DNA of 64,000 nt, taken from Loktanella sp. 3ANDIMAR09 (GTDB lineage: Bacteria; Pseudomonadota; Alphaproteobacteria; Rhodobacterales; Rhodobacteraceae). Below, piece by piece: positions 1 through 64,000 of this stretch (within the stretch, counting starts at the first letter, position 1; each line of letters opens with the position of its first letter). The translations under genes and the position numbers were made by a program. Under the pieces are notes generated by a model. That model saw only the letters and a program-made list of their open reading frames with translations, had not been told where the DNA came from and did not search any database. The stretch lies in contig NZ_LJAK01000001.1 in NCBI RefSeq assembly GCF_001420005.1, positions 248,001-312,000 on the forward strand, written 5' to 3'.

Positions 1-470
1 GGGGGCAGACGCTGAACGAGCTGCGCAGTGCATTGGGACAGGCCGAGGCGCGCATCACCGGCGGGCTGTCACCCAGGATCGCGCCGATGGGTGAAATCCG
101 CGACCTGGGCGGGCTGTTGCAACGTGCTGAATTCGCGCTTCCCGTCGCTGATTCCGACACGATTACAGTGACTTACACCGATGCTATGGCGCTGATGCGT
201 GACCTGCGCGCCATGGGCGAGGGCAACGCGCTGGACGCACGTCTGCGGCGCCCGACGCGGCGCGCGGTCATGGATGCGGCGACGCAGCTTTATGCGGATC
301 ATTTCGGCACGCCGGAAGGACGCGTCACCGCCACCTTCGAGATCGTCACACTGACGGGATGGTGTCCTGCGGCCAGCCAGCCGCAACCCCTGCGCCCCGG
401 TTCTGCCAAGACCCGGCTGGCGGATGCGCTGGGCGTGCCAGAGGCACCGCTTGACCCGTCCACAGATTGA
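1..470 (+). CDS. SAM-dependent methyltransferase, BioC/NDUFAF5-like (5' end outside window)
   Basis: This is the C-terminal part of a protein whose reading frame is already open at base 3 and stops at 468-470. The segment LNELRSALGQAE, then GLSPRIAPMGEIRDLGGLLQRA and FALPVADSD, matches the C-terminal half of class I methyltransferases of the BioC / NDUFAF5-like group common in Rhodobacteraceae, where this part follows the Rossmann fold and shapes the substrate side. The SAM-binding motifs lie upstream of the window, so neither substrate nor start can be judged. A TTG at 33 is not the real start, because the family-like sequence continues in frame before it. The next gene, hemH, is codirectional after about 50 bases. 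Confidence 0.75.
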   Translation, partial: GQTLNELRSALGQAEARITGGLSPRIAPMGEIRDLGGLLQRAEFALPVADSDTITVTYTDAMALMRDLRAMGEGNALDARLRRPTRRAVMDAATQLYADHFGTPEGRVTATFEIVTLTGWCPAASQPQPLRPGSAKTRLADALGVPEAPLDPSTD

Positions 471-523
471 CCTGAGCCGCAAAGCGTTTATCTGACCCCT
501 ATCCCGCCGCAGAGGAGTTTTCG

Positions 524-1600
524 ATGTTCGACGCAAAGTCAGAAGTGCGCCCCGCCACATGCCCGGTCCATGCCCCTGCGGATCACCCCGCCATCGAACC
601 GGCCCGCGTCGGGATCCTGTTGGCGAACCTCGGCACACCTGACGGCACCGACTACTGGTCGATGCGGCGTTACCTGAACGAATTTTTGTCTGACAAACGC
701 GTCGTCGATTATTCCGCCTGGATCTGGCAACCCCTGTTGCAGCTGATCATCCTGTCGAAACGCCCCTTTACCTCTGGTGCGGCCTACCGGTCGATCTGGA
801 ACACCGAGGCGGACGAATCCCCGCTGCTGACGATCACCAAGGAACAGACCGCCGCGATCAAGGAAGAGATGCACAAACGCTACGGCGACCGCGTGCGTGT
901 CGATTTCTGCATGCGCTACGGCAACCCGTCGACCAAATCCAAGGTCCGCGAAATGACCGAGGCCGGTTGCCAGAAGATCCTGTTTTTCCCGCTGTATCCG
1001 CATTACGCCGGTGCCACGTCGGCCACGGCAAACGACCAGTTTTTCCGCGCGCTGATGCAGGAAAAATGGCAACCCATCGCCCGCGTGGTCGAACCTTACT
1101 ACGAGGACCCCGCCTATATCGACGCCCTCGCCCAATCCATCGAAACCGCCTATGCCAAGATGGACAAGAAGCCTGAAAAGCTGATCTGTTCCTATCACGG
1201 TGTGCCGGAACGCTATCTGCGTGAGGGCGATCCGTACCACTGCCAGTGCCAGAAAACGACGCGCCTGCTAAAGGAACGGCTGGGCTGGGACGACACGCAG
1301 ATCGTGACGACATTCCAGTCGCGCTTTGGCCCCGAAGAATGGCTGAAACCCTACACCGTCAAGGAAGTCGCCCGACTGGCCGAAGAAGAAGGCGTCAAGA
1401 ACATCGCCGTCTGCGCGCCTGCCTTTTCAGCCGATTGCATCGAAACGCTGGAAGAGATCAACGAAGAGATCAAGGAAAGCTTTGAAGAAGCGGGTGGAGA
1501 GCATTTCACCTATATTCCCTGTCTCAACGCTGACGCCGCGCACATCCACGCGCTGTCTGGTGTCATCGACCGCAACCTGACGGGCTGGATCGACCAGTAG
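524..1600 (+). CDS. hemH: Ferrochelatase
   Basis: Ferrochelatase (358 aa) inserts Fe2+ into protoporphyrin IX, the last step of protoheme synthesis, at the inner face of the cytoplasmic membrane. The N-terminal block GILLANLGTPDGTD (from residue 30), the SYHGVP motif with metal-site His225, and SADCIETLEEI with the conserved Glu307 are all present. Length is normal for the bacterial family. ATG at 524 follows a good ribosome site (agaggag). Several cysteines (239, 241, 305, 333) are present; some alphaproteobacterial ferrochelatases carry a [2Fe-2S] cluster, but I cannot tell whether these would ligate one. Two other heme-related genes (hemW, hemJ) lie elsewhere in the window, not in an operon with it. 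Confidence 0.95.
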   Translation: MFDAKSEVRPATCPVHAPADHPAIEPARVGILLANLGTPDGTDYWSMRRYLNEFLSDKRVVDYSAWIWQPLLQLIILSKRPFTSGAAYRSIWNTEADESPLLTITKEQTAAIKEEMHKRYGDRVRVDFCMRYGNPSTKSKVREMTEAGCQKILFFPLYPHYAGATSATANDQFFRALMQEKWQPIARVVEPYYEDPAYIDALAQSIETAYAKMDKKPEKLICSYHGVPERYLREGDPYHCQCQKTTRLLKERLGWDDTQIVTTFQSRFGPEEWLKPYTVKEVARLAEEEGVKNIAVCAPAFSADCIETLEEINEEIKESFEEAGGEHFTYIPCLNADAAHIHALSGVIDRNLTGWIDQ

Positions 1601-1623
1601 GGCTTGCGCGTTTGACCTGCCCG

Positions 1624-1643
1624 TGTCAGCGATCACGCTGACA
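1624..1643. promoter_or_regulatory. Perfect 8-bp inverted repeat upstream of the MFS gene
   Basis: TGTCAGCG, a four-base ATCA centre, then CGCTGACA: a perfect 8+8 palindrome lying 24 bases after the hemH stop and 14 bases before the MFS start codon. It has no T-tract, so it is a poor intrinsic terminator. Its size, symmetry and position next to the ribosome site of an efflux-type gene would fit a repressor operator, or a hairpin in the leader. No regulator gene sits beside it. Confidence 0.4.
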
Positions 1644-1657
1644 TCAGGGAGGGTTCC

Positions 1658-2824
1658 ATGTCGATCATTGGCCGGATGAAACCGCAGCACCGCGTCTTTG
1701 CGGGATTTGCAATCTATGCATTCATCTTGGGTCAATTGTTCACCCGCCTGCCCACGGTCAAGGACGCGATGGGCATTGGAGAAGGCGCGCTGGGCCTCGG
1801 GCTGATCGGCGCGCCGGTCGGCACGCTGATTGCACTGACGCTGGCCCCGCCGCTGATCGAACGGTTCGGTCACAAACGGTCGATGATTGCCGCGCTGTGC
1901 GCCATGTCGGTGTTCTACGCCATTGCCGTCCATGCCACCGGGCCGGTCGCGTTGTTCTTGTTGCTGGTGCCCGCGGGCCTGACACTGGGCACCGTCGAAA
2001 TCATCATCAACCTCGAGGCCGACCGCGTCGAGGCGACCCTGCCCTACCGCATCATGAACCGCGCCCATGCGTTCTGGTCGCTGGGGTTTTTCGGTGCCGG
2101 GCTGTTCGGTGCGCTGATGGCGCAGATCGGGCTGTCGCCACAACTGCATCTGGCGCTGGTCGTGCCGCTGTCGGGCACCGCGGTCTGGCTGTTGCTGTCG
2201 GATTTCAGCGCGGCACCGAAACGGGGGTCTGAAATGACCGGGCCATCATCCATGGTCGCACGACCGTCGCTGGCGATCATGGCACTGGTCGGGCTGTGCC
2301 TGTCCGCCATGGTACTGGAGGGCGGATCGATCGACTGGTCCGCGATCTACATGCGCACGATTTTCGATACAGCACCCTATTTCGGCGGGCTGACCGTAGC
2401 GACCGTGGCACTTTCCCAGGCGCTGTTGCGCTATTTCGCGGACCCGGTCGTGGACCGTTTCCAGCCCGTCCCCGTCGCGCGCGGGATGCAGGTGGCAATG
2501 GCGGTCGGCGTGGTCATGGTCTTTTTTGCGCCGAATGCCTGGATCGCACTGGCGGGTTTCGCCATGATCGGGGCCGGCACGTCGGCGCTGTTTCCACTGG
2601 CCATGTCCGCCGCAGCGCAACGCACGGACAGACCGTCATCGGTCAATGTCGCAGCCCTCGCACAGTTCAGTTTTGTCGCATTCCTGCTGGGACCGCCGCT
2701 GCTGGGTTTCGTGGCGGAACACGTCGGGTTGCGCTGGGTGTTTGGCCTGACCCTGCCGCTGATCCTGCTGTCGGCAGCCCTGTCAAAAGGCCTGCAACCA
2801 GAGACCGAAACCAGCCGGCACTAG
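1658..2824 (+). CDS. MFS transporter
   Basis: A 388-residue polytopic membrane protein of the major facilitator superfamily. It has about 12 hydrophobic segments in two halves with a polar middle near residues 185-200 (SAAPKRGSEMTGPSS). The loop after TM2 reads PLIERFGHKRSM, a degenerate form of the MFS loop 2-3 motif. The start (ATG, with ggagggttcc upstream) is well supported. The substrate cannot be read from sequence; the family includes sugar and drug transporters of the FucP/YbjJ kind. It stands alone behind hemH with a palindrome in the short gap, so it may be separately controlled. Confidence 0.85.
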   Translation: MSIIGRMKPQHRVFAGFAIYAFILGQLFTRLPTVKDAMGIGEGALGLGLIGAPVGTLIALTLAPPLIERFGHKRSMIAALCAMSVFYAIAVHATGPVALFLLLVPAGLTLGTVEIIINLEADRVEATLPYRIMNRAHAFWSLGFFGAGLFGALMAQIGLSPQLHLALVVPLSGTAVWLLLSDFSAAPKRGSEMTGPSSMVARPSLAIMALVGLCLSAMVLEGGSIDWSAIYMRTIFDTAPYFGGLTVATVALSQALLRYFADPVVDRFQPVPVARGMQVAMAVGVVMVFFAPNAWIALAGFAMIGAGTSALFPLAMSAAAQRTDRPSSVNVAALAQFSFVAFLLGPPLLGFVAEHVGLRWVFGLTLPLILLSAALSKGLQPETETSRH

Positions 2825-2954
2825 GCCCTTTGCACGCTTTTTTGCCGAAACAGAATCGCAAGACTTTTATTTTGCGCATCACCTCTTAGATACTTTCTTG
2901 CTTAAAGCTCTGGCTTGGCGTCACATTCTTTCACCTCGGAACAAGGAGAGTTCA

Positions 2955-3368
2955 ATGAAACGTCGCACGCTTCTCAAGGGCGTCATTGCAGCGCAGCTTG
3001 CGCTCGTGGCGAACCTCTCTCTTGCCGGTGCGGCCATCGCGCAATCGGCAGCATCTCGTGTCTCGCGCGCGTCGCGTCCTTCGCCAGCTTCACGCGCGAC
3101 ACGGCCCTCGCCCGCCTCACGCCCATCGCCGGTTTCGCGTCCCTCGCGCGTGTCGCGCCCGACCGCCCCATCGCGCGCATCGAATCCATCAACCGCCAGC
3201 CGCCCCTCTCGTCCCAGCCGATCAGAGGCACTGCTTCGCGGTCCAGAGGCCCGTGATCCGCAGCGCCGCGCGCAGGCCATCCAGTCGGTGCGGGCGGAAA
3301 TGCAACGTGACGGTCTGACGACGGTCAGTGATGCGAACCTGACCAGCGTGCTGGCGGCGTTCAAATGA
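2955..3368 (+). CDS. Exported protein with 20 perfect Ser/Thr tripeptide repeats
   Basis: The 137-residue protein begins with a Tat-like signal peptide (KRRTLLKG, then a hydrophobic stretch to AAIAQ about residue 30). Directly after it come residues 31-90: twenty consecutive triplets of the form [S/T]-[R/P/A/N/T]-x, where x is P, A or V in all but the last. Ser or Thr occupies every third position (31, 34, 37 ... 88) without one break. The C-terminal 47 residues are charged and probably helical (EALLRGPEARDPQRRAQ onward). The start was chosen at ATG 2955 because aaggag lies just before it; an upstream in-frame start has no such support. It overlaps the next gene by 4 bases. No known family is recognised. 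A period of three would place all hydroxyl side chains on one face of a polyproline-II helix. Confidence 0.8.
   Translation: MKRRTLLKGVIAAQLALVANLSLAGAAIAQSAASRVSRASRPSPASRATRPSPASRPSPVSRPSRVSRPTAPSRASNPSTASRPSRPSRSEALLRGPEARDPQRRAQAIQSVRAEMQRDGLTTVSDANLTSVLAAFK
3045..3224 (+). repeat. Coding tripeptide (9-base) repeat tract, 20 units
   Basis: The 180 bases encode residues 31-90 of the exported repeat protein. Units at protein level include SRP, SPA, SRV, SRA, SPV, TRP and TAP. At DNA level the Ser codons vary (tcg, tct, tca, tcc), so the regular protein pattern is not just the result of a recent exact DNA expansion; selection at protein level is the simpler reading. Confidence 0.85.
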
Positions 3369-3634
3369 CAAGGCGGACCTCGTTTCTGGTATTGGTCTGC
3401 GTCAGCCTTTCGGCCTGTACGGCCGGACTGCAGGAGGGACCAGATGCCGCGATGGCTGCCGCACTCGACAGCCAGCTCGACGGATTTGCGGGCACGACGA
3501 TGACGGGCCTGCCGTTCACCATCGTTGATACCGCCGCATCCGACCGTCAGCTGTGTCGGGTCGTGTCGGTCGAATCCCCGACGCGATTTGATGTCGACAC
3601 CTATTGCAAATCGCCCGGCGGCAGCTGGAGCTGA
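3365..3634 (+). CDS. Small lipoprotein resembling the RT0821/Lpp0805 surface-protein domain
   Basis: An 89-residue protein with a clear lipobox (SLSAC, lipidated Cys18) after a short hydrophobic signal, so it is expected to be anchored in a membrane facing the periplasm or surface. The C-terminal part contains CRVV at Cys64 and a C-K-S-P-G-G-S-W segment at Cys81. This resembles the closing motif (CR...., then AC-x-x-P-D-G-x-W) of small alphaproteobacterial surface antigen domains; the two Cys could form a disulfide. Its ATG overlaps the stop of the repeat-protein gene (ATGA), and the next gene begins 7 bases after its stop, so the three are probably co-translated. Confidence 0.75.
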   Translation: MTRRTSFLVLVCVSLSACTAGLQEGPDAAMAAALDSQLDGFAGTTMTGLPFTIVDTAASDRQLCRVVSVESPTRFDVDTYCKSPGGSWS

Positions 3635-3640
3635 GGCAGG

Positions 3641-4345
3641 TTGCCGGACCTGCACAGCGTCGAAAACCTGCATCTCAGCGCGGCCCCGCTTGGGGTCGCG
3701 ATCTACATTTCCGTACCAAGGTCTGTCCGCGCGCTCTTGGACCTGATCCTGTCGGGTTGGGTCTTCAAAAAGGCCAGCCCACCAATCGATCCGGATATCG
3801 CGATCACCTGGGATGGCAGATATGCGCTCTTGTCACCGCTCTACGCAGCCGAACGGCCGCACCGCGACATCATTGCGATCATCAATGAATTCATCGTGGC
3901 ACTTGGCTATGCCATCGCGCACCAACGCCCAGATTTGCAACTGATCCATGGGGCAGGCTTTGCGCTGGCGGGACGGACAACAGTCCTGTTCGGTGCCAGA
4001 AAGACCGGGAAGTCCACTTTCGTCGGTCGGATGGCGGCACAGGGCGCAACCGTATTTGCAGACGATATCCTGCTTTGGTCGCCCAAGGAGGCCCTTTTTT
4101 ACGCCGTCGGAGCATCGCCGCGCCTGCGCCGTCCCGTTCCTGACGACATTGTTGCCGGATTGGACCCGCGCGCGTTCATCGCAGGTCAGAATACATGCTA
4201 CCTCAACAGCGGCCGCGTCTCGGTTGCGGCAGCCGGACAGGCATTGATGCCGGATCGCTACATCGCACTGCGCGCAGACCACACGCAAAAGACGATCCGG
4301 TTTTGGGCGATCGTGAAACAGATCGCCGCCAACCGGATCGCCTGA
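3641..4345 (+). CDS. HPr kinase (HprK)-like P-loop protein
   Basis: A 234-residue soluble protein with the layout of HprK-type serine kinases: a variable N-terminal part (1-100), then LIHGAG (101-106), the Walker A loop GARKTGKST (118-126), and FADDILLW with tandem Asp141-Asp142. The C-terminal half is short and the HPr kinase/phosphorylase signature is not evident, so it is HprK-like rather than true HprK. Relatives in RiPP and lasso-peptide clusters phosphorylate Ser residues of exported peptides (family knowledge). Here it is the third gene behind a Ser-repeat protein. The start is a TTG with gaggcagg just upstream; no closer ATG fits. Function as a kinase is inference. Confidence 0.7.
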   Translation: MPDLHSVENLHLSAAPLGVAIYISVPRSVRALLDLILSGWVFKKASPPIDPDIAITWDGRYALLSPLYAAERPHRDIIAIINEFIVALGYAIAHQRPDLQLIHGAGFALAGRTTVLFGARKTGKSTFVGRMAAQGATVFADDILLWSPKEALFYAVGASPRLRRPVPDDIVAGLDPRAFIAGQNTCYLNSGRVSVAAAGQALMPDRYIALRADHTQKTIRFWAIVKQIAANRIA

Positions 4346-4349
4346 CCCG

Positions 4350-4940
4350 TCACAGAACCAGAACCTGCGTGCCCAGTTTGGTCATGTTGAACAACTCGGC
4401 GATATGTTCGTTGTACAGACCGATGCAGCCGTTGGATGACCGACGCCCGATCTTGCGCGTGTCATGGGTGCCGTGGATGCGGTAATACTGCCATGTCAGC
4501 CACAGCGCATGGGTGCCCAGCGGATTGTCGGGACCGGGACCGATGTAATCGGGCCATTCGGGGTTGCGTTCCTTCATCGACGGGGTCGGACGCCAGTCAG
4601 GGCCATCGACCTTTTTGATGATCTCGGTTTCACCACGGCGGGTCAGATCGTCGGTCAGCGGCACAGAGGTGGGATACAGCTTGTAGATGCTTTCGTCCTC
4701 GCTCCAGAAATGCAGCGCCCGGCTTTGCAGGTCGACGAGGATCGCACCATTCGTCAGGCTGCCAAAGTAGGGGCGCCAGTCCAGCGAACGGAAACTGGCG
4801 ACGTTGCGTGTGACGGCACTGCCACCGCGGATGTTGGCCTCCATCTCGGTGCTGTTGGCTTGCGCCAGCGCCGGCGTTGCAAGGGCGGCGGCACCCGTTG
4901 CCAGCATCGCGCGGCGCGTAATCAGGGTCGGTTTCTTCAT
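4350..4940 (-). CDS. L,D-transpeptidase (YkuD domain), Tat-type signal
   Basis: A 196-residue exported enzyme of the ErfK/YbiS/YkuD group, which forms 3-3 peptidoglycan cross-links or attaches proteins to peptidoglycan through a catalytic Cys. The signal peptide TRRAMLATGAAALATPALAQ has a twin-arginine motif. The catalytic signature HGTHDTRKIGRRSSNGCIG carries His156 and Cys172. ATG 4940 was preferred over a GTG three codons upstream because gaggtgg lies 5-8 bases before it. It ends 4 bases from the HprK-like gene, tail to tail, and its 5' end faces the CAP-domain gene, with about 160 bases of shared promoter region. Confidence 0.9.
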   Translation of the reverse strand: MKKPTLITRRAMLATGAAALATPALAQANSTEMEANIRGGSAVTRNVASFRSLDWRPYFGSLTNGAILVDLQSRALHFWSEDESIYKLYPTSVPLTDDLTRRGETEIIKKVDGPDWRPTPSMKERNPEWPDYIGPGPDNPLGTHALWLTWQYYRIHGTHDTRKIGRRSSNGCIGLYNEHIAELFNMTKLGTQVLVL

Positions 4941-5100
4941 CAAATCCACCTCGGGTTCTTATTTTGCTTTTGCTACGGATATGCGGCGCGTATCCAGCGG
5001 ACAATTCAAACTTGCGTGCATTGGGCAAAGCCTTGCCGAAGCGTGTTTGATTAGCACCGCAAGCTCGCGTAACACAGAGCTGAATTTGAAGGATCACCTG

Positions 5101-5673
5101 ATGCATCGACGCCTTGTTCTGACTGGTCTGGCCGCCGTGACACTGACCGCCTGCGCACGCGCACCGCGTGGCCGGATCGGCCCTGACGGCCTGCCGCTGC
5201 CGCAGGTCTACAATATTCAGCCCGGCGACGAGGATGACATCCAGTTTCGCATGCTGGACAGCGTGAACACCCTGCGTCGCGCCGCCGGCGTGGCACCTGT
5301 GGAACTGGACCCGCAGCTGACCGCAGCTGCTGCCACCCATGCCCGTGACATGCGGGCCCAGAACCGTCCCTGGTTGTTCGGGTCTGACGGATCGTCACCG
5401 CTGGACCGCGCGCGGATCGCCGGTTTCCAAGGACGGATTCTGGGGGAAAACATCTCTGAATCTTACGAGACAGAGCTGGAAACCCTCGCCGCCTGGATGA
5501 AGCAGGAAGACACGCGCCGTGTGGTGTTGGACCCGGCCGCGCGGCGCATGGGCCTTGCCTGGTCGCAAGAGGCAAACGGCAAGCTGTGGTGGACGATGAA
5601 CATGGGTAGCGACCCGTTCGCACAGGCACCGATCGCCAGTGTCGCAGGGTTCACCCCCGCGATCACGCGCTAG
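5101..5673 (+). CDS. CAP-domain (SCP/PR-1) lipoprotein
   Basis: A 190-residue lipoprotein: signal with lipobox TLTAC (Cys18), then a CAP domain. MLDSVNTLRRAAGVAPVELD, THARDMRAQN (with the family His) and GENISES (with the family Glu) are the recognisable CAP motifs; the C-terminal part ends with MGLAW and KLWWTMNMG. Bacterial CAP proteins are extracytoplasmic and mostly of unknown biochemical role. ATG 5101 follows gaaggatcacctg, so this start is preferred to any of the longer in-frame alternatives. It lies between two divergently placed L,D-transpeptidase genes and overlaps the second one tail to tail by 4 bases, suggesting an envelope role. Confidence 0.85.
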   Translation: MHRRLVLTGLAAVTLTACARAPRGRIGPDGLPLPQVYNIQPGDEDDIQFRMLDSVNTLRRAAGVAPVELDPQLTAAAATHARDMRAQNRPWLFGSDGSSPLDRARIAGFQGRILGENISESYETELETLAAWMKQEDTRRVVLDPAARRMGLAWSQEANGKLWWTMNMGSDPFAQAPIASVAGFTPAITR

Positions 5674-6173
5674 GGGTAAATAAAGATCGGCGTGCCGTCG
5701 CGCACCATTGCATATATCTCTTCGATCTCGGCATTGGTGACGGCGATACAGCCCCAGGTCCAGTCGGGCTGTCCGATATACATCTCTGGCGTGCCGTGGA
5801 TAAAGATATCGCCGCCCGGCGATTTGCCCATGGCGCGTGCGACCGCGATATCGCGCGCGTTCGGATAGGAAATGCCCAGCGACAGGTGAAACCGGCTGTT
5901 GGGGTTGCGGCGATTGATGCGATACGCGCCTTCGGGCGTGCGACCGTCACCTTCGACGACCTTGTGACCTTCGGGGGCAAAGCCCATTTCCATGTCGTAT
6001 TGCCGCAACAATTGATTGTTGTGCAGCAATTGCAGAATGCGCTGGCCCTTGAACACCTGAACGCGTGTCACCTCTGGACCATCATAGGTCAGAAAACGCG
6101 CTGGTTTCCCGGCACAGGCTGCGAGCAATGCGCCCAGTGCCCCGAAAATGGCGAAACGTCGTGTCAGGTTCAT
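5670..6173 (-). CDS. L,D-transpeptidase, lipoprotein type
   Basis: A 167-residue YkuD-domain enzyme with a lipobox (LLAAC, Cys20) after an Arg-Arg N-terminus, so probably membrane-anchored, unlike the soluble paralogue at 4350-4940. It starts its YkuD fold at about residue 36 (VTRVQVFKGQRILQL) and has the active-site block HGTPEMYIGQ followed by DWTWGCIAVTN, giving His126 and Cys142. The two L,D-transpeptidases are divergent in sequence outside the motif, so they are not a recent duplication. The stop overlaps that of the CAP gene. Confidence 0.9.
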   Translation of the reverse strand: MNLTRRFAIFGALGALLAACAGKPARFLTYDGPEVTRVQVFKGQRILQLLHNNQLLRQYDMEMGFAPEGHKVVEGDGRTPEGAYRINRRNPNSRFHLSLGISYPNARDIAVARAMGKSPGGDIFIHGTPEMYIGQPDWTWGCIAVTNAEIEEIYAMVRDGTPIFIYP

Positions 6174-6222
6174 GGCTCGTCCCCACAGGTCCGGTCTGCG
6201 CCGGTCATTCGCAACCTACGAC

Positions 6223-6240
6223 AGCGCACGAACCTGCGCT
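6223..6240. terminator. Hairpin between the RlmD-like gene and the L,D-transpeptidase gene
   Basis: AGCGCA and TGCGCT are separated by six bases and lie 20 bases past the stop of the leftward methyltransferase gene. The stem is only six pairs and no T-run follows in either direction, so the terminator assignment is weak; read-through into the L,D-transpeptidase gene is possible. Confidence 0.25.
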
Positions 6241-6260
6241 AGCGGGCAAGCGGTGCCACA

Positions 6261-7453
6261 TCACCCGCGTGTCAGTTGCGCCACCACTTCTGCGTGAGGT
6301 GACCAGCGGAACTGGTCCACAACCTGAACCCAGTCAACGACAAATCCCGCAGCGACCAACGTGGCGACATCCCGCCCAAAGGTGACAGGGTTGCACGACA
6401 CCATCGCCACCCGGTTGATCCCGCTGGCCGCGATCGTGGCCACCTGTGCGGCAGCGCCCGCACGCGGCGGGTCGATGACAACGGCATCAAACCCCTTGAA
6501 TTCGTCAGGTTCCAGCGGACGGCGGAACAGGTCGCGTGTCAGCGTGGTGACCCGTTTCAACCCGCGCGCACTGCGCCAGCCCCGATCCAGTGCGGCCAGC
6601 ATCTCGGCCTCGCTCTCGACGGCCAACACCTCTGCCTGCGTGGCAAGGTCCAGCGCGAATGTCCCGCACCCGGCGAACAGATCGACGATACGATCAGCGC
6701 CTTGCAGGATCTCCTGGACCGCATCGCGCAGGGCACCCTCGCCATCGGCGGTGGCTTGCAGGAACGCGCCCGGCGGCGGCGTGACCTGCACCGGGCCAAA
6801 GGATTGCGCCGGGGATTGGATCGTCACCACGGTTTCATCGTTCCACGTCAGCCGCGCCAGCCCGCTGTTCTGCGCAAAAACCGCAAGGTCGAGGCGCAAC
6901 TGGTCGGTCAACGGCTGGTCGGTGCCGATCAGCACATCCAGCCCGTTCAGGCTCTCGGTGATGGTCAGCGCGACCTCGCCCCGGCGGGACGCGGCCAGGA
7001 CGGTCAACGCTTCCAGCATCGGGATCGCGGCAGACAGCGCGGGCGTGACCAGCTGGCAATCGGGCACCGCCACCAGAACATCGGACGCGCGGGCGTGAAA
7101 CCCGACCATTGCACCCTTTTTCGTGCGGCGACCGGCAAATTTCGCACGCCTGCGCGATTGCGGCGGAGAGATGTGCAGGGTGCGAAACGGCGGTGTCAGC
7201 CCATGCGCGGACAGGGCGCGTTCGACGATTCCCTGTTTGAAACCAGCCACATAAGCATCAGAGGCGTGCTGCAACGCACAGCCGCCACAGGTTTTGAAAT
7301 GACGGCAGGGCGGTGCGACCCGATCAACTGACGGTGTCACGATCTGCGCTGATCCATCGTCGCGCAGGGCCACGTCCTCGCCCGGCAGGGTGCGCGGGAT
7401 CAGCGTGCCATCCTCGGCGCGGCCCAGTCCCAGATGCGTCATCGCGGTGATTT

Positions 7454-7457
<4 letters not shown>
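6261..7457 (-). CDS. 23S rRNA uracil-C5 methyltransferase, RlmD/TrmA family
   Basis: A 398-residue class I SAM-dependent RNA methyltransferase. It has the iron-sulfur motif C51-x5-C57-G-G-C60 with a distal C134 (VPDCQLV), a SAM-binding segment IVDLFAGCGTFALDLA (257-272), the IDPPRAG motif (328-334) and the nucleophile Cys355 in MVSCNPVTFGRD. These define the RumA/RlmD/RlmC-type uracil-5 methyltransferases. It is somewhat shorter than E. coli RlmD and the N-terminal TRAM domain appears reduced, so the exact rRNA position is uncertain. Its start overlaps the stop of the upstream ABC transporter gene by 4 bases. Confidence 0.85.
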
Positions 7458-9282
<1,825 letters not shown>

Positions 9283-9286
<4 letters not shown>

Positions 9287-11115
9287 CCGTCGTCCCCTAA
9301 AAATCCGCCTGACTGACGCGCCCAGAACTGGGCATAGCGCCCTTGCTGCGCAAGCAGGCTGTCGTGCGTGCCGTCCTCGACGATGCGCCCGTTTTCCATC
9401 ACGATGATCCGGTCCATGCGCGCGATGGTCGACAGGCGGTGCGCGACGGCAATCACCGTCTTGCCGTCCATCATCGTGACCAATGCGGACTGGATCGCCG
9501 CCTCGACTTCTGAATCTAGTGCGCTGGTGGCTTCGTCCAGCACGAGGATCGGCGCATCCTTGAGAATGACGCGCGCCAGGGCGATGCGTTGCCTTTGCCC
9601 GCCGGACAATTTGACCCCGCGTTCACCCACCAGCGCGTCGTAGCCACGCCGCCCCTCGCTGTCCTGCAGCGTCAGGATGAAATCATGCGCCGCAGCCTGC
9701 CGGGCGGCGGCAATCATCGCGCCCTCGTCCGCATCGGGCCTGCCATACAGGATGTTGTCCCGCACCGACCGGTGCAACAAGGAGCTGTCTTGCTGCACCA
9801 TACCGATCGCACGCCGCAGGCTGTCTTGGGTGACGTGGCGAATATCCTGTCCGTCAATCTCGATCCGGCCCTGTTCGGCGTCATAAAACCGCAACAGCAG
9901 TTTGATCAGGCTCGATTTGCCGGCCCCGGACGCGCCAACAAGGCCGACCTTTTGCCCGGCGGGAATCGTCAGATCGATCTGGTCCAGACCGCCACCGCCC
10001 CGGCCATAGTGATGGCTCAGCCCTGTGATCTGCAATGCGCCTGCGGTCATCGCCAGCGGTTTGGCATCGGGGCTATCGACCAACCGCGTGCGCTGGCCGA
10101 TGGTTTCCAGACCCTCGGCCACGACGCCAAGGTTCTGGAACAAAGTCGAGACCGCCCACATGATCCAGCCGCTCATGCCGTTCAGGCGCAAGGTCAGCGC
10201 GGTGGCAGCCGCGACGACACCGGCACTGGCCAGCCCGTTCAGCCACAAAAACAGCGCATAGCCGACGACGCCGACGATCAGCCCGCCATTCAGCACCAGC
10301 AGGGCGATGTCCATGATGGAATAGAGCCGCATTTCACGCTGGAACGTGGTGCGCGCGCCCTCGATCGCGTCGCGGGCGTAGGCCACTTCCTTGTCGTGAT
10401 GGGCGAACATCTTGACCGAGTGAATGTTGGTGTAACTGTCGACGACGCGGCCCGTGACCACCGACCGCGCATCGGACGCGGCCTTGGACGCAGGCCCGAT
10501 GCGGCGGATCGTCCATTGCAGCAGGAACAGATAGGGCACCAGCCACAGCATCATCGGCAGGATCAGCCGCGCATCGCTGTTGCCCAGCAGGATCACCGCA
10601 CCGATCAGATAGGCCAGCGCAAAGGCAATCGCATCGAACACCTGAAAGATCGCCTCGCCCGCAGCGGGTGGCGTCTGCATGATCCGGTTCGCGATGCGCC
10701 CGGCAAAGTCGTCCTCGAACCAGCCGACGGACTGGCGCAGCACCTGCCGGTGTGCGCGCCAGCGGACCAGCGTGGTGAAATTCGGCAGGATGGTGTTGTT
10801 CAGCAACGCCACCTGTGCGCCCTGCACGATGGGGCGCAGGACCAGAATGAACAGCGCCACGACGATCAGTTCAAACCCGTGATTGTCCCAGAATGCCGCG
10901 CGCCCGGTGTCCAGCAGGTCGACAAGTCGCCCCAGATAATAGATCAACCAGACCTCGACCGCGGCGACCGCCGCCGCCAGCACAGCAGTCACCGCGAACA
11001 TCCGCCGAAATGGCCGCGCGTAGTCGCGCAGGAACGGGATCAGCCGCTGCGGCGGCTTATCCGTTTCGGTATAGGCAACATAGGGATCGACAAGACGCTC
11101 AAAGAAACGAAACAC
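9283..11115 (-). CDS. ABC exporter, fused membrane and ATPase domains (half 1)
   Basis: A 610-residue half-transporter like its neighbour: membrane domain in the first ~330 residues and an ATPase domain with GASGAGKSS, LSGGQRQRIALARVILKD (signature region) and ILVLDEATSALDSE, plus AHRLSTIARMD. It opens with FFERLVDPYVAY, an N-terminus common in Rhodobacteraceae ABC exporters of this kind. First gene of the unit that continues into the second half-transporter and the RNA methyltransferase, all leftward with 4-base overlaps. Confidence 0.9.
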
Positions 11116-11172
11116 GGGGAACAGACCTGAGATGTGATTAGGCCCTTGGTGTCTGCCCCTTTGCCCGGGGTT

Positions 11173-12318
11173 TCAAGTGGCACCGCGTAGCAGGTCGTCA
11201 CGTGTCAGTCTGAAACCAGACGCGATCCAGCGTGATTCGGCCTGTTTCAGGGCCTGCCCCAGCGCAGGCCCCTGCACGGCAGGCATGAAATCAGCGGCAC
11301 TGACCGGCAGGGTCTGATCTGCACCAAAACGGGCGCTTTGCACCGCCTTGGGGTCGATGTCCTGACCCAGTGACGCGGCAAGGATCGCCAGTTTGTCGAT
11401 CGCGATAGCAGCGCCGTGCCGATAGCCCATTTCAGCCGGGCTTGCCTGATGGCCACGCAGCGTGTCGATCATCGCCGCCTGTGCCTTGCTCAGCCTCAAA
11501 CGGTCCAGCGACCCGCCCAGCGCCGCGAGGCGTCGCAGCGGATCGGGGGACAAGCCAGCGTTCTGTTCAACATGAACAAGCACAGTCAGCACGTCAGCAG
11601 CGGCCCCGGTCAACACCCGCATCAGCGCGCCACAAGCGGCCATGCTGGCGACAGCGGGGGCCGGATCGGGCGCTGCCAACAGCTTGAGCAGTTCCTGCGT
11701 GACCCGTTCGGCGGACAGGTCATCCAAGCCGTCGGCATTCATCGCGCAGGCCGCCAGACCGTCGGCGTCAATGCCCAGCGCCGGATCACCATACCAGGCG
11801 AAAAACCGGAAAAACCGCATGATACGCAGGTAATCCTCGCGGATGCGCAGCACTGGGTCACCAACAAACCGGACCCGCCCGGCCAGCGCATCGGGCACAC
11901 CGCCCAAAGGATCGGCAATGGTGCCGTCCGGGCCTGCATAGAGCGCATTCATCGTGAAATCGCGGCGGCGGGCGTCCTGCGCCAGATCATCGGTGTAGGC
12001 GACGGTGGCATGCCGTCCGTCCGTGTCGATGTCGCGGCGAAACGTCGTGATCTCAAAGGGCGCACCATCCGCGATCACCGTGACGGTGCCGTGGGCGATT
12101 CCGGTGGGCACGACCTTTAGCCCCGCTGCCTGCGCCAGTGCCATCACCCGGTCGGGCCGGGCATCCGTCGTCAGATCCAGATCACTGACCGGTGCGCAGA
12201 TGAGCGCGTTGCGCACGCAACCCCCGACGAACCATGCCTGATGGCCTGCCTCGGTCAGCATGGTGCAGACCGCAACCGATGCGGGCGTCGTCAGCCAGGG
12301 CGCTTCCAGCCGGGTCAC
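11173..12318 (-). CDS. cca: CCA tRNA nucleotidyltransferase
   Basis: A 381-residue class II nucleotidyltransferase that adds or repairs the 3' CCA end of tRNA. It shows WFVGGCVRNAL (the G-G-x-x-R-D/N motif, about residues 29-39), SDLDLTT with metal-binding Asp residues, EITTFRRD, RRRDFTMNALY, and LRIREDYLRIMRFFRFFAWYG, the poly(A) polymerase/CCA family blocks. No C-terminal HD domain is visible. It overlaps the preceding Nudix gene by 4 bases and forms a leftward operon hslO-nudix-cca. Confidence 0.92.
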   Translation of the reverse strand: MTRLEAPWLTTPASVAVCTMLTEAGHQAWFVGGCVRNALICAPVSDLDLTTDARPDRVMALAQAAGLKVVPTGIAHGTVTVIADGAPFEITTFRRDIDTDGRHATVAYTDDLAQDARRRDFTMNALYAGPDGTIADPLGGVPDALAGRVRFVGDPVLRIREDYLRIMRFFRFFAWYGDPALGIDADGLAACAMNADGLDDLSAERVTQELLKLLAAPDPAPAVASMAACGALMRVLTGAAADVLTVLVHVEQNAGLSPDPLRRLAALGGSLDRLRLSKAQAAMIDTLRGHQASPAEMGYRHGAAIAIDKLAILAASLGQDIDPKAVQSARFGADQTLPVSAADFMPAVQGPALGQALKQAESRWIASGFRLTRDDLLRGAT

Positions 12319-12911
12319 GCGGCCATCCGGTCAGCCAGCGCGCGCAGGATCCGCCCCGTGGCACCCCAGATGTAATAGGGGCCATAGGGCACGGTGTAGT
12401 AATGCCGCCTGCTGCCCTGCCAACGGCGGCTTTGGACCAGAAAACGGGCGGGGTCGGTCACATGGGCCAATGGCACCTCGAACACTTCGGATACTTCGCC
12501 CGCTTCGGGACGCGGGGTGAAATCCCTGTCGATCATCCCGATCACGGGGGTCATGTCAAAACCGGTCACCGTCTCGTGGCTGGGCAAGGCACCCAGCACC
12601 CGCACCCCAGACCGTGGCAAACCGACCTCTTCCTCTGCCTCGCGCAGGGCGGCGGCGATTGCATCAGCGTCGTTGGCATCCAGCTTGCCACCCGGAAAGG
12701 CGATCTGCCCCGGATGGTGGCGCAAGGCCGCGGACCGTTTTGTAAGGATCACGGTCCCACGGGCCGGCCGCACGGCGATCAGCACGGCAGCCGGTCGCAA
12801 TGTGCGGCCCGCCGGTCGCATCACATCGGGATTCAGGTCGTAATCGGTGGATGGCCGGCCCGGACGGGCCAGCGCATCCATCAGACGTGATTCCAGATCA
12901 GGCGTCGCCAT
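12315..12911 (-). CDS. CoA pyrophosphatase (Nudix hydrolase)
   Basis: A 198-residue Nudix protein of the CoA-hydrolase type. It has ILTKRSAALRHHPGQIAFPGG, the hallmark preceding the Nudix box in CoA pyrophosphatases (motif UPF0035), followed by a Nudix box with the LREAEEEVGLP helix. Such enzymes cleave CoA or its derivatives to 4'-phosphopantetheine and 3',5'-ADP. ATG 12911 (MATPDLESRLMD) is chosen over longer frames because it places the start inside the end of hslO (14-base overlap), matching the tight packing; upstream residues look like out-of-frame hslO. Confidence 0.85.
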   Translation of the reverse strand: MATPDLESRLMDALARPGRPSTDYDLNPDVMRPAGRTLRPAAVLIAVRPARGTVILTKRSAALRHHPGQIAFPGGKLDANDADAIAAALREAEEEVGLPRSGVRVLGALPSHETVTGFDMTPVIGMIDRDFTPRPEAGEVSEVFEVPLAHVTDPARFLVQSRRWQGSRRHYYTVPYGPYYIWGATGRILRALADRMAA

Positions 12912-13896
12912 CGGTTTTTTCGGCCTCGAACCCCAGCGTATCGGGCTGGAATTCGTAATGCGCGCCGCAAAACTGGCAGTCGGCGGTGACGATGCCATCG
13001 TCGGTGGTCATGGTGCCGATGTCCTTGGCCGAATAGATCGACAGGCTTTGGCGGACGCGGTCAGCCGAACAGGTGCAACCGAACGTGATGGGCTGGGCGT
13101 CATAGACGCGCGGTGCCTCTTCGTGAAACAGACGCACCAGCAGGTCTGTGGGCGCAACCGATGGCCCGATCAGTTCCAGATCGTCCACCGTATCGAGCAA
13201 GACATTCGCACGGCGCCAGTTTTCGCCCTCGTCATCCGTCAGGATATCCTCTGCTGCCAGCAACCCGCCCTCGCCGCTGCCGCCTTCACCGCTGGCAAAG
13301 GGGGACGCCTTGGGCATGTGTTGCAGCATGACGCCGCCGGCACGCCAGCGCGCGCCCTGACCTGCGTTCTGGTTCAGGCCAAATGACAGCGAAAACCGCG
13401 TCGGAATCTGTTCGGACTGGGCAAAATACGTCTCGGCGCAGGCGGACAGGCTGGTTCCGGTCAGAGGCGTGATCCCCTGGTAGGGGGCCATGCCGCTGCC
13501 CTGATCGATCAGAATGGCGAAATAACCGTCGCCGACCTGCGAAAACGGGTCTGCATGGGCATCCAGCAAATCCGCGTCATATCCGGCGTAGGCCCGCATC
13601 CGGGCGGGTTCGCCGTCCTCGGTCGGGCCATAGTAATCGGTGGCGATCAGGCGGGCGGCACCTGATGACCGCACCTGCAACGACAGCTTCCATTCCAGTT
13701 TCATCGTCTGACCGATCAACGCGGTCAGCAGGGCCATTTCGGCAACCAATGCCTCGATCACCGGAGGATAGTCGTGCTGTTTCAGGACCGCGTCCAGAAC
13801 ACCGTCCAGGCGCGCAACGCGGCCCCGGATGTCGGACGCATCCAGCGTGAATGGCAGAACGGTGTCGTCCCAGGCGATCTGAGAGCCTAAGGTCAT
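12898..13896 (-). CDS. hslO: Redox-regulated chaperone Hsp33
   Basis: A 332-residue Hsp33. The C-terminal zinc switch is intact: CTC in GCTCSADRVR and, about 30 residues later, CQFC in ADCQFCGAHYEF. Oxidation of these four Cys releases zinc and activates holdase activity in the cytoplasm. ATG 13896 (MTLGSQIAWDD) follows aggaaag and is preferred over a codon 30 bases upstream. First gene of hslO-nudix-cca; it diverges from a second Nudix gene with only 76 bases between the starts. Confidence 0.93.
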   Translation of the reverse strand: MTLGSQIAWDDTVLPFTLDASDIRGRVARLDGVLDAVLKQHDYPPVIEALVAEMALLTALIGQTMKLEWKLSLQVRSSGAARLIATDYYGPTEDGEPARMRAYAGYDADLLDAHADPFSQVGDGYFAILIDQGSGMAPYQGITPLTGTSLSACAETYFAQSEQIPTRFSLSFGLNQNAGQGARWRAGGVMLQHMPKASPFASGEGGSGEGGLLAAEDILTDDEGENWRRANVLLDTVDDLELIGPSVAPTDLLVRLFHEEAPRVYDAQPITFGCTCSADRVRQSLSIYSAKDIGTMTTDDGIVTADCQFCGAHYEFQPDTLGFEAEKTDGDA

Positions 13897-13972
13897 GGGC
13901 TTTCCTAACTTGTGCGGAATTGGCATATCGGGTCCATATAGTCACGGCAAGCAATGGTCCAAGGGGGCGACG

Positions 13973-14407
13973 ATGATCCGCAGATACGGGACACCCCCGA
14001 AACATAACGTGCGCTATGGTCTGCGCCCCGGTGCCTATGTGATCTTGCCGCGCGACGGGATGCTGTTGCTGACCTGGCAGGGCGACCCGCATAACGAATT
14101 GCAACTGCCCGGCGGCGGCATCGATCCGGGCGAAACCCCCATTCAGGCATTGCACCGCGAGGTGTTCGAGGAAACTGGCTGGCGCATCGCCAAACCCCGC
14201 CGTCTGGGGGCGTTTCGCCGGTTCACATGGATGCCCGAATACAAACGCCACGCGGAAAAACTGTGTCATATCTTCGTGGCGCGCCCGACCTTGCGGATCG
14301 GCAACCCGGTCGAACCCGACCACACCGCCGTCTGGGTCAGCCCCAGCGACGCGCTGGGGATGCTGGCAAACGACGGGGATGCCGCGTTTTTGCGGGATGT
14401 CATCTGA
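13973..14407 (+). CDS. Nudix hydrolase
   Basis: A 144-residue single-domain Nudix protein. The box is complete: [21 protein letters not shown] then TGW. Substrate class cannot be read from the box alone; the preceding [18 protein letters not shown] and a basic N-terminus ([22 protein letters not shown]) resemble small housekeeping Nudix enzymes of Rhodobacteraceae. ATG 13973 follows aagggggcgacg. It is divergent from hslO and ends 82 bases before argG, in the same direction. Confidence 0.8.
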
Positions 14408-14489
14408 CCGGGCACGGCGCAAACCTTGCCCCGCCCCCCAAATCGCAGTATCGCGCTGGACCAACGCTCACGTTGCAAAGGCCCTTACC

Positions 14490-15710
14490 ATGACCGCGCC
14501 CAAGAAAGTCGTCCTCGCCTATTCCGGCGGTCTGGACACATCGATCATCCTCAAATGGCTGAAAACCGAATACGGCTGCGAGGTCGTGACCTTTACCGCT
14601 GACCTCGGTCAGGGTGAGGAACTGGAACCCGCCCGCAAGAAGGCCGAGGATATGGGTGCCTCCAGCATCTATATCGAGGACCTGCGCGAAGAATTCGTGC
14701 GCGATTTCGTGTTCCCGATGTTCCGCGCCAATGCCGAATACGAGGGGCTGTATCTGCTGGGCACATCCATCGCGCGCCCGCTGATTTCAAAGCGTCTGGT
14801 CGAGATTGCAGCGGCCGAAGGTGCCGATGCCGTGGCCCACGGTGCAACCGGCAAGGGCAACGATCAGGTGCGGTTCGAAATCGCGGCCTACGCCCTGAAC
14901 CCCGATATCAAGGTCATCGCCCCCTGGCGCGAATGGGACCTGACAAGCCGCACCAAGCTGCTGGAATTTGCCGAAGCGCACCAGATTCCTGTCGCCAAGG
15001 ACAAGCGCGGCGAGGCGCCGTTCAGCGTGGATGCCAACCTGCTGCACACCTCGTCCGAGGGCAAGGTGCTGGAGGACCCCGCGATCGAGGCCCCCGATTA
15101 CGTCTATCAGCGCACCGTCGCACCAGAGGACGCCCCTGACACGCCCGAAATGGTGGAAATCACCTTTGAGCGTGGCGATGCGGTCGCGATCAACGGCGAG
15201 GCAATGTCCCCCGCCACGATCCTGACCAAGCTGAACGAATTGGGCGGCAAGCATGGCGTGGGTCGTCTCGACCTGGTGGAAAACCGGTTCGTCGGCATGA
15301 AATCCCGCGGTATCTACGAAACCCCGGGCGGCACCATCCTGCTGGAGGCCCACCGCGGCATCGAACAGATCACACTGGACAGCGGTGCGGGCCACCTCAA
15401 GGACAGCATCATGCCCCGCTACGCAGAGCTGATCTACAACGGGTTCTGGTTCTCGCCAGAGCGTGAAATGCTGCAAGCGCTGATCGACAAGAGCCAGGAA
15501 CACGTGCAGGGCACCGTCCGCGTGAAACTGTACAAGGGTTCGGTCAACACCGTCGCCCGCTGGTCCGATGCCTCGCTTTATTCAGAGGCGCATGTGACGT
15601 TCGAGGACGACGCCGGTGCCTATGACCAGACTGATGCGCAGGGTTTCATCCAGCTGAACGCACTGCGTCTGAAACTGCTCGCTGCACGCGCACGACGGTT
15701 GAAAAAGTAG
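14490..15710 (+). CDS. argG: Argininosuccinate synthase
   Basis: A 406-residue argininosuccinate synthetase, joining citrulline and aspartate with ATP in arginine synthesis. [18 protein letters not shown] is the pyrophosphatase-type ATP loop at the N-terminus; [14 protein letters not shown] and [11 protein letters not shown] are further family blocks. Start ATG 14490 gives [14 protein letters not shown], the family's usual N-terminus; a longer frame reaching into the Nudix gene is rejected. It stands alone and is followed by a strong hairpin. Confidence 0.97.
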
Positions 15711-15720
15711 AACGAAACAA

Positions 15721-15746
15721 CCCGCCCCGGTTCGCACCGGGGCGGG
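15721..15746. terminator. Perfect 11-bp GC hairpin downstream of argG
   Basis: CCCGCCCCGGT and its exact complement ACCGGGGCGGG enclose a TCGC loop, 10 bases after the argG stop. On the plus strand it is followed by cttaaaaaatt rather than a T-tract; on the minus strand ttgttt follows. It may stop transcription in both directions, with the sulfotransferase-like gene ending 160 bases further on the opposite strand. Confidence 0.6.
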
Positions 15747-15907
15747 CTTAAAAAATTACTCGTTAACGCCGGGCCTGGCGATACTGGTTAAAACAATACT
15801 CACTATCCTGCCCGGATATCTGAAACATTTCAGGTCGCATGCAACCGTGGCGACCATTCGTGAACAGCCACGAGGCGCATCCGGGCAAAGTTTCAGGGGC
15901 AGACAAA

Positions 15908-16606
15908 TTATTTCAGTCGACGGGAAAACAGCCTGTCGTAATGAGGCATTGCGCGGGCTGCGAGGGCTGCTGCATCGCCCGTCAGGTCCGGCAAGGCCTG
16001 CTCTGCCGCGGCAAACCCGGTGCTGGCATGAACCGCACCATACCAATGCGGGGCCCATGCGCCGTCATCAGGGTGGCCGCCTGCGGGCCAGGACCGCATC
16101 GCAGGATCAAAATCCAGACCGATCGCGCCACACAATTTGCGCAACATGGATTCGGGATCTGCCCGGATATCGGCACTGTCGATAACGATCCCGCCAATCC
16201 GGTCGAACAAGGCCGTCTGCGCGGCAAACCCGATATCGTCATCCGTGGCGCTGTCGCGTTTTGCGCCGTAGCTGGCGACGACCCGCGCGGGATGGCGGAT
16301 CAGGTGAACATTCACGCAATCCGACACCCAGTCCAACGGCATCCCGTCCATGTGATGCGGCATGTGTTTCATGTAGAAATGGGGCTTGTTATCCGGGATC
16401 GGCCCGGCGCAGCGCGCAGCAACACGGGCCGGATCGGTTTCATGCGCCGCCAGAATGACATCGCGCATCGGATGGTCCGCCCCCGTCCGCGCGAGGTAGG
16501 GCGCATAGAATGGTTCATCCCAGACCGCGAAATCCGGCCGGGCACCAAAGCTGTACATCATTGCCGTCGACAGGTTGCGCGGCCCGGACCACATCGCGAT
16601 TTTCAT
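15908..16606 (-). CDS. Sulfotransferase-like P-loop protein
   Basis: A 232-residue protein with an N-terminal P-loop-like WSGPRNLSTAMMYSF, reminiscent of the 5'-phosphosulfate loop of PAPS sulfotransferases. VNVHLIRHPARVVASY at about residues 98-113 resembles the 3'-phosphate-binding segment (RxPxxxxxSx). Sulfotransferases move a sulfuryl group from PAPS; whether this one does so is unproven. It overlaps the aminotransferase gene by 4 bases, so the two are translationally coupled. Some plant and algal proteins are recalled to combine such a P-loop domain with the same aminotransferase fold. Confidence 0.65.
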   Translation of the reverse strand: MKIAMWSGPRNLSTAMMYSFGARPDFAVWDEPFYAPYLARTGADHPMRDVILAAHETDPARVAARCAGPIPDNKPHFYMKHMPHHMDGMPLDWVSDCVNVHLIRHPARVVASYGAKRDSATDDDIGFAAQTALFDRIGGIVIDSADIRADPESMLRKLCGAIGLDFDPAMRSWPAGGHPDDGAWAPHWYGAVHASTGFAAAEQALPDLTGDAAALAARAMPHYDRLFSRRLK

Positions 16607-17505
16607 GCCGCCGCCACCAGTGCCTTGTACAACCCCCTGATCCGTGTCGTCACCGGGCCCAGCTGCCCGCTGCCGATCACCCGCCCGTCGATCATGCCAA
16701 CGGGCGTCTGCGCACCAAAGGTACCCGTCAGGAACGCCTCGTCCGCGCCATAGGTGTCCACCAGCGAATAATTGCGTTCAAACACCGGAATGCCATCCGC
16801 CCGGCACACGTCGATCACCTTTTGCCGGGTGATGCCGTTCATGCAGTAATCACCGGTGCTGGTCCAAACCGCCCCCTTGCGCACGATAAAGAAATTGCAG
16901 GCGTTGGTGGTGTTCACGAAACCATGCACATCCAGCATCAGCGCTTCGTCCGCGCCCGCCTTTTGTGCCGCGATGCAGGCCAGAATGCAGTTCAGCTTGG
17001 AATGGCTGTTCAGCTTGGGGTCCTGGGTCATTGGCAGACCGCGTTGGTGCGGCACCGTCGCCAGATTGATCGGGCGCGGGATGGACGGTTTGGAATGTTC
17101 CATGATGATGACCATGGTCGGACCCGACTGCGACAGCGACGGGTGCTGGAACGGGCGCACCTTGACCCCGCGCGTGATCATCAGCCGTGCGTGCGCGTCG
17201 GTGGTCATGGCGTTGGCGCGGCGCGTGTCCTCGAGTGCGGCAATCACGCCGGCACGGTCCATCCCGATATCCAGATCAATCGCCTTTGCGGCCTCGAACA
17301 GGCGGTCCAGATGATCGTCCAGAAAGGCCCAGCGCCCGTCATAAAGGCGCAAACCTTCCCAGATACCGTCACCCAGCATGAAACCGCTGTCATAGACGCT
17401 GACCGTGGCCTCGGCCTTGGGCCTCAGATGGCCATCGACCCAGATCAGGATGTCATTGTTGCGCAGATCCTCTTCGGATTGATGGGTCGACACCTCGGGG
17501 GGCAT
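16603..17505 (-). CDS. Class IV aminotransferase (branched-chain / D-amino acid type)
   Basis: A 300-residue PLP fold-type IV enzyme. It shows ILIWVDGHLRPKAEATVSVYDSGF at the N-terminus, the probable PLP lysine in NSHSKLNCILA, EALMLDVHGFVNTTNACNFF for the phosphate-binding strand, and GITRQKVIDVC. These support a BCAT or D-amino acid aminotransferase-like activity; substrate side is not resolved. ATG 17505 (MPPEV) was chosen because ggaaggaa lies just upstream, while the ATG five codons earlier has no ribosome site. It is followed by the overlapping sulfotransferase-like gene and diverges from msrA. Confidence 0.85.
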   Translation of the reverse strand: MPPEVSTHQSEEDLRNNDILIWVDGHLRPKAEATVSVYDSGFMLGDGIWEGLRLYDGRWAFLDDHLDRLFEAAKAIDLDIGMDRAGVIAALEDTRRANAMTTDAHARLMITRGVKVRPFQHPSLSQSGPTMVIIMEHSKPSIPRPINLATVPHQRGLPMTQDPKLNSHSKLNCILACIAAQKAGADEALMLDVHGFVNTTNACNFFIVRKGAVWTSTGDYCMNGITRQKVIDVCRADGIPVFERNYSLVDTYGADEAFLTGTFGAQTPVGMIDGRVIGSGQLGPVTTRIRGLYKALVAAA

Positions 17506-17545
17506 TGAAATTCCTTCCATTTTTTAGCGACGCTAGGCCGATCTT

Positions 17546-17568
17546 TCACACGGGTAAAGACCGCGTGA
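17546..17568. promoter_or_regulatory. Imperfect inverted repeat in the aminotransferase/msrA divergent region
   Basis: TCACACGG and CCGCGTGA, seven of eight positions complementary, are separated by seven bases. The element lies 41 bases from the aminotransferase start and 73 bases from the msrA start, where an operator could affect either gene. No T-tract is next to it. Confidence 0.25.
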
Positions 17569-17640
17569 GGACGCAGCGACAGCATTGCGCAGGGACTGTG
17601 CGCCGTTGCACGGTCGGGCGACTTTGCGAGGGGGAAAGTA

Positions 17641-18276
17641 ATGTTCAAACGTCTGATCACCGCCGTGATCTGTGCACTGGGTCTGACGACCGGGGCACAG
17701 GCGCAGGCGACGCATACCGCCATCGTTGCCGGTGGCTGTTTCTGGTGTGTCGAGGCTGATTTCGAAAAGGTGCGCGGTGTCGGTGATGTCGTGTCAGGCT
17801 ACACCGGCGGCACGACGGCGAACCCGACCTATAATGCTGTCGTACGTGGCGGGACCGGCCACTACGAGGCGGTATTCATCCCGTTCGACCCGAATGTGAT
17901 CAGCTACCGCGAAATCATCGACCTGTTCTTGCGCAGCATCGACCCGCTGGATGCCGGTGGGCAATTCTGCGACCGTGGCGACAGCTATCGCAGCGCCATA
18001 TTTGCGCTGAACCAGCAACAGGCGAACGAGGCGACGGCAGCGATCAACGCAGCCCAGCGCCAGTTGCACCGACAGATCGTCACGCCTGTTCTGCCCGCCA
18101 GCACGTTTTATCGCGCCGAGGCCTATCATCAGGACTACTACAAGAGCGAAGGCCTCAAGATCACGCGCGGCGGCGTGAAAACCAAGATGGGAGCCTATGA
18201 ATATTATCGCCGGGGCTGCGGCCGCGATGCGCGCGTGGCGCAGATCTGGGGCGCGGATGCGCCCTTTGTCCACTAG
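17641..18276 (+). CDS. msrA: Peptide-methionine (S)-S-oxide reductase, exported
   Basis: A 211-residue MsrA that reduces methionine-S-sulfoxide in proteins. The active-site motif GGCFWC places the catalytic Cys at 33. YTGGTTANPTYNAVVRGGTGHYE and HQDYY are further family blocks. It begins with a Sec-type signal peptide (FKRLITAVICALGLTTGAQAQA), so this copy works in the periplasm rather than the cytoplasm. A later Cys in RRGCGRDARV may be the recycling residue. Its stop overlaps the stop of the PfkB gene by 4 bases. Confidence 0.93.
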   Translation: MFKRLITAVICALGLTTGAQAQATHTAIVAGGCFWCVEADFEKVRGVGDVVSGYTGGTTANPTYNAVVRGGTGHYEAVFIPFDPNVISYREIIDLFLRSIDPLDAGGQFCDRGDSYRSAIFALNQQQANEATAAINAAQRQLHRQIVTPVLPASTFYRAEAYHQDYYKSEGLKITRGGVKTKMGAYEYYRRGCGRDARVAQIWGADAPFVH

Positions 18277-19148
18277 CTGCCGTCAAGCATCATATCCTGG
18301 ACCTCCTTGAGGTCCGGGATCACGTCCGCGGTGCCGTGGCGTTGCACCATCAGCGCACCGGCCCGCATCGCGACACCGATCGCCTGCGCCATGGGCTGCC
18401 CGCGATCCAGTCCGGCCAGTGTGTAGCCGGTAAACGTGTCGCCGGCCCCGGTGGTATCGACCGGATCGACCGGGATCGCGTCAAAATGCTGTTTGCCCGC
18501 GCGACTGTACCAATCGGCCCCGTCCGCCCCCAGGGTAACGATCACGTCGGCCACGCCCAGCGCATCCGGCGTCAGGCCCGTCACATCCTGTAGCTGCTGC
18601 GCCTCGACCGCGTTCAGAAACAACAGATCCAGCGCCGGCAGAACCGCCTGCACGCGGTCCGCATCAAAGGGTGCGGCCGCATAAGCGATGCGCAACCCCA
18701 TCTTGCGCCCCAGTTCGGCGGCGGTGCGTTGCAGGTTGGTTTCGTTCTGGATCAGCAGCCAGTCGCCTGTTTCCGCCTCGGACAGGGCTTCTTGCAGGAT
18801 GGACTGCGGAATGACCTCGTTGGCACCGGGGGACAGGACGATCATGTTTTCACCCTGAAGATCGACAACAATCAGCGCCTGCGTGGTATCCGCATCGACC
18901 CGCGCAATGAACCGCGTGTCGACCCCGTATTCCATCAGCCTGTCGACGCACCATTCACCATCGTCACCCACAGCACCGATGTGATGCACGGTGGCGCCTG
19001 CGCGGGCACCGGCGACAGACATGTTCGTGCCCTTGCCGCCGAGAAACAACGCGTGATCGGTGGCCGACAGTGTTTCGCCCGCCTGCGGGATATGCGGCAC
19101 CGCATAGACGTGATCCGCGTTGATTGATCCCAGGTTCCAAATAGCCAT
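18273..19148 (-). CDS. PfkB-family carbohydrate kinase (ribokinase-like)
   Basis: A 291-residue ribokinase-fold enzyme. GGKGTNMSVAGARAGA is the first PfkB signature and DTTGAGDTFTGYTLAGL the second, with the catalytic Asp in GAGD. It phosphorylates a sugar or nucleoside hydroxyl with ATP; the arrangement of N-terminal motifs (NLGSINADHVY) points to ribokinase rather than fructokinase, but no pentose genes are next to it. ATG 19148 starts one base after the maeB stop, so it is downstream of maeB in one unit. Confidence 0.85.
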   Translation of the reverse strand: MAIWNLGSINADHVYAVPHIPQAGETLSATDHALFLGGKGTNMSVAGARAGATVHHIGAVGDDGEWCVDRLMEYGVDTRFIARVDADTTQALIVVDLQGENMIVLSPGANEVIPQSILQEALSEAETGDWLLIQNETNLQRTAAELGRKMGLRIAYAAAPFDADRVQAVLPALDLLFLNAVEAQQLQDVTGLTPDALGVADVIVTLGADGADWYSRAGKQHFDAIPVDPVDTTGAGDTFTGYTLAGLDRGQPMAQAIGVAMRAGALMVQRHGTADVIPDLKEVQDMMLDGS

Positions 19149-19149
19149 G

Positions 19150-21399
19150 TCAGGCAATCTTTCCGGCGGCGATCACCGCCATGTTCAAAATGTCATTGAC
19201 CGAGGATACGGTGGAACAGATCTGAACGGGTTTTCCAACCCCCGACAGGATCGGGCCGATGACTGTCGCGCCACCCATTTCTTGCATCAGCTTGACGCTG
19301 ATCGAGGCGGAATGCCGCGCGGGCACCACCAGCACATTGGCAGGACCCGTCAGGCGACTGAACGGATAGGCCGCTGCCGCAAGCGGGTTCAGCGCCACAT
19401 CCACCGTCATTTCGCCTTCGTATTCGAAATCGACACCGCGACGGTCCAGCACCTCGGGGGCGCGGTGCATCTTGTCCGCGCGTTCCGATTTCGGGTAGCC
19501 AAAGGTCGAAAAGCTGCAGAACGCGACACGCGGTTCCAGACCAAAGCCGCGCGCGACCTGCGCGGCACGGGTCGCGATATCGGCCAGATCTTCTTCGTTC
19601 GGCCATTCCTGCACCAGCGTATCGGCAATCAGTACAATGCGGCCCCGGTTCAGCAGGGCCGTCACGCCGACAGCACCATCCTGCGGTTTCGCGTCAAAGA
19701 CATGGCCGATCAGTTCCAGCACCTGCGCGGATTTGCGCGTGGCCCCAGTCACCATCCCGTCGGCATGACCATGCGCCAGCATCAGCGCGGCAAAGACATG
19801 CCGGTCACGCGCGGCCAGCCGGTGCACGTCCTGACGGTCATGGCCCTGACGTTGCAGGCGGGCGTAGAGAAACGATTTGTAGGTTTCCAGATGTTCCGTG
19901 TTGGCCGCATTGACGATCGTCAGCTCGCCAATCGCGTCATCCAGTTTTTCGGCGCGCAACAGCGCTTCGACATCGCGGGTCCGCCCCACCACCAGCGCAC
20001 GGCCTAGGCCCTGCCGCTGATAGGCGATGGCCGCACGGATGACGCGCGGGTCGTCGCCTTCGGCAAAGACCAGCGTCGATCGGGCACTGCGTGCGCGCGC
20101 ATAGAGCCCGCGCAGAATGTTCGCCGTGGGGTCCATCCGTGCCGTCAGCGTCGCGACGTAGCTGTCCATGTCGATGATCGGACGGCGTGCAACACCGGTA
20201 TCCATGCCGGCCTTCGCAACCGCCGGGGGGATGCGACTGATCAGCCGCGGATCGAATGGCGTGGGGATGATATAATCGCGACCAAAGGTCAGTTTGCGCC
20301 CATAGGCGGCTGTCACCTCGTCGGACACGTCTTCTCGGGCCATTTGCGCAAGCGCATGGGCGCAGGCGATTTTCATCTCGTCATTGATCGCACGGGCGTG
20401 AATATCCAGCGCGCCGCGGAACAGATAAGGAAAACACAGCACGTTGTTGATCTGGTTGGGATAATCACTGCGGCCCGTTGCCACGATCGCATCATCACGG
20501 ACGGCGTGCGCCTCTTCTGGGGTGATTTCGGGATCGGGGTTCGCCATGGCAAAGATCACCGGGTTTGGTGCCATGCTTTCGACCATGTCCTGCGTCACGG
20601 CACCCTTGGCCGATACCCCCAGAAAGACATCGGCACCCTTCATGGCTTCTGTCAGTGTCCGTGCATCCGTGGTCGCGGCATGGGCCGATTTCCACTGGTT
20701 CATCCCCTCGGTCCGGCCCTGATAGATCACACCTTTGGTGTCGCACATGATGCAGTTGTTGTGCTGCGCGCCCATCGCCTTGAGCAATTCAAGGCAGGCA
20801 ATCCCCGCCGCCCCCGCACCGTTCAGCACGATGCGCACATCCTCGATCTTTTTGCCGGACAAATGCAGCGCGTTCAGCAGACCGGCGGCACAAATCACCG
20901 CCGTGCCGTGCTGATCGTCGTGGAAAACAGGGATATCCATTTCCTCTTTCAGCCGCTGCTCGATGATGAAACATTCCGGCGCCTTGATATCCTCGAGGTT
21001 GATCCCCCCGAAACTGGGCCCCATCAGCCGGACCGCGTTGCAGAACGCATCCGCGTCCTCTGTATCCAGTTCCAGATCGATGGAATTGACGTCGGCGAAC
21101 CGTTTGAACAGGACGGATTTCCCCTCCATCACCGGTTTCGACGCCAGCGCGCCCAGGTTTCCCAGCCCAAGCACAGCCGTGCCGTTGGAAATGACGGCGA
21201 CCAGATTGCCCTTGTTGGTGTAATCATAGGCCAACGCCGGATTGGCGTGGATTTCCTCGCAGGGGATGGCCACACCCGGAGAATAGGCCAGCGACAAATC
21301 CCGCTGCGTGGTCATCGGGACCGTTGCATTGATTTCCCATTTGCCCGGTGTGGGTTGCAGGTGAAACGCCAGCGCGTCTTCTCTTGTTACTTTGGCCAT
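19150..21399 (-). CDS. maeB: NADP-dependent malic enzyme with phosphotransacetylase-like domain
   Basis: A 749-residue two-domain protein. The N-terminal ~430 residues form the malic enzyme (decarboxylating malate to pyruvate with NADP): SPGVAIPCEEI, YTNKGNLVAVISNGTAVLGLGN, FHDDQHGTAVICAAGLLNAL and ANPDPEI. The C-terminal ~310 residues resemble phosphate acetyltransferase (STLVFAEGDDPRVIRAA, MVTGATRKSA, LVVPARHSASIS), a regulatory rather than catalytic module in MaeB proteins. It supplies NADPH and connects the TCA cycle with gluconeogenesis. Its promoter lies in the gap shared with the divergent mutS. Confidence 0.95.
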   Translation of the reverse strand: MAKVTREDALAFHLQPTPGKWEINATVPMTTQRDLSLAYSPGVAIPCEEIHANPALAYDYTNKGNLVAVISNGTAVLGLGNLGALASKPVMEGKSVLFKRFADVNSIDLELDTEDADAFCNAVRLMGPSFGGINLEDIKAPECFIIEQRLKEEMDIPVFHDDQHGTAVICAAGLLNALHLSGKKIEDVRIVLNGAGAAGIACLELLKAMGAQHNNCIMCDTKGVIYQGRTEGMNQWKSAHAATTDARTLTEAMKGADVFLGVSAKGAVTQDMVESMAPNPVIFAMANPDPEITPEEAHAVRDDAIVATGRSDYPNQINNVLCFPYLFRGALDIHARAINDEMKIACAHALAQMAREDVSDEVTAAYGRKLTFGRDYIIPTPFDPRLISRIPPAVAKAGMDTGVARRPIIDMDSYVATLTARMDPTANILRGLYARARSARSTLVFAEGDDPRVIRAAIAYQRQGLGRALVVGRTRDVEALLRAEKLDDAIGELTIVNAANTEHLETYKSFLYARLQRQGHDRQDVHRLAARDRHVFAALMLAHGHADGMVTGATRKSAQVLELIGHVFDAKPQDGAVGVTALLNRGRIVLIADTLVQEWPNEEDLADIATRAAQVARGFGLEPRVAFCSFSTFGYPKSERADKMHRAPEVLDRRGVDFEYEGEMTVDVALNPLAAAAYPFSRLTGPANVLVVPARHSASISVKLMQEMGGATVIGPILSGVGKPVQICSTVSSVNDILNMAVIAAGKIA

Positions 21400-21515
21400 G
21401 AATATCCCCTCCGGTCAGGCGGCCACGTTAGACAGGCCCGCGAATTGGCTCAACCGCTGCTTTCATGGTCCGGCGCGCAATGTTAGGGTTTAACGCTACC
21501 AGCGCCGAGGGTTCG

Positions 21516-24158
21516 ATGTCCGACACAGTTACGCCGATGATGGCGCAATACCTGGAACTGAAACATCAGTATCAGGACGCGATCCTGTTCTACCGGATGG
21601 GCGATTTCTACGAGATGTTCTTTGACGACGCGGTGCAGGCCGCCGCGGCACTGGACATTGCCCTGACGAAACGCGGCAAACACGACGGGGCCGATATCCC
21701 GATGTGCGGCGTGCCTGTGCATTCCGCCGAAAGCTATCTGCTGACTCTGATCCGCAAGGGGTTCCGCGTGGCCGTCTGCGAACAGATGGAAAGCCCGGCA
21801 GAAGCAAAAAAGCGCGGATCGAAATCCGTGGTGAAACGCGACGTGGTCCGATTGGTCACCCCCGGCACGCTGACCGAGGACAGCCTGCTGGACGCCCGGC
21901 GGCACAACTATCTGGCGGCGATTGCGCAGGTGCGCGACGACACCGCGATGGCATGGGTCGATATCTCGACCGGTGTGCTGCGGGTGATGACCTGCCCGGT
22001 GGTGGCGCTCGCCCCCGAACTGGCGCGGCTCGCCGCCAAGGAAGTGCTGATCGCGGACGGGACAGAAGACAGTTTTCGATCCCTGATCGAGGACGCGGGC
22101 GCCAGCCTGACAACGCTGGGCCGCGCGGCATTTGACAGCACAAGCGGTGACAAACGCCTGTGCGACCTGTTCCGGGTCGGGTCACTGGATGCGTTCGGTG
22201 CATTCACACGGGCCGAGGTGGCAGCCCTCGCAGGGGTGACGGAATACCTCGACATCACGCAAAAGGGACAGCTTCCGCTGCTACGCCCGCCGGTGCAGGA
22301 AAACCGCGCCGCCAGCATGCAGATCGACGCTGCAACACGCCGGTCCCTGGAACTGACCCACGCGCTGTCAGGCGGTCGTACCGGATCGCTGCTGGATGCC
22401 ATCGACCAGACCGTAACAGCGGCAGGCGCGCGTCTGCTGGAACGGCGCCTGTCTGCGCCATCCCGACGATTGGACGTGATCACAGCACGTCAGGACGCGG
22501 TCGCGGCTCTGGTGGACGACCCTGCCCTGACCGAGGATATCCGCGATCATCTGCGCGGGACCCATGATCTTGACCGCGCATTGTCACGCCTCGCACTTGA
22601 TCGTGGCGGCCCCCGCGACATGGCTGCGATCCGCAACACGATCGAAAGCGCCCGGCGGCTTGAACAGACACTGAACAGGGCAGATCTGCCAAATCTGCTG
22701 GCCGAAGCCCAATCAGGTCTGACCGGGCATGATGCAATTCATGCCCTGCTGGATGCAGCCCTTGTGGCGGACCCGCCGCTTTTGGCGCGTGACGGCGGTT
22801 TTATCGCCCCCGGCTATGACGCCAATCTGGACGAAGCGCGCAAACTGCGTGACGAAGGCCGCAGTGTCATTGCGGCAATGCAGGCGGAATTCATCGCAAC
22901 AACGGGCATCAACGCACTGAAGATAAAGCATAACAATGTGCTTGGGTACTTTATCGAGGTGACCGCCACCCATGCCGACCGCATGATGGCACCCCCCTTG
23001 TCGGACACGTTCATCCACCGTCAGACCACCGCTAATCAGGTCCGTTTCACAACCGTCGCGCTAAACGAAATCGAGAGCCGCATTCTCAACGCCGGATCAG
23101 AGGCGCTGGAAATCGAAAAAAGGCTCTATGCAAGCCTTTCAGAGTCTATTCTTGCCGAACAGGCGCATCTGGGGCAATTGTCTCGCGCGCTGGCAGAATG
23201 TGATCTTGCGGCAGGTCTTGCCCATCTTGCACGACGCGAGGCGTGGGTCAGACCGGACATCGACGACAGCCGCGCCTTCACGATCGAGGGCGGTCGTCAC
23301 CCTGTGGTCGAGGCCGCACTGATGCGCGCGGGCCAGCCCTTCGTGGCCAATGGCTGCAATCTGACAGATACGCCGATCTGGCTGCTGACCGGACCAAACA
23401 TGGCCGGCAAATCGACATTCCTGCGCCAGAACGCGCTGATCGCCGTATTGGCGCAGATGGGGGCATTCGTGCCAGCAGCCAGCGCGCAGATCGGCATCGT
23501 GAGCCAGATCTTCAGCCGGGTCGGTGCATCCGACGATCTGGCCCGTGGTCGGTCGACCTTCATGGTGGAAATGGTGGAAACCGCCGCGATCCTGAATCAG
23601 GCTGACGATCGGGCACTGGTCATCCTGGACGAAATCGGCCGCGGCACGGCGACATATGACGGTCTGTCCATCGCATGGGCCACGCTGGAACACCTGCATG
23701 ACGTCAACCGCTGCCGTGCCCTGTTCGCCACCCACTACCACGAGATGAGCAGCCTGTCCGCCAAACTAGCAGGGGTCGATAATGCGACCGTCAGCGTCAA
23801 GGAATGGGACGGCGACGTGATCTTTCTGCACGAGGTGAAAAAAGGCACGGCCGACCGCAGTTACGGCGTTCAGGTCGCACGGCTGGCCGGCTTGCCCCCC
23901 GCCGTCGTCGCCCGCGCCAAGGTCGTGCTCGAGGCACTGGAAAAAGGCGAACGCGAAGGTGGTGGCGCGCGCAAGGCCGTCATCGACGACCTGCCGTTGT
24001 TCGCCGCCGCCCCACCTGCCCCCGCCCCTGCACCACCACAGGCCACATCGCAGGTCGAGGACCGTTTGCGCGCGATTCTACCTGATGAGCTGACGGCACG
24101 CGATGCGCTGGCGCTGATCTATGACCTCAAGACGATGCTGACGCCCGACGCGGACTGA
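21516..24158 (+). CDS. mutS: DNA mismatch repair protein MutS
   Basis: An 880-residue MutS that binds mispaired bases and starts repair with MutL. The mismatch-binding F-x-E motif is seen near the N-terminus in GDFYEMFFDDA. The ATPase has TGPNMAGKSTFLRQNA at about residue 624, a Walker B VILDEIGRGTATYDG, and ALFATHYHEM. Start ATG 21516 (MSDTVTPMMAQYLELK) was chosen because cgaggg precedes it; longer frames begin in the divergent maeB promoter. The C-terminus ends in a helical region for dimerisation. It is followed by tandem hairpins. Confidence 0.97.
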   Translation: MSDTVTPMMAQYLELKHQYQDAILFYRMGDFYEMFFDDAVQAAAALDIALTKRGKHDGADIPMCGVPVHSAESYLLTLIRKGFRVAVCEQMESPAEAKKRGSKSVVKRDVVRLVTPGTLTEDSLLDARRHNYLAAIAQVRDDTAMAWVDISTGVLRVMTCPVVALAPELARLAAKEVLIADGTEDSFRSLIEDAGASLTTLGRAAFDSTSGDKRLCDLFRVGSLDAFGAFTRAEVAALAGVTEYLDITQKGQLPLLRPPVQENRAASMQIDAATRRSLELTHALSGGRTGSLLDAIDQTVTAAGARLLERRLSAPSRRLDVITARQDAVAALVDDPALTEDIRDHLRGTHDLDRALSRLALDRGGPRDMAAIRNTIESARRLEQTLNRADLPNLLAEAQSGLTGHDAIHALLDAALVADPPLLARDGGFIAPGYDANLDEARKLRDEGRSVIAAMQAEFIATTGINALKIKHNNVLGYFIEVTATHADRMMAPPLSDTFIHRQTTANQVRFTTVALNEIESRILNAGSEALEIEKRLYASLSESILAEQAHLGQLSRALAECDLAAGLAHLARREAWVRPDIDDSRAFTIEGGRHPVVEAALMRAGQPFVANGCNLTDTPIWLLTGPNMAGKSTFLRQNALIAVLAQMGAFVPAASAQIGIVSQIFSRVGASDDLARGRSTFMVEMVETAAILNQADDRALVILDEIGRGTATYDGLSIAWATLEHLHDVNRCRALFATHYHEMSSLSAKLAGVDNATVSVKEWDGDVIFLHEVKKGTADRSYGVQVARLAGLPPAVVARAKVVLEALEKGEREGGGARKAVIDDLPLFAAAPPAPAPAPPQATSQVEDRLRAILPDELTARDALALIYDLKTMLTPDAD

Positions 24159-24171
24159 CCTGCGCCTGCAT

Positions 24172-24241
24172 CATCTTGCCAGAAATACTCGGGGGTCCGG
24201 GGGCAACGCCCCCGGTCGGTCGGCCCGGCCGTCAGGCCGGG
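24172..24241. repeat. REP-like intergenic element with tandem hairpins (bidirectional terminator)
   Basis: Between the convergent mutS and grpE genes lies tcttgccagaaatactc followed by G/C-rich palindromes. The first hairpin is CCGGGGGC-AAC-GCCCCCGG (24197-24215), the second CCCGGCC-GTCA-GGCCGGG (24224-24241). The segment 'gccagaaatactc...gggggtccggggg' is of the type that I recall recurring in many Rhodobacterales intergenic regions downstream of genes, so this is probably one copy of a dispersed REP-like family and also the transcription barrier for both genes. Only one copy is seen in this window. Confidence 0.55.
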
Positions 24242-24253
24242 TCGAAACAGGCG

Positions 24254-24805
24254 TCAGCCTGCCGTGTTCGACGAAACACCGACCTGTGCGGGGCGCAGCA
24301 GTCGGTCGTGCAACATGAAACCTTCGGTGGACACATCGATGATGTCACCAGCCTTTGTGCCGGGCAAAGGTGCCTCGAACATCGCCTGATGCACATTCGG
24401 GTCGAATTTGTCGCCGACCTCTGGCGTGATCGGGTCGATACCGTGTTTCTTGAACACGGAAATCAGCTCGCGCATGGTCAGTTCGACACCTTCCAGCAGG
24501 GCCGCATTCACGGCCTTGTCGGTGTCGGCGGTGGATTTCAGCGCACGGCGCAGGTTGTCGTAAACCGGCAGCAGGTCGCGGGCCAGTTTCGACCCACCAT
24601 AATTTTCGGCCTCACGACGATCACGATCGGCGCGTTTGCGGGTGTTTTCGGCATCTGCCAGCGCGCGCATCCACTTGTCGCGGAATTCGTCGCGCTCTGC
24701 CTCGATGTCAGCGATCCGGGCAAGCGTTTCATCACCTTGCGCGTCCAGCTCATCGCCCTCTGCTGCAAGCTCATCCAGGCTCATCGGTTCGTCTTGGTCG
24801 GCCAT
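24254..24805 (-). CDS. grpE: Nucleotide exchange factor GrpE
   Basis: A 183-residue GrpE, which releases ADP from DnaK. The acidic, coiled-coil N-terminal half (LDELAAEGDELDAQGDE and RDKWMRALADAENTRKR, where A-D-x-E-N is the family block) is followed by DLLPVYDNLRRAL and GVELTMRELISVFKKHGI; the C-terminal beta domain includes FDPNVHQAMFE. Length is normal. It lies 10 bases after hrcA in a leftward heat-shock pair, the usual alphaproteobacterial order. It ends 11 bases from the REP-like hairpins. Confidence 0.95.
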   Translation of the reverse strand: MADQDEPMSLDELAAEGDELDAQGDETLARIADIEAERDEFRDKWMRALADAENTRKRADRDRREAENYGGSKLARDLLPVYDNLRRALKSTADTDKAVNAALLEGVELTMRELISVFKKHGIDPITPEVGDKFDPNVHQAMFEAPLPGTKAGDIIDVSTEGFMLHDRLLRPAQVGVSSNTAG

Positions 24806-24815
24806 ATTTTTTCCT

Positions 24816-25874
24816 TCAGGAGCGGTCGGCGATCATCTGTCCGACACGCTGTGCGGTGTAGTTCACAATGGGCACGATGCGCCCGTAATTCAGTCGCGTT
24901 GGACCAATGACGCCGACAGCGCCAATGATCTTACGGTCGGCGTTCATATACGGTGAAACGACCAAAGAGGAACCCGAAAGCGAAAAAAGTTTGTTCTCGG
25001 AACCGATAAAGATCCGGACGCCGTCACCTTGGTCCGCCAGCTCGAGGAACTGGGCGATATCACGTTTGCGTTCGAGGTCGTCGAACAGGCTGCGGATGCG
25101 GTCAATGTCGCCCGTATCCTCGCCCAACAGGTTGCCGCGGCCCCGTACGATCAACCGTTCATTCGATTCGCCTTCGTTTTCCCACAGCACGGCACCGGAC
25201 TGCACCAGCTCTGCGGCCAGCCTGTCGATTTCCTGCCGGCGGGCCTTGATCTCGCGTTCAATCACGGCACCCAATGTCGACAGCGTCTGGCCCTCGGCGA
25301 TGGCATTCAGAAAATTGGCAGCCTCGCGCATGGACGACGGGGTCTGTCCCGGAGGCGGCGTGAACAGGCGGTTTTCGACGTGACCATCGGCGAACACCAG
25401 AACAACCAGCGCACGGGTCGCAGACAGCGACACGAATTCGATGTGCTTGATCGGGGCCTCGTGTTTCGGGGTCAGCACCAGACTTGCGACCTGTGTCACA
25501 CCGGACAGGGCCGATCCGACGCGATCGAGGACCGATCCGACATCGGTATCACGGTCCGTCAGCGTCTGATCGATCAGATCGCGATCAGACCCGTTGAGTT
25601 CGTTCACCTCGAGCAGGCCATCCACGAACATGCGCAGGCCGACCTGCGTGGGCACCCGACCTGCACTGACATGCGGGCTGCCCAGCAGGCCAAGGTATTC
25701 CAGATCATTCATCACGTTGCGGATCGTGGCCGCGCTGACCTGTTCTGTCATGGTCCGCGTCAGGGTCCGTGAACCGACAGGGGCCCCCGTTTCGAGGTAG
25801 CCCTCGACGATGCGCCGGAACACCTCGCGCGAGCGGGCGTTCAAGTCGTCGAATTGCGGTGGTGACTGGGTCAT
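24816..25874 (-). CDS. hrcA: Heat-inducible transcription repressor HrcA
   Basis: A 352-residue HrcA, which represses chaperone operons by binding CIRCE elements. The N-terminal winged helix-turn-helix ([27 protein letters not shown], then [14 protein letters not shown]) and the typical [17 protein letters not shown] segment are clear. The GAF-like middle domain has [11 protein letters not shown]; the C-terminus ends with [19 protein letters not shown]. It diverges from rph with 117 bases between starts. No CIRCE sequence (TTAGCACTC-N9-GAGTGCTAA) was found in that gap. Confidence 0.95.
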
Positions 25875-25991
25875 TTTTTTCCGGTCTCAGGCGATGGGGA
25901 CTTTGGTCAAACAGACGGGTCGCGTCAACGGGACTTGGATTTATCACATGGGGCGCGTATGCCGCTTGCGCAACCAAAAGGAGCTGACACC

Positions 25992-26699
25992 ATGCGCCCA
26001 TCCGGCCGCGAGACCCACCAAATGCGTGACGTATCCATCGAAACAGGTGTGACCCGCCACGCCGAAGGCAGCTGCATGATCCGCATGGGTGACACGCATG
26101 TTCTGTGTACTGCCACCGTTGATGAACGTGTACCATCATTTCTGAAGAATTCCGGTCTGGGTTGGGTGACAGCCGAATATGGCATGCTGCCACGGGCAAC
26201 ACATACCCGGATGCGCCGCGAGGCCAAGAATGGTCAATCCGGTAGAACACAAGAAATTCAAAGGCTTATCGGACGCAGCTTGCGTGCGGGTGTGGACCGG
26301 GTCGCATTGGGCGAACGCCAGATCCAGATTGACTGCGATGTGATCCAGGCCGATGGCGGAACCCGTTGCGCGTCGATCACGGGCGGCTGGGTGGCGCTGA
26401 AGCTGGCTGTGAACAATCTGATGAAGGCAGGACTGATCACCGCCGATCCGCTGGTCGATCCGGTTGCCGCGATTTCCTGTGGGATCTACGCGGGGCAAGA
26501 GGTTCTGGATCTGGATTATCCTGAGGATTCCGAGGCCGGCGTTGACGGAAACTTTATCATGACCGCAGGCAAATTGGTCGAGGTGCAGATGTCGGCAGAG
26601 GGTGCGACTTTCACGCGCGGGCAGATGGACAAGCTGCTGGACCTGGCCGAGGCCGGGATCACGGACCTGCACCGCATCCAGATGGAGGCTGTCGCTTGA
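25992..26699 (+). CDS. rph: Ribonuclease PH
   Basis: A 235-residue phosphorolytic 3'-5' exoribonuclease that trims tRNA 3' ends. [33 protein letters not shown] is the family N-terminus; [38 protein letters not shown] and [19 protein letters not shown] follow in order. ATG 25992 is preceded by aaggag; longer in-frame starts lie in the divergent promoter. First gene of rph-rdgB-hemW, where each overlaps the next. Confidence 0.96.
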
Positions 26700-27304
26700 G
26701 GCGGTTTGACGCACAACAACTGGTGATCGCCACGCACAACACGGGCAAGCGGGACGAAATCGCCGACCTGCTGGCCCCCTATGGCGTATCCTTGACCAGC
26801 AATGCCGATCACGGGCTGCCGGAACCGGAGGAGACCGAGGATAATTTCATCGGCAACGCCCGGATCAAGGCCCATGCCGCAGCCAAGGCAACGGGCCTGC
26901 CAGCGCTGGCCGATGACAGCGGTATCCAGATTGATGCGCTGGGTGGTCAGCCTGGCGTCTATACGGCGGATTGGGCCGAAACCCCCCAAGGGCGGGATTT
27001 CCAGATGGCCATGCGCCGCGCCCATGATGCGCTGGAGGCGATCAATGCACCAGAGCCGCGAACCGCAAGGTTTTGCTGCACATTGGTCCTGGCGTGGCCC
27101 GACGGTCATGATGAAGTCTTTGAGGGTGTGATAGAGGGCCGGATTGTCTGGCCCGGACGCGGCGATCAGGGGCATGGCTATGACCCGATTTTCTTGCCCG
27201 ATGGATACGCGCAGACTTTCGGTGAAATGGACCGCTGGGAAAAGAACCGCATCAGCCACCGCGCCGGTGCGTTTCAAAAACTGATGGCCGGCTGTTTTGC
27301 CTGA
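26696..27304 (+). CDS. rdgB: XTP/dITP diphosphatase (Ham1/RdgB)
   Basis: A 202-residue nucleotide house-cleaning enzyme that hydrolyses ITP, dITP and XTP to monophosphates. Family blocks [48 protein letters not shown] and the C-terminal [13 protein letters not shown] are present. It starts with TTG within the rph stop (TTGA, 4-base overlap); the family motif begins 10 residues in, so no shorter ATG is plausible. It overlaps hemW by 8 bases. Confidence 0.95.
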
Positions 27305-28454
27305 AGACTGGCGTCACGGCGGTTTCGGGCTGTATCTGCACTGGCCGTTCTGCCAGGCAAAATGTCCCTATTGCGATTTCAACAGCCATGTCACCGCGAA
27401 CGTGGATCAGGATCGTTGGGGTCGGGCCTATGTCAGCGAAATTCGACGGCTTGGTGCACAAACCGAGGGCCGCGTATTGCAGTCCGTTTTCTTTGGGGGT
27501 GGCACACCGTCCCTGATGTCGGTGTCACTGGTCGATACGATCATGCGGGAAATCCGCGCGACCTGGCCCATTGCGAATGACATCGAAGTCACGCTGGAGG
27601 CAAACCCCACCTCGACCGAGGCAGACCGTTTCCGTGGTTACCGCGACGCCGGGGTCAACAGGGTGTCCCTCGGGGTTCAGGCGTTGAATGACCACGATCT
27701 GCGCAAGCTTGGGCGTATGCACAGCGCCGCAGAGGCCATGAAGGCCTTCGACATCGCCCGTGACACGTTCGACCGCGTCAGCTTTGATCTGATCTATGCC
27801 CGGCAGGACCAGACCCTGAACCAGTGGAAAGCGGAACTGACCACAGCGCTGGAGATGGCTGTCGATCATCTGTCTCTTTATCAACTGACAATCGAGGACG
27901 GCACTGTTTTCGGACAGCGCGATGCGCTGGGGCAGCTGAAGGGTCTACCGGACGACGATCTGGGCGCAGACATGTATTTCGCAACGCAAGAGATCTGTGC
28001 CGCGGCGGGTTTCATTGGATATGAAACGTCAAACCACGCCCGGCCGGGCGCAGAAAGCACGCACAACCGGATCTATTGGCAGTCAGGCGATTATGTCGGG
28101 ATCGGGCCGGGTGCGCAGGGCCGTCTGACCCGTGACGGTAACCGATGGGGCACGGCGACACCACTTGCCCCCGGAGCCTGGCTGAACCAGGTCGAGAGAG
28201 AGGGCCACGGCGAAAATCCTCGTGAACAAATCAGCCGCGCCGACGCGCTGACGGAATTGCTGTTGATGGGGCTTCGGTTGGCAGAGGGCCTGGATCGGGA
28301 TCGATTGGCCGCCGCTGGCTATCAAAACGGCAATGCACAAGAGAGCGAGCTGGCCGCGCTGGACCTCATTGCAAAAGACCCTGCACGGTTGCGGGTCACG
28401 CCCGCAGGACGCCCGGTATTGAACGGTGTCCTGCGCGCATTGTTGGCAGACTAA
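27297..28454 (+). CDS. hemW: Radical SAM heme chaperone HemW (formerly HemN-like)
   Basis: A 385-residue radical SAM protein. HWPFCQAKCPYCDFNSH contains the C-x3-C-x2-C that binds the 4Fe-4S cluster; FFGGGTPSLM, EANPTS, GVQALND and the C-terminal HemN-type domain follow. There is no N-terminal extension before the cluster motif, which separates HemW (heme delivery) from coproporphyrinogen dehydrogenase HemN. The start is a TTG overlapping the rdgB stop; no ATG occurs before the cluster motif. The stop overlaps the parB stop tail to tail by 4 bases. Confidence 0.9.
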   Translation: MPEDWRHGGFGLYLHWPFCQAKCPYCDFNSHVTANVDQDRWGRAYVSEIRRLGAQTEGRVLQSVFFGGGTPSLMSVSLVDTIMREIRATWPIANDIEVTLEANPTSTEADRFRGYRDAGVNRVSLGVQALNDHDLRKLGRMHSAAEAMKAFDIARDTFDRVSFDLIYARQDQTLNQWKAELTTALEMAVDHLSLYQLTIEDGTVFGQRDALGQLKGLPDDDLGADMYFATQEICAAAGFIGYETSNHARPGAESTHNRIYWQSGDYVGIGPGAQGRLTRDGNRWGTATPLAPGAWLNQVEREGHGENPREQISRADALTELLLMGLRLAEGLDRDRLAAAGYQNGNAQESELAALDLIAKDPARLRVTPAGRPVLNGVLRALLAD

Positions 28455-29338
28455 CTGCCCGCGAGCTGCCGCATGAGATCATCCAACTGGTTCAGATCGC
28501 GGTAGCGGATCGTCATCTTACCGCTTTCCTGCCCGGCATCCTGATCAATATTGACCTGCATGTTTATGGCTGCCGACAGTTCCCGTTCAAGTGCGACAGT
28601 ATCGGCGTCCTTGCGCGATTTCTGACGTGGCCGCGCGGCCTTTTCATCGGTGTCCGATTTCTTGCTCAGCCGTTCTGCATCCCGGACCGACAACCCCTTG
28701 GTGATGATTTGCCGCGCAAGTTCCGTCGCCTTGGGATGACCGACCAATGTCCGTGCATGGCCAGCCGTCAATTTGCCAGACCCGAGCCAGTCCAGAACAT
28801 CGTCGGGCAAAGACAGAAGCCGCATCTGATTTGCGATGTGGCTGCGGCTTTTGCCCAAGGCTGAGGCAAGCTGTTCCTGCGTGTGGCCGAACCGGTCCAT
28901 CAACTGCCGGTAACCTGCTGCCTCGTCGACTGGATTGAGATCGGCACGCTGGATGTTCTCGATAATCGCGATTTCGAGCACTTCGGTATCGTTGAAATCA
29001 CGGATCAGGACCGGAATTTCGTGACGGTTTGCCATCTGCGACGCGCGCCAGCGACGCTCACCGGCAACAATCTGGTATTGATCTGTCGTGCCCGGTTGAA
29101 TGCGCACGATCAGAGGCTGAATGACGCCTTTTTCCTTAATAGATTCAGAGAGTTCCGCGAGCGCGTTATCATCAAATGTGCGCCGGGGCTGATCAGGATT
29201 CGGGTGGACGCTTTCAATTGGGACATAGAGGTCCGGACGCGGGGCAGACTTTTCCGTATCGGACTGAGCCGGCTGAACATCCGCCATCAATGCAGACAGA
29301 CCGCGGCCCAAACCACGGGTTTTCGGGGGTTGGGACAT
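28451..29338 (-). CDS. parB: Chromosome partitioning protein ParB
   Basis: A 295-residue ParB/Spo0J. RGLGRGLSALM at the N-terminus, then IQPLIVRIQPG, YQIVAGERRWRASQMA (the G-E-R-R-x-R CTPase motif), IIENIQRADLNPVDEAAGYRQL, and the helix-turn-helix TQEQLASALGKSRSHIANQMRLLSLPD that reads parS. The C-terminal dimerisation domain is present. Its stretch of the operon lies 1.4 kb and 3.3 kb from two perfect parS sites in rsmG and mnmG. It starts on the parA stop (1-base overlap). Confidence 0.97.
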   Translation of the reverse strand: MSQPPKTRGLGRGLSALMADVQPAQSDTEKSAPRPDLYVPIESVHPNPDQPRRTFDDNALAELSESIKEKGVIQPLIVRIQPGTTDQYQIVAGERRWRASQMANRHEIPVLIRDFNDTEVLEIAIIENIQRADLNPVDEAAGYRQLMDRFGHTQEQLASALGKSRSHIANQMRLLSLPDDVLDWLGSGKLTAGHARTLVGHPKATELARQIITKGLSVRDAERLSKKSDTDEKAARPRQKSRKDADTVALERELSAAINMQVNIDQDAGQESGKMTIRYRDLNQLDDLMRQLAGS

Positions 29339-30156
29339 CAGCTGACCTTTCTAAGTTGCGATTTGGCTTGTGACAAAACCTCGGCGGCCAGCTCGCGGTA
29401 GGCCTGGCTTCCGGCGGATTGGCTGTCATAGGACAAGGCAGGCATTGCAAAGGACGGTGCCTCGCTCAGGCGCACGTTTCGCGGAATCACCGTTTCAAAG
29501 ACCAGACCACCCAGGTTTTCGCGCGCATCGGCTTCGACCTGTTGCGACAGATTGTTGCGACGATCGTACATCGTCAAAACGACGCCTTCGATCCGCAACG
29601 CCTTGTTGGCGGACTGACGGACGTCTCGGATGGTAAGCATAAGCTGCGACAAGCCTTCGAGTGCGAAAAATTCGCTTTGCAAAGGCACGATGACTGAATG
29701 CGCAGCAACCATGGCATTGACCGTCAGGATATTGAGTGACGGCGGGCAATCGATGAGCACGAAATCAAAGCCCATCGCGTCCATCGGCAGCTGGCGCAGC
29801 GCATCAAACAGCAGAAAACTGCGTTTCTCGTTTGAAATCAACTCGATATCAGCGGAACTCAGGTCTGTTGTCGCGGGAATAATCGACAGATTTTTAACCG
29901 TCGTCGCCTGAATTGCCTGATCTGGCAGCGCATCACCCAAAATGAAATCGTAGGTCGTCACCTGGCGCGCGTAGGGCGACACGCCCAGACCGGTGGATGC
30001 ATTGCCCTGCGGGTCAAGGTCGATCAACAGCACCTTTTGTCCAGCTTCTGCCAAGGCTGCACCAAGATTGATCGTCGTCGTCGTCTTGCCGACCCCGCCT
30101 TTTTGGTTCGCGACGGCAATGATCTTGGCGCTTTTGCCGGGAATTGCGTCAGGCAC
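29338..30156 (-). CDS. parA: Chromosome partitioning ATPase ParA
   Basis: A 272-residue Walker-type ATPase that drives segregation of ParB-parS complexes. The deviant Walker A KGGVGKTTTTINLGAAL lies about residue 19; LLIDLDPQGNASTGLG, LIDCPPSLNILTVNAM and VLTMYDRRNNLSQQV are the other family blocks. Starts with GTG (30156) after agg-acatc, overlapping the rsmG stop by 8 bases. Chromosomal ParA, not a plasmid type, judging by the lack of an N-terminal HTH extension and by the rsmG-mnmG-mnmE neighbours. Confidence 0.96.
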   Translation of the reverse strand: MPDAIPGKSAKIIAVANQKGGVGKTTTTINLGAALAEAGQKVLLIDLDPQGNASTGLGVSPYARQVTTYDFILGDALPDQAIQATTVKNLSIIPATTDLSSADIELISNEKRSFLLFDALRQLPMDAMGFDFVLIDCPPSLNILTVNAMVAAHSVIVPLQSEFFALEGLSQLMLTIRDVRQSANKALRIEGVVLTMYDRRNNLSQQVEADARENLGGLVFETVIPRNVRLSEAPSFAMPALSYDSQSAGSQAYRELAAEVLSQAKSQLRKVS

Positions 30157-30769
30157 GAGAGATGTCCTTTATGACAAGTATTTGCGCAGCCGGGTCAGTC
30201 TGACTGACGGTGGCATCACATGAAAATTGCCACGATTCACGCGCTGTCGCAACTTCAGCTTGGGCTGACTGGCCTTTTGGAAAAATAGCGACGCCTGACG
30301 ATTCCAAAAGCTGCGTGGCAAATCCCAACAAATCAGTCAACGGTGCAAGGGCACGGGCAGTGACGCATTGCGCTTTGATAGCTGTTGTATCGGCAATCCG
30401 CTCTGCAAATACCTCTACATTGAGGTCAAAAGTACGTGCGGCTGTCCGCAAAAAAGCAGCCTTGCGCTGATCGCTCTCGACGAGCTGAATACGCATGTTG
30501 GGCCTTTGCAGCTTGACTGCGATCGCAATGACAATCCCGGGGAATCCGCCGCCACTGCCGATGTCTGTCAGGGTATCACAATGGTCAGGGATGTGAGGCA
30601 GCAGTTGCAGGCTATCCAGAACGTGACGTGTCCAGATATCCGACACCTGAGAGCGCGCGACCAGATTGATCTTGGCGTTCCATTTCAGCAAGAGTGCGCT
30701 GAACTCCTCGAGGGTCAGCAGTGTTTCACGTGAAACATCTGATGAAAGTGCGTCGAATCTAACTGACAC
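30149..30769 (-). CDS. rsmG: 16S rRNA (guanine-527-N7)-methyltransferase RsmG
   Basis: A 206-residue RsmG (GidB). [23 protein letters not shown] and [17 protein letters not shown] form the SAM-binding part; [12 protein letters not shown] and [13 protein letters not shown] are further blocks. Loss of RsmG is associated with streptomycin resistance in many bacteria. GTG 30769 is chosen: it follows tgagg and overlaps the mnmG stop by 11 bases. A parS site lies inside its first codons (residues about 11-16, V-S-R-E-T). Confidence 0.92.
30722..30737. other. parS site (within rsmG)
   Basis: TGTTTCACGTGAAACA, a perfect 16-base palindrome identical to the ParB/Spo0J consensus parS. It lies within the 5' end of rsmG, where it encodes V-S-R-E-T on the minus strand. 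ParB encoded at 28451-29338 should nucleate here and spread. Confidence 0.92.
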
Positions 30770-32630
30770 GCCGTACCTCAGCCTTTCGCAAGGCACCACG
30801 GATCAACAGCATGGCTGCTGGTGTCATGCCTTCCAATGCCAAACATTCATGAAGGTTTTGCGGTTGCGCCTTCGCCAATTTCAACTTCAGCTCATTGGAG
30901 AGACCGGACAACCCCTGAAAAGAGAAACCAGCCGGAATGATCGTCGCTTCAGCTTCCTTCAAAGCATCAATGTCGCGTTGTTGCCGTTTCGCATAGGGTG
31001 CGTATAGCGCGTCACTTCGAACCTGTTGACCGATTGCCTCGGAAATCTGCTGAAAAGACCTATCCAGTGGTTGAACCTTGCCGAATTCGCAGTCCGCAAG
31101 TCCGAGCGCATCAAGCGCAGTCCGCGCAGGACCATCCACTGCAACATTAACACCCTGCCCCGCCAATGCCCGTGCAGGCACCTTGACTGAACGCAGCAGT
31201 TTCATTGCGATTTCAATCTGATCCAGTTTTTTGGTGAATCTGTCCCAACGCTGATCATCAACAAGGGAAAGCTCTCGTCCCGTAGCCGTCAACCGACGGT
31301 CAGCGTTGTCCGCCCGCAAGAGCAGCCGAAATTCTGCCCGTGACGTGAACATCCGATATGGTTCGGTGACGCCTTTGGTGATCAGGTCATCAATCATGAC
31401 ACCGATATAAGAATCACTGCGGCTGAAACTAAAGGAATCCAGACCCCGCGCTTGCCGTGCTGCATTCAAGCCCGCGACCAGCCCTTGTGCTGCCGCCTCT
31501 TCATATCCAGTTGTGCCGTTGATCTGTCCAGCAAGATACAGGCCTGGGCATGCCTTGAGAGCAAGCGCACTCGACAGGCTTTGTGGATCAACAAAATCAT
31601 ACTCAATCGCATAGCCCGGTTGCAGGATTTCTGCCTTTTCAAGCCCAGCAATCGAGTGGACATAGTCCGCCTGAACTTCCTCCGGCAACGAGGTACTGAT
31701 GCCATTGGGATAGACAACGTCGGACGTCAGACCCTCAGGCTCCAGAAAAATTTGATGCGAGTCCTTTTCAGCGAAACGCACAACCTTATCCTCGATCGAC
31801 GGGCAATATCGTGGTCCGACACCGTCGATGTGACCACCATACATGGCAGAACGTCCGATATTCTTGCGAATGATATCGTGCGTTGCCGCGTTGGTATGCG
31901 TGATCCCACAGGCGACCTGCTGAACCGACAACTCGTCACTTAGAAATGAAAAGAGCGACGGATCATCATCCGCATGCTGCTGCTCAAGCTGATCCCACTT
32001 GATGGATGACGATTTCAGTCGGGGCGGCGTACCGGTCTTGAGTCGTCCAATTGGCAGATCAAGTGATCGCAACTGTTCGGACATCCGCATAGAGGCGGCA
32101 TCGCCCATTCGACCGCTAGGGTATGACCGGTCACCAATATGAATCAGCCCGCCCAGGAACGTGCCTGTGGTCAAAACGACAGCGGATGCTGAAACCTTGC
32201 TATCATCGGCCAGAGTGACACCAGCCACGCGGCCACCATCCATGATCAATGACGCGACCTCAGCTTCAATAACCTGAAGACCTTGCTGCGACGTAATGAT
32301 CCGATGCATGGCTCGCTGATAAAGGACACGGTCCGATTGCGTGCGCGGCCCTTGGACAGCGGGACCTTTCGTGCGATTCAACAGTCGAAACTGAATTCCG
32401 GATTCATCGGCAGCGCGGCCCATTGCGCCGCCAAGCGCGTCGATTTCTCGCACCAAGTGGCCTTTACCCAGTCCACCAATAGCCGGGTTGCATGACATCA
32501 CACCGATATCAGACATTTTCATCGTAATCAGTGCAGTCAAAGCGCCCGTTCTCGCGGATGCAAGAGCAGCTTCACAGCCAGCATGACCACCACCGACCAC
32601 AACGACATCGAAATGTTTCACGTGAAACAT
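30759..32630 (-). CDS. mnmG: tRNA uridine 5-carboxymethylaminomethyl modification enzyme MnmG
   Basis: A 623-residue FAD protein that, with MnmE, modifies U34 of certain tRNAs. [19 protein letters not shown] is the FAD dinucleotide loop; [26 protein letters not shown]-like [35 protein letters not shown] and [19 protein letters not shown] follow. ATG 32630 ([15 protein letters not shown]) is chosen because the FAD motif follows at once; a TTG 13 codons upstream lies in mnmE. The first six codons of the gene are themselves a parS site. By eye the G+C of this gene is lower than the rest of the window. Confidence 0.97.
32614..32629. other. parS site (at the start codon of mnmG)
   Basis: A second perfect TGTTTCACGTGAAACA. 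Together with the flanking bases it forms an 18-base palindrome, ATGTTTCACGTGAAACAT (32613-32630), in which the terminal ATG is the mnmG start codon and the next codons read F-H-V-K-H. The site sits 1.9 kb from the first parS and about 3.3 kb from the putative oriC. Confidence 0.92.
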
Positions 32631-32631
32631 C

Positions 32632-33894
32632 CTACTTTCCAATACAAAAACTGGAGAAAATTTCGCCAAGGAGGTCCTCTACATCTACCCTCCCCACAAT
32701 GCTGTCAAGCGCCCTGACTGCGTCGCGCAATTCTTCGGCCAACAGGTCGACTGGCAATCCCAGTGTCATCTGGTGCTCTGCGTGATTCAGCTGCTTAAGC
32801 GTGGATACCATCTGCCTGCGGTGGCGTTCGCGGATCGCCAAACCGGCATTAGCTGATCGACTGCTTAACTCTTGCCCGATCCGCAAAATCATGTCGGACA
32901 CACCTTCGCCCGTCAAACCTGAAACGCCACCTGGGGCAGTTGATTTACCGACCAAAACCAGGTCCGCCGGATGTGGCGGAAACGGCGTCGTCTTTCCATC
33001 CTCTGACAGAAAAACCCTCAAGTCTGCATTTTCAGCACGCTGCCGTGCAAGGTCGACACCCATCTTTTCAACGATGTCGTCAGTGTCGCGGATCCCGGCC
33101 GTATCAAGCAGCGTGACAGGCAACCCTGCAATCTCCATCCGGACTTCGATCACGTCGCGCGTCGTGCCAGCAATTTCAGATGTGATTGCGGCGTTCCGGC
33201 CTGCCAACCTGTTCAGCAACGTCGATTTCCCGATATTCGGCGGTCCGACTATGGCGACTTCAAATCCCGTACGCACACGCTCGGCTGCAAATGATCCGGC
33301 GATCTGCTGTTCGAGGTCGGATTTGACCCCCGCCAAGAGTTGTCTCACCTCGGGGAAAACGTCGACAGGCACCTCCTCGTCAACGAAATCGATCGTCGCC
33401 TCGATCAATGCGGCAGCGCGGATCAGCTTTTGACGCCATCCTTCGGCAAGCTGACCAAGCTCACCGCTGAACACCCGTACGGCCTGTTTGCGTTGCGCCT
33501 CGGTCTCCGCATCAATGAGGTCGGCCAACCCTTCGACCTGCGCGAGGTCAAGGCAACCGTTTTCCAGCGCGCGCCGGGTAAAATCACCAGGACCGGCTGG
33601 CACACCACCTAATGACGCAAGCCGCGTGTTCACGGCGGCGATGATTGCGGTGCTGCCGTGACAATGAAGTTCGATGACATCTTCGCCGGTAAAACTGTGA
33701 CCGCGCGCAAACCGAAGCACCAAGGCCTCGTCCAAGAGAACACCGTCGGCATCAATCAGCCGCCGCAGACCGCGTTTTTCAGGAACACTCTCCATCAGAC
33801 CAGATGCGATACTGACCGCATCTGGTCCCGAAATCCGGATGACGGATACGCCTGCCCTCCCCGGTGCGGACGCCAAGGCAAAAATCGTATCCAT
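32632..33894 (-). CDS. mnmE: tRNA modification GTPase MnmE
   Basis: A 420-residue MnmE (TrmE). N-terminal tetrahydrofolate-binding domain starts with [22 protein letters not shown]; the G domain carries [16 protein letters not shown] (G1), [10 protein letters not shown] (G3) and GKS in the later NKxD region (VGKSTA, degenerate). It ends with FCIGK, the C-(I/L/V)-G-K motif that is essential in this family. It is about 30 residues shorter than E. coli MnmE, mostly in loops. The stop lies one base before mnmG's start. Confidence 0.95.
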
Positions 33895-33913
33895 GTATAA
33901 CCCCTTGATAAGG

Positions 33914-35188
33914 TTACGTATTCATCGAATCAAAGAAATCGGAATTCGTCTTGGTCTGCTTCAACTTGCCAATCAGGAATTCGATGGCATCCGTTGTGCC
34001 CATCGGGTTCAGGATGCGGCGCAGAACATAGGTTTTTGCCAGATCCGCCTTTTCGACCAGAAGCTCTTCCTTGCGGGTACCGGACTTGAGGATATCCATC
34101 GCGGGGAACACGCGCTTGTCTGCAACCTTGCGGTCCAGCACGATCTCCGAGTTGCCGGTGCCCTTGAATTCTTCAAAGATCACTTCGTCCATCCGGCTAC
34201 CGGTATCGATCAGCGCGGTTGCAATGATGGTCAGCGACCCACCCTCTTCGATATTGCGGGCAGCACCAAAGAACCGCTTGGGCCGTTGCAATGCGTTGGC
34301 GTCCACACCACCCGTCAGCACCTTGCCGGACGACGGTACGGTCGTGTTGAAGGCGCGGCCCAGGCGCGTAATCGAATCCAGCAGGATGACCACGTCGCGC
34401 TTGTGTTCGACCAGGCGTTTGGCCTTTTCGATCACCATTTCGGACACGGCGACGTGACGCGTTGCAGGTTCGTCAAAAGTCGAAGACACAACCTCGCCTT
34501 TCACGGACCGCTGCATGTCGGTCACTTCTTCGGGGCGCTCGTCGATCAGCAGGACGATCAGATAACATTCGGGATGATTGCGTTCGATCGAATGGGCGAT
34601 GTTCTGCAACAGCACCGTTTTACCGGTGCGCGGCGGTGCCACGATCAGCGATCGTTGCCCTTTGCCGATGGGTGACACCAGATCGATGATCCTTGCCGAC
34701 CGATCCTTCTTGTCGTGCTCGCTGTCGACTTCCATTTTCAGGCGCTCGTCGGGGTACAGCGGCGTCAGGTTGTCGAATGCCACCTTGTGCTTGGTCTTTT
34801 CGGGGTCTTCAAAGTTGATCTTTTCGACCGTTTTCAGGGCAAAGTAACGCTCGTTGTCATTGGGCTCTTTCATCGTGCCCTCGACGGTGTCGCCAGTGCG
34901 CAGCGAATACTGTCGGATCATCTCGGGCGAGACATAGATATCATCGGGACCCGGCAGATAGTTTGCCTCGGGCGACCGCAGGAACCCGAAACCGTCCTGC
35001 AAAACCTCCAGCACACCGTCGCCGCCGATCAGCCATTCCTCATCCGCCCGCTCGCGCAGAATTGCGAACATCATGTCGCCCTTGCGCATGGTGGAAGCGT
35101 TCTCGATCTCAAGCTCTTCTGCCATGGACAACAGGTCCTTGGGGCTTTGCGCCTTGAGATCGGCGAGGTTCAGACGGTGTTCGGACAT
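33914..35188 (-). CDS. rho: Transcription termination factor Rho
   Basis: A 424-residue hexameric RNA helicase. N-terminal RNA-binding part ([25 protein letters not shown]; then [22 protein letters not shown]), then the RecA-like domain with [15 protein letters not shown] (Walker A), [16 protein letters not shown] and [16 protein letters not shown] 35188 ([12 protein letters not shown]) is chosen over a TTG two codons upstream. Hairpins lie in its leader (35201-35287). It sits between hemJ and mnmE in the leftward arm of the origin region. Confidence 0.97.
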
Positions 35189-35200
35189 GTGCAAGGTTCC

Positions 35201-35287
35201 AGACGCCAGCGCACTGGCGTTTCAAAGAGATCAGACTGGGAAAGCGTGATGCCCGGACGGGCGCGCTGCGCGGCAGTTAAGCGCAGC
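35201..35287 (-). promoter_or_regulatory. Two stem-loops in the rho leader
   Basis: A stem ACGCCAG-CGCA-CTGGCGT (35203-35220) lies just upstream of the rho ribosome site, and GCTGCGC pairs with GCGCAGC across nine bases (35265-35287), between the hemJ stop and rho. Together they could terminate hemJ transcripts or fold the rho leader. E. coli rho is autoregulated by attenuation in its leader; whether this leader does so is only a possibility raised by position. Confidence 0.35.
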
Positions 35288-35308
35288 ACCCCGAAAAGTC
35301 AACGCAGA

Positions 35309-35755
35309 TCAGAACGGGCGAACGATCACTGCAACCACGGCGACGATCATCAGGATCGTCGGCGCCTCGTTCGCGATCCGGTAGGTCTTGCCGGACCGGG
35401 TATTGGTGCCGGCGGCAAATTCCTTGCGACGGGCCGCCATCCACATATGCGCGGCAGTCATGGCAATCACGGCCAAAAGCTTTGCCCAGCCCCAGACAGC
35501 ACCGAAATCCAGGCCACCCATGCCAATCAGCAGGATTCCACAAATCCATGCCGTGATCATGGCTGGATTCATAATCACGCGCAGCAGCTTTTCTTCCATG
35601 ACCTTGAACGTCTGGTCCAGTTCGGACCCCACCGATGCGCGTTCAGCGTGATAGACAAACAATCTGGGCAGATAGAACAGCCCTGCCATCCAGGCAATCA
35701 CAGCCATGATGTGCACGGCCTTGATCCAGTCGTAATAAGGCAAGAGCCAGTTCAT
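35309..35755 (-). CDS. hemJ: Protoporphyrinogen IX oxidase HemJ
   Basis: A 148-residue integral membrane protein with about four transmembrane helices. WIKAVHIMAVIAWMAGLFYLPRLFVYH carries the conserved His and the Leu-Pro-Arg-Leu block of HemJ, which converts protoporphyrinogen IX to protoporphyrin IX, and MEEKLLRVIMNPAM is the second conserved block. It supplies the substrate of HemH (524-1600). Its start codon borders the putative oriC region. Confidence 0.93.
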   Translation of the reverse strand: MNWLLPYYDWIKAVHIMAVIAWMAGLFYLPRLFVYHAERASVGSELDQTFKVMEEKLLRVIMNPAMITAWICGILLIGMGGLDFGAVWGWAKLLAVIAMTAAHMWMAARRKEFAAGTNTRSGKTYRIANEAPTILMIVAVVAVIVRPF

Positions 35756-36154
35756 TGGTTATCCTCGTTCAGTCTGCCCTACTCTTTCAATAATAAAGAA
35801 AGAAAAGAAAGATGATGTTTATGTAGGTTGCCAAGAATCTGGGGATCGATTTTTCATCAACATATTTATCCATAGGCCAAGAGCCGACCCATCCTGGGTC
35901 ATCCTTGATATTCGATCAGAAAAATACGCGAAAACAGATACATAAATATCGATCTTCGTTCGGTTTACACTTTCTCAAGACTTGACTCTCGCTTTTTTGG
36001 GACGTTGTGCACAGGCCAGAGTTATCCCGTCCACATGAGGATGACCGCGGCGAATCCCCCCTGTTTGTCCTTGGTTCACCGTCGCACGTCGGGCGAACAT
36101 CGGTTGTTTGCCCCAGCTTGACGTTTCACCCAAAAATGTCCTTCAGTTATCCCC
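35756..36154. other. Putative chromosomal replication origin (oriC) region
   Basis: This 399-base gap is the only one over 300 bases in the window; it contains no convincing ORF. It separates leftward genes (hemJ, rho, mnmE, mnmG, rsmG, parA, parB) from rightward ones (maf, aroE, coaE, dnaQ). DnaA-box-like 9-mers with one mismatch to TTATNCACA: TTATCCATA (35866-35874), TTGTGCACA (36005-36013), TTATCCCCA (36147-36155). AT-rich tracts at 35784-35820 and about 35914-35960 could be an unwinding element. Three GANTC (CcrM) sites occur: 35835-35839, 35984-35988, 36052-36056. The same gene order flanks the origin in other alphaproteobacteria. dnaA is not in the window. Promoters of hemJ and maf must also lie here. 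Confidence 0.7.
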
Positions 36155-36754
36155 ATGCCCGATGATTTGATCCTTGCCAGCGGTTCCACGATCCGCGCGA
36201 CGCTCCTGCGGAATGCAGGTGTGTCATTTGCCGTCGAAAAACCCCGTGTGGACGAGGATGTGATGCGTCTGTCTCTTCAGCATGAGGGCGCACCGCCACG
36301 TGATATCGCCGATGCCCTGGCCGAGATGAAGGCCGCCAAGGTGTCGTCCCGCCATCCTGACGCCCTGGTGGTCGGTTGCGATCAGGTTCTCGCCTTCGGG
36401 CAGGATGTGCTGGCGAAACCCCAAACACCGGAACAGGCGCTTGAACAGTTGAAATCAATGCGCGGGCAGCGGCATCAATTACTTTCCGCTGCCGTGATCT
36501 ATCACAACAACGCGCCGCAATGGCGTCATGTCGGCGTGGTTCGCATGCACATGCGTGATGCCAGTGACGCCTACCTGGCCGATTATGTGCAACGTAACTG
36601 GGATGACATCCGTCATTGCGTCGGCGCATACCAGCTCGAGGCAGAGGGGGTGCGGCTCTTTCATCGCATCGAGGGGAATTATTTCGATGTGCTCGGTCTG
36701 CCTTTGCTCGACCTCTTGTCTTATCTGACGCTGCGCGGGACACTGCCCGGATGA
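36155..36754 (+). CDS. maf: Maf-family nucleoside triphosphate pyrophosphatase
   Basis: A 199-residue Maf protein. LILASGSTIRATLLRNAGVSF is the family N-terminus, with VVGCDQVLAF and ALEQLKSMRGQRHQLLSAAVI as later blocks; Asp in GCDQ is the usual catalytic base. Maf enzymes hydrolyse (d)NTPs, often modified ones. ATG 36155 begins a tight operon (maf-aroE-coaE-dnaQ) running away from the putative origin; the codon starts inside the last DnaA-box-like 9-mer. Confidence 0.9.
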   Translation: MPDDLILASGSTIRATLLRNAGVSFAVEKPRVDEDVMRLSLQHEGAPPRDIADALAEMKAAKVSSRHPDALVVGCDQVLAFGQDVLAKPQTPEQALEQLKSMRGQRHQLLSAAVIYHNNAPQWRHVGVVRMHMRDASDAYLADYVQRNWDDIRHCVGAYQLEAEGVRLFHRIEGNYFDVLGLPLLDLLSYLTLRGTLPG

Positions 36755-37584
36755 CACATCCTGCCATTCCTCTTGCCGGTGTGATCGGTTTTCCAATCGG
36801 TCATTCCGCCTCGCCGCGCCTGCACAAACACTGGCTGAACCGCTACGGGATCGCCGGTGACTACGTCCCGTTGCAAGTGTCGGAAGGATCCTTGGAAGCC
36901 GTGATCCGCGCCTTGCCGCAGACGGGTTTCGTCGGGGCCAACGTCACCATCCCGCACAAGACATCCGTCATGCAGATCGCGGATCACCTAAGTGATCGCG
37001 CAATCCTGGTCGGGGCCGCGAATACGCTGATCTTTCGCGCTGATGGCAAGATTCATGCAGACAACACTGACGGTTACGGCTTCATGGCGAACCTGAAACA
37101 GGGTGCGCCGAACTGGTCGGCCGCATCCGGGCCCGCCCTGGTTCTGGGCGCAGGCGGTGCGGCGCGGGCGATTATCGTGGCGCTGGCCGATGCCGGTGTG
37201 CCGCAGATCCTGCTGGCCAACCGGACCCGCCCCAAGGCCGAGGCGCTGCGTGCCGAATTCGGCACCCGGATCAAGGTGGTCGATTGGGTGCAGGCCCAAG
37301 ATGCCGTCGCCGAGGCGCATCTGATCGTCAATACAACCTCCCTTGGCATGACAGGCCAACCTGACTTGAAACTCTCTCTGGATCGTCTGTCAGCCAATAC
37401 TGTCGTGACGGACATCGTTTACAAACCCTTGCGCACGCCTTTGCTGGAACAGGCCGCCGCCCGCGGCTGCGTCACGGTCGACGGGTTGGGCATGCTGTTG
37501 CATCAGGGCGTGCCCGGTTTTGAGCGTTGGTTCGGCACGCGGCCAGAGGTTGACGACGCCCTGCGCGACGCCGTTCTGGGATGA
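36751..37584 (+). CDS. aroE: Shikimate dehydrogenase
   Basis: A 277-residue NADP-dependent enzyme reducing 3-dehydroshikimate in the aromatic amino acid pathway. VIGFPIGHSASPRLHKHWLNRYG is the N-terminal substrate site, GANVTIPHKTSVM carries the catalytic Lys, HADNTDGYGF the Asp, and VLGAGGAARAIIVAL the NADP loop. ATG 36751 overlaps the maf stop (ATGA), so translation is coupled. Long in-frame upstream codons are in maf and were ignored. Confidence 0.96.
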   Translation: MTHPAIPLAGVIGFPIGHSASPRLHKHWLNRYGIAGDYVPLQVSEGSLEAVIRALPQTGFVGANVTIPHKTSVMQIADHLSDRAILVGAANTLIFRADGKIHADNTDGYGFMANLKQGAPNWSAASGPALVLGAGGAARAIIVALADAGVPQILLANRTRPKAEALRAEFGTRIKVVDWVQAQDAVAEAHLIVNTTSLGMTGQPDLKLSLDRLSANTVVTDIVYKPLRTPLLEQAAARGCVTVDGLGMLLHQGVPGFERWFGTRPEVDDALRDAVLG

Positions 37585-38171
37585 CCTATCTGCTGGGTCT
37601 GACCGGCTCGATCGGCATGGGCAAGAGCACGACCGCCCAGATGTTCCGCGATGCAGGTGTGCCGGTCTGGGATGCTGATGCCAGCGTTCACGCGCTTTAT
37701 GCGGCGGGCGGTGCTGCTGTCGCACCGATCGGCGCGGTTTTCCCCGACGCGATAGTGGATGGTGCAGTGTCCCGCCCTGCCCTGCGGACCATCATGCAGT
37801 CCGACCCGACCGCGCTGGACCGGGTGGAACGGATCGTTCATCCCCTCGTCGCCGCTGACCGGGCAGCATTCATCGCCGCGAAAACGGACCCGTTGCTGGT
37901 GTTCGACATACCCCTGCTGTTCGAAGGTGGCGCCCAGGCCTGGCTGGACGGCACATTGGTCGTCACCGTCCCGCCTGACATCCAGGCAGACCGCGTTCTG
38001 GCCCGGCCCGGCATGACCCATGCACAGTTTGACATGATCCTGTCGCGCCAGATGCCGGACGCAGAAAAACGTGCGCGGGCTGATTTCGTGATCGAGACTC
38101 GCACACTGGACGAGACACGCCAGGCCGTGCAAAACCTGATTCAGGATCTGACCGGGGCTGACCATGCGTGA
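37581..38171 (+). CDS. coaE: Dephospho-CoA kinase
   Basis: A 196-residue kinase for the last step of CoA synthesis. [22 protein letters not shown] has the P-loop; [23 protein letters not shown] and [20 protein letters not shown] are the family blocks. The start overlaps the aroE stop by 4 bases. Confidence 0.96.
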
Positions 38172-38856
38172 AATCGTTCTAGACACTGAAACCACTGGAT
38201 TCGAGCCTGCAGAAGGCGACCGGATCGTGGAAATCGGCGCGGTCGAACTGATCAATCACATGCCCACCGGCCGGACCTATCATCAGTATATCAACCCGCA
38301 GCGCACGATGCCGCAGGCCGCGTTCGAGGTGCATGGTCTGGGTGACGATTTCCTGCGCGACAAGCCGGTTTTCAAGGATATCGCACAGGATTTCATCGAT
38401 TTTGTGGGTGATTCAAAAATGGTGATCCACAACGCCAAATTCGACATGAAATTCCTCAATGCCGAACTGGGCTGGTTGAACCGTCCGTTGCTGCCGATGG
38501 ATCAGGCACTGGACACGCTCGACATCGCGCGTCGCCGGTTCCCCGGATCGCCTGCATCATTGGATGCGCTGTGCCGCAGGTTCGGGATCGATAATTCGTC
38601 ACGCACCTTGCACGGGGCGTTGCTGGATTCCGAGATTCTGGCGGAGGTCTATCTGGAACTGATCGGCGGCCGACAACCCGATCTGGTGCTTCAGGGTAGG
38701 ACCAGCCAGAAAACCCAGACGTCAGATGCTGGCGAATGGCGCGCCTACCCACGCGAAACACCCTTGCCGTCGCGCATAACTGATGCGGAAACCGCCGCCC
38801 ATACTGCATTTGTCGACAGTCTGGGCGACGGCGCGCTTTGGAAAAAACTGGCCTGA
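38164..38856 (+). CDS. dnaQ: DNA polymerase III epsilon subunit
   Basis: A 230-residue proofreading 3'-5' exonuclease. ExoI motif DTETTGFEP (Asp7, Glu9), Exo[13 protein letters not shown], and ExoIII in [18 protein letters not shown] are present. The C-terminal 60 residues form the linker that binds PolC/DnaE alpha. It overlaps coaE by 8 bases. Together with maf, aroE and coaE it forms the origin-proximal rightward operon; convergent secB follows after 4 bases. Confidence 0.95.
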
Positions 38857-38860
38857 CGGC

Positions 38861-39379
38861 TTAGTTGATCGGCGCGTTTTCGCTCTGGGCCTTCTGGGCT
38901 TCCATACGGGCGGCCAGTTGCGCGCGATAAAGCGCAACGAAATCGATCTGTTCGAGGTTCAGTGCCTGAAAACCGCCTTCGCGCGTGGCATTGGCGACGA
39001 TGTGGCGGATATAGGGGAACGTCAGGCGTGGGCATTCGATCAACAGGAACGGATGCATCTGGTCCTCTGGCACGCCGGAAATCTGGAACACGCCGGCATA
39101 TTCCAACTCGAGGATGAACAGCGGCTCACCGGCATCCTTGGTCTTGGAGGTGATGTTCAGCTTGGTGATCACTTCGAACTGGTTGTCGGACCCGCGCTTG
39201 CGGGCGTCGACATTGACCTGCACCTGAATTTCTGGCGTCGCGTCACCCTTGATCCCTTTTTGCGCAAGGATGTTTTCGAACGACAGGTCGCGCACGTATT
39301 GCGTGACGATGCGGTTGCTGACCTGCGGCGGTTGTTGGGGGGCGTCGCCGGCGGGTGTCGTTTCAGGCGTATCGGCCAT
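38861..39379 (-). CDS. secB: Protein-export chaperone SecB
   Basis: A 172-residue homotetrameric chaperone that holds preproteins for SecA. The core blocks are ERLYVRDLSFE-like QYVRDLSFENILA, NTLEL-type FILELEYAGVFQISG, LIECPRLTFPYIRHIVANATREGGF and LEQIDFVALY. The N-terminal part is Pro/Ala rich, the C-terminus short. It is placed in the conserved origin-flanking block behind dnaQ but on the other strand. Confidence 0.95.
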   Translation of the reverse strand: MADTPETTPAGDAPQQPPQVSNRIVTQYVRDLSFENILAQKGIKGDATPEIQVQVNVDARKRGSDNQFEVITKLNITSKTKDAGEPLFILELEYAGVFQISGVPEDQMHPFLLIECPRLTFPYIRHIVANATREGGFQALNLEQIDFVALYRAQLAARMEAQKAQSENAPIN

Positions 39380-39435
39380 GGAGTGTCTCCGTCAAATTAG
39401 GTTGGCGTGAGGCATAGCAGGGCGATGCCGCAGGC

Positions 39436-39933
39436 TCAATGCTGCGTCCAGCCGGACGGACGGTGCGTTGGTTTCTTGTCCTCGTCGAGCGTGCTGTATT
39501 CGCCGTCGATCACCGTATCGTCGGGGCGGGGCGATTGATGGGGCGGTGTGCCCATCTGAAACCGTTGCACGTTCACACGCGCCTTGATCGCCAGAAAAAC
39601 GCGATGCCTGACGGACGGGATCAGCAAGGAAAAGCCGACGGCGTCGGTGAAAAACCCCGGTGTCAGCAGCAATGCGCCCGCAAACAGGATCATCGCGCCA
39701 TTCGCCAGGGGTTCGGACGGGTCCGACAGTTGCGAAAATGACGATTGCAGTCGGTTCAACTCGCGCGCTCCCTGTGATCTGACCAGCCAGCTGCCCAGGA
39801 TCGCCGTCATCAGGACGATCAGCAGTGTGGGCCACAGCCCGATGGCGCCGCCAACCTGGATGAACAGGGCAATTTCGATCAGCGGGACGGCAATGAACGC
39901 CAGCAAAAGGTACATTTTCGGTCCTTTGGTCAC
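39436..39933 (-). CDS. FxsA-family membrane protein
   Basis: A 165-residue protein of the FxsA/YtfC-type family: FIAVPLIEIALFIQVGGAIGLWPTL and a second hydrophobic pair around AILFAGALLLTPGFFTDAVGF, which carries the family signature L-L-x-P-G-F-x-T-D. E. coli FxsA relates to phage F exclusion of T7; the general function is unknown. It has a polar C-terminal tail with FQMGTPPHQSPRPDD. It diverges from the Tim44-domain gene. Confidence 0.9.
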   Translation of the reverse strand: MTKGPKMYLLLAFIAVPLIEIALFIQVGGAIGLWPTLLIVLMTAILGSWLVRSQGARELNRLQSSFSQLSDPSEPLANGAMILFAGALLLTPGFFTDAVGFSLLIPSVRHRVFLAIKARVNVQRFQMGTPPHQSPRPDDTVIDGEYSTLDEDKKPTHRPSGWTQH

Positions 39934-40025
39934 AGGGGGCGGCCACAGGTGGACTTGGCCGCTGCTGACACCTACATAAGTTCAGACCCAAAAGTTACCA
40001 GCCATCCGGCGGCAAGAGGACCAAC

Positions 40026-40679
40026 ATGAACGGACCCATTATCCAGCTACTCGTCCTTGCAGGCATCGCGATTTTCCTCGTGTTGCGTCTGCGCGGTGTG
40101 CTTGGCACCCGCGAAGGTTTTGAAAAACCGCCCGTCCCACTGGACAAGCCCGCACCGGCCAAGCGTGACTTTGAGGTGATCGAGGGCGGCCCCGACCGCG
40201 ATATCATCGACCACGCCGACGAAGGCACGTCCACGGCCCTGGCCCTGGCCGAGATGAAACGCATCGACCCGTCTTTCAACGTGGGCGAGTTTCTGGGCGG
40301 TGCGCGTCAGGCCTATGAAATGATCCTGATGGCATTCGAACGCGGCGATCTGGACGAGGTAAAATCCTTTATTTCCGAAGATATCGAAGCAGCATTTACC
40401 GCGGTGATCCATGACCGCGCTGACAAGGGGCTGACGGTCGATGCCACATTCGTGGGCATCAGCGAGCTGAAGCTGCGCGACGCGACATTCGATCAGTCCA
40501 TCAAGGAAGCCGAGCTGACGATCCGCTTTGGCGGTGAACTGGCCTATGTCGTGCGCGACCATGGCGGCGATATCGTCGATGGCGACCCCAACGCGATCAA
40601 AAAACAAAAGGACGTCTGGACCTTTGCCCGCGTGATGGACAGCGGCGATCCCAACTGGCGCCTTGTCGCAACGGAATGA
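40026..40679 (+). CDS. Tim44-domain protein
   Basis: A 217-residue protein with a single N-terminal transmembrane helix (IIQLLVLAGIAIFLVLRLRGVLG), a linker and a C-terminal Tim44-like domain (FNVGEFLGGARQAYEMILMAFERGDL; DVWTFARVMDSGDPNWRLVATE). Alphaproteobacterial relatives are similar to the mitochondrial import motor component Tim44 and to TimA; the bacterial role is not established. Its stop overlaps the start of mltA by 4 bases, in a Tim44-mltA-smr unit common in this class. Confidence 0.9.
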   Translation: MNGPIIQLLVLAGIAIFLVLRLRGVLGTREGFEKPPVPLDKPAPAKRDFEVIEGGPDRDIIDHADEGTSTALALAEMKRIDPSFNVGEFLGGARQAYEMILMAFERGDLDEVKSFISEDIEAAFTAVIHDRADKGLTVDATFVGISELKLRDATFDQSIKEAELTIRFGGELAYVVRDHGGDIVDGDPNAIKKQKDVWTFARVMDSGDPNWRLVATE

Positions 40680-41707
40680 TGGCGAAACCGGCGTGGGCGC
40701 TGTCGGCGTTCCTGGCCTGGACGGGAACGGTCATGGCAGAACCGACTTACACGATCCTCGACTTCGGTGATCTGAACGGCTGGGACGACGATGACCACGC
40801 CGCCGCATTGGATGTTTTCACGAACACCTGCGGCGATATCGACCGGACCGACTGGCAGCGGCTTTGCGCCTTTGCAAAGGATGGTCCGGCCGCGCGCGAT
40901 TTCTTTGAGACGTTTTTCAAACCCGTGCTGATCGAGGACGGCACGCCGATGCTGTTTACCGGATACTTTGAACCGGAAATACGCGGGGCGCTGCAACCGT
41001 CCGAGACCTATCGCTATCCGATTTACGCGCTGCCCGGGGATGGATTGGCAGGCACCTACTCGCGCCGCGAGATCGAAGAGGATCTGCCGTTCGCAGATCA
41101 AGGGCTGGAAATCGCCTGGCTGGCTGATCCGGTCGACCTGTTTTTTTTGCAGGTGCAGGGTTCAGGTCGCATCCGCCTGCCCGACGGTGGCGTCATCCGC
41201 GTGGGATACGCAGGCAAAAACGGACGCGATTATACCTCGGTCGGCATGGCCCTCGTTGAACGTGGCGAATTTACGCTGGACCAGGTGTCGGCCCCGACGA
41301 TCCGCCAGTGGGTGCGCGATAACCCGGTCGAAGGTCGCAACCTGCTGTGGTTGAACGATTCTTACGTTTTTTTCCGCGAAGTGAACGAGGTCCCTGCCAA
41401 CAAGGGTCCCTTGGGGGCCATGAACCGGTCGATCACCACGGGGCGCAGCATCGCGGTCGATCCCAGCATCACGATACTGGGCGCGCCGGTCTGGATCGAA
41501 AAGCAGGGCCGCGACCCGATCAACCGGCTGATGATCGCGCAGGACACCGGGTCAGCGATCAAAGGTGCGCAGCGTGCCGACATATTCTACGGCACCGGCG
41601 ATGCAGCGGGTGCTGCGGCTGGTGCCATCAAGGACGGTGGTCGCATGGTCGTCCTGATGCCCATCGACTACGCCTTGTCCAAGACCGAGCCACGGGTCAG
41701 TTTCTGA
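40676..41707 (+). CDS. mltA: Membrane-bound lytic murein transglycosylase A
   Basis: A 343-residue exported glycan-cleaving enzyme that makes 1,6-anhydro-MurNAc ends. After a signal peptide (ALSAFLAWTGTVMA) come MLFTGYFEPEIRG, WLADPVDLFFLQVQGSGRI and the C-terminal 3D domain IAQDTGSAIKGAQRADIFYG, whose Asp residues include the catalytic one. No lipobox Cys is evident at the signal end, so unlike E. coli MltA it may be soluble or Sec-processed. The products would feed the AmgK-MurU recycling pathway further along in the window. Confidence 0.92.
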   Translation: MMAKPAWALSAFLAWTGTVMAEPTYTILDFGDLNGWDDDDHAAALDVFTNTCGDIDRTDWQRLCAFAKDGPAARDFFETFFKPVLIEDGTPMLFTGYFEPEIRGALQPSETYRYPIYALPGDGLAGTYSRREIEEDLPFADQGLEIAWLADPVDLFFLQVQGSGRIRLPDGGVIRVGYAGKNGRDYTSVGMALVERGEFTLDQVSAPTIRQWVRDNPVEGRNLLWLNDSYVFFREVNEVPANKGPLGAMNRSITTGRSIAVDPSITILGAPVWIEKQGRDPINRLMIAQDTGSAIKGAQRADIFYGTGDAAGAAAGAIKDGGRMVVLMPIDYALSKTEPRVSF

Positions 41708-42288
41708 TGCGCCGCCCGCGCCACCTGTCACCCGAAGAGCGCGCGATCTGGGATCATGTCGCAAGGCAGGCGCAACCGCTGAATCCGAAAAAACCCAAGC
41801 CCGCCCCAGAGGCAAAGGCCCCACCCAAACGCCCGTCCAGCGTCGTGCCACAACGCGATCTGCCTGATTTCACAGTCGGCATGAAAGCCGATATCGCACG
41901 GTCGCACGACATTCTGCCGCCACTGCGCGAACGCCTGCAACGCGCGCCCATCCAGATGGACGCCAAGAATTTCATGCGGATGAAATCGGGCAAGCTCAAG
42001 CCCGAGGGCCGTCTGGACCTGCACGGCATGTATCGCGACGAAGCCTATCCCGAACTGATCGCCTTCATCCTCAATGCACAGGCGGCGGGCAAGCGTCTGG
42101 TGCTGGTGATCACGGGCAAGGGGACATCCAGCGACGACTGGGCCGGCGGGCGTGGTGTCCTGCGCCGTCAGGTGCCGCAATGGCTGCAACTGCCGCCCAT
42201 CGGTCCTGCTGTGCTGGAGGTGCGGCCAGCGCACCTCAAACACGGTGGGGACGGGGCCTATTATGTCTATCTACGCCGTCGCAAGTGA
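41707..42288 (+). CDS. Smr-domain protein
   Basis: A 193-residue protein with a C-terminal Smr domain (about 105-193). LDLHGMYRDEAYPELIAF is the L-D-L-H-G-x motif, and VLVITGKGTSSDDWAGGRGVLRRQVPQWL the second block; Smr domains are nicking or RNA-cleaving modules also found in MutS2. The N-terminal ~75 residues are Lys/Pro rich (PKKPKPAPEAKAPPKRPS) and probably disordered. ATG shares one base with the mltA stop. Its stop overlaps the convergent MFS stop by 18 bases. Confidence 0.88.
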   Translation: MRRPRHLSPEERAIWDHVARQAQPLNPKKPKPAPEAKAPPKRPSSVVPQRDLPDFTVGMKADIARSHDILPPLRERLQRAPIQMDAKNFMRMKSGKLKPEGRLDLHGMYRDEAYPELIAFILNAQAAGKRLVLVITGKGTSSDDWAGGRGVLRRQVPQWLQLPPIGPAVLEVRPAHLKHGGDGAYYVYLRRRK

Positions 42289-43491
42289 TGCGCGGGCGCG
42301 GGTGACGCCCAGTGTGGCCATGGCCGCCGCGACCAGAAAAAATACCAGATAGCCGATCATTTGTGCGGGGAAATCGACGCCCCAGTCGATCAGATACCCC
42401 GATACACCCGGCCCGATGGCCGATCCGAACACCATGATGGCGGCCGCTGCCGCCTTGATCGCGCCGATGTGGCGCGTGCCGTAGAATTCCGCCCAGAACG
42501 CGCCGGGCAGGGTGGATTGCAGGCCTTGGCCAACCCCCAGCACAGCCATGCCCAATGCGGCAACCGGGATCGAGGGCGCAAGCGCGATAATCCCAAAGGC
42601 CAGCGCAAAGGGCAGCATGTAAAATGGCACGATCCGTCCTGATCCAAACCGGTCAATGGCCCAGCCGGTCGCGAAATTCGATCCGATGCTGATGATCGTG
42701 AACAGGGGAAAGAGGGCCACGAAACCTGCCAGCGTCCAGCCTTTGACCTCGGTCAGGTGGACCTGTTGGAACCACAGCGCCGTGCCCCAGGCGGGCGGGC
42801 CCAGCAGGGCAGGGACCATCAGCCAGAACAGCGGATGCCGCAACACATCGGCGCGCGTCCAATGCCGTCCGTGCATGCCTGCGGCCTGTTCATCCTTTGC
42901 CAGTGATTGTGGCGTGCGTTCCTGCCGCAGCAACAGGCCCATCAGCGGGATAGTGACGACGACGATCACGCCCGCCACAATCCACAGTGTGCGCCAGTCT
43001 GTCGTGATCAGTAGGGCGACAAAGATGATCGGCAGAACGGCCTGACCCACGGAATAGCCCATGGATGCCACGGCCAGCGCCTTGCCACGGCCCGCCACGA
43101 ACCAGCGCGCCATGGATACGGTGGCCAGATGGCTGGACATGCCTTGTCCGAACAACCGCAGGAAAAAGATTGCCAGCACCAGCAGTGCTGCATTCGGCAC
43201 GGTGCCCATGAAAAAACAGGCGGCGGCAAGCCCTGCAAAGACCAGCGTGCCGATCACGCGCACCCGAAACCGGTCAACCAGCGTGCCGGCCCAGATCATC
43301 GTGATCGCAGACGCGGTGGTGCCCAGCGTATAAAGCCCGCCCCACTGCCCATCCGTCAGGCCGAAATCGTCCATGATCCCGCCCGCAAAGAGCGAAATGA
43401 AAAACGTCTGCCCGTAGGACGACGTCAGCGTCAGGATGAAACCCGCCAGCAGGAACAACCAGTTGGTGCGAACAAAGGACACAAAATTCAT
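42271..43491 (-). CDS. MFS transporter (monocarboxylate/OxlT-like)
   Basis: A 406-residue, 12-helix transporter. TSSYGQTFFISLFAGGIMDDFGLTDGQWGGLYTLGTT and AGTLVDRFRVR are typical of MFS helix 1-2 and loop 2-3 in the OFA/monocarboxylate-like group. Substrate unknown. It has no close partner gene; it reads toward smr and shares its last 18 bases with it on the other strand. Confidence 0.85.
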   Translation of the reverse strand: MNFVSFVRTNWLFLLAGFILTLTSSYGQTFFISLFAGGIMDDFGLTDGQWGGLYTLGTTASAITMIWAGTLVDRFRVRVIGTLVFAGLAAACFFMGTVPNAALLVLAIFFLRLFGQGMSSHLATVSMARWFVAGRGKALAVASMGYSVGQAVLPIIFVALLITTDWRTLWIVAGVIVVVTIPLMGLLLRQERTPQSLAKDEQAAGMHGRHWTRADVLRHPLFWLMVPALLGPPAWGTALWFQQVHLTEVKGWTLAGFVALFPLFTIISIGSNFATGWAIDRFGSGRIVPFYMLPFALAFGIIALAPSIPVAALGMAVLGVGQGLQSTLPGAFWAEFYGTRHIGAIKAAAAAIMVFGSAIGPGVSGYLIDWGVDFPAQMIGYLVFFLVAAAMATLGVTRARASLATA

Positions 43492-43529
43492 GTGCCCTTC
43501 GTCGCGCCGCCAGACGGGAAAGAAAAGCC

Positions 43530-44837
43530 CTAAAGCACGTAACGCGACAGGTCGGTGCTGCGTGCCATTTCGCCAAGATGCTTTTCGACAAAGGCTTCGT
43601 CGATCGCGATTTCCTCGCCGCCGCGGTCGGGTGCCGTAAAGGACAGATCCTCGAACACCCGTTCGATCACGGTATAGAGCCTGCGCGCACCGATGTTTTC
43701 AACGCTTTCGTTCACCTCTGCCGCGATCTTGGCCAGTGCCGCGATGCCGTCGGTGGTGAATGTGACAATCACATCCTCTGTTTTCATCAGCGCGGAATAT
43801 TGCAGCGTCAGCGCATTGTCGGTTTCGGTCAGGATGCGGACGAAATCGTCCTCTGTCAGGGCGCGCAATTCGACGCGAATCGGCAGGCGGCCTTGCAATT
43901 CGGGCAGCAGATCGGACGGTTTGGCGACGTGGAACGCGCCGGAAGCGATGAACAGGATGTGGTCGGTTTTGATGGGGCCGTGTTTGGTGCTGACGGTCGT
44001 GCCTTCGATCAGGGGCAGCAGGTCGCGCTGCACGCCCTCGCGCGATACATCGGCACCGCGTGCATCCGATTTGGCGCAGACCTTGTCGATCTCGTCCAGA
44101 AACACGATCCCGGATTGTTCAACCGCCTCAAGTGCGGCCTTGGTGACGGTTTCATCGTCCAGCAGTTTGTCCGCCTCTTCGGCGATCAGCGCATCATAAC
44201 TGTCGGCAACGCTGAGGCGTTTTTTTACCGTGCGACCGCCGCCCATTTTGCCGAACAACTCGCCCAGGTTCATCATGCCGCCCATGCCGCCGGGCTGACC
44301 GGGGATGTCCATACCGCCCAGCGGGTTCGACGTATCCTTTAGCTCCAGCTCGATCATGGTGTCGTCCAGCAGGCCGTCCTTGAGTTTCTTGCGAAACATC
44401 TCGCGCGTGCCTTCGCGCGCACCTTCGCCTGCGACGGCGTCGATCACGCGTTCCTCGGCGGCCTTGTGGGCGGATGCCTTGACGTCCTCGCGCATGTGTT
44501 CGCGGGTGTCGATGATGGCGGTATCGACCAGATCGCGGATGATCTGTTCGACATCACGCCCGACATAGCCGACCTCGGTGAATTTGGTGGCCTCGACCTT
44601 GATGAAGGGCGCGCGTGCCAGTTTCGCCAGACGGCGGCTGATTTCGGTTTTCCCGACGCCGGTCGGCCCGATCATCAGGATATTCTTGGGGTAGACCTCG
44701 TCGCGCAGATCGTCGCCCAGCTGCTTGCGCCGCCAGCGGTTGCGCAGGGCCACGGCCACGGCGCGTTTGGCGTCATTCTGGCCGATGATATAACGGTCAA
44801 GTTCGGATACGATTTCGCGCGGTGTGAGGTCGGTCAT
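43530..44837 (-). CDS. hslU: HslUV protease ATPase subunit HslU
   Basis: A 435-residue AAA+ unfoldase that feeds Hsl[28 protein letters not shown] opens the protein, with GPTGVGKTE as Walker A (57-65), [10 protein letters not shown] and [10 protein letters not shown] as Walker B. The C-terminus DLSRYVL is the tail that docks on HslV. ATG 44837 ([10 protein letters not shown]) follows aaggaaag. An alpha/beta hydrolase gene separates it from hslV, an unusual interruption. Confidence 0.96.
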
Positions 44838-44875
44838 AGTGGTCACTTTCCTTCTTGTGCCACTCAACTGGCAAC

Positions 44876-44902
44876 CCGGACCCCTTTTGGCAAGGGGTCC
44901 GG
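44876..44902. terminator. Perfect 11-bp hairpin between the hydrolase gene and hslU
   Basis: CCGGACCCCTT pairs with AAGGGGTCCGG around a TTGGC loop. It starts 9 bases past the hydrolase stop (transcription leftward) and precedes hslU. No T-tract follows, so it may only slow polymerase; if it terminates, hslU needs its own promoter within the 35 bases left before the start, which is tight. Confidence 0.45.
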
Positions 44903-44910
44903 ATCGGGCG

Positions 44911-45708
44911 TCACTTTGCCAAGAAGTCGAGAACGGCCTGGTTCCATTCTGCGGCGTGGCTGACATTGCAGCCATGCGGTGCACCCTTGATCTCGTGCAG
45001 TTCACTCTGCGCAACCGCCTTGTGCGTGCGGTGGCCTGCTCCCTCGATCGGCACGATACCATCGTCGGTGCCGTGCAGGACAAGCGTGGGGACCGTGATC
45101 TTTTTCAGGTCATCGCGGAAGTCCGTGGTCGCCCATGCCTTCATGCAACCGAGTGCCGCATCCTGAGAGGATTGTTTGCACAGGGTCAGCGCCTTTTGGC
45201 GTTCTTCTTCGGACACCTTCAACGCATCGTTGGCGGTAAAGAAATCACTGGTGAACCCGTCAAAGAACGCGTCGCGATCCCCGGTCAGGTTTTTCTCGAA
45301 TTCATCTGCTGCGTCCTGCGTCAGCGGACCGTCGGGGTTGTCGTCGGTCTGCAACAAGTAGGGCGGTACGGCAGAGGCAAACACCACGCTGCGCAACCGG
45401 CTTTCGCCATGGTTCGGAATAAACCGTGCGACTTCGCCACCGCCCATCGAAAAACCGATCAGCGTGGCGTCCTGCAGGTCCAGATCTTCCATGATGCCGT
45501 TCAGATCGGCGGCCAAGGTGTCGTAGTCGAACCCTGTGCCCGGCTTCTCGGACTGACCGAACCCACGACGGTCATAAGTAACGACGCGGTAGCCTGCGTC
45601 CTTGAGTGCGCCGACCTGATGTTCCCAGGCTTTGCCCGACAGCGGCCAGCCATGGATCAGAACGACGGGGCGGCCCGTGCCGCCGGTATCACTGATATTC
45701 AGTTTCAT
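44911..45708 (-). CDS. Alpha/beta hydrolase (haloperoxidase-like)
   Basis: A 265-residue alpha/beta hydrolase. [15 protein letters not shown] has the oxyanion H-G-W block, [12 protein letters not shown] follows, the nucleophile is in [12 protein letters not shown], the acid Asp in [12 protein letters not shown] and the His in [14 protein letters not shown]. This pattern fits the cofactor-free chloroperoxidase/esterase group; the natural substrate is unknown. ATG 45708 ([10 protein letters not shown]) follows aaaggacaa. Its position between hslV and hslU is not the family rule and suggests an insertion into that operon. Confidence 0.82.
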
Positions 45709-45796
45709 GGATTGTCCTTTCGTAATCCGTTTCAGCAGGACAATCCCCGAGCATTCCATCCAGTTCCGAAAAACCGGATCACGGATACTTCATGCG

Positions 45797-46354
45797 CTAG
45801 CCGCCGACGGTTTCGACCGTCAGGTTGCCGTTGGTATAGACGCAGATGTCGGACGCAATCGCCATGGCGCGACGGGCGATCGCCTCTGCGTCCAGGTCGC
45901 TGTCCATCAGGGCGCGTCCTGCGGCCAGCGCGTAATTGCCGCCCGATCCGATGGCCGTCACGTCGTGTTCGGGTTCCAGCACATCGCCCGCACCTGTTAT
46001 GACGAACAGGTCGGTCCCGTCGCTGACGATCAGCATTGCTTCCAGTTTTTGCAGGTATTTGTCGGTGCGCCAGTCCTTGGCCAGTTCCACGCTTGCGCGT
46101 TGCAGCTGACCTGGTGTCGCCTCCAGCTTTTTCTCCAGCCGTTCGAGCAGGGCAAAGGCATCGGCGGTTGACCCGGCAAAGCCTGCGACGACATCCGCAC
46201 CCTTGATCTGCAGGCGACGGACCTTGCGGGCGGTGCCCTTGATCACGGTCTGACCCAGGCTGACCTGACCGTCGCCCGCGATCACAACCTTGCCACCTTT
46301 GCGCACGCCGATGATCGTGGTGCCGTGCCAGCCGGGAAATTGATCGCTATCCAT
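45797..46354 (-). CDS. hslV: HslUV protease peptidase subunit HslV
   Basis: A 185-residue proteasome-like threonine protease. After a short propeptide, [25 protein letters not shown] gives the new N-terminal Thr; [31 protein letters not shown] and [11 protein letters not shown] are further blocks. Works with HslU (43530-44837). It is first in its strand's order (hslV, hydrolase, hslU) and diverges from a KpsC/S-like gene. Confidence 0.96.
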
Positions 46355-46458
46355 GTCGCTATCCTGTCGCCATTGCGTTGTGGCTTATATGGTCGGGCGG
46401 TCCGGGTGCGGCAACCCCGAGGCTTGCTTGCGCGCGGTGGCTGGGTCAGAATACCGTT

Positions 46459-47373
46459 ATGGATCAACCCGGTGACGTCGTATTCTATCTGGATTCCGGG
46501 CTGCTGAACAGCGCGCGGGCGGGCAAGCACAATTTCATCGGTCTGGTCGCCAAATGCCTGACCGACGCCGGTTTGCGCGTGTTTTTCGAACCCAATACGC
46601 TGACGGCGCGCAATGCCTCGGCCCGGCGGCCCGGCTATTCGCTGTTTCACATGGATGAACCGACGCACCCGCGCGCCCTGACCCTGCGGCGCAATTATTT
46701 CTATCCGTTCTGGCAGATCGAAACATCGGCGCGGCGCTGGGAATGGGCCGTGGCGCTGTCCCGTTTCGACAAGGCGCAGATCGACCGCAAGGAGGCGACA
46801 CGCTTTTTCAATTTCTGGCGCAAGCGGCTGTATCCCGGTCTGTCCGAGGACAGCACGCGGCACGGGCCGCTGTATATGCCGCTTCAGGGGATGGTGCGCG
46901 AACACAGGTCGTTCCAGTCGTGCAGCCCGATCGAGATGATCAAACGCACCGCCGAACGGTTTCCCTACCGCGATGTGATCCTGACGCTGCACCCCAACGA
47001 GAGCTATTCACAGGACGATCACGCGGCGCTGCATCTGGTCGAGGATAAATACGACAACGTCAGCATCAGCGCCCGCCCGATGACCGCGATCTTGCCGGGC
47101 TGTTCTGCCGTCGTCACACAGAATTCGTCCGTCGCGCTGGCGGGTTTCCTGTTTCGCAAACCCGCCGTGATCTTTGCCCAGATCGATTTTCACCACATCG
47201 CGGGGAACGTGCCCAAGGACGGCGAGGACAAGGCGTTCAAGGCGATCACGCAATTCCCCGATTTCGAAGGCTACGTCTGGTGGTTCCTGCAACAGATGTC
47301 GATCAACGCCGGCAGACCCGAGGCCCCGGACAAGATCGCCGCCACCCTGCGCCGCCACGGCTGGCCGGTGTGA
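46459..47373 (+). CDS. Capsule-polysaccharide KpsC/KpsS-like protein
   Basis: A 304-residue soluble protein. The C-terminal half contains VVTQNSSVALAGFLFRKPAVIF, close to the nucleotide-sugar site V-V-T-x-N-S-x-x-x-x-x-x-L-x-x-x-K-P-V-I of KpsC/KpsS Kdo transferases, and DVILTLHPNES and YMPLQGMVREHRSF lie upstream. N-terminal residues (DVVFYLDSGLLNSARAGKHNF) begin a Rossmann-like fold. The similarity is by motif only; acceptor unknown, and no capsule export genes lie nearby. ATG 46459 is used; an upstream in-frame codon would lie in the hslV promoter. Confidence 0.55.
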   Translation: MDQPGDVVFYLDSGLLNSARAGKHNFIGLVAKCLTDAGLRVFFEPNTLTARNASARRPGYSLFHMDEPTHPRALTLRRNYFYPFWQIETSARRWEWAVALSRFDKAQIDRKEATRFFNFWRKRLYPGLSEDSTRHGPLYMPLQGMVREHRSFQSCSPIEMIKRTAERFPYRDVILTLHPNESYSQDDHAALHLVEDKYDNVSISARPMTAILPGCSAVVTQNSSVALAGFLFRKPAVIFAQIDFHHIAGNVPKDGEDKAFKAITQFPDFEGYVWWFLQQMSINAGRPEAPDKIAATLRRHGWPV

Positions 47374-47465
47374 GGGGGTTAGTCGTTTCGTTGAGCCGGC
47401 AGGTTTCATTAGGAAAGGTCCGGTATGCGGACGACGCTGCTGGTAGTAACACTAAGTTCATGAAC

Positions 47466-47852
47466 CTACAGGTTGCTGAAACACCGCTGCATGTCGCCTC
47501 CCAGTTCGAAGGCCATTTCTTTGGGGGACTTTCCAAACTCAGATTTAGCCGCCGGATTTGCACCCGATTTCAATAGCGCTTCGACAACCACAGTGTTTCC
47601 TCGGCTTACGGCGACATGAAGCGGCGTTTCTGACATGTCTCCAACAGCGTTCACGTCGGCACCTGCCTCAATAAGCAACAGCGCTCCATATGTATTTTTT
47701 TGCCAAAGCATCACATGCAATGGGGTATCACCATCGGAGTCTCTGCTATCGATGTGAACTGGAGCTTCACCCATTTCAGCGGGGAAAAGGGTTTCGGAAC
47801 ATGACATAAGGAGTTGATCCAACGTCTCTCTGGATTTGAGTTTCTTGGACAT
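47466..47852 (-). CDS. Ankyrin-repeat protein, atypical base composition
   Basis: A 128-residue protein (from ATG 47852, or 153 residues from a TTG at 47927). Three ankyrin repeats span about residues 35-120: DGDTPLHVMLWQKN, SETPLHVAVSRGNTVVVEALLKSGAN and GKSPKEMAFELG. Ankyrin repeats make a protein-binding surface; no other domain is present. Its G+C is visibly lower than neighbours and it lies alone between unrelated housekeeping genes, with short non-coding flanks, suggesting transfer. Start choice is uncertain: tgagag-ttgga precedes 47852. Confidence 0.65.
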   Translation of the reverse strand: MSKKLKSRETLDQLLMSCSETLFPAEMGEAPVHIDSRDSDGDTPLHVMLWQKNTYGALLLIEAGADVNAVGDMSETPLHVAVSRGNTVVVEALLKSGANPAAKSEFGKSPKEMAFELGGDMQRCFSNL

Positions 47853-47982
47853 TCCAACTCTCACCAAATTCTTTTGCAGTGCTCCGATAACACAGTTGAA
47901 CTCTGCGTCGTTAACGAAAAATCTCAAGTCACTTTGGGCTCAAAGCAGACCTGTCGCGCCTGCAAAAACAACGTGCACAACG

Positions 47983-48011
47983 AAAAAGGCCGCCCCGATG
48001 GGACGGCCTTT
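47983..48011 (-). terminator. Rho-independent terminator of trxA
   Basis: On the minus strand, AAAGGCCG pairs with CGGCCTTT, with one mismatch and three more G-C pairs inside, around a GAT loop; it is followed by TTTTTCG. The hairpin lies 24 bases past the trxA stop. It is the only hairpin in the window with a clear T-tract. Confidence 0.85.
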
Positions 48012-48034
48012 GATCATCACGCCAGTGGCGGAAT

Positions 48035-48355
48035 TCAGATGGAGTCTTCGATCCAGCTTTGGATGGCGGCCTTGGGGGCGGCGCCGGCTTTGTTGGATAC
48101 CACTTCGCCGTTCTTGAACACGAACAGCGCCGGGATGCCGCGCACGCCCATGGCGGCGGGGGAATTGGGGTTTTCGTCCACGTTGACCTTTACGATCTTG
48201 ACGCGGCCTTCCATCTCGGCGGACAGCTCTTCCAGGGCTGGGCCGATCTGTTTGCAGGGGCCGCACCATTCGGCCCAGAAATCCACGACGACGGGGATAT
48301 CGGACTGTTTGACTTCGGCATCGAACGTGGCGTCGGTGACGGCAAGGGTTGCCAT
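48035..48355 (-). CDS. trxA: Thioredoxin 1
   Basis: A 106-residue thioredoxin. [14 protein letters not shown] has the redox WCGPC motif; [10 protein letters not shown] and the cis-Pro region [14 protein letters not shown] are as in Trx1. Cytoplasmic disulfide reductase. It follows addA after about 60 bases in the same direction and ends at a strong terminator, closing the leftward unit that begins at tsaE. Confidence 0.97.
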
Positions 48356-48413
48356 GTTGGTCTCTCCTGGGATCAGTGTCAGGGACGGAACCTAGGAACG
48401 CGGCGTGCAGACG

Positions 48414-51400
48414 TCAAGCGACGCTCTGCCGTGACAGGGCATTCAGCGCCAGCCCAGCCGGCACATCCATCAGGTTTGCGGTGGCGGTCCACAGGATCGC
48501 AGTGCGGATCTGGTGGTCGGGGTAGATCTGCGCCAGCGCATCGGCATAGGCCCCCAGCTGTCGCAGTAATCCTTCGGGCACCTGATCTGGGGATGCGGGC
48601 ACAACGCGGTTGGTTTTGAAATCGACGGCGGTCACGGTGGTGTCGGTGACGATCAGGCGGTCGATGGTCCCGTTGATGCGATGTCCCGACAGGCCCGGCA
48701 GGTTGGCCGTGATGCCAACCTCGGCCAGTGTCCCGTCAAAGACATGGGCAAGCTCCGGCACGGCCAAGAGCGTCAGCGCGTCGGTCACCAGACCATCGGT
48801 CGGCACGTCGTCCGCGCCGGGATAGGACGCAAGCAGGCGTTCACCGATCGTGCGGCGCTGATCTGCGGGATGGTCGGGCAGATGTTCCAGCAGCAGGTGC
48901 ATCAATGTCCCGCGCATCATCGCGGTGTCGGCGTCATCCTCGGCCGGGTCGCCTGGCACCACCTTTGCCCCGTCCATCTGCGACGGTGACAGCGTCCTTG
49001 GCCGCACAACAGCGGGCAGGGGGGCCAGGACCAGCGGCGGATCATCTGGTGCTGCGGTCTGTTCCGCATCGATGCGTTCGCCCGCCAGCCAGCTGCCGTT
49101 GGACACCCGCTGGATCGCCAGATCACCGGCGTGATCCATCGCGGCACCGGCCTGTTCCATGCCCTGTGCGACCAGATCGTACCAGCCCGTGTCGCCCTTG
49201 CCGGGATTGCCGGCAGAGCCGACGATCAGCCATTTTTCCGCCCGCGTCATCGCGACATACAGCAGCCGGAGACGTTCGCGCGCCTGCTTGTCCAGCACGT
49301 CCTGCACCTGTTGCCCCAGCGCGGTGGGCGTGTCGGGCTTGTTCGGTTTCCACAGCGGTGTCTTGCCCGGCAGGATGTCGCCACGCAGGATTTCGGGGCG
49401 TTCCTTGGCGTCCGGCAGGATGACGATCGGGGCCTCCAGCCCCTTGGCCCCATGGACGGTCATCACCCGGATCTGATCACCCTGCGCATCGACCTGCCGC
49501 TTGATCGTCAGATCGTCGGCGTCCATCCAGCCGATGAACCCCGTCAGGCTGGGCACGCCGTCGCGTTCATAGGCCAGGGCCTGTGCCAGCAGCGCGTCGA
49601 TGCCGTCCTCTGCCTCTGACCCCAGACGGGCCAGCAGTTTGCGCCGCCCGTCGTGGCGGATCAGCAGCCGCGCGATCAGGTCGTAGGGCCGCAAAAAGTC
49701 GGTATTCTGGCGCAGATCCCTGAGGATCGCGACCGTTTCCGGGTGGCTGTCGTCCGCACGCAGCACCTGCCAGAGCGTCTGACCCAAGCGTCGCGGTTGC
49801 GCGAGCGTATACAGGTCCTGTTCCGACCAACCGAACAATGGTGATTTCAATGCGGCCGCCAACGACAGGTCGTCTTCTGGCAAGGCCAGGAACCGCAGCA
49901 CGGCGCCAATGTCGCGCACGGCAAGTTCCGCACCGACACGCAGCACGTCGGCACCCGCGATGGGCAGTTTTGCAGACTTGCAGGCGCGGATAAGTTCGGG
50001 AAACAACAGGCCCTGACGGCTTTGTACCAGGATCAGGATATCGCCCGCGCGCACGGGTCTGTGGTTATAGGCGCCGGTATTGCCGATCTCGACCGGCAAA
50101 TATTCGGCTGCCATCATCCGCTTGATCTGGCCGGCCACCCGTTCGGCCATGCGGACCATGTGATGGCTTTCGCTGATTTCGTCGACGGGATCGATCCAGC
50201 TGGCTCCGTCGTCCTGTTTTTCAACGGGTTCGACCAGTGGCCAGAGGTCGACACGTCCCGGCATATCCGCCTTGAACGCCAGATGCCGCACCTCGCCGCC
50301 CAGTGCATCGGCCCGGTCCCGCACAAAGGTTTCGTCCACCACCCGCAGGATCGCAGGCGCCGACCGGAACGAATGTTCCAGGGTGCTGACTGCCAGCGGG
50401 GCATCACCTGCTGCCAAACCGGTGGCGAAATGACCGCGCATCCGTTGGAATTCCAGCGGATCGGCGCCCTGAAACGAATAGATCGACTGTTTGACGTCAC
50501 CCACGACGAAAATGGTGCGGCCTTCGTCGGCGCGTGCACCCTCGCCGCTGACCAATTCGCGCGTCAGATGCTGGATCACGTCCCATTGCAGCGGCGACGT
50601 ATCTTGCGCCTCGTCCACCAGCAGGTGGTTCATGCCGCCGTCCAAGCGGAACAGGACCCAATCTGCGACCACGGGGTCGGCCAGAAGGCCGCGGGCCTTG
50701 GCGATCAGATCGTCGAAATCCAGCACGCCGCGGGTTGTTTTCGCCGTCCTGTAGGCATTGGTGAACAACACGCCAAAGCGGTTCAGCGCCAGCGATTTGT
50801 CGTAAACCTGCAGCGAAAGCCGCGTGCCACGGGCGACCTCGACCTGTTCCATCAGCCCGTTCAGTGCATCGGTCAGATCGGGGTGGGCTGTGCGCAGGGC
50901 CTTGGTCGGAATGGCGTCAATCTTGGCCGCAAAGGGTGCCTTGGCGGTTGATCCGGTCAGCAGAACCTTTTCCAGGATCACCAGATCGGCAGGGCCGGGT
51001 GCGTGCAGGTCGATCCGGGCCAGCGCATCGGCGTTCTTGTTGTCCTGCGTGCCGCCCGTGCGCAGAACACCGATCAGGTCACGGATGATTTCCCGTCCGT
51101 CTGCCCCCAGAATATCGGCGACCAGGCTGTCCAGCGTCACGTTGTCCGGCAGGTCCAGCATTGTGCGCAGATCATGTTCGTCCAGTGGTGCCGCAAAGTC
51201 ATCGGCGCGCCCGGCGATATCGCGCACCAGATCATCCACGTCCGCGCCGGTGAAATACCGCAGCATGTCGGCCACGATTGCGCGATGTTCACCCTCTACC
51301 AGCGCATCCATGACCTCTGAGCGCATCAGCGCGGCGGACCGGTCGTCGATTTCACGAAAATCGGGGCTGACCCCGGCCTCGAGGGGGAAACGCCGCAGGA

Positions 51401-51788
51401 TGCTGGCGCAGAACGAATGAATCGTCTGAATCTTCAGACCGCCCGGCGTTTCGATGGCCGAGGCAAACAGCGTGCGGGCCCTGTTCAGATCATGGTCACC
51501 GATGTCGGTTTCCACCCCAAGCGTGCGCAGTTCCGCCCGCAGATCGCTGTCCGGCAGCATGGCCCAGCCGCCCAGCCGTTTGAACAGGCGGTTCTGCATC
51601 TCGGCGGCGGCGGCCTTGGTATAGGTCAGGCACAGGATGTTCTGCGGGCTCACGCCTTCCAGCAGCAGGCGGGCCACGCGGTCGGTCAGCACGCGCGTCT
51701 TGCCGGACCCTGCGTTGGCGGACAGCCAGGTTGATGCATGCGGGTCGGCGGCTGTGACCTGCCGTTGTGTGGCCTCGTCACGGATCAT
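48414..51788 (-). CDS. addA: AddA helicase-nuclease (double-strand break repair)
   Basis: A 1124-residue UvrD-family helicase with a C-terminal RecB-like nuclease. WLSANAGSGKTRVLTDRVARLLLEG is motif I, LVDEAQDTSPLQWDVIQHL the Walker B region, VMTVHGAKGLEAPIVILPDA motif V, and VTAVDFKTNRVVP near the end the nuclease D-x-K segment. With AddB it resects breaks for RecA loading, the RecBCD equivalent in alphaproteobacteria. ATG 51788 (MIRDEATQRQVTAADP) overlaps the addB stop (ATGA); a longer frame upstream is inside addB and was rejected. Confidence 0.96.
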   Translation of the reverse strand: MIRDEATQRQVTAADPHASTWLSANAGSGKTRVLTDRVARLLLEGVSPQNILCLTYTKAAAAEMQNRLFKRLGGWAMLPDSDLRAELRTLGVETDIGDHDLNRARTLFASAIETPGGLKIQTIHSFCASILRRFPLEAGVSPDFREIDDRSAALMRSEVMDALVEGEHRAIVADMLRYFTGADVDDLVRDIAGRADDFAAPLDEHDLRTMLDLPDNVTLDSLVADILGADGREIIRDLIGVLRTGGTQDNKNADALARIDLHAPGPADLVILEKVLLTGSTAKAPFAAKIDAIPTKALRTAHPDLTDALNGLMEQVEVARGTRLSLQVYDKSLALNRFGVLFTNAYRTAKTTRGVLDFDDLIAKARGLLADPVVADWVLFRLDGGMNHLLVDEAQDTSPLQWDVIQHLTRELVSGEGARADEGRTIFVVGDVKQSIYSFQGADPLEFQRMRGHFATGLAAGDAPLAVSTLEHSFRSAPAILRVVDETFVRDRADALGGEVRHLAFKADMPGRVDLWPLVEPVEKQDDGASWIDPVDEISESHHMVRMAERVAGQIKRMMAAEYLPVEIGNTGAYNHRPVRAGDILILVQSRQGLLFPELIRACKSAKLPIAGADVLRVGAELAVRDIGAVLRFLALPEDDLSLAAALKSPLFGWSEQDLYTLAQPRRLGQTLWQVLRADDSHPETVAILRDLRQNTDFLRPYDLIARLLIRHDGRRKLLARLGSEAEDGIDALLAQALAYERDGVPSLTGFIGWMDADDLTIKRQVDAQGDQIRVMTVHGAKGLEAPIVILPDAKERPEILRGDILPGKTPLWKPNKPDTPTALGQQVQDVLDKQARERLRLLYVAMTRAEKWLIVGSAGNPGKGDTGWYDLVAQGMEQAGAAMDHAGDLAIQRVSNGSWLAGERIDAEQTAAPDDPPLVLAPLPAVVRPRTLSPSQMDGAKVVPGDPAEDDADTAMMRGTLMHLLLEHLPDHPADQRRTIGERLLASYPGADDVPTDGLVTDALTLLAVPELAHVFDGTLAEVGITANLPGLSGHRINGTIDRLIVTDTTVTAVDFKTNRVVPASPDQVPEGLLRQLGAYADALAQIYPDHQIRTAILWTATANLMDVPAGLALNALSRQSVA

Positions 51789-54712
51789 GTCAGCACCTCT
51801 GGCGTGGCAGGGTCGCTGTCGGTCCATTCGCCACGGCGCGACAGATGATCGTAGTCGCCGTCGAATGTGACGCGCTGCGGGGCCCGCCGCGCGGTATATG
51901 GCCAATCGTCCGATTGGCACATGGTCAGGAACTTGATCAGCTGCGCCCAGACCAGGTCCGGCGGGTGATCGTCCAGCGGGGCCGCGACCTGTGGCATCCC
52001 GCGTTTGATCCCCAGGAATGCAGCGGCCTGCGTCTGCCGCACCCCAACCGCGGCAAAGGCGCCGCGTTCGATCATCGCGGCCTCCAGTAGTAGCTGTTTG
52101 TCGAATGCGGCCTGTTCCTTGGCCGTGGGCAGGGTACCGGTCTTGTAGTCATAGATCAGGGCACGCCCGTCGGGGGTGGTGTCGATCCGGTCTGCCTTGC
52201 CGTTCAGGATGATGTCAGGTCCGGGCACGGTGATTTCGCCCCATGTCTCCAGCGCGATCAGCGCGCCTTGCATCTGACGCATGGCCTCTTGCTGCAGAAA
52301 CTCGGGCGCGATCTGGTCGAACAGAACACGCCATTGCAGGCGCACGGTGGGCCATGGGCACATCTCGGCCAGCGTGTCGTCCGTAATCCTGCGCAACAGG
52401 TCGCGGGCGGCGGGGTCTGACGCATCGGGTCGTGCGCTGACAAACCGTTCGAGGATCTTGTGAAAGACATCCCCCTTGAGCGCCGCATCCACATCGGCTG
52501 TCAGCGGTTTCAGCGCGGTCAGACCGAGGATCTTGCGCGCGTAAATCGCATAGGGATCACGGTAGAGCGTCTTGATCTGGGTAACAGACACTTTCCTTGG
52601 TCGTGCGCTGGCGGGTGGCATGGGGGCTGGGCGCGTCGCCCGGTCAATCAGCACCTCCGGTTGCGATAGACGGGCCGCGTGTCGCAGCCAGACTGCCCCG
52701 CGCGCACGCATCTGGTCCAGCGCCTGCGGTCCCTGCGCATCGGGTAATCCCGCCAGCAGGTTGGTCAGGCGATTGACCCAGCGCGACGGCACGGTTTCCG
52801 CATCCGCATCGCGGCGGGCGCGGGTGATCCAGACCTGTGGGGCGCCGATGGCCTGTTGGTAATCATGGGCCGACAGCCCGATCTGGCGCTCTGGCAGCAG
52901 CAGCCCGGCCTGCGCGCGCAATGTCCGGTTCAGCCAGGGATCGGGTTTTGGACTGGGTGGCCAGATGCCGTCGTTCATGCCGCCCAGGATGACCAGTTCG
53001 GCCCCGCCGACGCGCGCCTCGAGCGTGCCGAGGATCGTGATGCCCGGATGGCCCGCATCGCGGTCGCGGACGGTCTTGGCCGCCATAAGCGCGCGAAACA
53101 GCGCTGCATAGTCGCGATTGTCCATCGGGTTTCCGGCGTCGGCATCCCGTGCGATGGCCGCCATGACACCCTGCATCATGCGGCCTGCCGCCTTCTTGAA
53201 CAACTCTCCGGTATCGCGCCCTCCTGGTCCTGCCGCGAGCAGTTCCGCAGCCGCCATGTGCTGTGCGAGGTGATCCGCGATCGGCAAGGTGCCCGAATGA
53301 TCGAGCGCGCTGATGACGCGCGCAACCCAGGCTGTCCAATCGTCCAGCCCGTCCTTTGGGTTGGACATGCTGCCGACCCATGCCGACATGACCGCCGGCG
53401 TGACAACAGGCGGACCGCCACGGCGCAGATGCAGTTCCAGGTCGCGGGTCCACAAAAGATGCTGCCGACCCGCGACACTGCTGTTGGTCAGCGGGTGTTT
53501 GAGCAGGATCAGCAGAACTTCGGCAGTGATTGGCCGGCCAAAGGCGGTGACGATATGTTCCATGAACCGACCCGGAGGTGACAGGCCCAGTGGCAAGCCG
53601 CCACTGTCGTCCGGCGTGATATTCCAACGATCCAGTGCAGCGGTGACCTGCCGGGTCAGCATCCGGTCCGGCGAAATCAGCGCCGCAGGCACGCCATCCG
53701 CCGCAGCCTGTCGCAGGCGCAGGGCAATGACCTCGGCTTCGGCGCGGGGGCTGTCGGCCTCGACCAATGTGACATCAGTCATGGCGGCGGGCAGGTCGGT
53801 CAGCGCTGCACCGTCGCGGCGCCATTGATCGGTCACGGGGGCAGGGCGTAGCGAAAGTGATACGAGCGCATTGCGCGCCGGGGCGGGCGGTGGCTGGTCG
53901 GTCCAGGGAAGGACAAGGTCCGCCGTCAGGTCAAGATCGCGCATCAGGCGGCGATAGCGATATTGCGGATGGTCCTCGTGGGTCAGCGTGCCCCCCATGC
54001 TGTCCCAGACATGTTGCGGCATGTCGAAATCAAAGCCGGGCAACACGACAGCCCCCTGCGGCAGTCTGGACACGGCCTGCATCAGCAGCCCGGTGGCACC
54101 GCGCGACCCGGTGGAACCCGCAACGATCACGGGATGATCCGGCGGCTGTACCGCCCAAAGGTCGATCAAGGACAGGATATGCATGCGCTGGCGGGCGGCC
54201 GCATCGGGTTGTGCCGCCTCTGCGATGAAATAGGGTTCCAGCAATCTGAGGAATTTCAGCGCCTGCTGCCAATGGCCAGACACATCGGTCACATCCAACT
54301 GGGTCAGCGCGTCGAAATCGACGCCTTCACCATGCATTTCGTCCATCAGCGTAGCCAGACTGTCCGACAGATCATAGAGTGCTGCACGCGGCAGGCCGGG
54401 GGTGGCATCAATCAGTTTTTCCACGGCGCGGGACAGTTCCAGCCTGCGGCGCAAGGGTGAGACAGGCAGATCGGCTGACCCGATTTCTCCTTCGAATGCT
54501 AGGTCCGTGACCAGTTTGACCCGCGGCAACAATCGCGCCGGGCCAGCATCGAATGCGGCCCTGATCTGTCGCTGCATCCGGGCTGCGTTCACGTAGATCC
54601 GGACCTGTGACAGATCCGTGCTGCGTGCGGTCAACCCGCCGACAAAGGCCTGCGCAAAGTCGACACCGGGGGTCAGCCCGAACAGCCTGGGGTGATCGCT
54701 GGGGTCAAACAT
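51785..54712 (-). CDS. addB: AddB helicase-nuclease subunit
   Basis: A 975-residue AddB. The N-terminal half is RecB/UvrD-like without a good Walker A (LFGLTPGVDFAQAFVGGL), the usual state of alphaproteobacterial AddB; the middle carries TILGTLEARVGGAELVILGGMNDGIWPP, a UvrD motif; the C-terminal nuclease has ALIYDYKTGTLPT (D-Y-K) with GKADRIDTTPDG before it. It overlaps both murU (8 bases) and addA (4 bases). Confidence 0.94.
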   Translation of the reverse strand: MFDPSDHPRLFGLTPGVDFAQAFVGGLTARSTDLSQVRIYVNAARMQRQIRAAFDAGPARLLPRVKLVTDLAFEGEIGSADLPVSPLRRRLELSRAVEKLIDATPGLPRAALYDLSDSLATLMDEMHGEGVDFDALTQLDVTDVSGHWQQALKFLRLLEPYFIAEAAQPDAAARQRMHILSLIDLWAVQPPDHPVIVAGSTGSRGATGLLMQAVSRLPQGAVVLPGFDFDMPQHVWDSMGGTLTHEDHPQYRYRRLMRDLDLTADLVLPWTDQPPPAPARNALVSLSLRPAPVTDQWRRDGAALTDLPAAMTDVTLVEADSPRAEAEVIALRLRQAAADGVPAALISPDRMLTRQVTAALDRWNITPDDSGGLPLGLSPPGRFMEHIVTAFGRPITAEVLLILLKHPLTNSSVAGRQHLLWTRDLELHLRRGGPPVVTPAVMSAWVGSMSNPKDGLDDWTAWVARVISALDHSGTLPIADHLAQHMAAAELLAAGPGGRDTGELFKKAAGRMMQGVMAAIARDADAGNPMDNRDYAALFRALMAAKTVRDRDAGHPGITILGTLEARVGGAELVILGGMNDGIWPPSPKPDPWLNRTLRAQAGLLLPERQIGLSAHDYQQAIGAPQVWITRARRDADAETVPSRWVNRLTNLLAGLPDAQGPQALDQMRARGAVWLRHAARLSQPEVLIDRATRPAPMPPASARPRKVSVTQIKTLYRDPYAIYARKILGLTALKPLTADVDAALKGDVFHKILERFVSARPDASDPAARDLLRRITDDTLAEMCPWPTVRLQWRVLFDQIAPEFLQQEAMRQMQGALIALETWGEITVPGPDIILNGKADRIDTTPDGRALIYDYKTGTLPTAKEQAAFDKQLLLEAAMIERGAFAAVGVRQTQAAAFLGIKRGMPQVAAPLDDHPPDLVWAQLIKFLTMCQSDDWPYTARRAPQRVTFDGDYDHLSRRGEWTDSDPATPEVLT

Positions 54713-55388
54713 CGTGCTCTTTCAACATGGTCTCGGCCAGGGAAATGCTCTCTGGGCGGCCGACATCACAGATCAGGCCGTCCCAGACCAGACCATATAG
54801 ACCGCCATTCGCGATCATCTGGTCCCAGATCACATTCAGCGAAAAGGCCGGCAGGCGCACGCCGTGAACCCGGTTTGTGCGCGTCAGCTGCAACCCGGTA
54901 TAGACGTAGTCCTGACCACGGGTCAGTCGCCCGTCAGCCGCCCTGGCAAAATCGCCCGGTCCGCTGTGTCCGCGCATCCGGGTTGTCGGCACCAGCAGCA
55001 GCAGGGCCTCCATCGCGGGTGTCCAGCCATCGCAAAGCGTTTGGACAGGGTTCGGGCCGCACCAGACGGCGTCGGTGTTCAGTGTGACAACCGGACCGTC
55101 GCCCAAAAGCGGCAAAGCGTGGCGCAACCCGCCACCCGTTTCCAACAGCGCGACCTCGTCAGAAATTGCAACGTCGCGTCCGCGCAGGTGGTCGTGGATC
55201 ATCGCGCCCTTGTAATGGGCATTGACCACGCGCCTGCCGATGCAGGGGATGTCTGTCAGGTCCAGCGCGTGATCCAGCAGGGTGCGTCCGGCGACCGCGA
55301 TCAGCGGCTTGGGTCGCGTATCGGTCAGGGGGGCCATCCGGGTCCCCCTGCCAGCGGCGAACAGCAGTGCGGGATAGGTCCGCGTCAT
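54705..55388 (-). CDS. N-acetylmuramate 1-phosphate uridylyltransferase MurU-type
   Basis: A 227-residue nucleotidyltransferase. LLFAAGRGTRMAPLTDTRPKPLIAVAGRTLLDHALD is the sugar-1-phosphate nucleotidyltransferase signature (G-x-G-T-R, R-P-K-P); LNTDAVW provides metal Asp. Rated as MurU because it follows an AmgK-type kinase with a 4-base overlap; together they convert MurNAc to UDP-MurNAc in peptidoglycan recycling in Pseudomonas and relatives. Annotation as a mannose-1-phosphate guanylyltransferase is a possible alternative by sequence alone. Confidence 0.8.
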   Translation of the reverse strand: MTRTYPALLFAAGRGTRMAPLTDTRPKPLIAVAGRTLLDHALDLTDIPCIGRRVVNAHYKGAMIHDHLRGRDVAISDEVALLETGGGLRHALPLLGDGPVVTLNTDAVWCGPNPVQTLCDGWTPAMEALLLLVPTTRMRGHSGPGDFARAADGRLTRGQDYVYTGLQLTRTNRVHGVRLPAFSLNVIWDQMIANGGLYGLVWDGLICDVGRPESISLAETMLKEHDV

Positions 55389-56332
55389 GGGGCGACCGGG
55401 GCGGGAATGTCGCGCAGCACGATGTCGCGCAGTTCGGACAGCGCAGGATGTCCGAGGTCGCGCAAAAGCACCGACCAGACACGCGGCATCATCGCGGCAT
55501 AGCGCCCCTTGCCGCCCGCGATCAGACGGCAGAACACACCCAGAATCCGCAGATTGCGCTGGGCACCCAGCACGGCAAGGCGCAGCGCCATATCGTCTGC
55601 CACCTCTCCTGTCGCGCGGGCAAAACGCGCGGTTTCGCGTGTGATGATGTCAGCGGGCACGTCGCGGCGAATATCGGACAAGAGCGAGGCCAGATCGTAG
55701 CCGCGCGGCGCAAGGCAGGCATCCTGGAAATCCAGCAGGCCCACGCGGTCGCTGCCCGATGCCTGCGGACGCCAGATCAGATTTTCCGCATGAAAATCCC
55801 GCAGCGCGATCCGGTCCGCCACCGGCGCGTGGCGGGTCAATGCCTGTTCAACAGCGGCAACCAGCGGTGCGGGATCGCACCTGGCATAGAGTTCGGCCGT
55901 AATGGCGACCATCTGCCCGCCCGTGACCGGGTCGATTTTCGGCAACGCCAGTGGCGCAGCACCGTCAAGTTGGATCAGCACATCGGTTGCCGCATCATAC
56001 AGGACCTGCTGATCTGCGAGTGTTCGGGCTGCCATTTGCGCCAGGCTTTGTTGTCCGAGGTCTGACAAAAGCAGGAAGCCCGCTGGATCGGAACTGATGA
56101 TCCGGGGTGCGCAAAACCCCTGATCCGTCAGATAGCGGGCGATCCGCATGAATTGTGTGGTATCTTCGCCTGTCGCGGGGTCAGCGTCCATCAGGATCAG
56201 GCTGTCGCCCCCAGGTGCCACCAGGCGGGCATAGCCGCGGGACGATGCATCGGCTGCGATGGGTTCAGCGATCCAGTCGCCAACGCCTGCATCTGTCAGA
56301 AAACGGGTCAACAAGACCGAACGGTCAGTCAT
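55385..56332 (-). CDS. Aminoglycoside phosphotransferase-like kinase, AmgK-type
   Basis: A 315-residue kinase of the APH/choline kinase fold. LRDFHAENLIW is the Brenner-like catalytic loop (Asp and Asn), GLLDFQDACLAP gives the metal-binding Asp. Genes of this type followed by murU phosphorylate MurNAc and GlcNAc at C1 (AmgK). It overlaps tsaE (8 bases) and murU (4 bases). It bears on peptidoglycan salvage after MltA and L,D-transpeptidase turnover, and on intrinsic fosfomycin tolerance in some genera; this is family knowledge. Confidence 0.82.
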   Translation of the reverse strand: MTDRSVLLTRFLTDAGVGDWIAEPIAADASSRGYARLVAPGGDSLILMDADPATGEDTTQFMRIARYLTDQGFCAPRIISSDPAGFLLLSDLGQQSLAQMAARTLADQQVLYDAATDVLIQLDGAAPLALPKIDPVTGGQMVAITAELYARCDPAPLVAAVEQALTRHAPVADRIALRDFHAENLIWRPQASGSDRVGLLDFQDACLAPRGYDLASLLSDIRRDVPADIITRETARFARATGEVADDMALRLAVLGAQRNLRILGVFCRLIAGGKGRYAAMMPRVWSVLLRDLGHPALSELRDIVLRDIPAPVAP

Positions 56333-56789
56333 TCAACCAGCCCAGTTTCTGCTGCCACCGGGCAGGACCGGTCAGCGTGACGGTGTGGTGGTCGGTCTCG
56401 GCCGTGAAATGACAGGTCAGCGCGTCACCGGGTGTTTCCTGCCCCAAGCGGTCAGGCCACTCGATCAGACAAATCGCATCCTCAAAGGCATCCGTCAGCC
56501 CCAGTTCCAGCACCTCGTCCGCGCTGGTCAACCGGTACAGGTCGCAGTGCCAGATTTCGGTTTCCCCGTCATCGTAGGTCTGTACCAGCGTAAATGTCGG
56601 AGAAGGCACATCCTCCATCCGGCGCAACCTGTTGCGGATGAATGCGCGTGCAAATGTCGTCTTGCCCGCCCCGATATCACCGCTGAGCAGAAGTGTGTCA
56701 CCCCGATCCAGCGCCGCTGCAAATTGCGCGGCAAGGGCCTCGGTCTCTGCGAGGTCTGGCAGGGTGATCTGGGTGCAAAAGGTCAACAT
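56325..56789 (-). CDS. tsaE: tRNA threonylcarbamoyladenosine biosynthesis protein TsaE
   Basis: A 154-residue P-loop ATPase for t6A37 in tRNAs. LLLSGDIGAGKTTFARAFIRN is the Walker A; VPSPTFTLVQTYDDG, IWHCDLYRL and EWPDRLG are family blocks. It is first of the overlapping chain tsaE-amgK-murU-addB-addA-trxA. It starts about 40 bases after the PAS gene in the same direction. Confidence 0.95.
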   Translation of the reverse strand: MLTFCTQITLPDLAETEALAAQFAAALDRGDTLLLSGDIGAGKTTFARAFIRNRLRRMEDVPSPTFTLVQTYDDGETEIWHCDLYRLTSADEVLELGLTDAFEDAICLIEWPDRLGQETPGDALTCHFTAETDHHTVTLTGPARWQQKLGWLND

Positions 56790-56829
56790 GCAACCAGAGT
56801 AATCGCCCCCAGCATGGCCGCAACCGGAT

Positions 56830-58434
56830 TCAGCCGCTTGCGACCCGTTGTTTCGTCCTGGGCGTCTGCGTCACACAGCCCATCGGTGGCTGGCCGTCGG
56901 CGGGCAGGAATTTTACCATCGTCATCCCGGCAGGGATGGGATGCGCCTCGCAACGCAGGCGGCGCCCGTTCACCAAAATGATGTCATCTGTCACAACCTC
57001 GCGCCGCTGACCCAGCTGGCCGAATTTTTCGACCTTGCGCCAGAAATCCGTGGGCGCGCTGTGCGATTTCCAAAGGCGCAGCGCTGTTCGCAGATCCTGC
57101 AGGTCGAACGAACCGGTGTCATGGTCGCCCCACATCTGGGTGTAGGCGCTGTTTGTCATGACCAAGGTGCTGGCATCGGAAAAAACCGCGATGGCATCGG
57201 ACAGCGTATCCAGCACCGCCTGACCTGTTTCGATTTCGACGCGAAAACGCCGTGTCAGCGAGACCTCGGCGCTGATATCCTCGAACAAGATGGCGATGGC
57301 GCCATCGGGATGCGGACGACCGGTCACGCGAAAGACCTGTCCATCCGGCAGATCCCATCGGTCCGAATAGGCACCATCGGTTGCCACCGCATCCAGGGCT
57401 GCAAACTGTTCGCGCCAACCCGGATAATCCTTAGGTTCGGGAAGTTTGCGCATCTCGCGCAGCCGGTCCAGCACCGATTCCAGCGTGGGGCGGACGGTCA
57501 CGAACTGAATGGGCAGACCGAACATGTCCACAAAGGCAGGGTTGAACATCGTCAGTTTGCGGTCACGGTCAAAGATCGCAAGCCCCGTGGACAGTTCTGC
57601 AAAGGTTTTCACGAGTGTTTGCCGAAAACCCTGCAATTCGCTCTCGGCGCGCATCGTGGCATTGGCGTCGGTGGCGAAAAACAATGTCGAACCGGGGAGG
57701 GGGCATGATGTGATGTCGAACCAATGCTCTGCCTCTTCGCCGTGCAGTTGCAGTGACAGGCGTCGCGCGTTGGGCGCGCGGCACCCGCTGTCGGGCACAG
57801 AGATATCGCCGAACAAGCGTTGTCCGGGCCAGATGCGACCCGCACCCGGCGTGTCAGGCCGTGTCCGTTCCGCATAGGTCAGGTAGGCCGCATTCGCCCA
57901 AATCAGTTCGCCACGCGCATCCTCTTGCCAGACAAGTTGCGGTGTCTCGCGCAGGATGTCGCGCAGTTGGGTCAGTTCCTTGTTCTGGATCGCGTGTTCC
58001 ATTGCGGCAAAGCGGGCGCTGGCCTGTTCGGCCTCGGCCGCCGCGAGGCTGATGCGGGTCAAACCGTTTTCGTTCCGGATCTGGATGCAGATCGTATCGT
58101 CCTGTCCTGCCGGGACCTGCCGATTGTCGTTCCAGCCCAGATCGCCCAAGGTGTCCTGCAACGTCGGAAACTGGTCCCCCAGCACGTGCAAAAGCGCCCC
58201 CAGATCCCCAAGTTTGTCGCGGTGGTCACCGATCAGGGCAGACCCACTGGGCGATGCGTCGATCAGTATATCGCGGTCGAACAGAAAAACGGGTGTCTGG
58301 GTAATCGTGTTTGATCGCGGCGGGGCAGAGGCAGATCCCGAGGTGGAACGGGCAAAGATGAATGCCGCAGTCAGGCCCGCCACGCATAGGCATGCCGCAA
58401 CAAAGAGCAGGATAGAATCATAGATCACGATCAA
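56830..58434 (-). CDS. DivL-like PAS protein lacking a kinase domain
   Basis: A 534-residue protein with one N-terminal membrane helix (residues 4-27) and three PAS-like modules: about 155-260 (ILRETPQLVWQEDARGELIWAN), 275-390 (TFAELSTGLAIFDRDRKLTMFNPAF, LEPKDYPGW-like PEPKDYPGW) and 400-515 (AVLDTLSDAIAVFSDASTLVMTNSAY). The second block strongly recalls the PAS region of DivL, the cell-cycle pseudokinase of Caulobacter. DivL normally continues into a DHp helix (with Tyr in place of His) and an ATPase-like domain; here the frame stops just after the PAS modules. The place next to tsaE and the CtrA box upstream strengthen the DivL link. Not a frameshift in the window: the following bases lead directly into tsaE. 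Confidence 0.6.
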   Translation of the reverse strand: MIVIYDSILLFVAACLCVAGLTAAFIFARSTSGSASAPPRSNTITQTPVFLFDRDILIDASPSGSALIGDHRDKLGDLGALLHVLGDQFPTLQDTLGDLGWNDNRQVPAGQDDTICIQIRNENGLTRISLAAAEAEQASARFAAMEHAIQNKELTQLRDILRETPQLVWQEDARGELIWANAAYLTYAERTRPDTPGAGRIWPGQRLFGDISVPDSGCRAPNARRLSLQLHGEEAEHWFDITSCPLPGSTLFFATDANATMRAESELQGFRQTLVKTFAELSTGLAIFDRDRKLTMFNPAFVDMFGLPIQFVTVRPTLESVLDRLREMRKLPEPKDYPGWREQFAALDAVATDGAYSDRWDLPDGQVFRVTGRPHPDGAIAILFEDISAEVSLTRRFRVEIETGQAVLDTLSDAIAVFSDASTLVMTNSAYTQMWGDHDTGSFDLQDLRTALRLWKSHSAPTDFWRKVEKFGQLGQRREVVTDDIILVNGRRLRCEAHPIPAGMTMVKFLPADGQPPMGCVTQTPRTKQRVASG

Positions 58435-58474
58435 GACCCCCAGGCGTATCTGCCCAAAGACTGTCCGCCGGAGG

Positions 58475-58489
58475 TTAATGCCGCATTAA
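58475..58489 (-). promoter_or_regulatory. CtrA box (TTAA-N7-TTAA)
   Basis: TTAATGCCGCATTAA fits the full-site CtrA consensus TTAA-N7-TTAA exactly and is also the core of a 17-base palindrome (58474-58490). It lies 41 bases upstream of the DivL-like start and 10 bases past the regB stop. The CtrA-DivL-CckA phosphorelay is known to act on such sites in alphaproteobacteria. No ctrA gene is in the window. Confidence 0.65.
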
Positions 58490-58498
58490 CAGGCCCGA

Positions 58499-59854
58499 TC
58501 AGGGCAGGAACGAGGGGTTTTTTCCCAATGTCGGGCGGTGCGCCGGGCTGATATCGACCAGGGCACGCATCGGCCAGGTGACGGTCACCACGGCACCGGA
58601 TTCGGATTCGTTGGCGAATGTCAGGTTGGCCCCGGACCGTTCCAGCAATGTTTTCGCGATAAACAGGCCAAGTCCCATGCCGCTGTAGGCCGGACGTTTT
58701 TCGCCGTCGATCTCTGATCGTCTGCGCCGCACGTAGGGGTCGCCGATGCGGCCGATAACCGACTGCGGAAAACCGTGACCGTCATCGCTGATCATGACCC
58801 GCGCCTCGGTCGCTGACCAGTCGATGCGTACGACGACCGTCTCTTGGGCAAAGTCGACGGCGTTCTGGATCAGGTTGCGCAACCCGTGGATGATTTCGGG
58901 TTTGCGCTGGATCGTGGGCTGCGGGACGGTGCCCCCCTTGATGTCGAACAGAACGCTTGCCTTGCGGTCCAGATGCGGCTCTGCGGCTTCGCGGGCGACG
59001 GCCTCCAGCGGGGCGGTTTTCATCATCAGGTCATCCTTGCCCGCGCGCCCCATGGATTGCAGGATGTCGCCGCAGCGATCGGCCTGCGACCGGATCAGCA
59101 TGACATCGTCGCGCAGGTCGGGATGGTTTTCCAGTTCGGCGACCAGCTCGGTGCTGACCAGTTTGATCGTGGCCAGCGGTGTGCCCAGTTCATGTGCTGC
59201 CGCTGCGACAACACCGCCCAGGTCCGTCAATTTCTGTTCGCGTTCCAGCGCTAGCTGGGTTGCGAGCAACGCATCACCCATACTGTGCATTTCTGTTGTC
59301 ACGCGCCGGGCATAGATGCCCAGAAACATGACGCCGATCACCAATGAGACCCAATAGCCAAAGCCAAAGAGCGGCGGCAGGATCAACAGCGAACCATTCG
59401 CCAGCTGAAGTGGCAGGGATGTAAAGCTGATCAGCGTGATCATCCCGATTGCCAATGCACCAAGTGCGATAAAACTCAGAAGATGCAGCACCGTCGCCGC
59501 GATGGTCACCGGGGCCAGGATCAACAGGGCAAAGGGGTTGTTCAGGCCACCCGTCAGATACAGCAGCAGGCCCAGTTGCAGGATATCGAATGCCAGCATC
59601 GCACTCGCCTCGCGTTCGGACAGGCGTTTGTTCTGCGGGAAATAGGCGTGGGTGGCGATATTGGCGATGGCGGCCACGCAGATCGTCAGGATCACCGGCG
59701 TCAGTGGCAATGTCAGCCCATAGAGCCGGACGGCAACAAGGATCGCCACAATCTGACCACCGACAGCCGCCCACCGCAACGTCAGCAGTGTCCGGAGCCG
59801 GACCCAGTTGCTGCGTTCATGCTGTGCCAGCATCGATGTGTCGTAAATCTCCAT
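58499..59854 (-). CDS. regB: Redox sensor histidine kinase RegB/PrrB
   Basis: A 451-residue membrane sensor kinase. Six transmembrane helices occupy about residues 30-180. GGLNNPF (102-108) is the conserved quinone-site motif. The H-box AAHELGTPLATIKL gives His221 and QADRCGDILQSMGR the redox Cys261, matching His225 and Cys265 of R. capsulatus RegB at the same spacing. C-terminal N, G1 and G2 boxes (NLIQNAV, DDGHGF, GMGLGLFIAKTLL) are intact. It phosphorylates RegA when electron acceptors are low. Divergent from senC-regA across 84 bases. Confidence 0.95.
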   Translation of the reverse strand: MEIYDTSMLAQHERSNWVRLRTLLTLRWAAVGGQIVAILVAVRLYGLTLPLTPVILTICVAAIANIATHAYFPQNKRLSEREASAMLAFDILQLGLLLYLTGGLNNPFALLILAPVTIAATVLHLLSFIALGALAIGMITLISFTSLPLQLANGSLLILPPLFGFGYWVSLVIGVMFLGIYARRVTTEMHSMGDALLATQLALEREQKLTDLGGVVAAAAHELGTPLATIKLVSTELVAELENHPDLRDDVMLIRSQADRCGDILQSMGRAGKDDLMMKTAPLEAVAREAAEPHLDRKASVLFDIKGGTVPQPTIQRKPEIIHGLRNLIQNAVDFAQETVVVRIDWSATEARVMISDDGHGFPQSVIGRIGDPYVRRRRSEIDGEKRPAYSGMGLGLFIAKTLLERSGANLTFANESESGAVVTVTWPMRALVDISPAHRPTLGKNPSFLP

Positions 59855-59938
59855 GATCGCCCTTAAATGTGATGCGCGTCCCCATTGTTATGAGCCGGTG
59901 GATCGGCAATCAATGCGACGCTTTTGAAAGGAGCCCTG

Positions 59939-60541
59939 ATGAACCGCGCGATCGTCCTCGTTTCCGGTGCCGCCATTGCTGCCGTGGTAGGTGTGTCACT
60001 GTCCCTGACCTTCAACCGTGGTCAGGATCTGGCATCCTGTTTCAGCACCAACGCCGAAGGTGCCGACATCGGTGGTCCATTCACGCTGGTCAATCAGGAG
60101 GGGCAGACGGTCACGGATGCAAATGTCATCACGGAACCGACGCTGGTCTATTTCGGCTACGGATTCTGCCCTGATGTCTGTCCCATCGACAATGCCCGCA
60201 ACGTGGCGGCGGTTGACCTGCTGGCGGAACAGGGTGTGTCGGTCACGCCTGTGTTCATCTCTGTGGATCCCGCACGCGATACACCCGAATTCATGGCCGA
60301 TTACGCAGCAAACATGCACCCCAAGATGATCGGCCTGACCGGAAGCGAGGCACAGGTCAAGGCTGCGGCGGATGCCTACAAGGTCTATTATGCACGCAAC
60401 GGGGATGATCCTGACTATTACCTCGTGGACCATTCCGCGTTTACGTACCTGATGCTGCCGGACACCGGTTTTGCGACATTCTTTCGCCGCGACACACCGC
60501 CGCAGCAGATCGCTCAAGAGGTCAGTTGCGCCTTAACATAG
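59939..60541 (+). CDS. senC: SCO1/SenC-family copper protein
   Basis: A 200-residue exported thioredoxin-fold protein. One N-terminal helix anchors it in the inner membrane. GFCPDVCPIDNA is the copper-binding C-x3-C, and the paired His lies in DYYLVDHSAFTYL. SCO proteins help assemble the CuA site of cytochrome oxidase; in Rhodobacter the gene is senC/prrC beside regA. ATG 59939 follows aaaggag. It reads into regA after 55 bases. Confidence 0.93.
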   Translation: MNRAIVLVSGAAIAAVVGVSLSLTFNRGQDLASCFSTNAEGADIGGPFTLVNQEGQTVTDANVITEPTLVYFGYGFCPDVCPIDNARNVAAVDLLAEQGVSVTPVFISVDPARDTPEFMADYAANMHPKMIGLTGSEAQVKAAADAYKVYYARNGDDPDYYLVDHSAFTYLMLPDTGFATFFRRDTPPQQIAQEVSCALT

Positions 60542-60596
60542 ATTGACGGCCTGCCGCGCGGTCCTATCTGTTGGGTAACAAGGCAAGGTATTGAAA

Positions 60597-61148
60597 ATGA
60601 ACAGCGACACACGCGATCTCGGCCCTGACCCGTCACTTTTGCTGGTGGACGATGACGAGGCTTTCGTCAAACGTCTCGCCAAGGCGATGGAAAAACGGGG
60701 GTTTGTCGTCGAAACGGCTGAATCCGTGGCCGAAGGCAAGGCAATCGCGTCTGCCCGCCCGCCTGCCTATGCCGTGGTCGATCTGCGGCTGGAGGACGGC
60801 AATGGTCTGGACGTGGTCGAGGTGCTGCGCGAACGCCGCCCGGAATCGCGGATCGTTGTTCTGACGGGCTATGGTGCCATCGCCACGGCGGTCGCCGCGG
60901 TCAAGATCGGTGCGACCGACTATCTGGCAAAACCCGCTGACGCGACGGATGTGACCAATGCCCTGCTGGCCGGTCAGGACAAGTTGCCTCCGCCGCCCGA
61001 CAACCCCATGAGTGCTGATCGCGTGCGTTGGGAACATATCCAGCGCGTCTATGAATTGTGCGACCGCAACGTGTCTGAAACGGCGCGCAGGCTCAGCATG
61101 CACCGCCGGACGCTGCAACGGATTCTTGCGAAACGCAGTCCGCGCTAA
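60597..61148 (+). CDS. regA: Response regulator RegA/PrrA
   Basis: A 183-residue response regulator. SLLLVDDDEAFVKRLAKAM begins the receiver domain; VVDLRLEDGNG holds the phospho-acceptor Asp62. The C-terminus VYELCDRNVSETARRLSMHRRTLQRILAKRSPR-type helix-turn-helix is nearly the same in all RegA proteins. It controls respiration, nitrogen and carbon fixation and photosynthesis genes by redox state in its family. ATG 60597 follows aagg; its stop overlaps that of the GNAT gene by 4 bases. Confidence 0.96.
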   Translation: MNSDTRDLGPDPSLLLVDDDEAFVKRLAKAMEKRGFVVETAESVAEGKAIASARPPAYAVVDLRLEDGNGLDVVEVLRERRPESRIVVLTGYGAIATAVAAVKIGATDYLAKPADATDVTNALLAGQDKLPPPPDNPMSADRVRWEHIQRVYELCDRNVSETARRLSMHRRTLQRILAKRSPR

Positions 61149-61633
61149 AGGTCGAACCGCTTGCGGATGCGGTCGACACGGGTGCCGTCCCGCAGCGGAA
61201 CGTCGATCAGCCTGTCGAAATCGACAAATCCCATCGCGGCATAATAGCGCAGGCCACTGTCGTTATCCGCCCGGATTGTCGCGTCGATGGTGGCAATGCC
61301 TTCGGACAGGGCCTTGGTCTTGGTGGCCGCGAACAGCGCCCGGCCAATCCCCTTGCCCGCATGATCGCCCGATACGAAACTGGCGATGATCGCCCAGCCC
61401 TGCATCGCGGCATCACCCGGATCGGGCCGGGCAAGCATCTGAAATCCACCGATTATGCCGTCCATATCCGCGACATGCGTGCAGATCAGCGCCGGGCGGC
61501 TGATATAGTGTTGTCGCATCCCGTCCACATCGAACAGAGTTTGATGTGCGGTCGTGCCACCCTTTGCGATGATCGGGTTCAACACATCGACCATCCCTTG
61601 TGCATCCGCTGACGTGGCCTGTCGGATCATCAT
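61145..61633 (-). CDS. GNAT family N-acetyltransferase
   Basis: A 162-residue acetyltransferase fold. MMIRQATSADAQGMVDVLNPIIAKGGTT opens the domain; SGDHAGKGIGRALFAATKTKAL is the acetyl-CoA loop (motif A, a variant of Q/R-x-x-G-x-G/A) and SGLRYYAAMGFVDF motif B. Substrate unknown. ATG 61633 overlaps the stop of the HD gene by 4 bases; a long upstream frame in that gene is rejected. Confidence 0.85.
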   Translation of the reverse strand: MMIRQATSADAQGMVDVLNPIIAKGGTTAHQTLFDVDGMRQHYISRPALICTHVADMDGIIGGFQMLARPDPGDAAMQGWAIIASFVSGDHAGKGIGRALFAATKTKALSEGIATIDATIRADNDSGLRYYAAMGFVDFDRLIDVPLRDGTRVDRIRKRFDL

Positions 61634-62223
61634 TGCATCATCTCCAGCAAGGTGGCGTGTCGTTCGGTGAAATCGGCGCGCACGGCGACCGGCGGGCGCA
61701 AGGCGATGGTCAGCCCGTCGATCAGTTCGGGTTTCTGGCGGCCAAAGAACCTGTTGGCTTCGGCCACGCCGAACCCGGCAATCTGCACGGCCTCGGCCCA
61801 TGCCGATACGCGGTCGGCGGCCTTGATCTGTTTCTTGACGCTGGCGGGCAGGGTTGCGGGCAGTCCGAACCGCAGGTGGATCGCGGCGGTCAACCTCATG
61901 TCCAGCTCGCCATAGCCGGGGCCGATGGCGGCCTTGACCGGGCTGATCATGTCCCCGATCACGTATTCGGGCGCATCATGCAACAATGCGGCCATCCGCC
62001 ATTTCGCCGGTGCCTTGGGGTTCATGCGGGTGAACAGATCCTCGACCAGCAGCGAATGTTCGGCGACGGAATAGGCGAAATCACCCTGTGTCTGCCCGTT
62101 CCAGCGCGCGACAAAGGCCAAACCGTGGGCGATGTCCTCGACCTCGATATCGACGGGTGTAGGATCCAGCAGGTCAAGCCTGCGACCCGAGAGCATTCTT
62201 TGCCATGCGCGGGGCTGTTTCAT
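61630..62223 (-). CDS. HD-domain phosphohydrolase (YfbR-like)
   Basis: A 197-residue HD-superfamily protein. SVAEHSLLVEDLF, then MAALLHDAPEYVIGDM (His-Asp metal pair) and a later KAADRVSAWAEAVQI (the distal Asp) are the metal ligands. YfbR-type relatives are 5'-deoxynucleotidases. It overlaps the GNAT gene by 4 bases and follows the GT8 gene in a short leftward unit. Confidence 0.85.
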   Translation of the reverse strand: MKQPRAWQRMLSGRRLDLLDPTPVDIEVEDIAHGLAFVARWNGQTQGDFAYSVAEHSLLVEDLFTRMNPKAPAKWRMAALLHDAPEYVIGDMISPVKAAIGPGYGELDMRLTAAIHLRFGLPATLPASVKKQIKAADRVSAWAEAVQIAGFGVAEANRFFGRQKPELIDGLTIALRPPVAVRADFTERHATLLEMMQ

Positions 62224-63179
62224 CGTACTGTCATATCCGTTGGAAACCTGTCGAGATAGCGGGCCATGCGCGCCGCAGCGAGGGTATTGCGCAGGAACAT
62301 CTTGCGCATCAACGGCGTATTTCTGGCAGGCATTTGTGACATTGGTATCGGGGGATGGTCCGGAAAATGCATAGCCATGAACCGCGCCAGGTCACGGGCA
62401 TAGCGCGGTGGCAGCTCTTGTGCCTTGTCCCGCCATGGTTTTGCAGGGCCGATGAAATGCGCGATGTTGACGGGGGCCATTGCGCCAAAAAGCCGTGCGC
62501 TCTTGGTCATTTGCCAGTTCCATAGGGGCGAGAGTTCGGCCCAGTCGCAATGCGCGGCCCAGTTCAGAAGGGTCTGGTCGTGCTGCCTGATCGCATCCGG
62601 GTGGCGTCCGGCAAGGTCGAGGATGCGCGCCGACAGATCGGCCTTGGCCCATTGGATCAGGTCCAGCAGCAACACGCCGCTGTTGAAATAGGGCGCGGGC
62701 GGCAGATGGATTGCGGTGAAATCCCGGCTGGCGCGCTGCGGTGTGCGCCATTGCATCGTATCACGCACAGCGCCGATCGCCCGACCGCCCAGATCAAGGT
62801 GCATCAGCGCGTTGAAATCCCCGCCGTCGACATGGATATCGCTGTCCAGATAGAGCAACCGGTCATAGTCGGCCGTCAGCACATGCGGCAGCGCAAGGCG
62901 CAGATAAACGCTTTCACTGCGGCGGGCATCGCGCGGCAGGTCTGCGAATGCACCGTCGGTCGTCACCTTGATCAACCGCAGGCCATGGGCCGTCAGACTG
63001 TCGGGGATGGTCAGATCGTCCATCGTCACGATGCAGATGTCGAACTGACGGTCGCGTTGCAGGCCGGCGATCTGCGTCGCTGCATGCAGGGCAAAGGGCA
63101 AATATCCTGCATCACAGCAAAAAACGACCGCCCTGCGATGGGCGGCCGGTTTCGAAAACGCTGCCGTGATCTGCGACAT
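62220..63179 (-). CDS. Glycosyltransferase family 8
   Basis: A 319-residue glycosyltransferase. [21 protein letters not shown] has the D-x-D metal motif; [18 protein letters not shown] and [11 protein letters not shown] are GT8 (LgtC/glycogenin-like) blocks, and HFIGPAKPW the C-terminal His loop. It would transfer hexose from a UDP-sugar, perhaps to surface polysaccharide. ATG 63179 is preferred over a TTG six codons upstream. It overlaps the HD gene by 4 bases and diverges from ahcY. Confidence 0.88.
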
Positions 63180-63304
63180 GGGACCCTGACGCTGCAATGG
63201 GTGAACAGACTGTCCACGCAGTCAAAGGGCGATCACGTCGCGTTGTCAACGCGGGGAGGTTGGTGATAAGGGGCGGCAACGCTTTTTTCCGCCAGGAGAC
63301 GGAC

Positions 63305-64000
63305 ATGACCCAAGATTATATCGTCAAAGACATTTCACTTGCCGCCTATGGTCGCAAGGAACTGGACATCGCAGAAACGGAAATGCCGGGGCTGATGGCC
63401 CTGCGCGAGGAATACGGCGCGTCCAAACCGCTGGCGGGTGCCCGCATCGTCGGATCGCTGCACATGACGATCCAGACCGCCGTTCTGATCGAAACGCTGG
63501 TTGCACTGGGTGCCGACGTGCGCTGGGCATCCTGCAACATCTTTTCCACGCAGGATCATGCTGCCGCCGCCATCGCGGAATCCGGCGTGCCTGTTTTCGC
63601 GATCAAGGGCCAAAGCCTGGAAGAGCATTGGGATTACCTCGATAAATCCTTCATGTTCCCCGAAGGCGCGAACATGATCCTGGACGATGGCGGCGACGCG
63701 ACACTGTACGTTCTGCTGGGCGCCCGTGCCGAGGCAGGCGAGGACATCATCCCCGTCCCGCAATCCGAAGAAGAAGAAGTCATCAAGGCGCAAATCAAGA
63801 AGCGGATGGAAGCATCCCCTGGCTGGTTCACCAAGGTGAAGGCCGCGATCAAGGGCGTGTCCGAGGAAACCACCACAGGCGTTCACCGTCTGTATGACTT
63901 GCACAAGAACGGCCAGCTGCCGTTCCCTGCGATCAACGTGAACGACTCTGTCACCAAATCAAAGTTCGACAACAAGTACGGCTGCAAGGAATCGCTGGTC
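63305..64000 (+). CDS. ahcY: Adenosylhomocysteinase (3' end outside window)
   Basis: The first 232 residues of S-adenosylhomocysteine hydrolase. [86 protein letters not shown] and [11 protein letters not shown] are the family blocks, up to the NAD-binding segment [17 protein letters not shown]. Recycles SAH from methylation. A clear ggag-a ribosome site precedes ATG 63305. Truncated by the window edge. The long leader (63180-63304) has a small palindrome GCGTT-GTC-AACGC (63240-63252) but no recognised riboswitch. Confidence 0.97.

Follow-up and report, generated by a model that had tools for sequence, protein, structure and literature searches.

An HprK-like kinase gene beside a gene for a Tat-signal protein of Ser/Thr triplets in Loktanella sp. 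3ANDIMAR09 and its relatives

Related kinases and serine repeats

Regular Ser repeats that are phosphorylated many times over are familiar from dentin phosphophoryn (DSS repeats) and the SR proteins, which are eukaryotic and are served by other kinases; to our knowledge, phosphorylation at many sites has hardly been described for secreted proteins of bacteria. In RiPP pathways, PqqD-type domains bind the leaders of the peptides to be modified, and the Tat system carries folded or finished proteins. According to a published review, the lasso-peptide kinases PadeK, ThcoK and SyanK phosphorylate Ser in their precursor peptides and depend on a His-Lys-Asp-Asp set of residues (PMC9266682). The locus described here lies in a 64-kb stretch of Loktanella sp. 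3ANDIMAR09 DNA, hereafter the window, and consists of three genes called A, B and K. K carries the same four residues and would likewise act on Ser of a partner protein. The lasso kinases address one C-terminal Ser, whereas the proposed substrates here are Tat-signal proteins with some 8-20 repeat Ser. PqqD-type proteins are shared with the lasso pathways (TbiB1 and TfuB1 are matched by the PqqD part of a profile described below), but here PqqD is fused to the kinase, except in the window, which has none. No lasso protease or cyclase was seen on reading the three genes of the operon.

Two further comparisons place the kinase. With HprK it shares the P-loop, His and Asp-Asp motifs, and the profile of a sister family matches solved HPr kinases; it differs in that the partner is an exported repeat protein, in that the operon, as read, holds no HPr gene, and in that only the P-loop region is similar. 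Among NCBIfam models, the pair TIGR04352 and TIGR04353 ('HPr-rel-A system PqqD family peptide chaperone') comes nearest, TIGR04352 being the best NCBIfam match of K and of the PqqD-bearing kinases tested, although the scores, between 18.6 and 60.1 bits, fall short of the cut-off of 200, the kinase of one genome (G047) is unmatched, and the model names omit a Ser-triplet partner. Kinases of this kind are already known, as lasso kinases and as HprK-related kinase A of NCBIfam. New to us are the substrate made of repeats, the Tat leader that it carries and the branch without PqqD, and searches of an open-licence library gave no description of the kinase/Ser-triplet pairing.

The A-B-K operon and its kinase

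The features of the operon in the window are as follows.

2955..3368, plus strand: A, the proposed substrate, 137 aa, with a Tat-like signal, 20 Ser/Thr-first triplets and a conserved C-terminal tail
2955..3044, plus strand: Tat-like signal peptide of A, MKRRTLLKG...AGAAIAQ by translation, with an AxA-type cleavage region
3045..3224, plus strand: Ser/Thr-x-x triplet tract of A, residues 31-90, from translation and run statistics
3225..3365, plus strand: C-terminal part of A, with the tail DGL..VS...(V)L..F invariant in 4/4 orthologues
3365..3634, plus strand: B, an 89-aa lipoprotein with the lipobox LSAC and the conserved end LCRxV...YCKxxGGxW
3641..4345, plus strand: K, an HprK-like kinase without a PqqD domain, with H103, K124, D141 and D142 invariant in 4/4

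Gene A begins at the ATG at 2955, preceded by AAGGAGAG. The start of B falls inside the stop of A, giving an overlap of four bases (ATGA, 3365-3368), and six bases (3635-3640) separate B from K, for which TTG is the likeliest, though not a certain, start. A promoter and terminator scan found none. The original prediction, made from the DNA letters and their open reading frames, had drawn this arrangement correctly, from the 20 triplets behind a Tat-like signal to the overlapping lipoprotein gene and the P-loop protein with GARKTGKST and FADD, except that it placed the third gene seven bases on. Downstream of the operon, two genes that read as L,D-transpeptidase-like lie on the minus strand at 4350-4949 and 5670-6173; they flank a CAP-like gene, and the first of the pair has a Tat-like signal.

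The tract of A (residues 31-90) has Ser or Thr at the first place of 20/20 triplets without a break. Given its composition (22 Ser/Thr in 60 residues), the chance of one full phase is about 1.7e-13, a value computed after the tract had been picked out. Among the other open reading frames of at least 50 aa in the 64-kb window, no second Ser/Thr run of more than seven was found. Recent duplication of a DNA repeat was considered as the origin of the tract and rejected, since all 20 nine-base units differ and the codons are mixed (TCG, TCA, TCT and AGC for Ser; ACA and ACC for Thr). With no two units alike and Ser codons of both the TCN and the AGC type, the pattern is held at the protein level, in agreement with what had been proposed from codon choice.

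With K as the query, close relatives were found in 3/197 other genomes of the family, at 43, 34 and 30% identity, and all three keep the order repeat protein, lipoprotein, kinase (A orthologues in loci L002, L003 and L004). The operon is present in 4/394 family genomes belonging to four genera, namely the window genome (G000), Citreimonas salinaria (G047), an uncultured Lutimaribacter MAG (G041) and G045. A profile of B run over the 394 genomes matched these four strongly and one other weakly (E 6.8e-4). Within the genus of the window genome, 0/8 other genomes held a close K relative and two gave weak matches. In the related-locus search, the single K query found none and the K profile (A1) returned two already-known loci only. 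The linkage of kinase and repeat protein on which the original prediction depended was thus found in three other genera, and it also rests on a second, larger kinase lineage that adjoins Tat-signal Ser-triplet proteins.

The repeat itself varies among the four A proteins, reading SEPSAASEPSAA in G047 and SGPSGPSGP in G041, while in G045 an 8-9 residue unit, SGASRNDS, no longer keeps to strict triplets, although it is still dense in Ser. In the tail, D119 G120 L121, V124 S125, V132 L133 and F136 are invariant in 4/4. Twin Arg is present in the signal of 4/4 A proteins and TatC is encoded in 4/4 of the genomes, which marks A as a predicted Tat substrate. No PqqD gene was detected in G000 or G045 at E<=0.001, and G041 and G047 carry one elsewhere. 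Downstream of K, G041 and G045 have a PepSY_TM-type gene.

As judged from motifs and profiles, K is a distant relative of the HPr kinases. It shows the motif set of the superfamily, a GxxxxGKS P-loop (GARKTGKST) with an upstream His (IHGAGF) and a downstream Asp-Asp (FADD). Against Pfam it gave no match at cut-off and no PqqD at E<=1; against NCBIfam it matched HprK-related kinase A (TIGR04352) weakly, with E 3.7e-5 and 23 bits against a cut-off of 200, and a FomB-type kinase model weakly, with E 2e-4. The other three short K proteins scored 26.6, 18.6 and no match (G047) with TIGR04352. Neither the K sequence nor a four-row K profile matched an HPr kinase among solved structures, the sequence matching a P-loop transporter alone (E 0.0049). 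The AlphaFold2 model of K, made from three sequences, had a mean pLDDT of 45.4, too poor for use, and Foldseek comparison of this low-confidence model with structures gave no match at E<=0.001. Aligned with hhalign, the K profile and that of the PqqD-bearing kinases proved homologous across 194 columns, with a probability of 99.6% and E 1.5e-23. In a midpoint-rooted tree of 60 kinase domains with several long branches, the four short K proteins grouped as a single clade (100/99), which a long branch sets apart from the PqqD-kinases. The pairing of Ser triplets with a kinase is either ancient or arose twice.

PqqD-fused kinases, their leaders and Ser-triplet partners

The longer and weaker matches to K were mostly proteins of about 400 aa in which an HprK-like part is followed by a PqqD domain, and Pfam PqqD was above cut-off in 4/4 PqqD-kinases tested. 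This family, its leader motif and the further kinds of substrate are found beyond the window, out of reach of the original prediction. In the 13 proteins from which a profile (A4) was built, H106, K127, D144 and D145 are invariant. The kinase part of A4 matched solved HPr kinases (3tqf, E 3.3e-5; 1ko7, 1jb1 and 2qmh, about 3e-3) and the C-terminal part matched PqqD/lasso B1 proteins (TbiB1, 2.2e-6; TfuB1, 1.3e-4). With TIGR04352, four PqqD-kinases scored 32.1-60.1 bits against the cut-off of 200. The profile comparison advised by the original prediction came out weak for K itself against HprK models, and it was through the sister family that the HPr kinases and the lasso B1 proteins were reached.

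At E<=1e-20, A4 matched 31/394 family genomes, or 29 once the short K of G000 and G041 is taken away; in 27 of the 29 the match spanned both parts, in G123 it fell into two pieces and in G374 it was limited to the kinase part. With the threshold at E<=1e-15, A4 matched 26/289 genomes of the class, G000 included, with the PqqD part often a separate match, and 6/299 genomes of a phylum sample, again including G000, where G726 and G758, of another class, were matched at full length. The K profile A1 at 1e-12 found 13/289 class genomes, and the 12 besides G000 were all matched by A4 too. Plasmid records from Shinella and Paracoccus marcusii annotate the kinase only as 'PqqD family protein' and place it beside an S8 peptidase gene. 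In several members outside the family (L098, L136-L152), kinase and PqqD are encoded by two different genes. One genome without an A4 match at 1e-20 has, at L195:3530-6040, an NTP_transf_5 gene together with genes for a short RR protein and for a protein of reversed order, PqqD first and HPr-kinase-type part second.

The partners of these kinases share a leader motif, RR...AYxAP...AxA. Thirty leaders aligned without gaps, with RR, Y18, P21, A29 and A31 invariant, an invariance that is partly by construction, as the rows were picked by a pattern demanding RR, Y/G, P/T and a final A. The resulting profile (A5; 30 rows from 24 of the 28 positive genomes) was searched in 80 genomes. It was found in 28/28 genomes with a PqqD-bearing kinase (best E 3.6e-11 or lower) and in 0/5 whose kinase has no PqqD match (G000, G041, G045, G047 and G374). 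The four held-out genomes (G061, G211, G290 and G355), in all of which the leader was found, and the 47 negatives are unaffected by the picking pattern. These negatives, which were the lowest-numbered genomes without an A4 match at 1e-20 and not a random draw, gave two weak matches (E 2.2e-4 and 4.5e-4). In one of the two, G007, a nucleotidyltransferase-like gene clusters with a gene for a PqqD+HPr-kinase-type protein; the other, G019, has an ordinary-looking Tat-signal binding protein. The PqqD domain of the kinase and the leader of the partner go together. In the window genome, no A5 match was found at E<=0.01 and the AYxAP motif is missing from the signal peptide of A, so that the marks of a PqqD/RRE-guided, RiPP-like pathway (PqqD on the kinase or in the genome, and a leader on the substrate) are absent there.

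The leader extends beyond the Ser triplets. Two members from another class have the leaders LATLGVAAATAYVAPTL and LTSLGLGAAALYVAPTL ahead of SRPSY-type repeats with a period of five. Distant Alphaproteobacteria (L147, L148 and L143) keep the leader with other cores, and the few Ser in L147 and L148 imply that the link between leader and kinase is wider than that between Ser triplets and kinase. Some of the distant members among L098 and L136-L152 keep it ahead of Gly/Lys-rich or NPDP cores. At L192:3773-4222, a leader protein with SYSRPSYSRPSFSRPS repeats lies on a contig other than that of the kinase (G391) and is a possible substrate in trans.

Ser triplets beside PqqD-kinases were counted at 29 family loci (L037-L051, L053 and L120-L132), L052 having been left out beforehand for its missing PqqD part and outlying position in the alignment. 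An open reading frame counted as a partner if it lay on the same strand as the kinase, no further than 1.2 kb away, and had RR among its first 130 residues. A Tat-type partner with a Ser/Thr run of at least six triplets adjoined the kinase at 24/29 loci, of at least eight at 19/29 and of at least ten at 17/29. For all open reading frames of at least 50 aa, in any frame, more than 2.5 kb from the kinase at the same loci, the count was 4/967 for at least six and 0/967 for at least eight. The loci without a run of six comprise three with Ser/Gly/Arg-rich cores and shorter runs (L045, L053 and L129), one whose core is masked (L050) and L131, where no partner was seen and the kinase has no PqqD match.

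Triplet composition was taken from 26 cores with runs of at least eight (348 triplets; three cores from the window's branch and four from outside the family), being those that passed the leader filter, which missed some long-run loci (e.g. L041 and L122). The first position holds Ser in 326 and Thr in 22, one or the other being required by construction; the second holds Gly (74), Arg (74), Ala (72), Ser (30), Glu (25), Pro (23) and others; the third holds Pro (162), Ala (103), Ser (49) and few others. Per triplet, the charge extends from -0.73 (SEP, L038) to +1.00 (SRP/TRP, L043). Composition and charge range together indicate that the neighbours change the sign of their charge while Ser and the Pro/Ala of the third place stay. 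This variation sets the bacterial cores apart from dentin phosphophoryn and the SR proteins, and the suggestion of a bacterial analogue of SR-protein phosphorylation does not hold in general, as Arg follows Ser/Thr in 74/348 triplets only.

Neighbouring genes and the proposed modification

From the gene pairs and residue patterns described above, the A-B-K operon probably makes an exported protein that would be phosphorylated on many Ser before it leaves the cell. The kinase would phosphorylate the repeat Ser in the cytoplasm and Tat would then export the phosphorylated product. This order of events, put forward in the original prediction, is the best reading because the linkage is conserved and the His-Lys-Asp-Asp set is kept, the phosphorylation itself being inferred. 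In lineages with PqqD, that domain would grip the leader as in RiPP pathways and the kinase domain would transfer phosphate along the Sxx repeat. Because K has no PqqD and A no leader motif, K must find A in another way in the window's branch; it may dock elsewhere on A, and the conserved tail is perhaps a candidate docking site.

The neighbouring genes bear on an alternative in which the kinase regulates export or expression through one site (leader, tail or another protein) and the Ser triplets form a disordered low-complexity linker. Linkers rich in Ser, Pro, Ala and Gly are common in exported proteins, and in some leader proteins a folded domain does follow the Ser-rich part. Pfam PepSY was over cut-off in one of three proteins tested (L047, with no match at 0.001 in those of L121 and L130) and Pfam S8 in 2/2 tested. 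A sigma factor or a two-component pair is often present at kinase loci. In 8/58 loci, the genes after the kinase encode another Ser-triplet leader protein and then a response regulator with a histidine kinase, and an S8 subtilase with a sigma factor occurs in six; PepSY_TM genes accompany a short K at L035 and L036 and a PqqD-kinase at L040. These neighbour types were defined by small profiles from few of the same loci, which makes the counts partly circular, the PepSY_TM profile coming from exactly the three loci counted. Second Ser-triplet Tat proteins were seen between a PqqD-kinase and a two-component pair at L042:4913-5416 and L047:2632-3189. Against a purely regulatory kinase stand the period of three, with Ser kept while the charge of its neighbours changes, and the occurrence of triplets beside two deeply separate kinase lineages when they are so rare in background open reading frames. 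We regard this alternative as unlikely, though it is the strongest of the three considered.

S8 subtilase-type proteins with this kind of Tat leader and a linker rich in Ser/Gly/Arg or Asp lie at L039:4020-5336, L132:6599-8014, L129:6662-7996, L126:3188-4630, L127:3474-5138 and L197:1735-3072; four of the six end in SGE, and they are probable further substrates of the kinase. Of the six loci that pair an S8 subtilase with a sigma factor, the five that were read show this combination of leader and linker. The PepSY_TM-type proteins of L003 and L040 are 47% identical, which provides a link between the short-K and PqqD-kinase branches.

Less probable still is that the Ser phosphate is a step towards another product, either dehydroalanine or a group added by the NTP_transf_5-like nucleotidyltransferase of distant members. 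Phosphorylation followed by elimination is known from lanthipeptides, and NTP_transf_5-like genes lie near the kinase in 9/58 loci (Pfam confirmed in the two tested). All nine are outside the window's family, however, none of the 32 family loci scanned has such a gene, and no lyase was seen on reading the three genes of the operon. That K is a small-molecule kinase comparable to the FomB-like phosphonate kinases, to which its weak FomB-type match points, and adjoins A through shared regulation only, is very improbable given the Ser-rich twin-arginine neighbour in 4/4 A-B-K genomes and 24/29 PqqD-kinase loci and the peptide-binding function established for PqqD domains in RiPP pathways.

Phosphorylation of the repeat before export is thus the preferred reading, and the conserved pairing of Ser triplets and kinase suggests that exported proteins acquire many phosphates by a route not described before. 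More tentatively, and a little short of likely in our estimation, the loci may represent a class of exported phosphoproteins in the Alphaproteobacteria and at least one other class, in which a PqqD-guided HprK-type kinase would read a Tat leader and phosphorylate every third residue of an SxP/SxA rod before export. Such rods would occur both by themselves and as modified linkers of envelope enzymes (PepSY proteins and S8 subtilases), and the window operon would be a second, PqqD-independent branch in which the same kind of substrate was kept or re-evolved. Outside the cell, A and the lipoprotein B would probably form a phosphate-rich extended layer or a tether at the envelope; metal-ion binding, our first guess at a role in view of how often PepSY and PepSY_TM genes lie nearby, is doubtful. 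If the preferred reading is true, a likely substrate can be named for the little-studied HprK/PqqD kinase family, leader-guided modification would take place ahead of Tat export, and a simple gene-encoded pair of kinase and repeat would provide a route to regularly phosphorylated rods.
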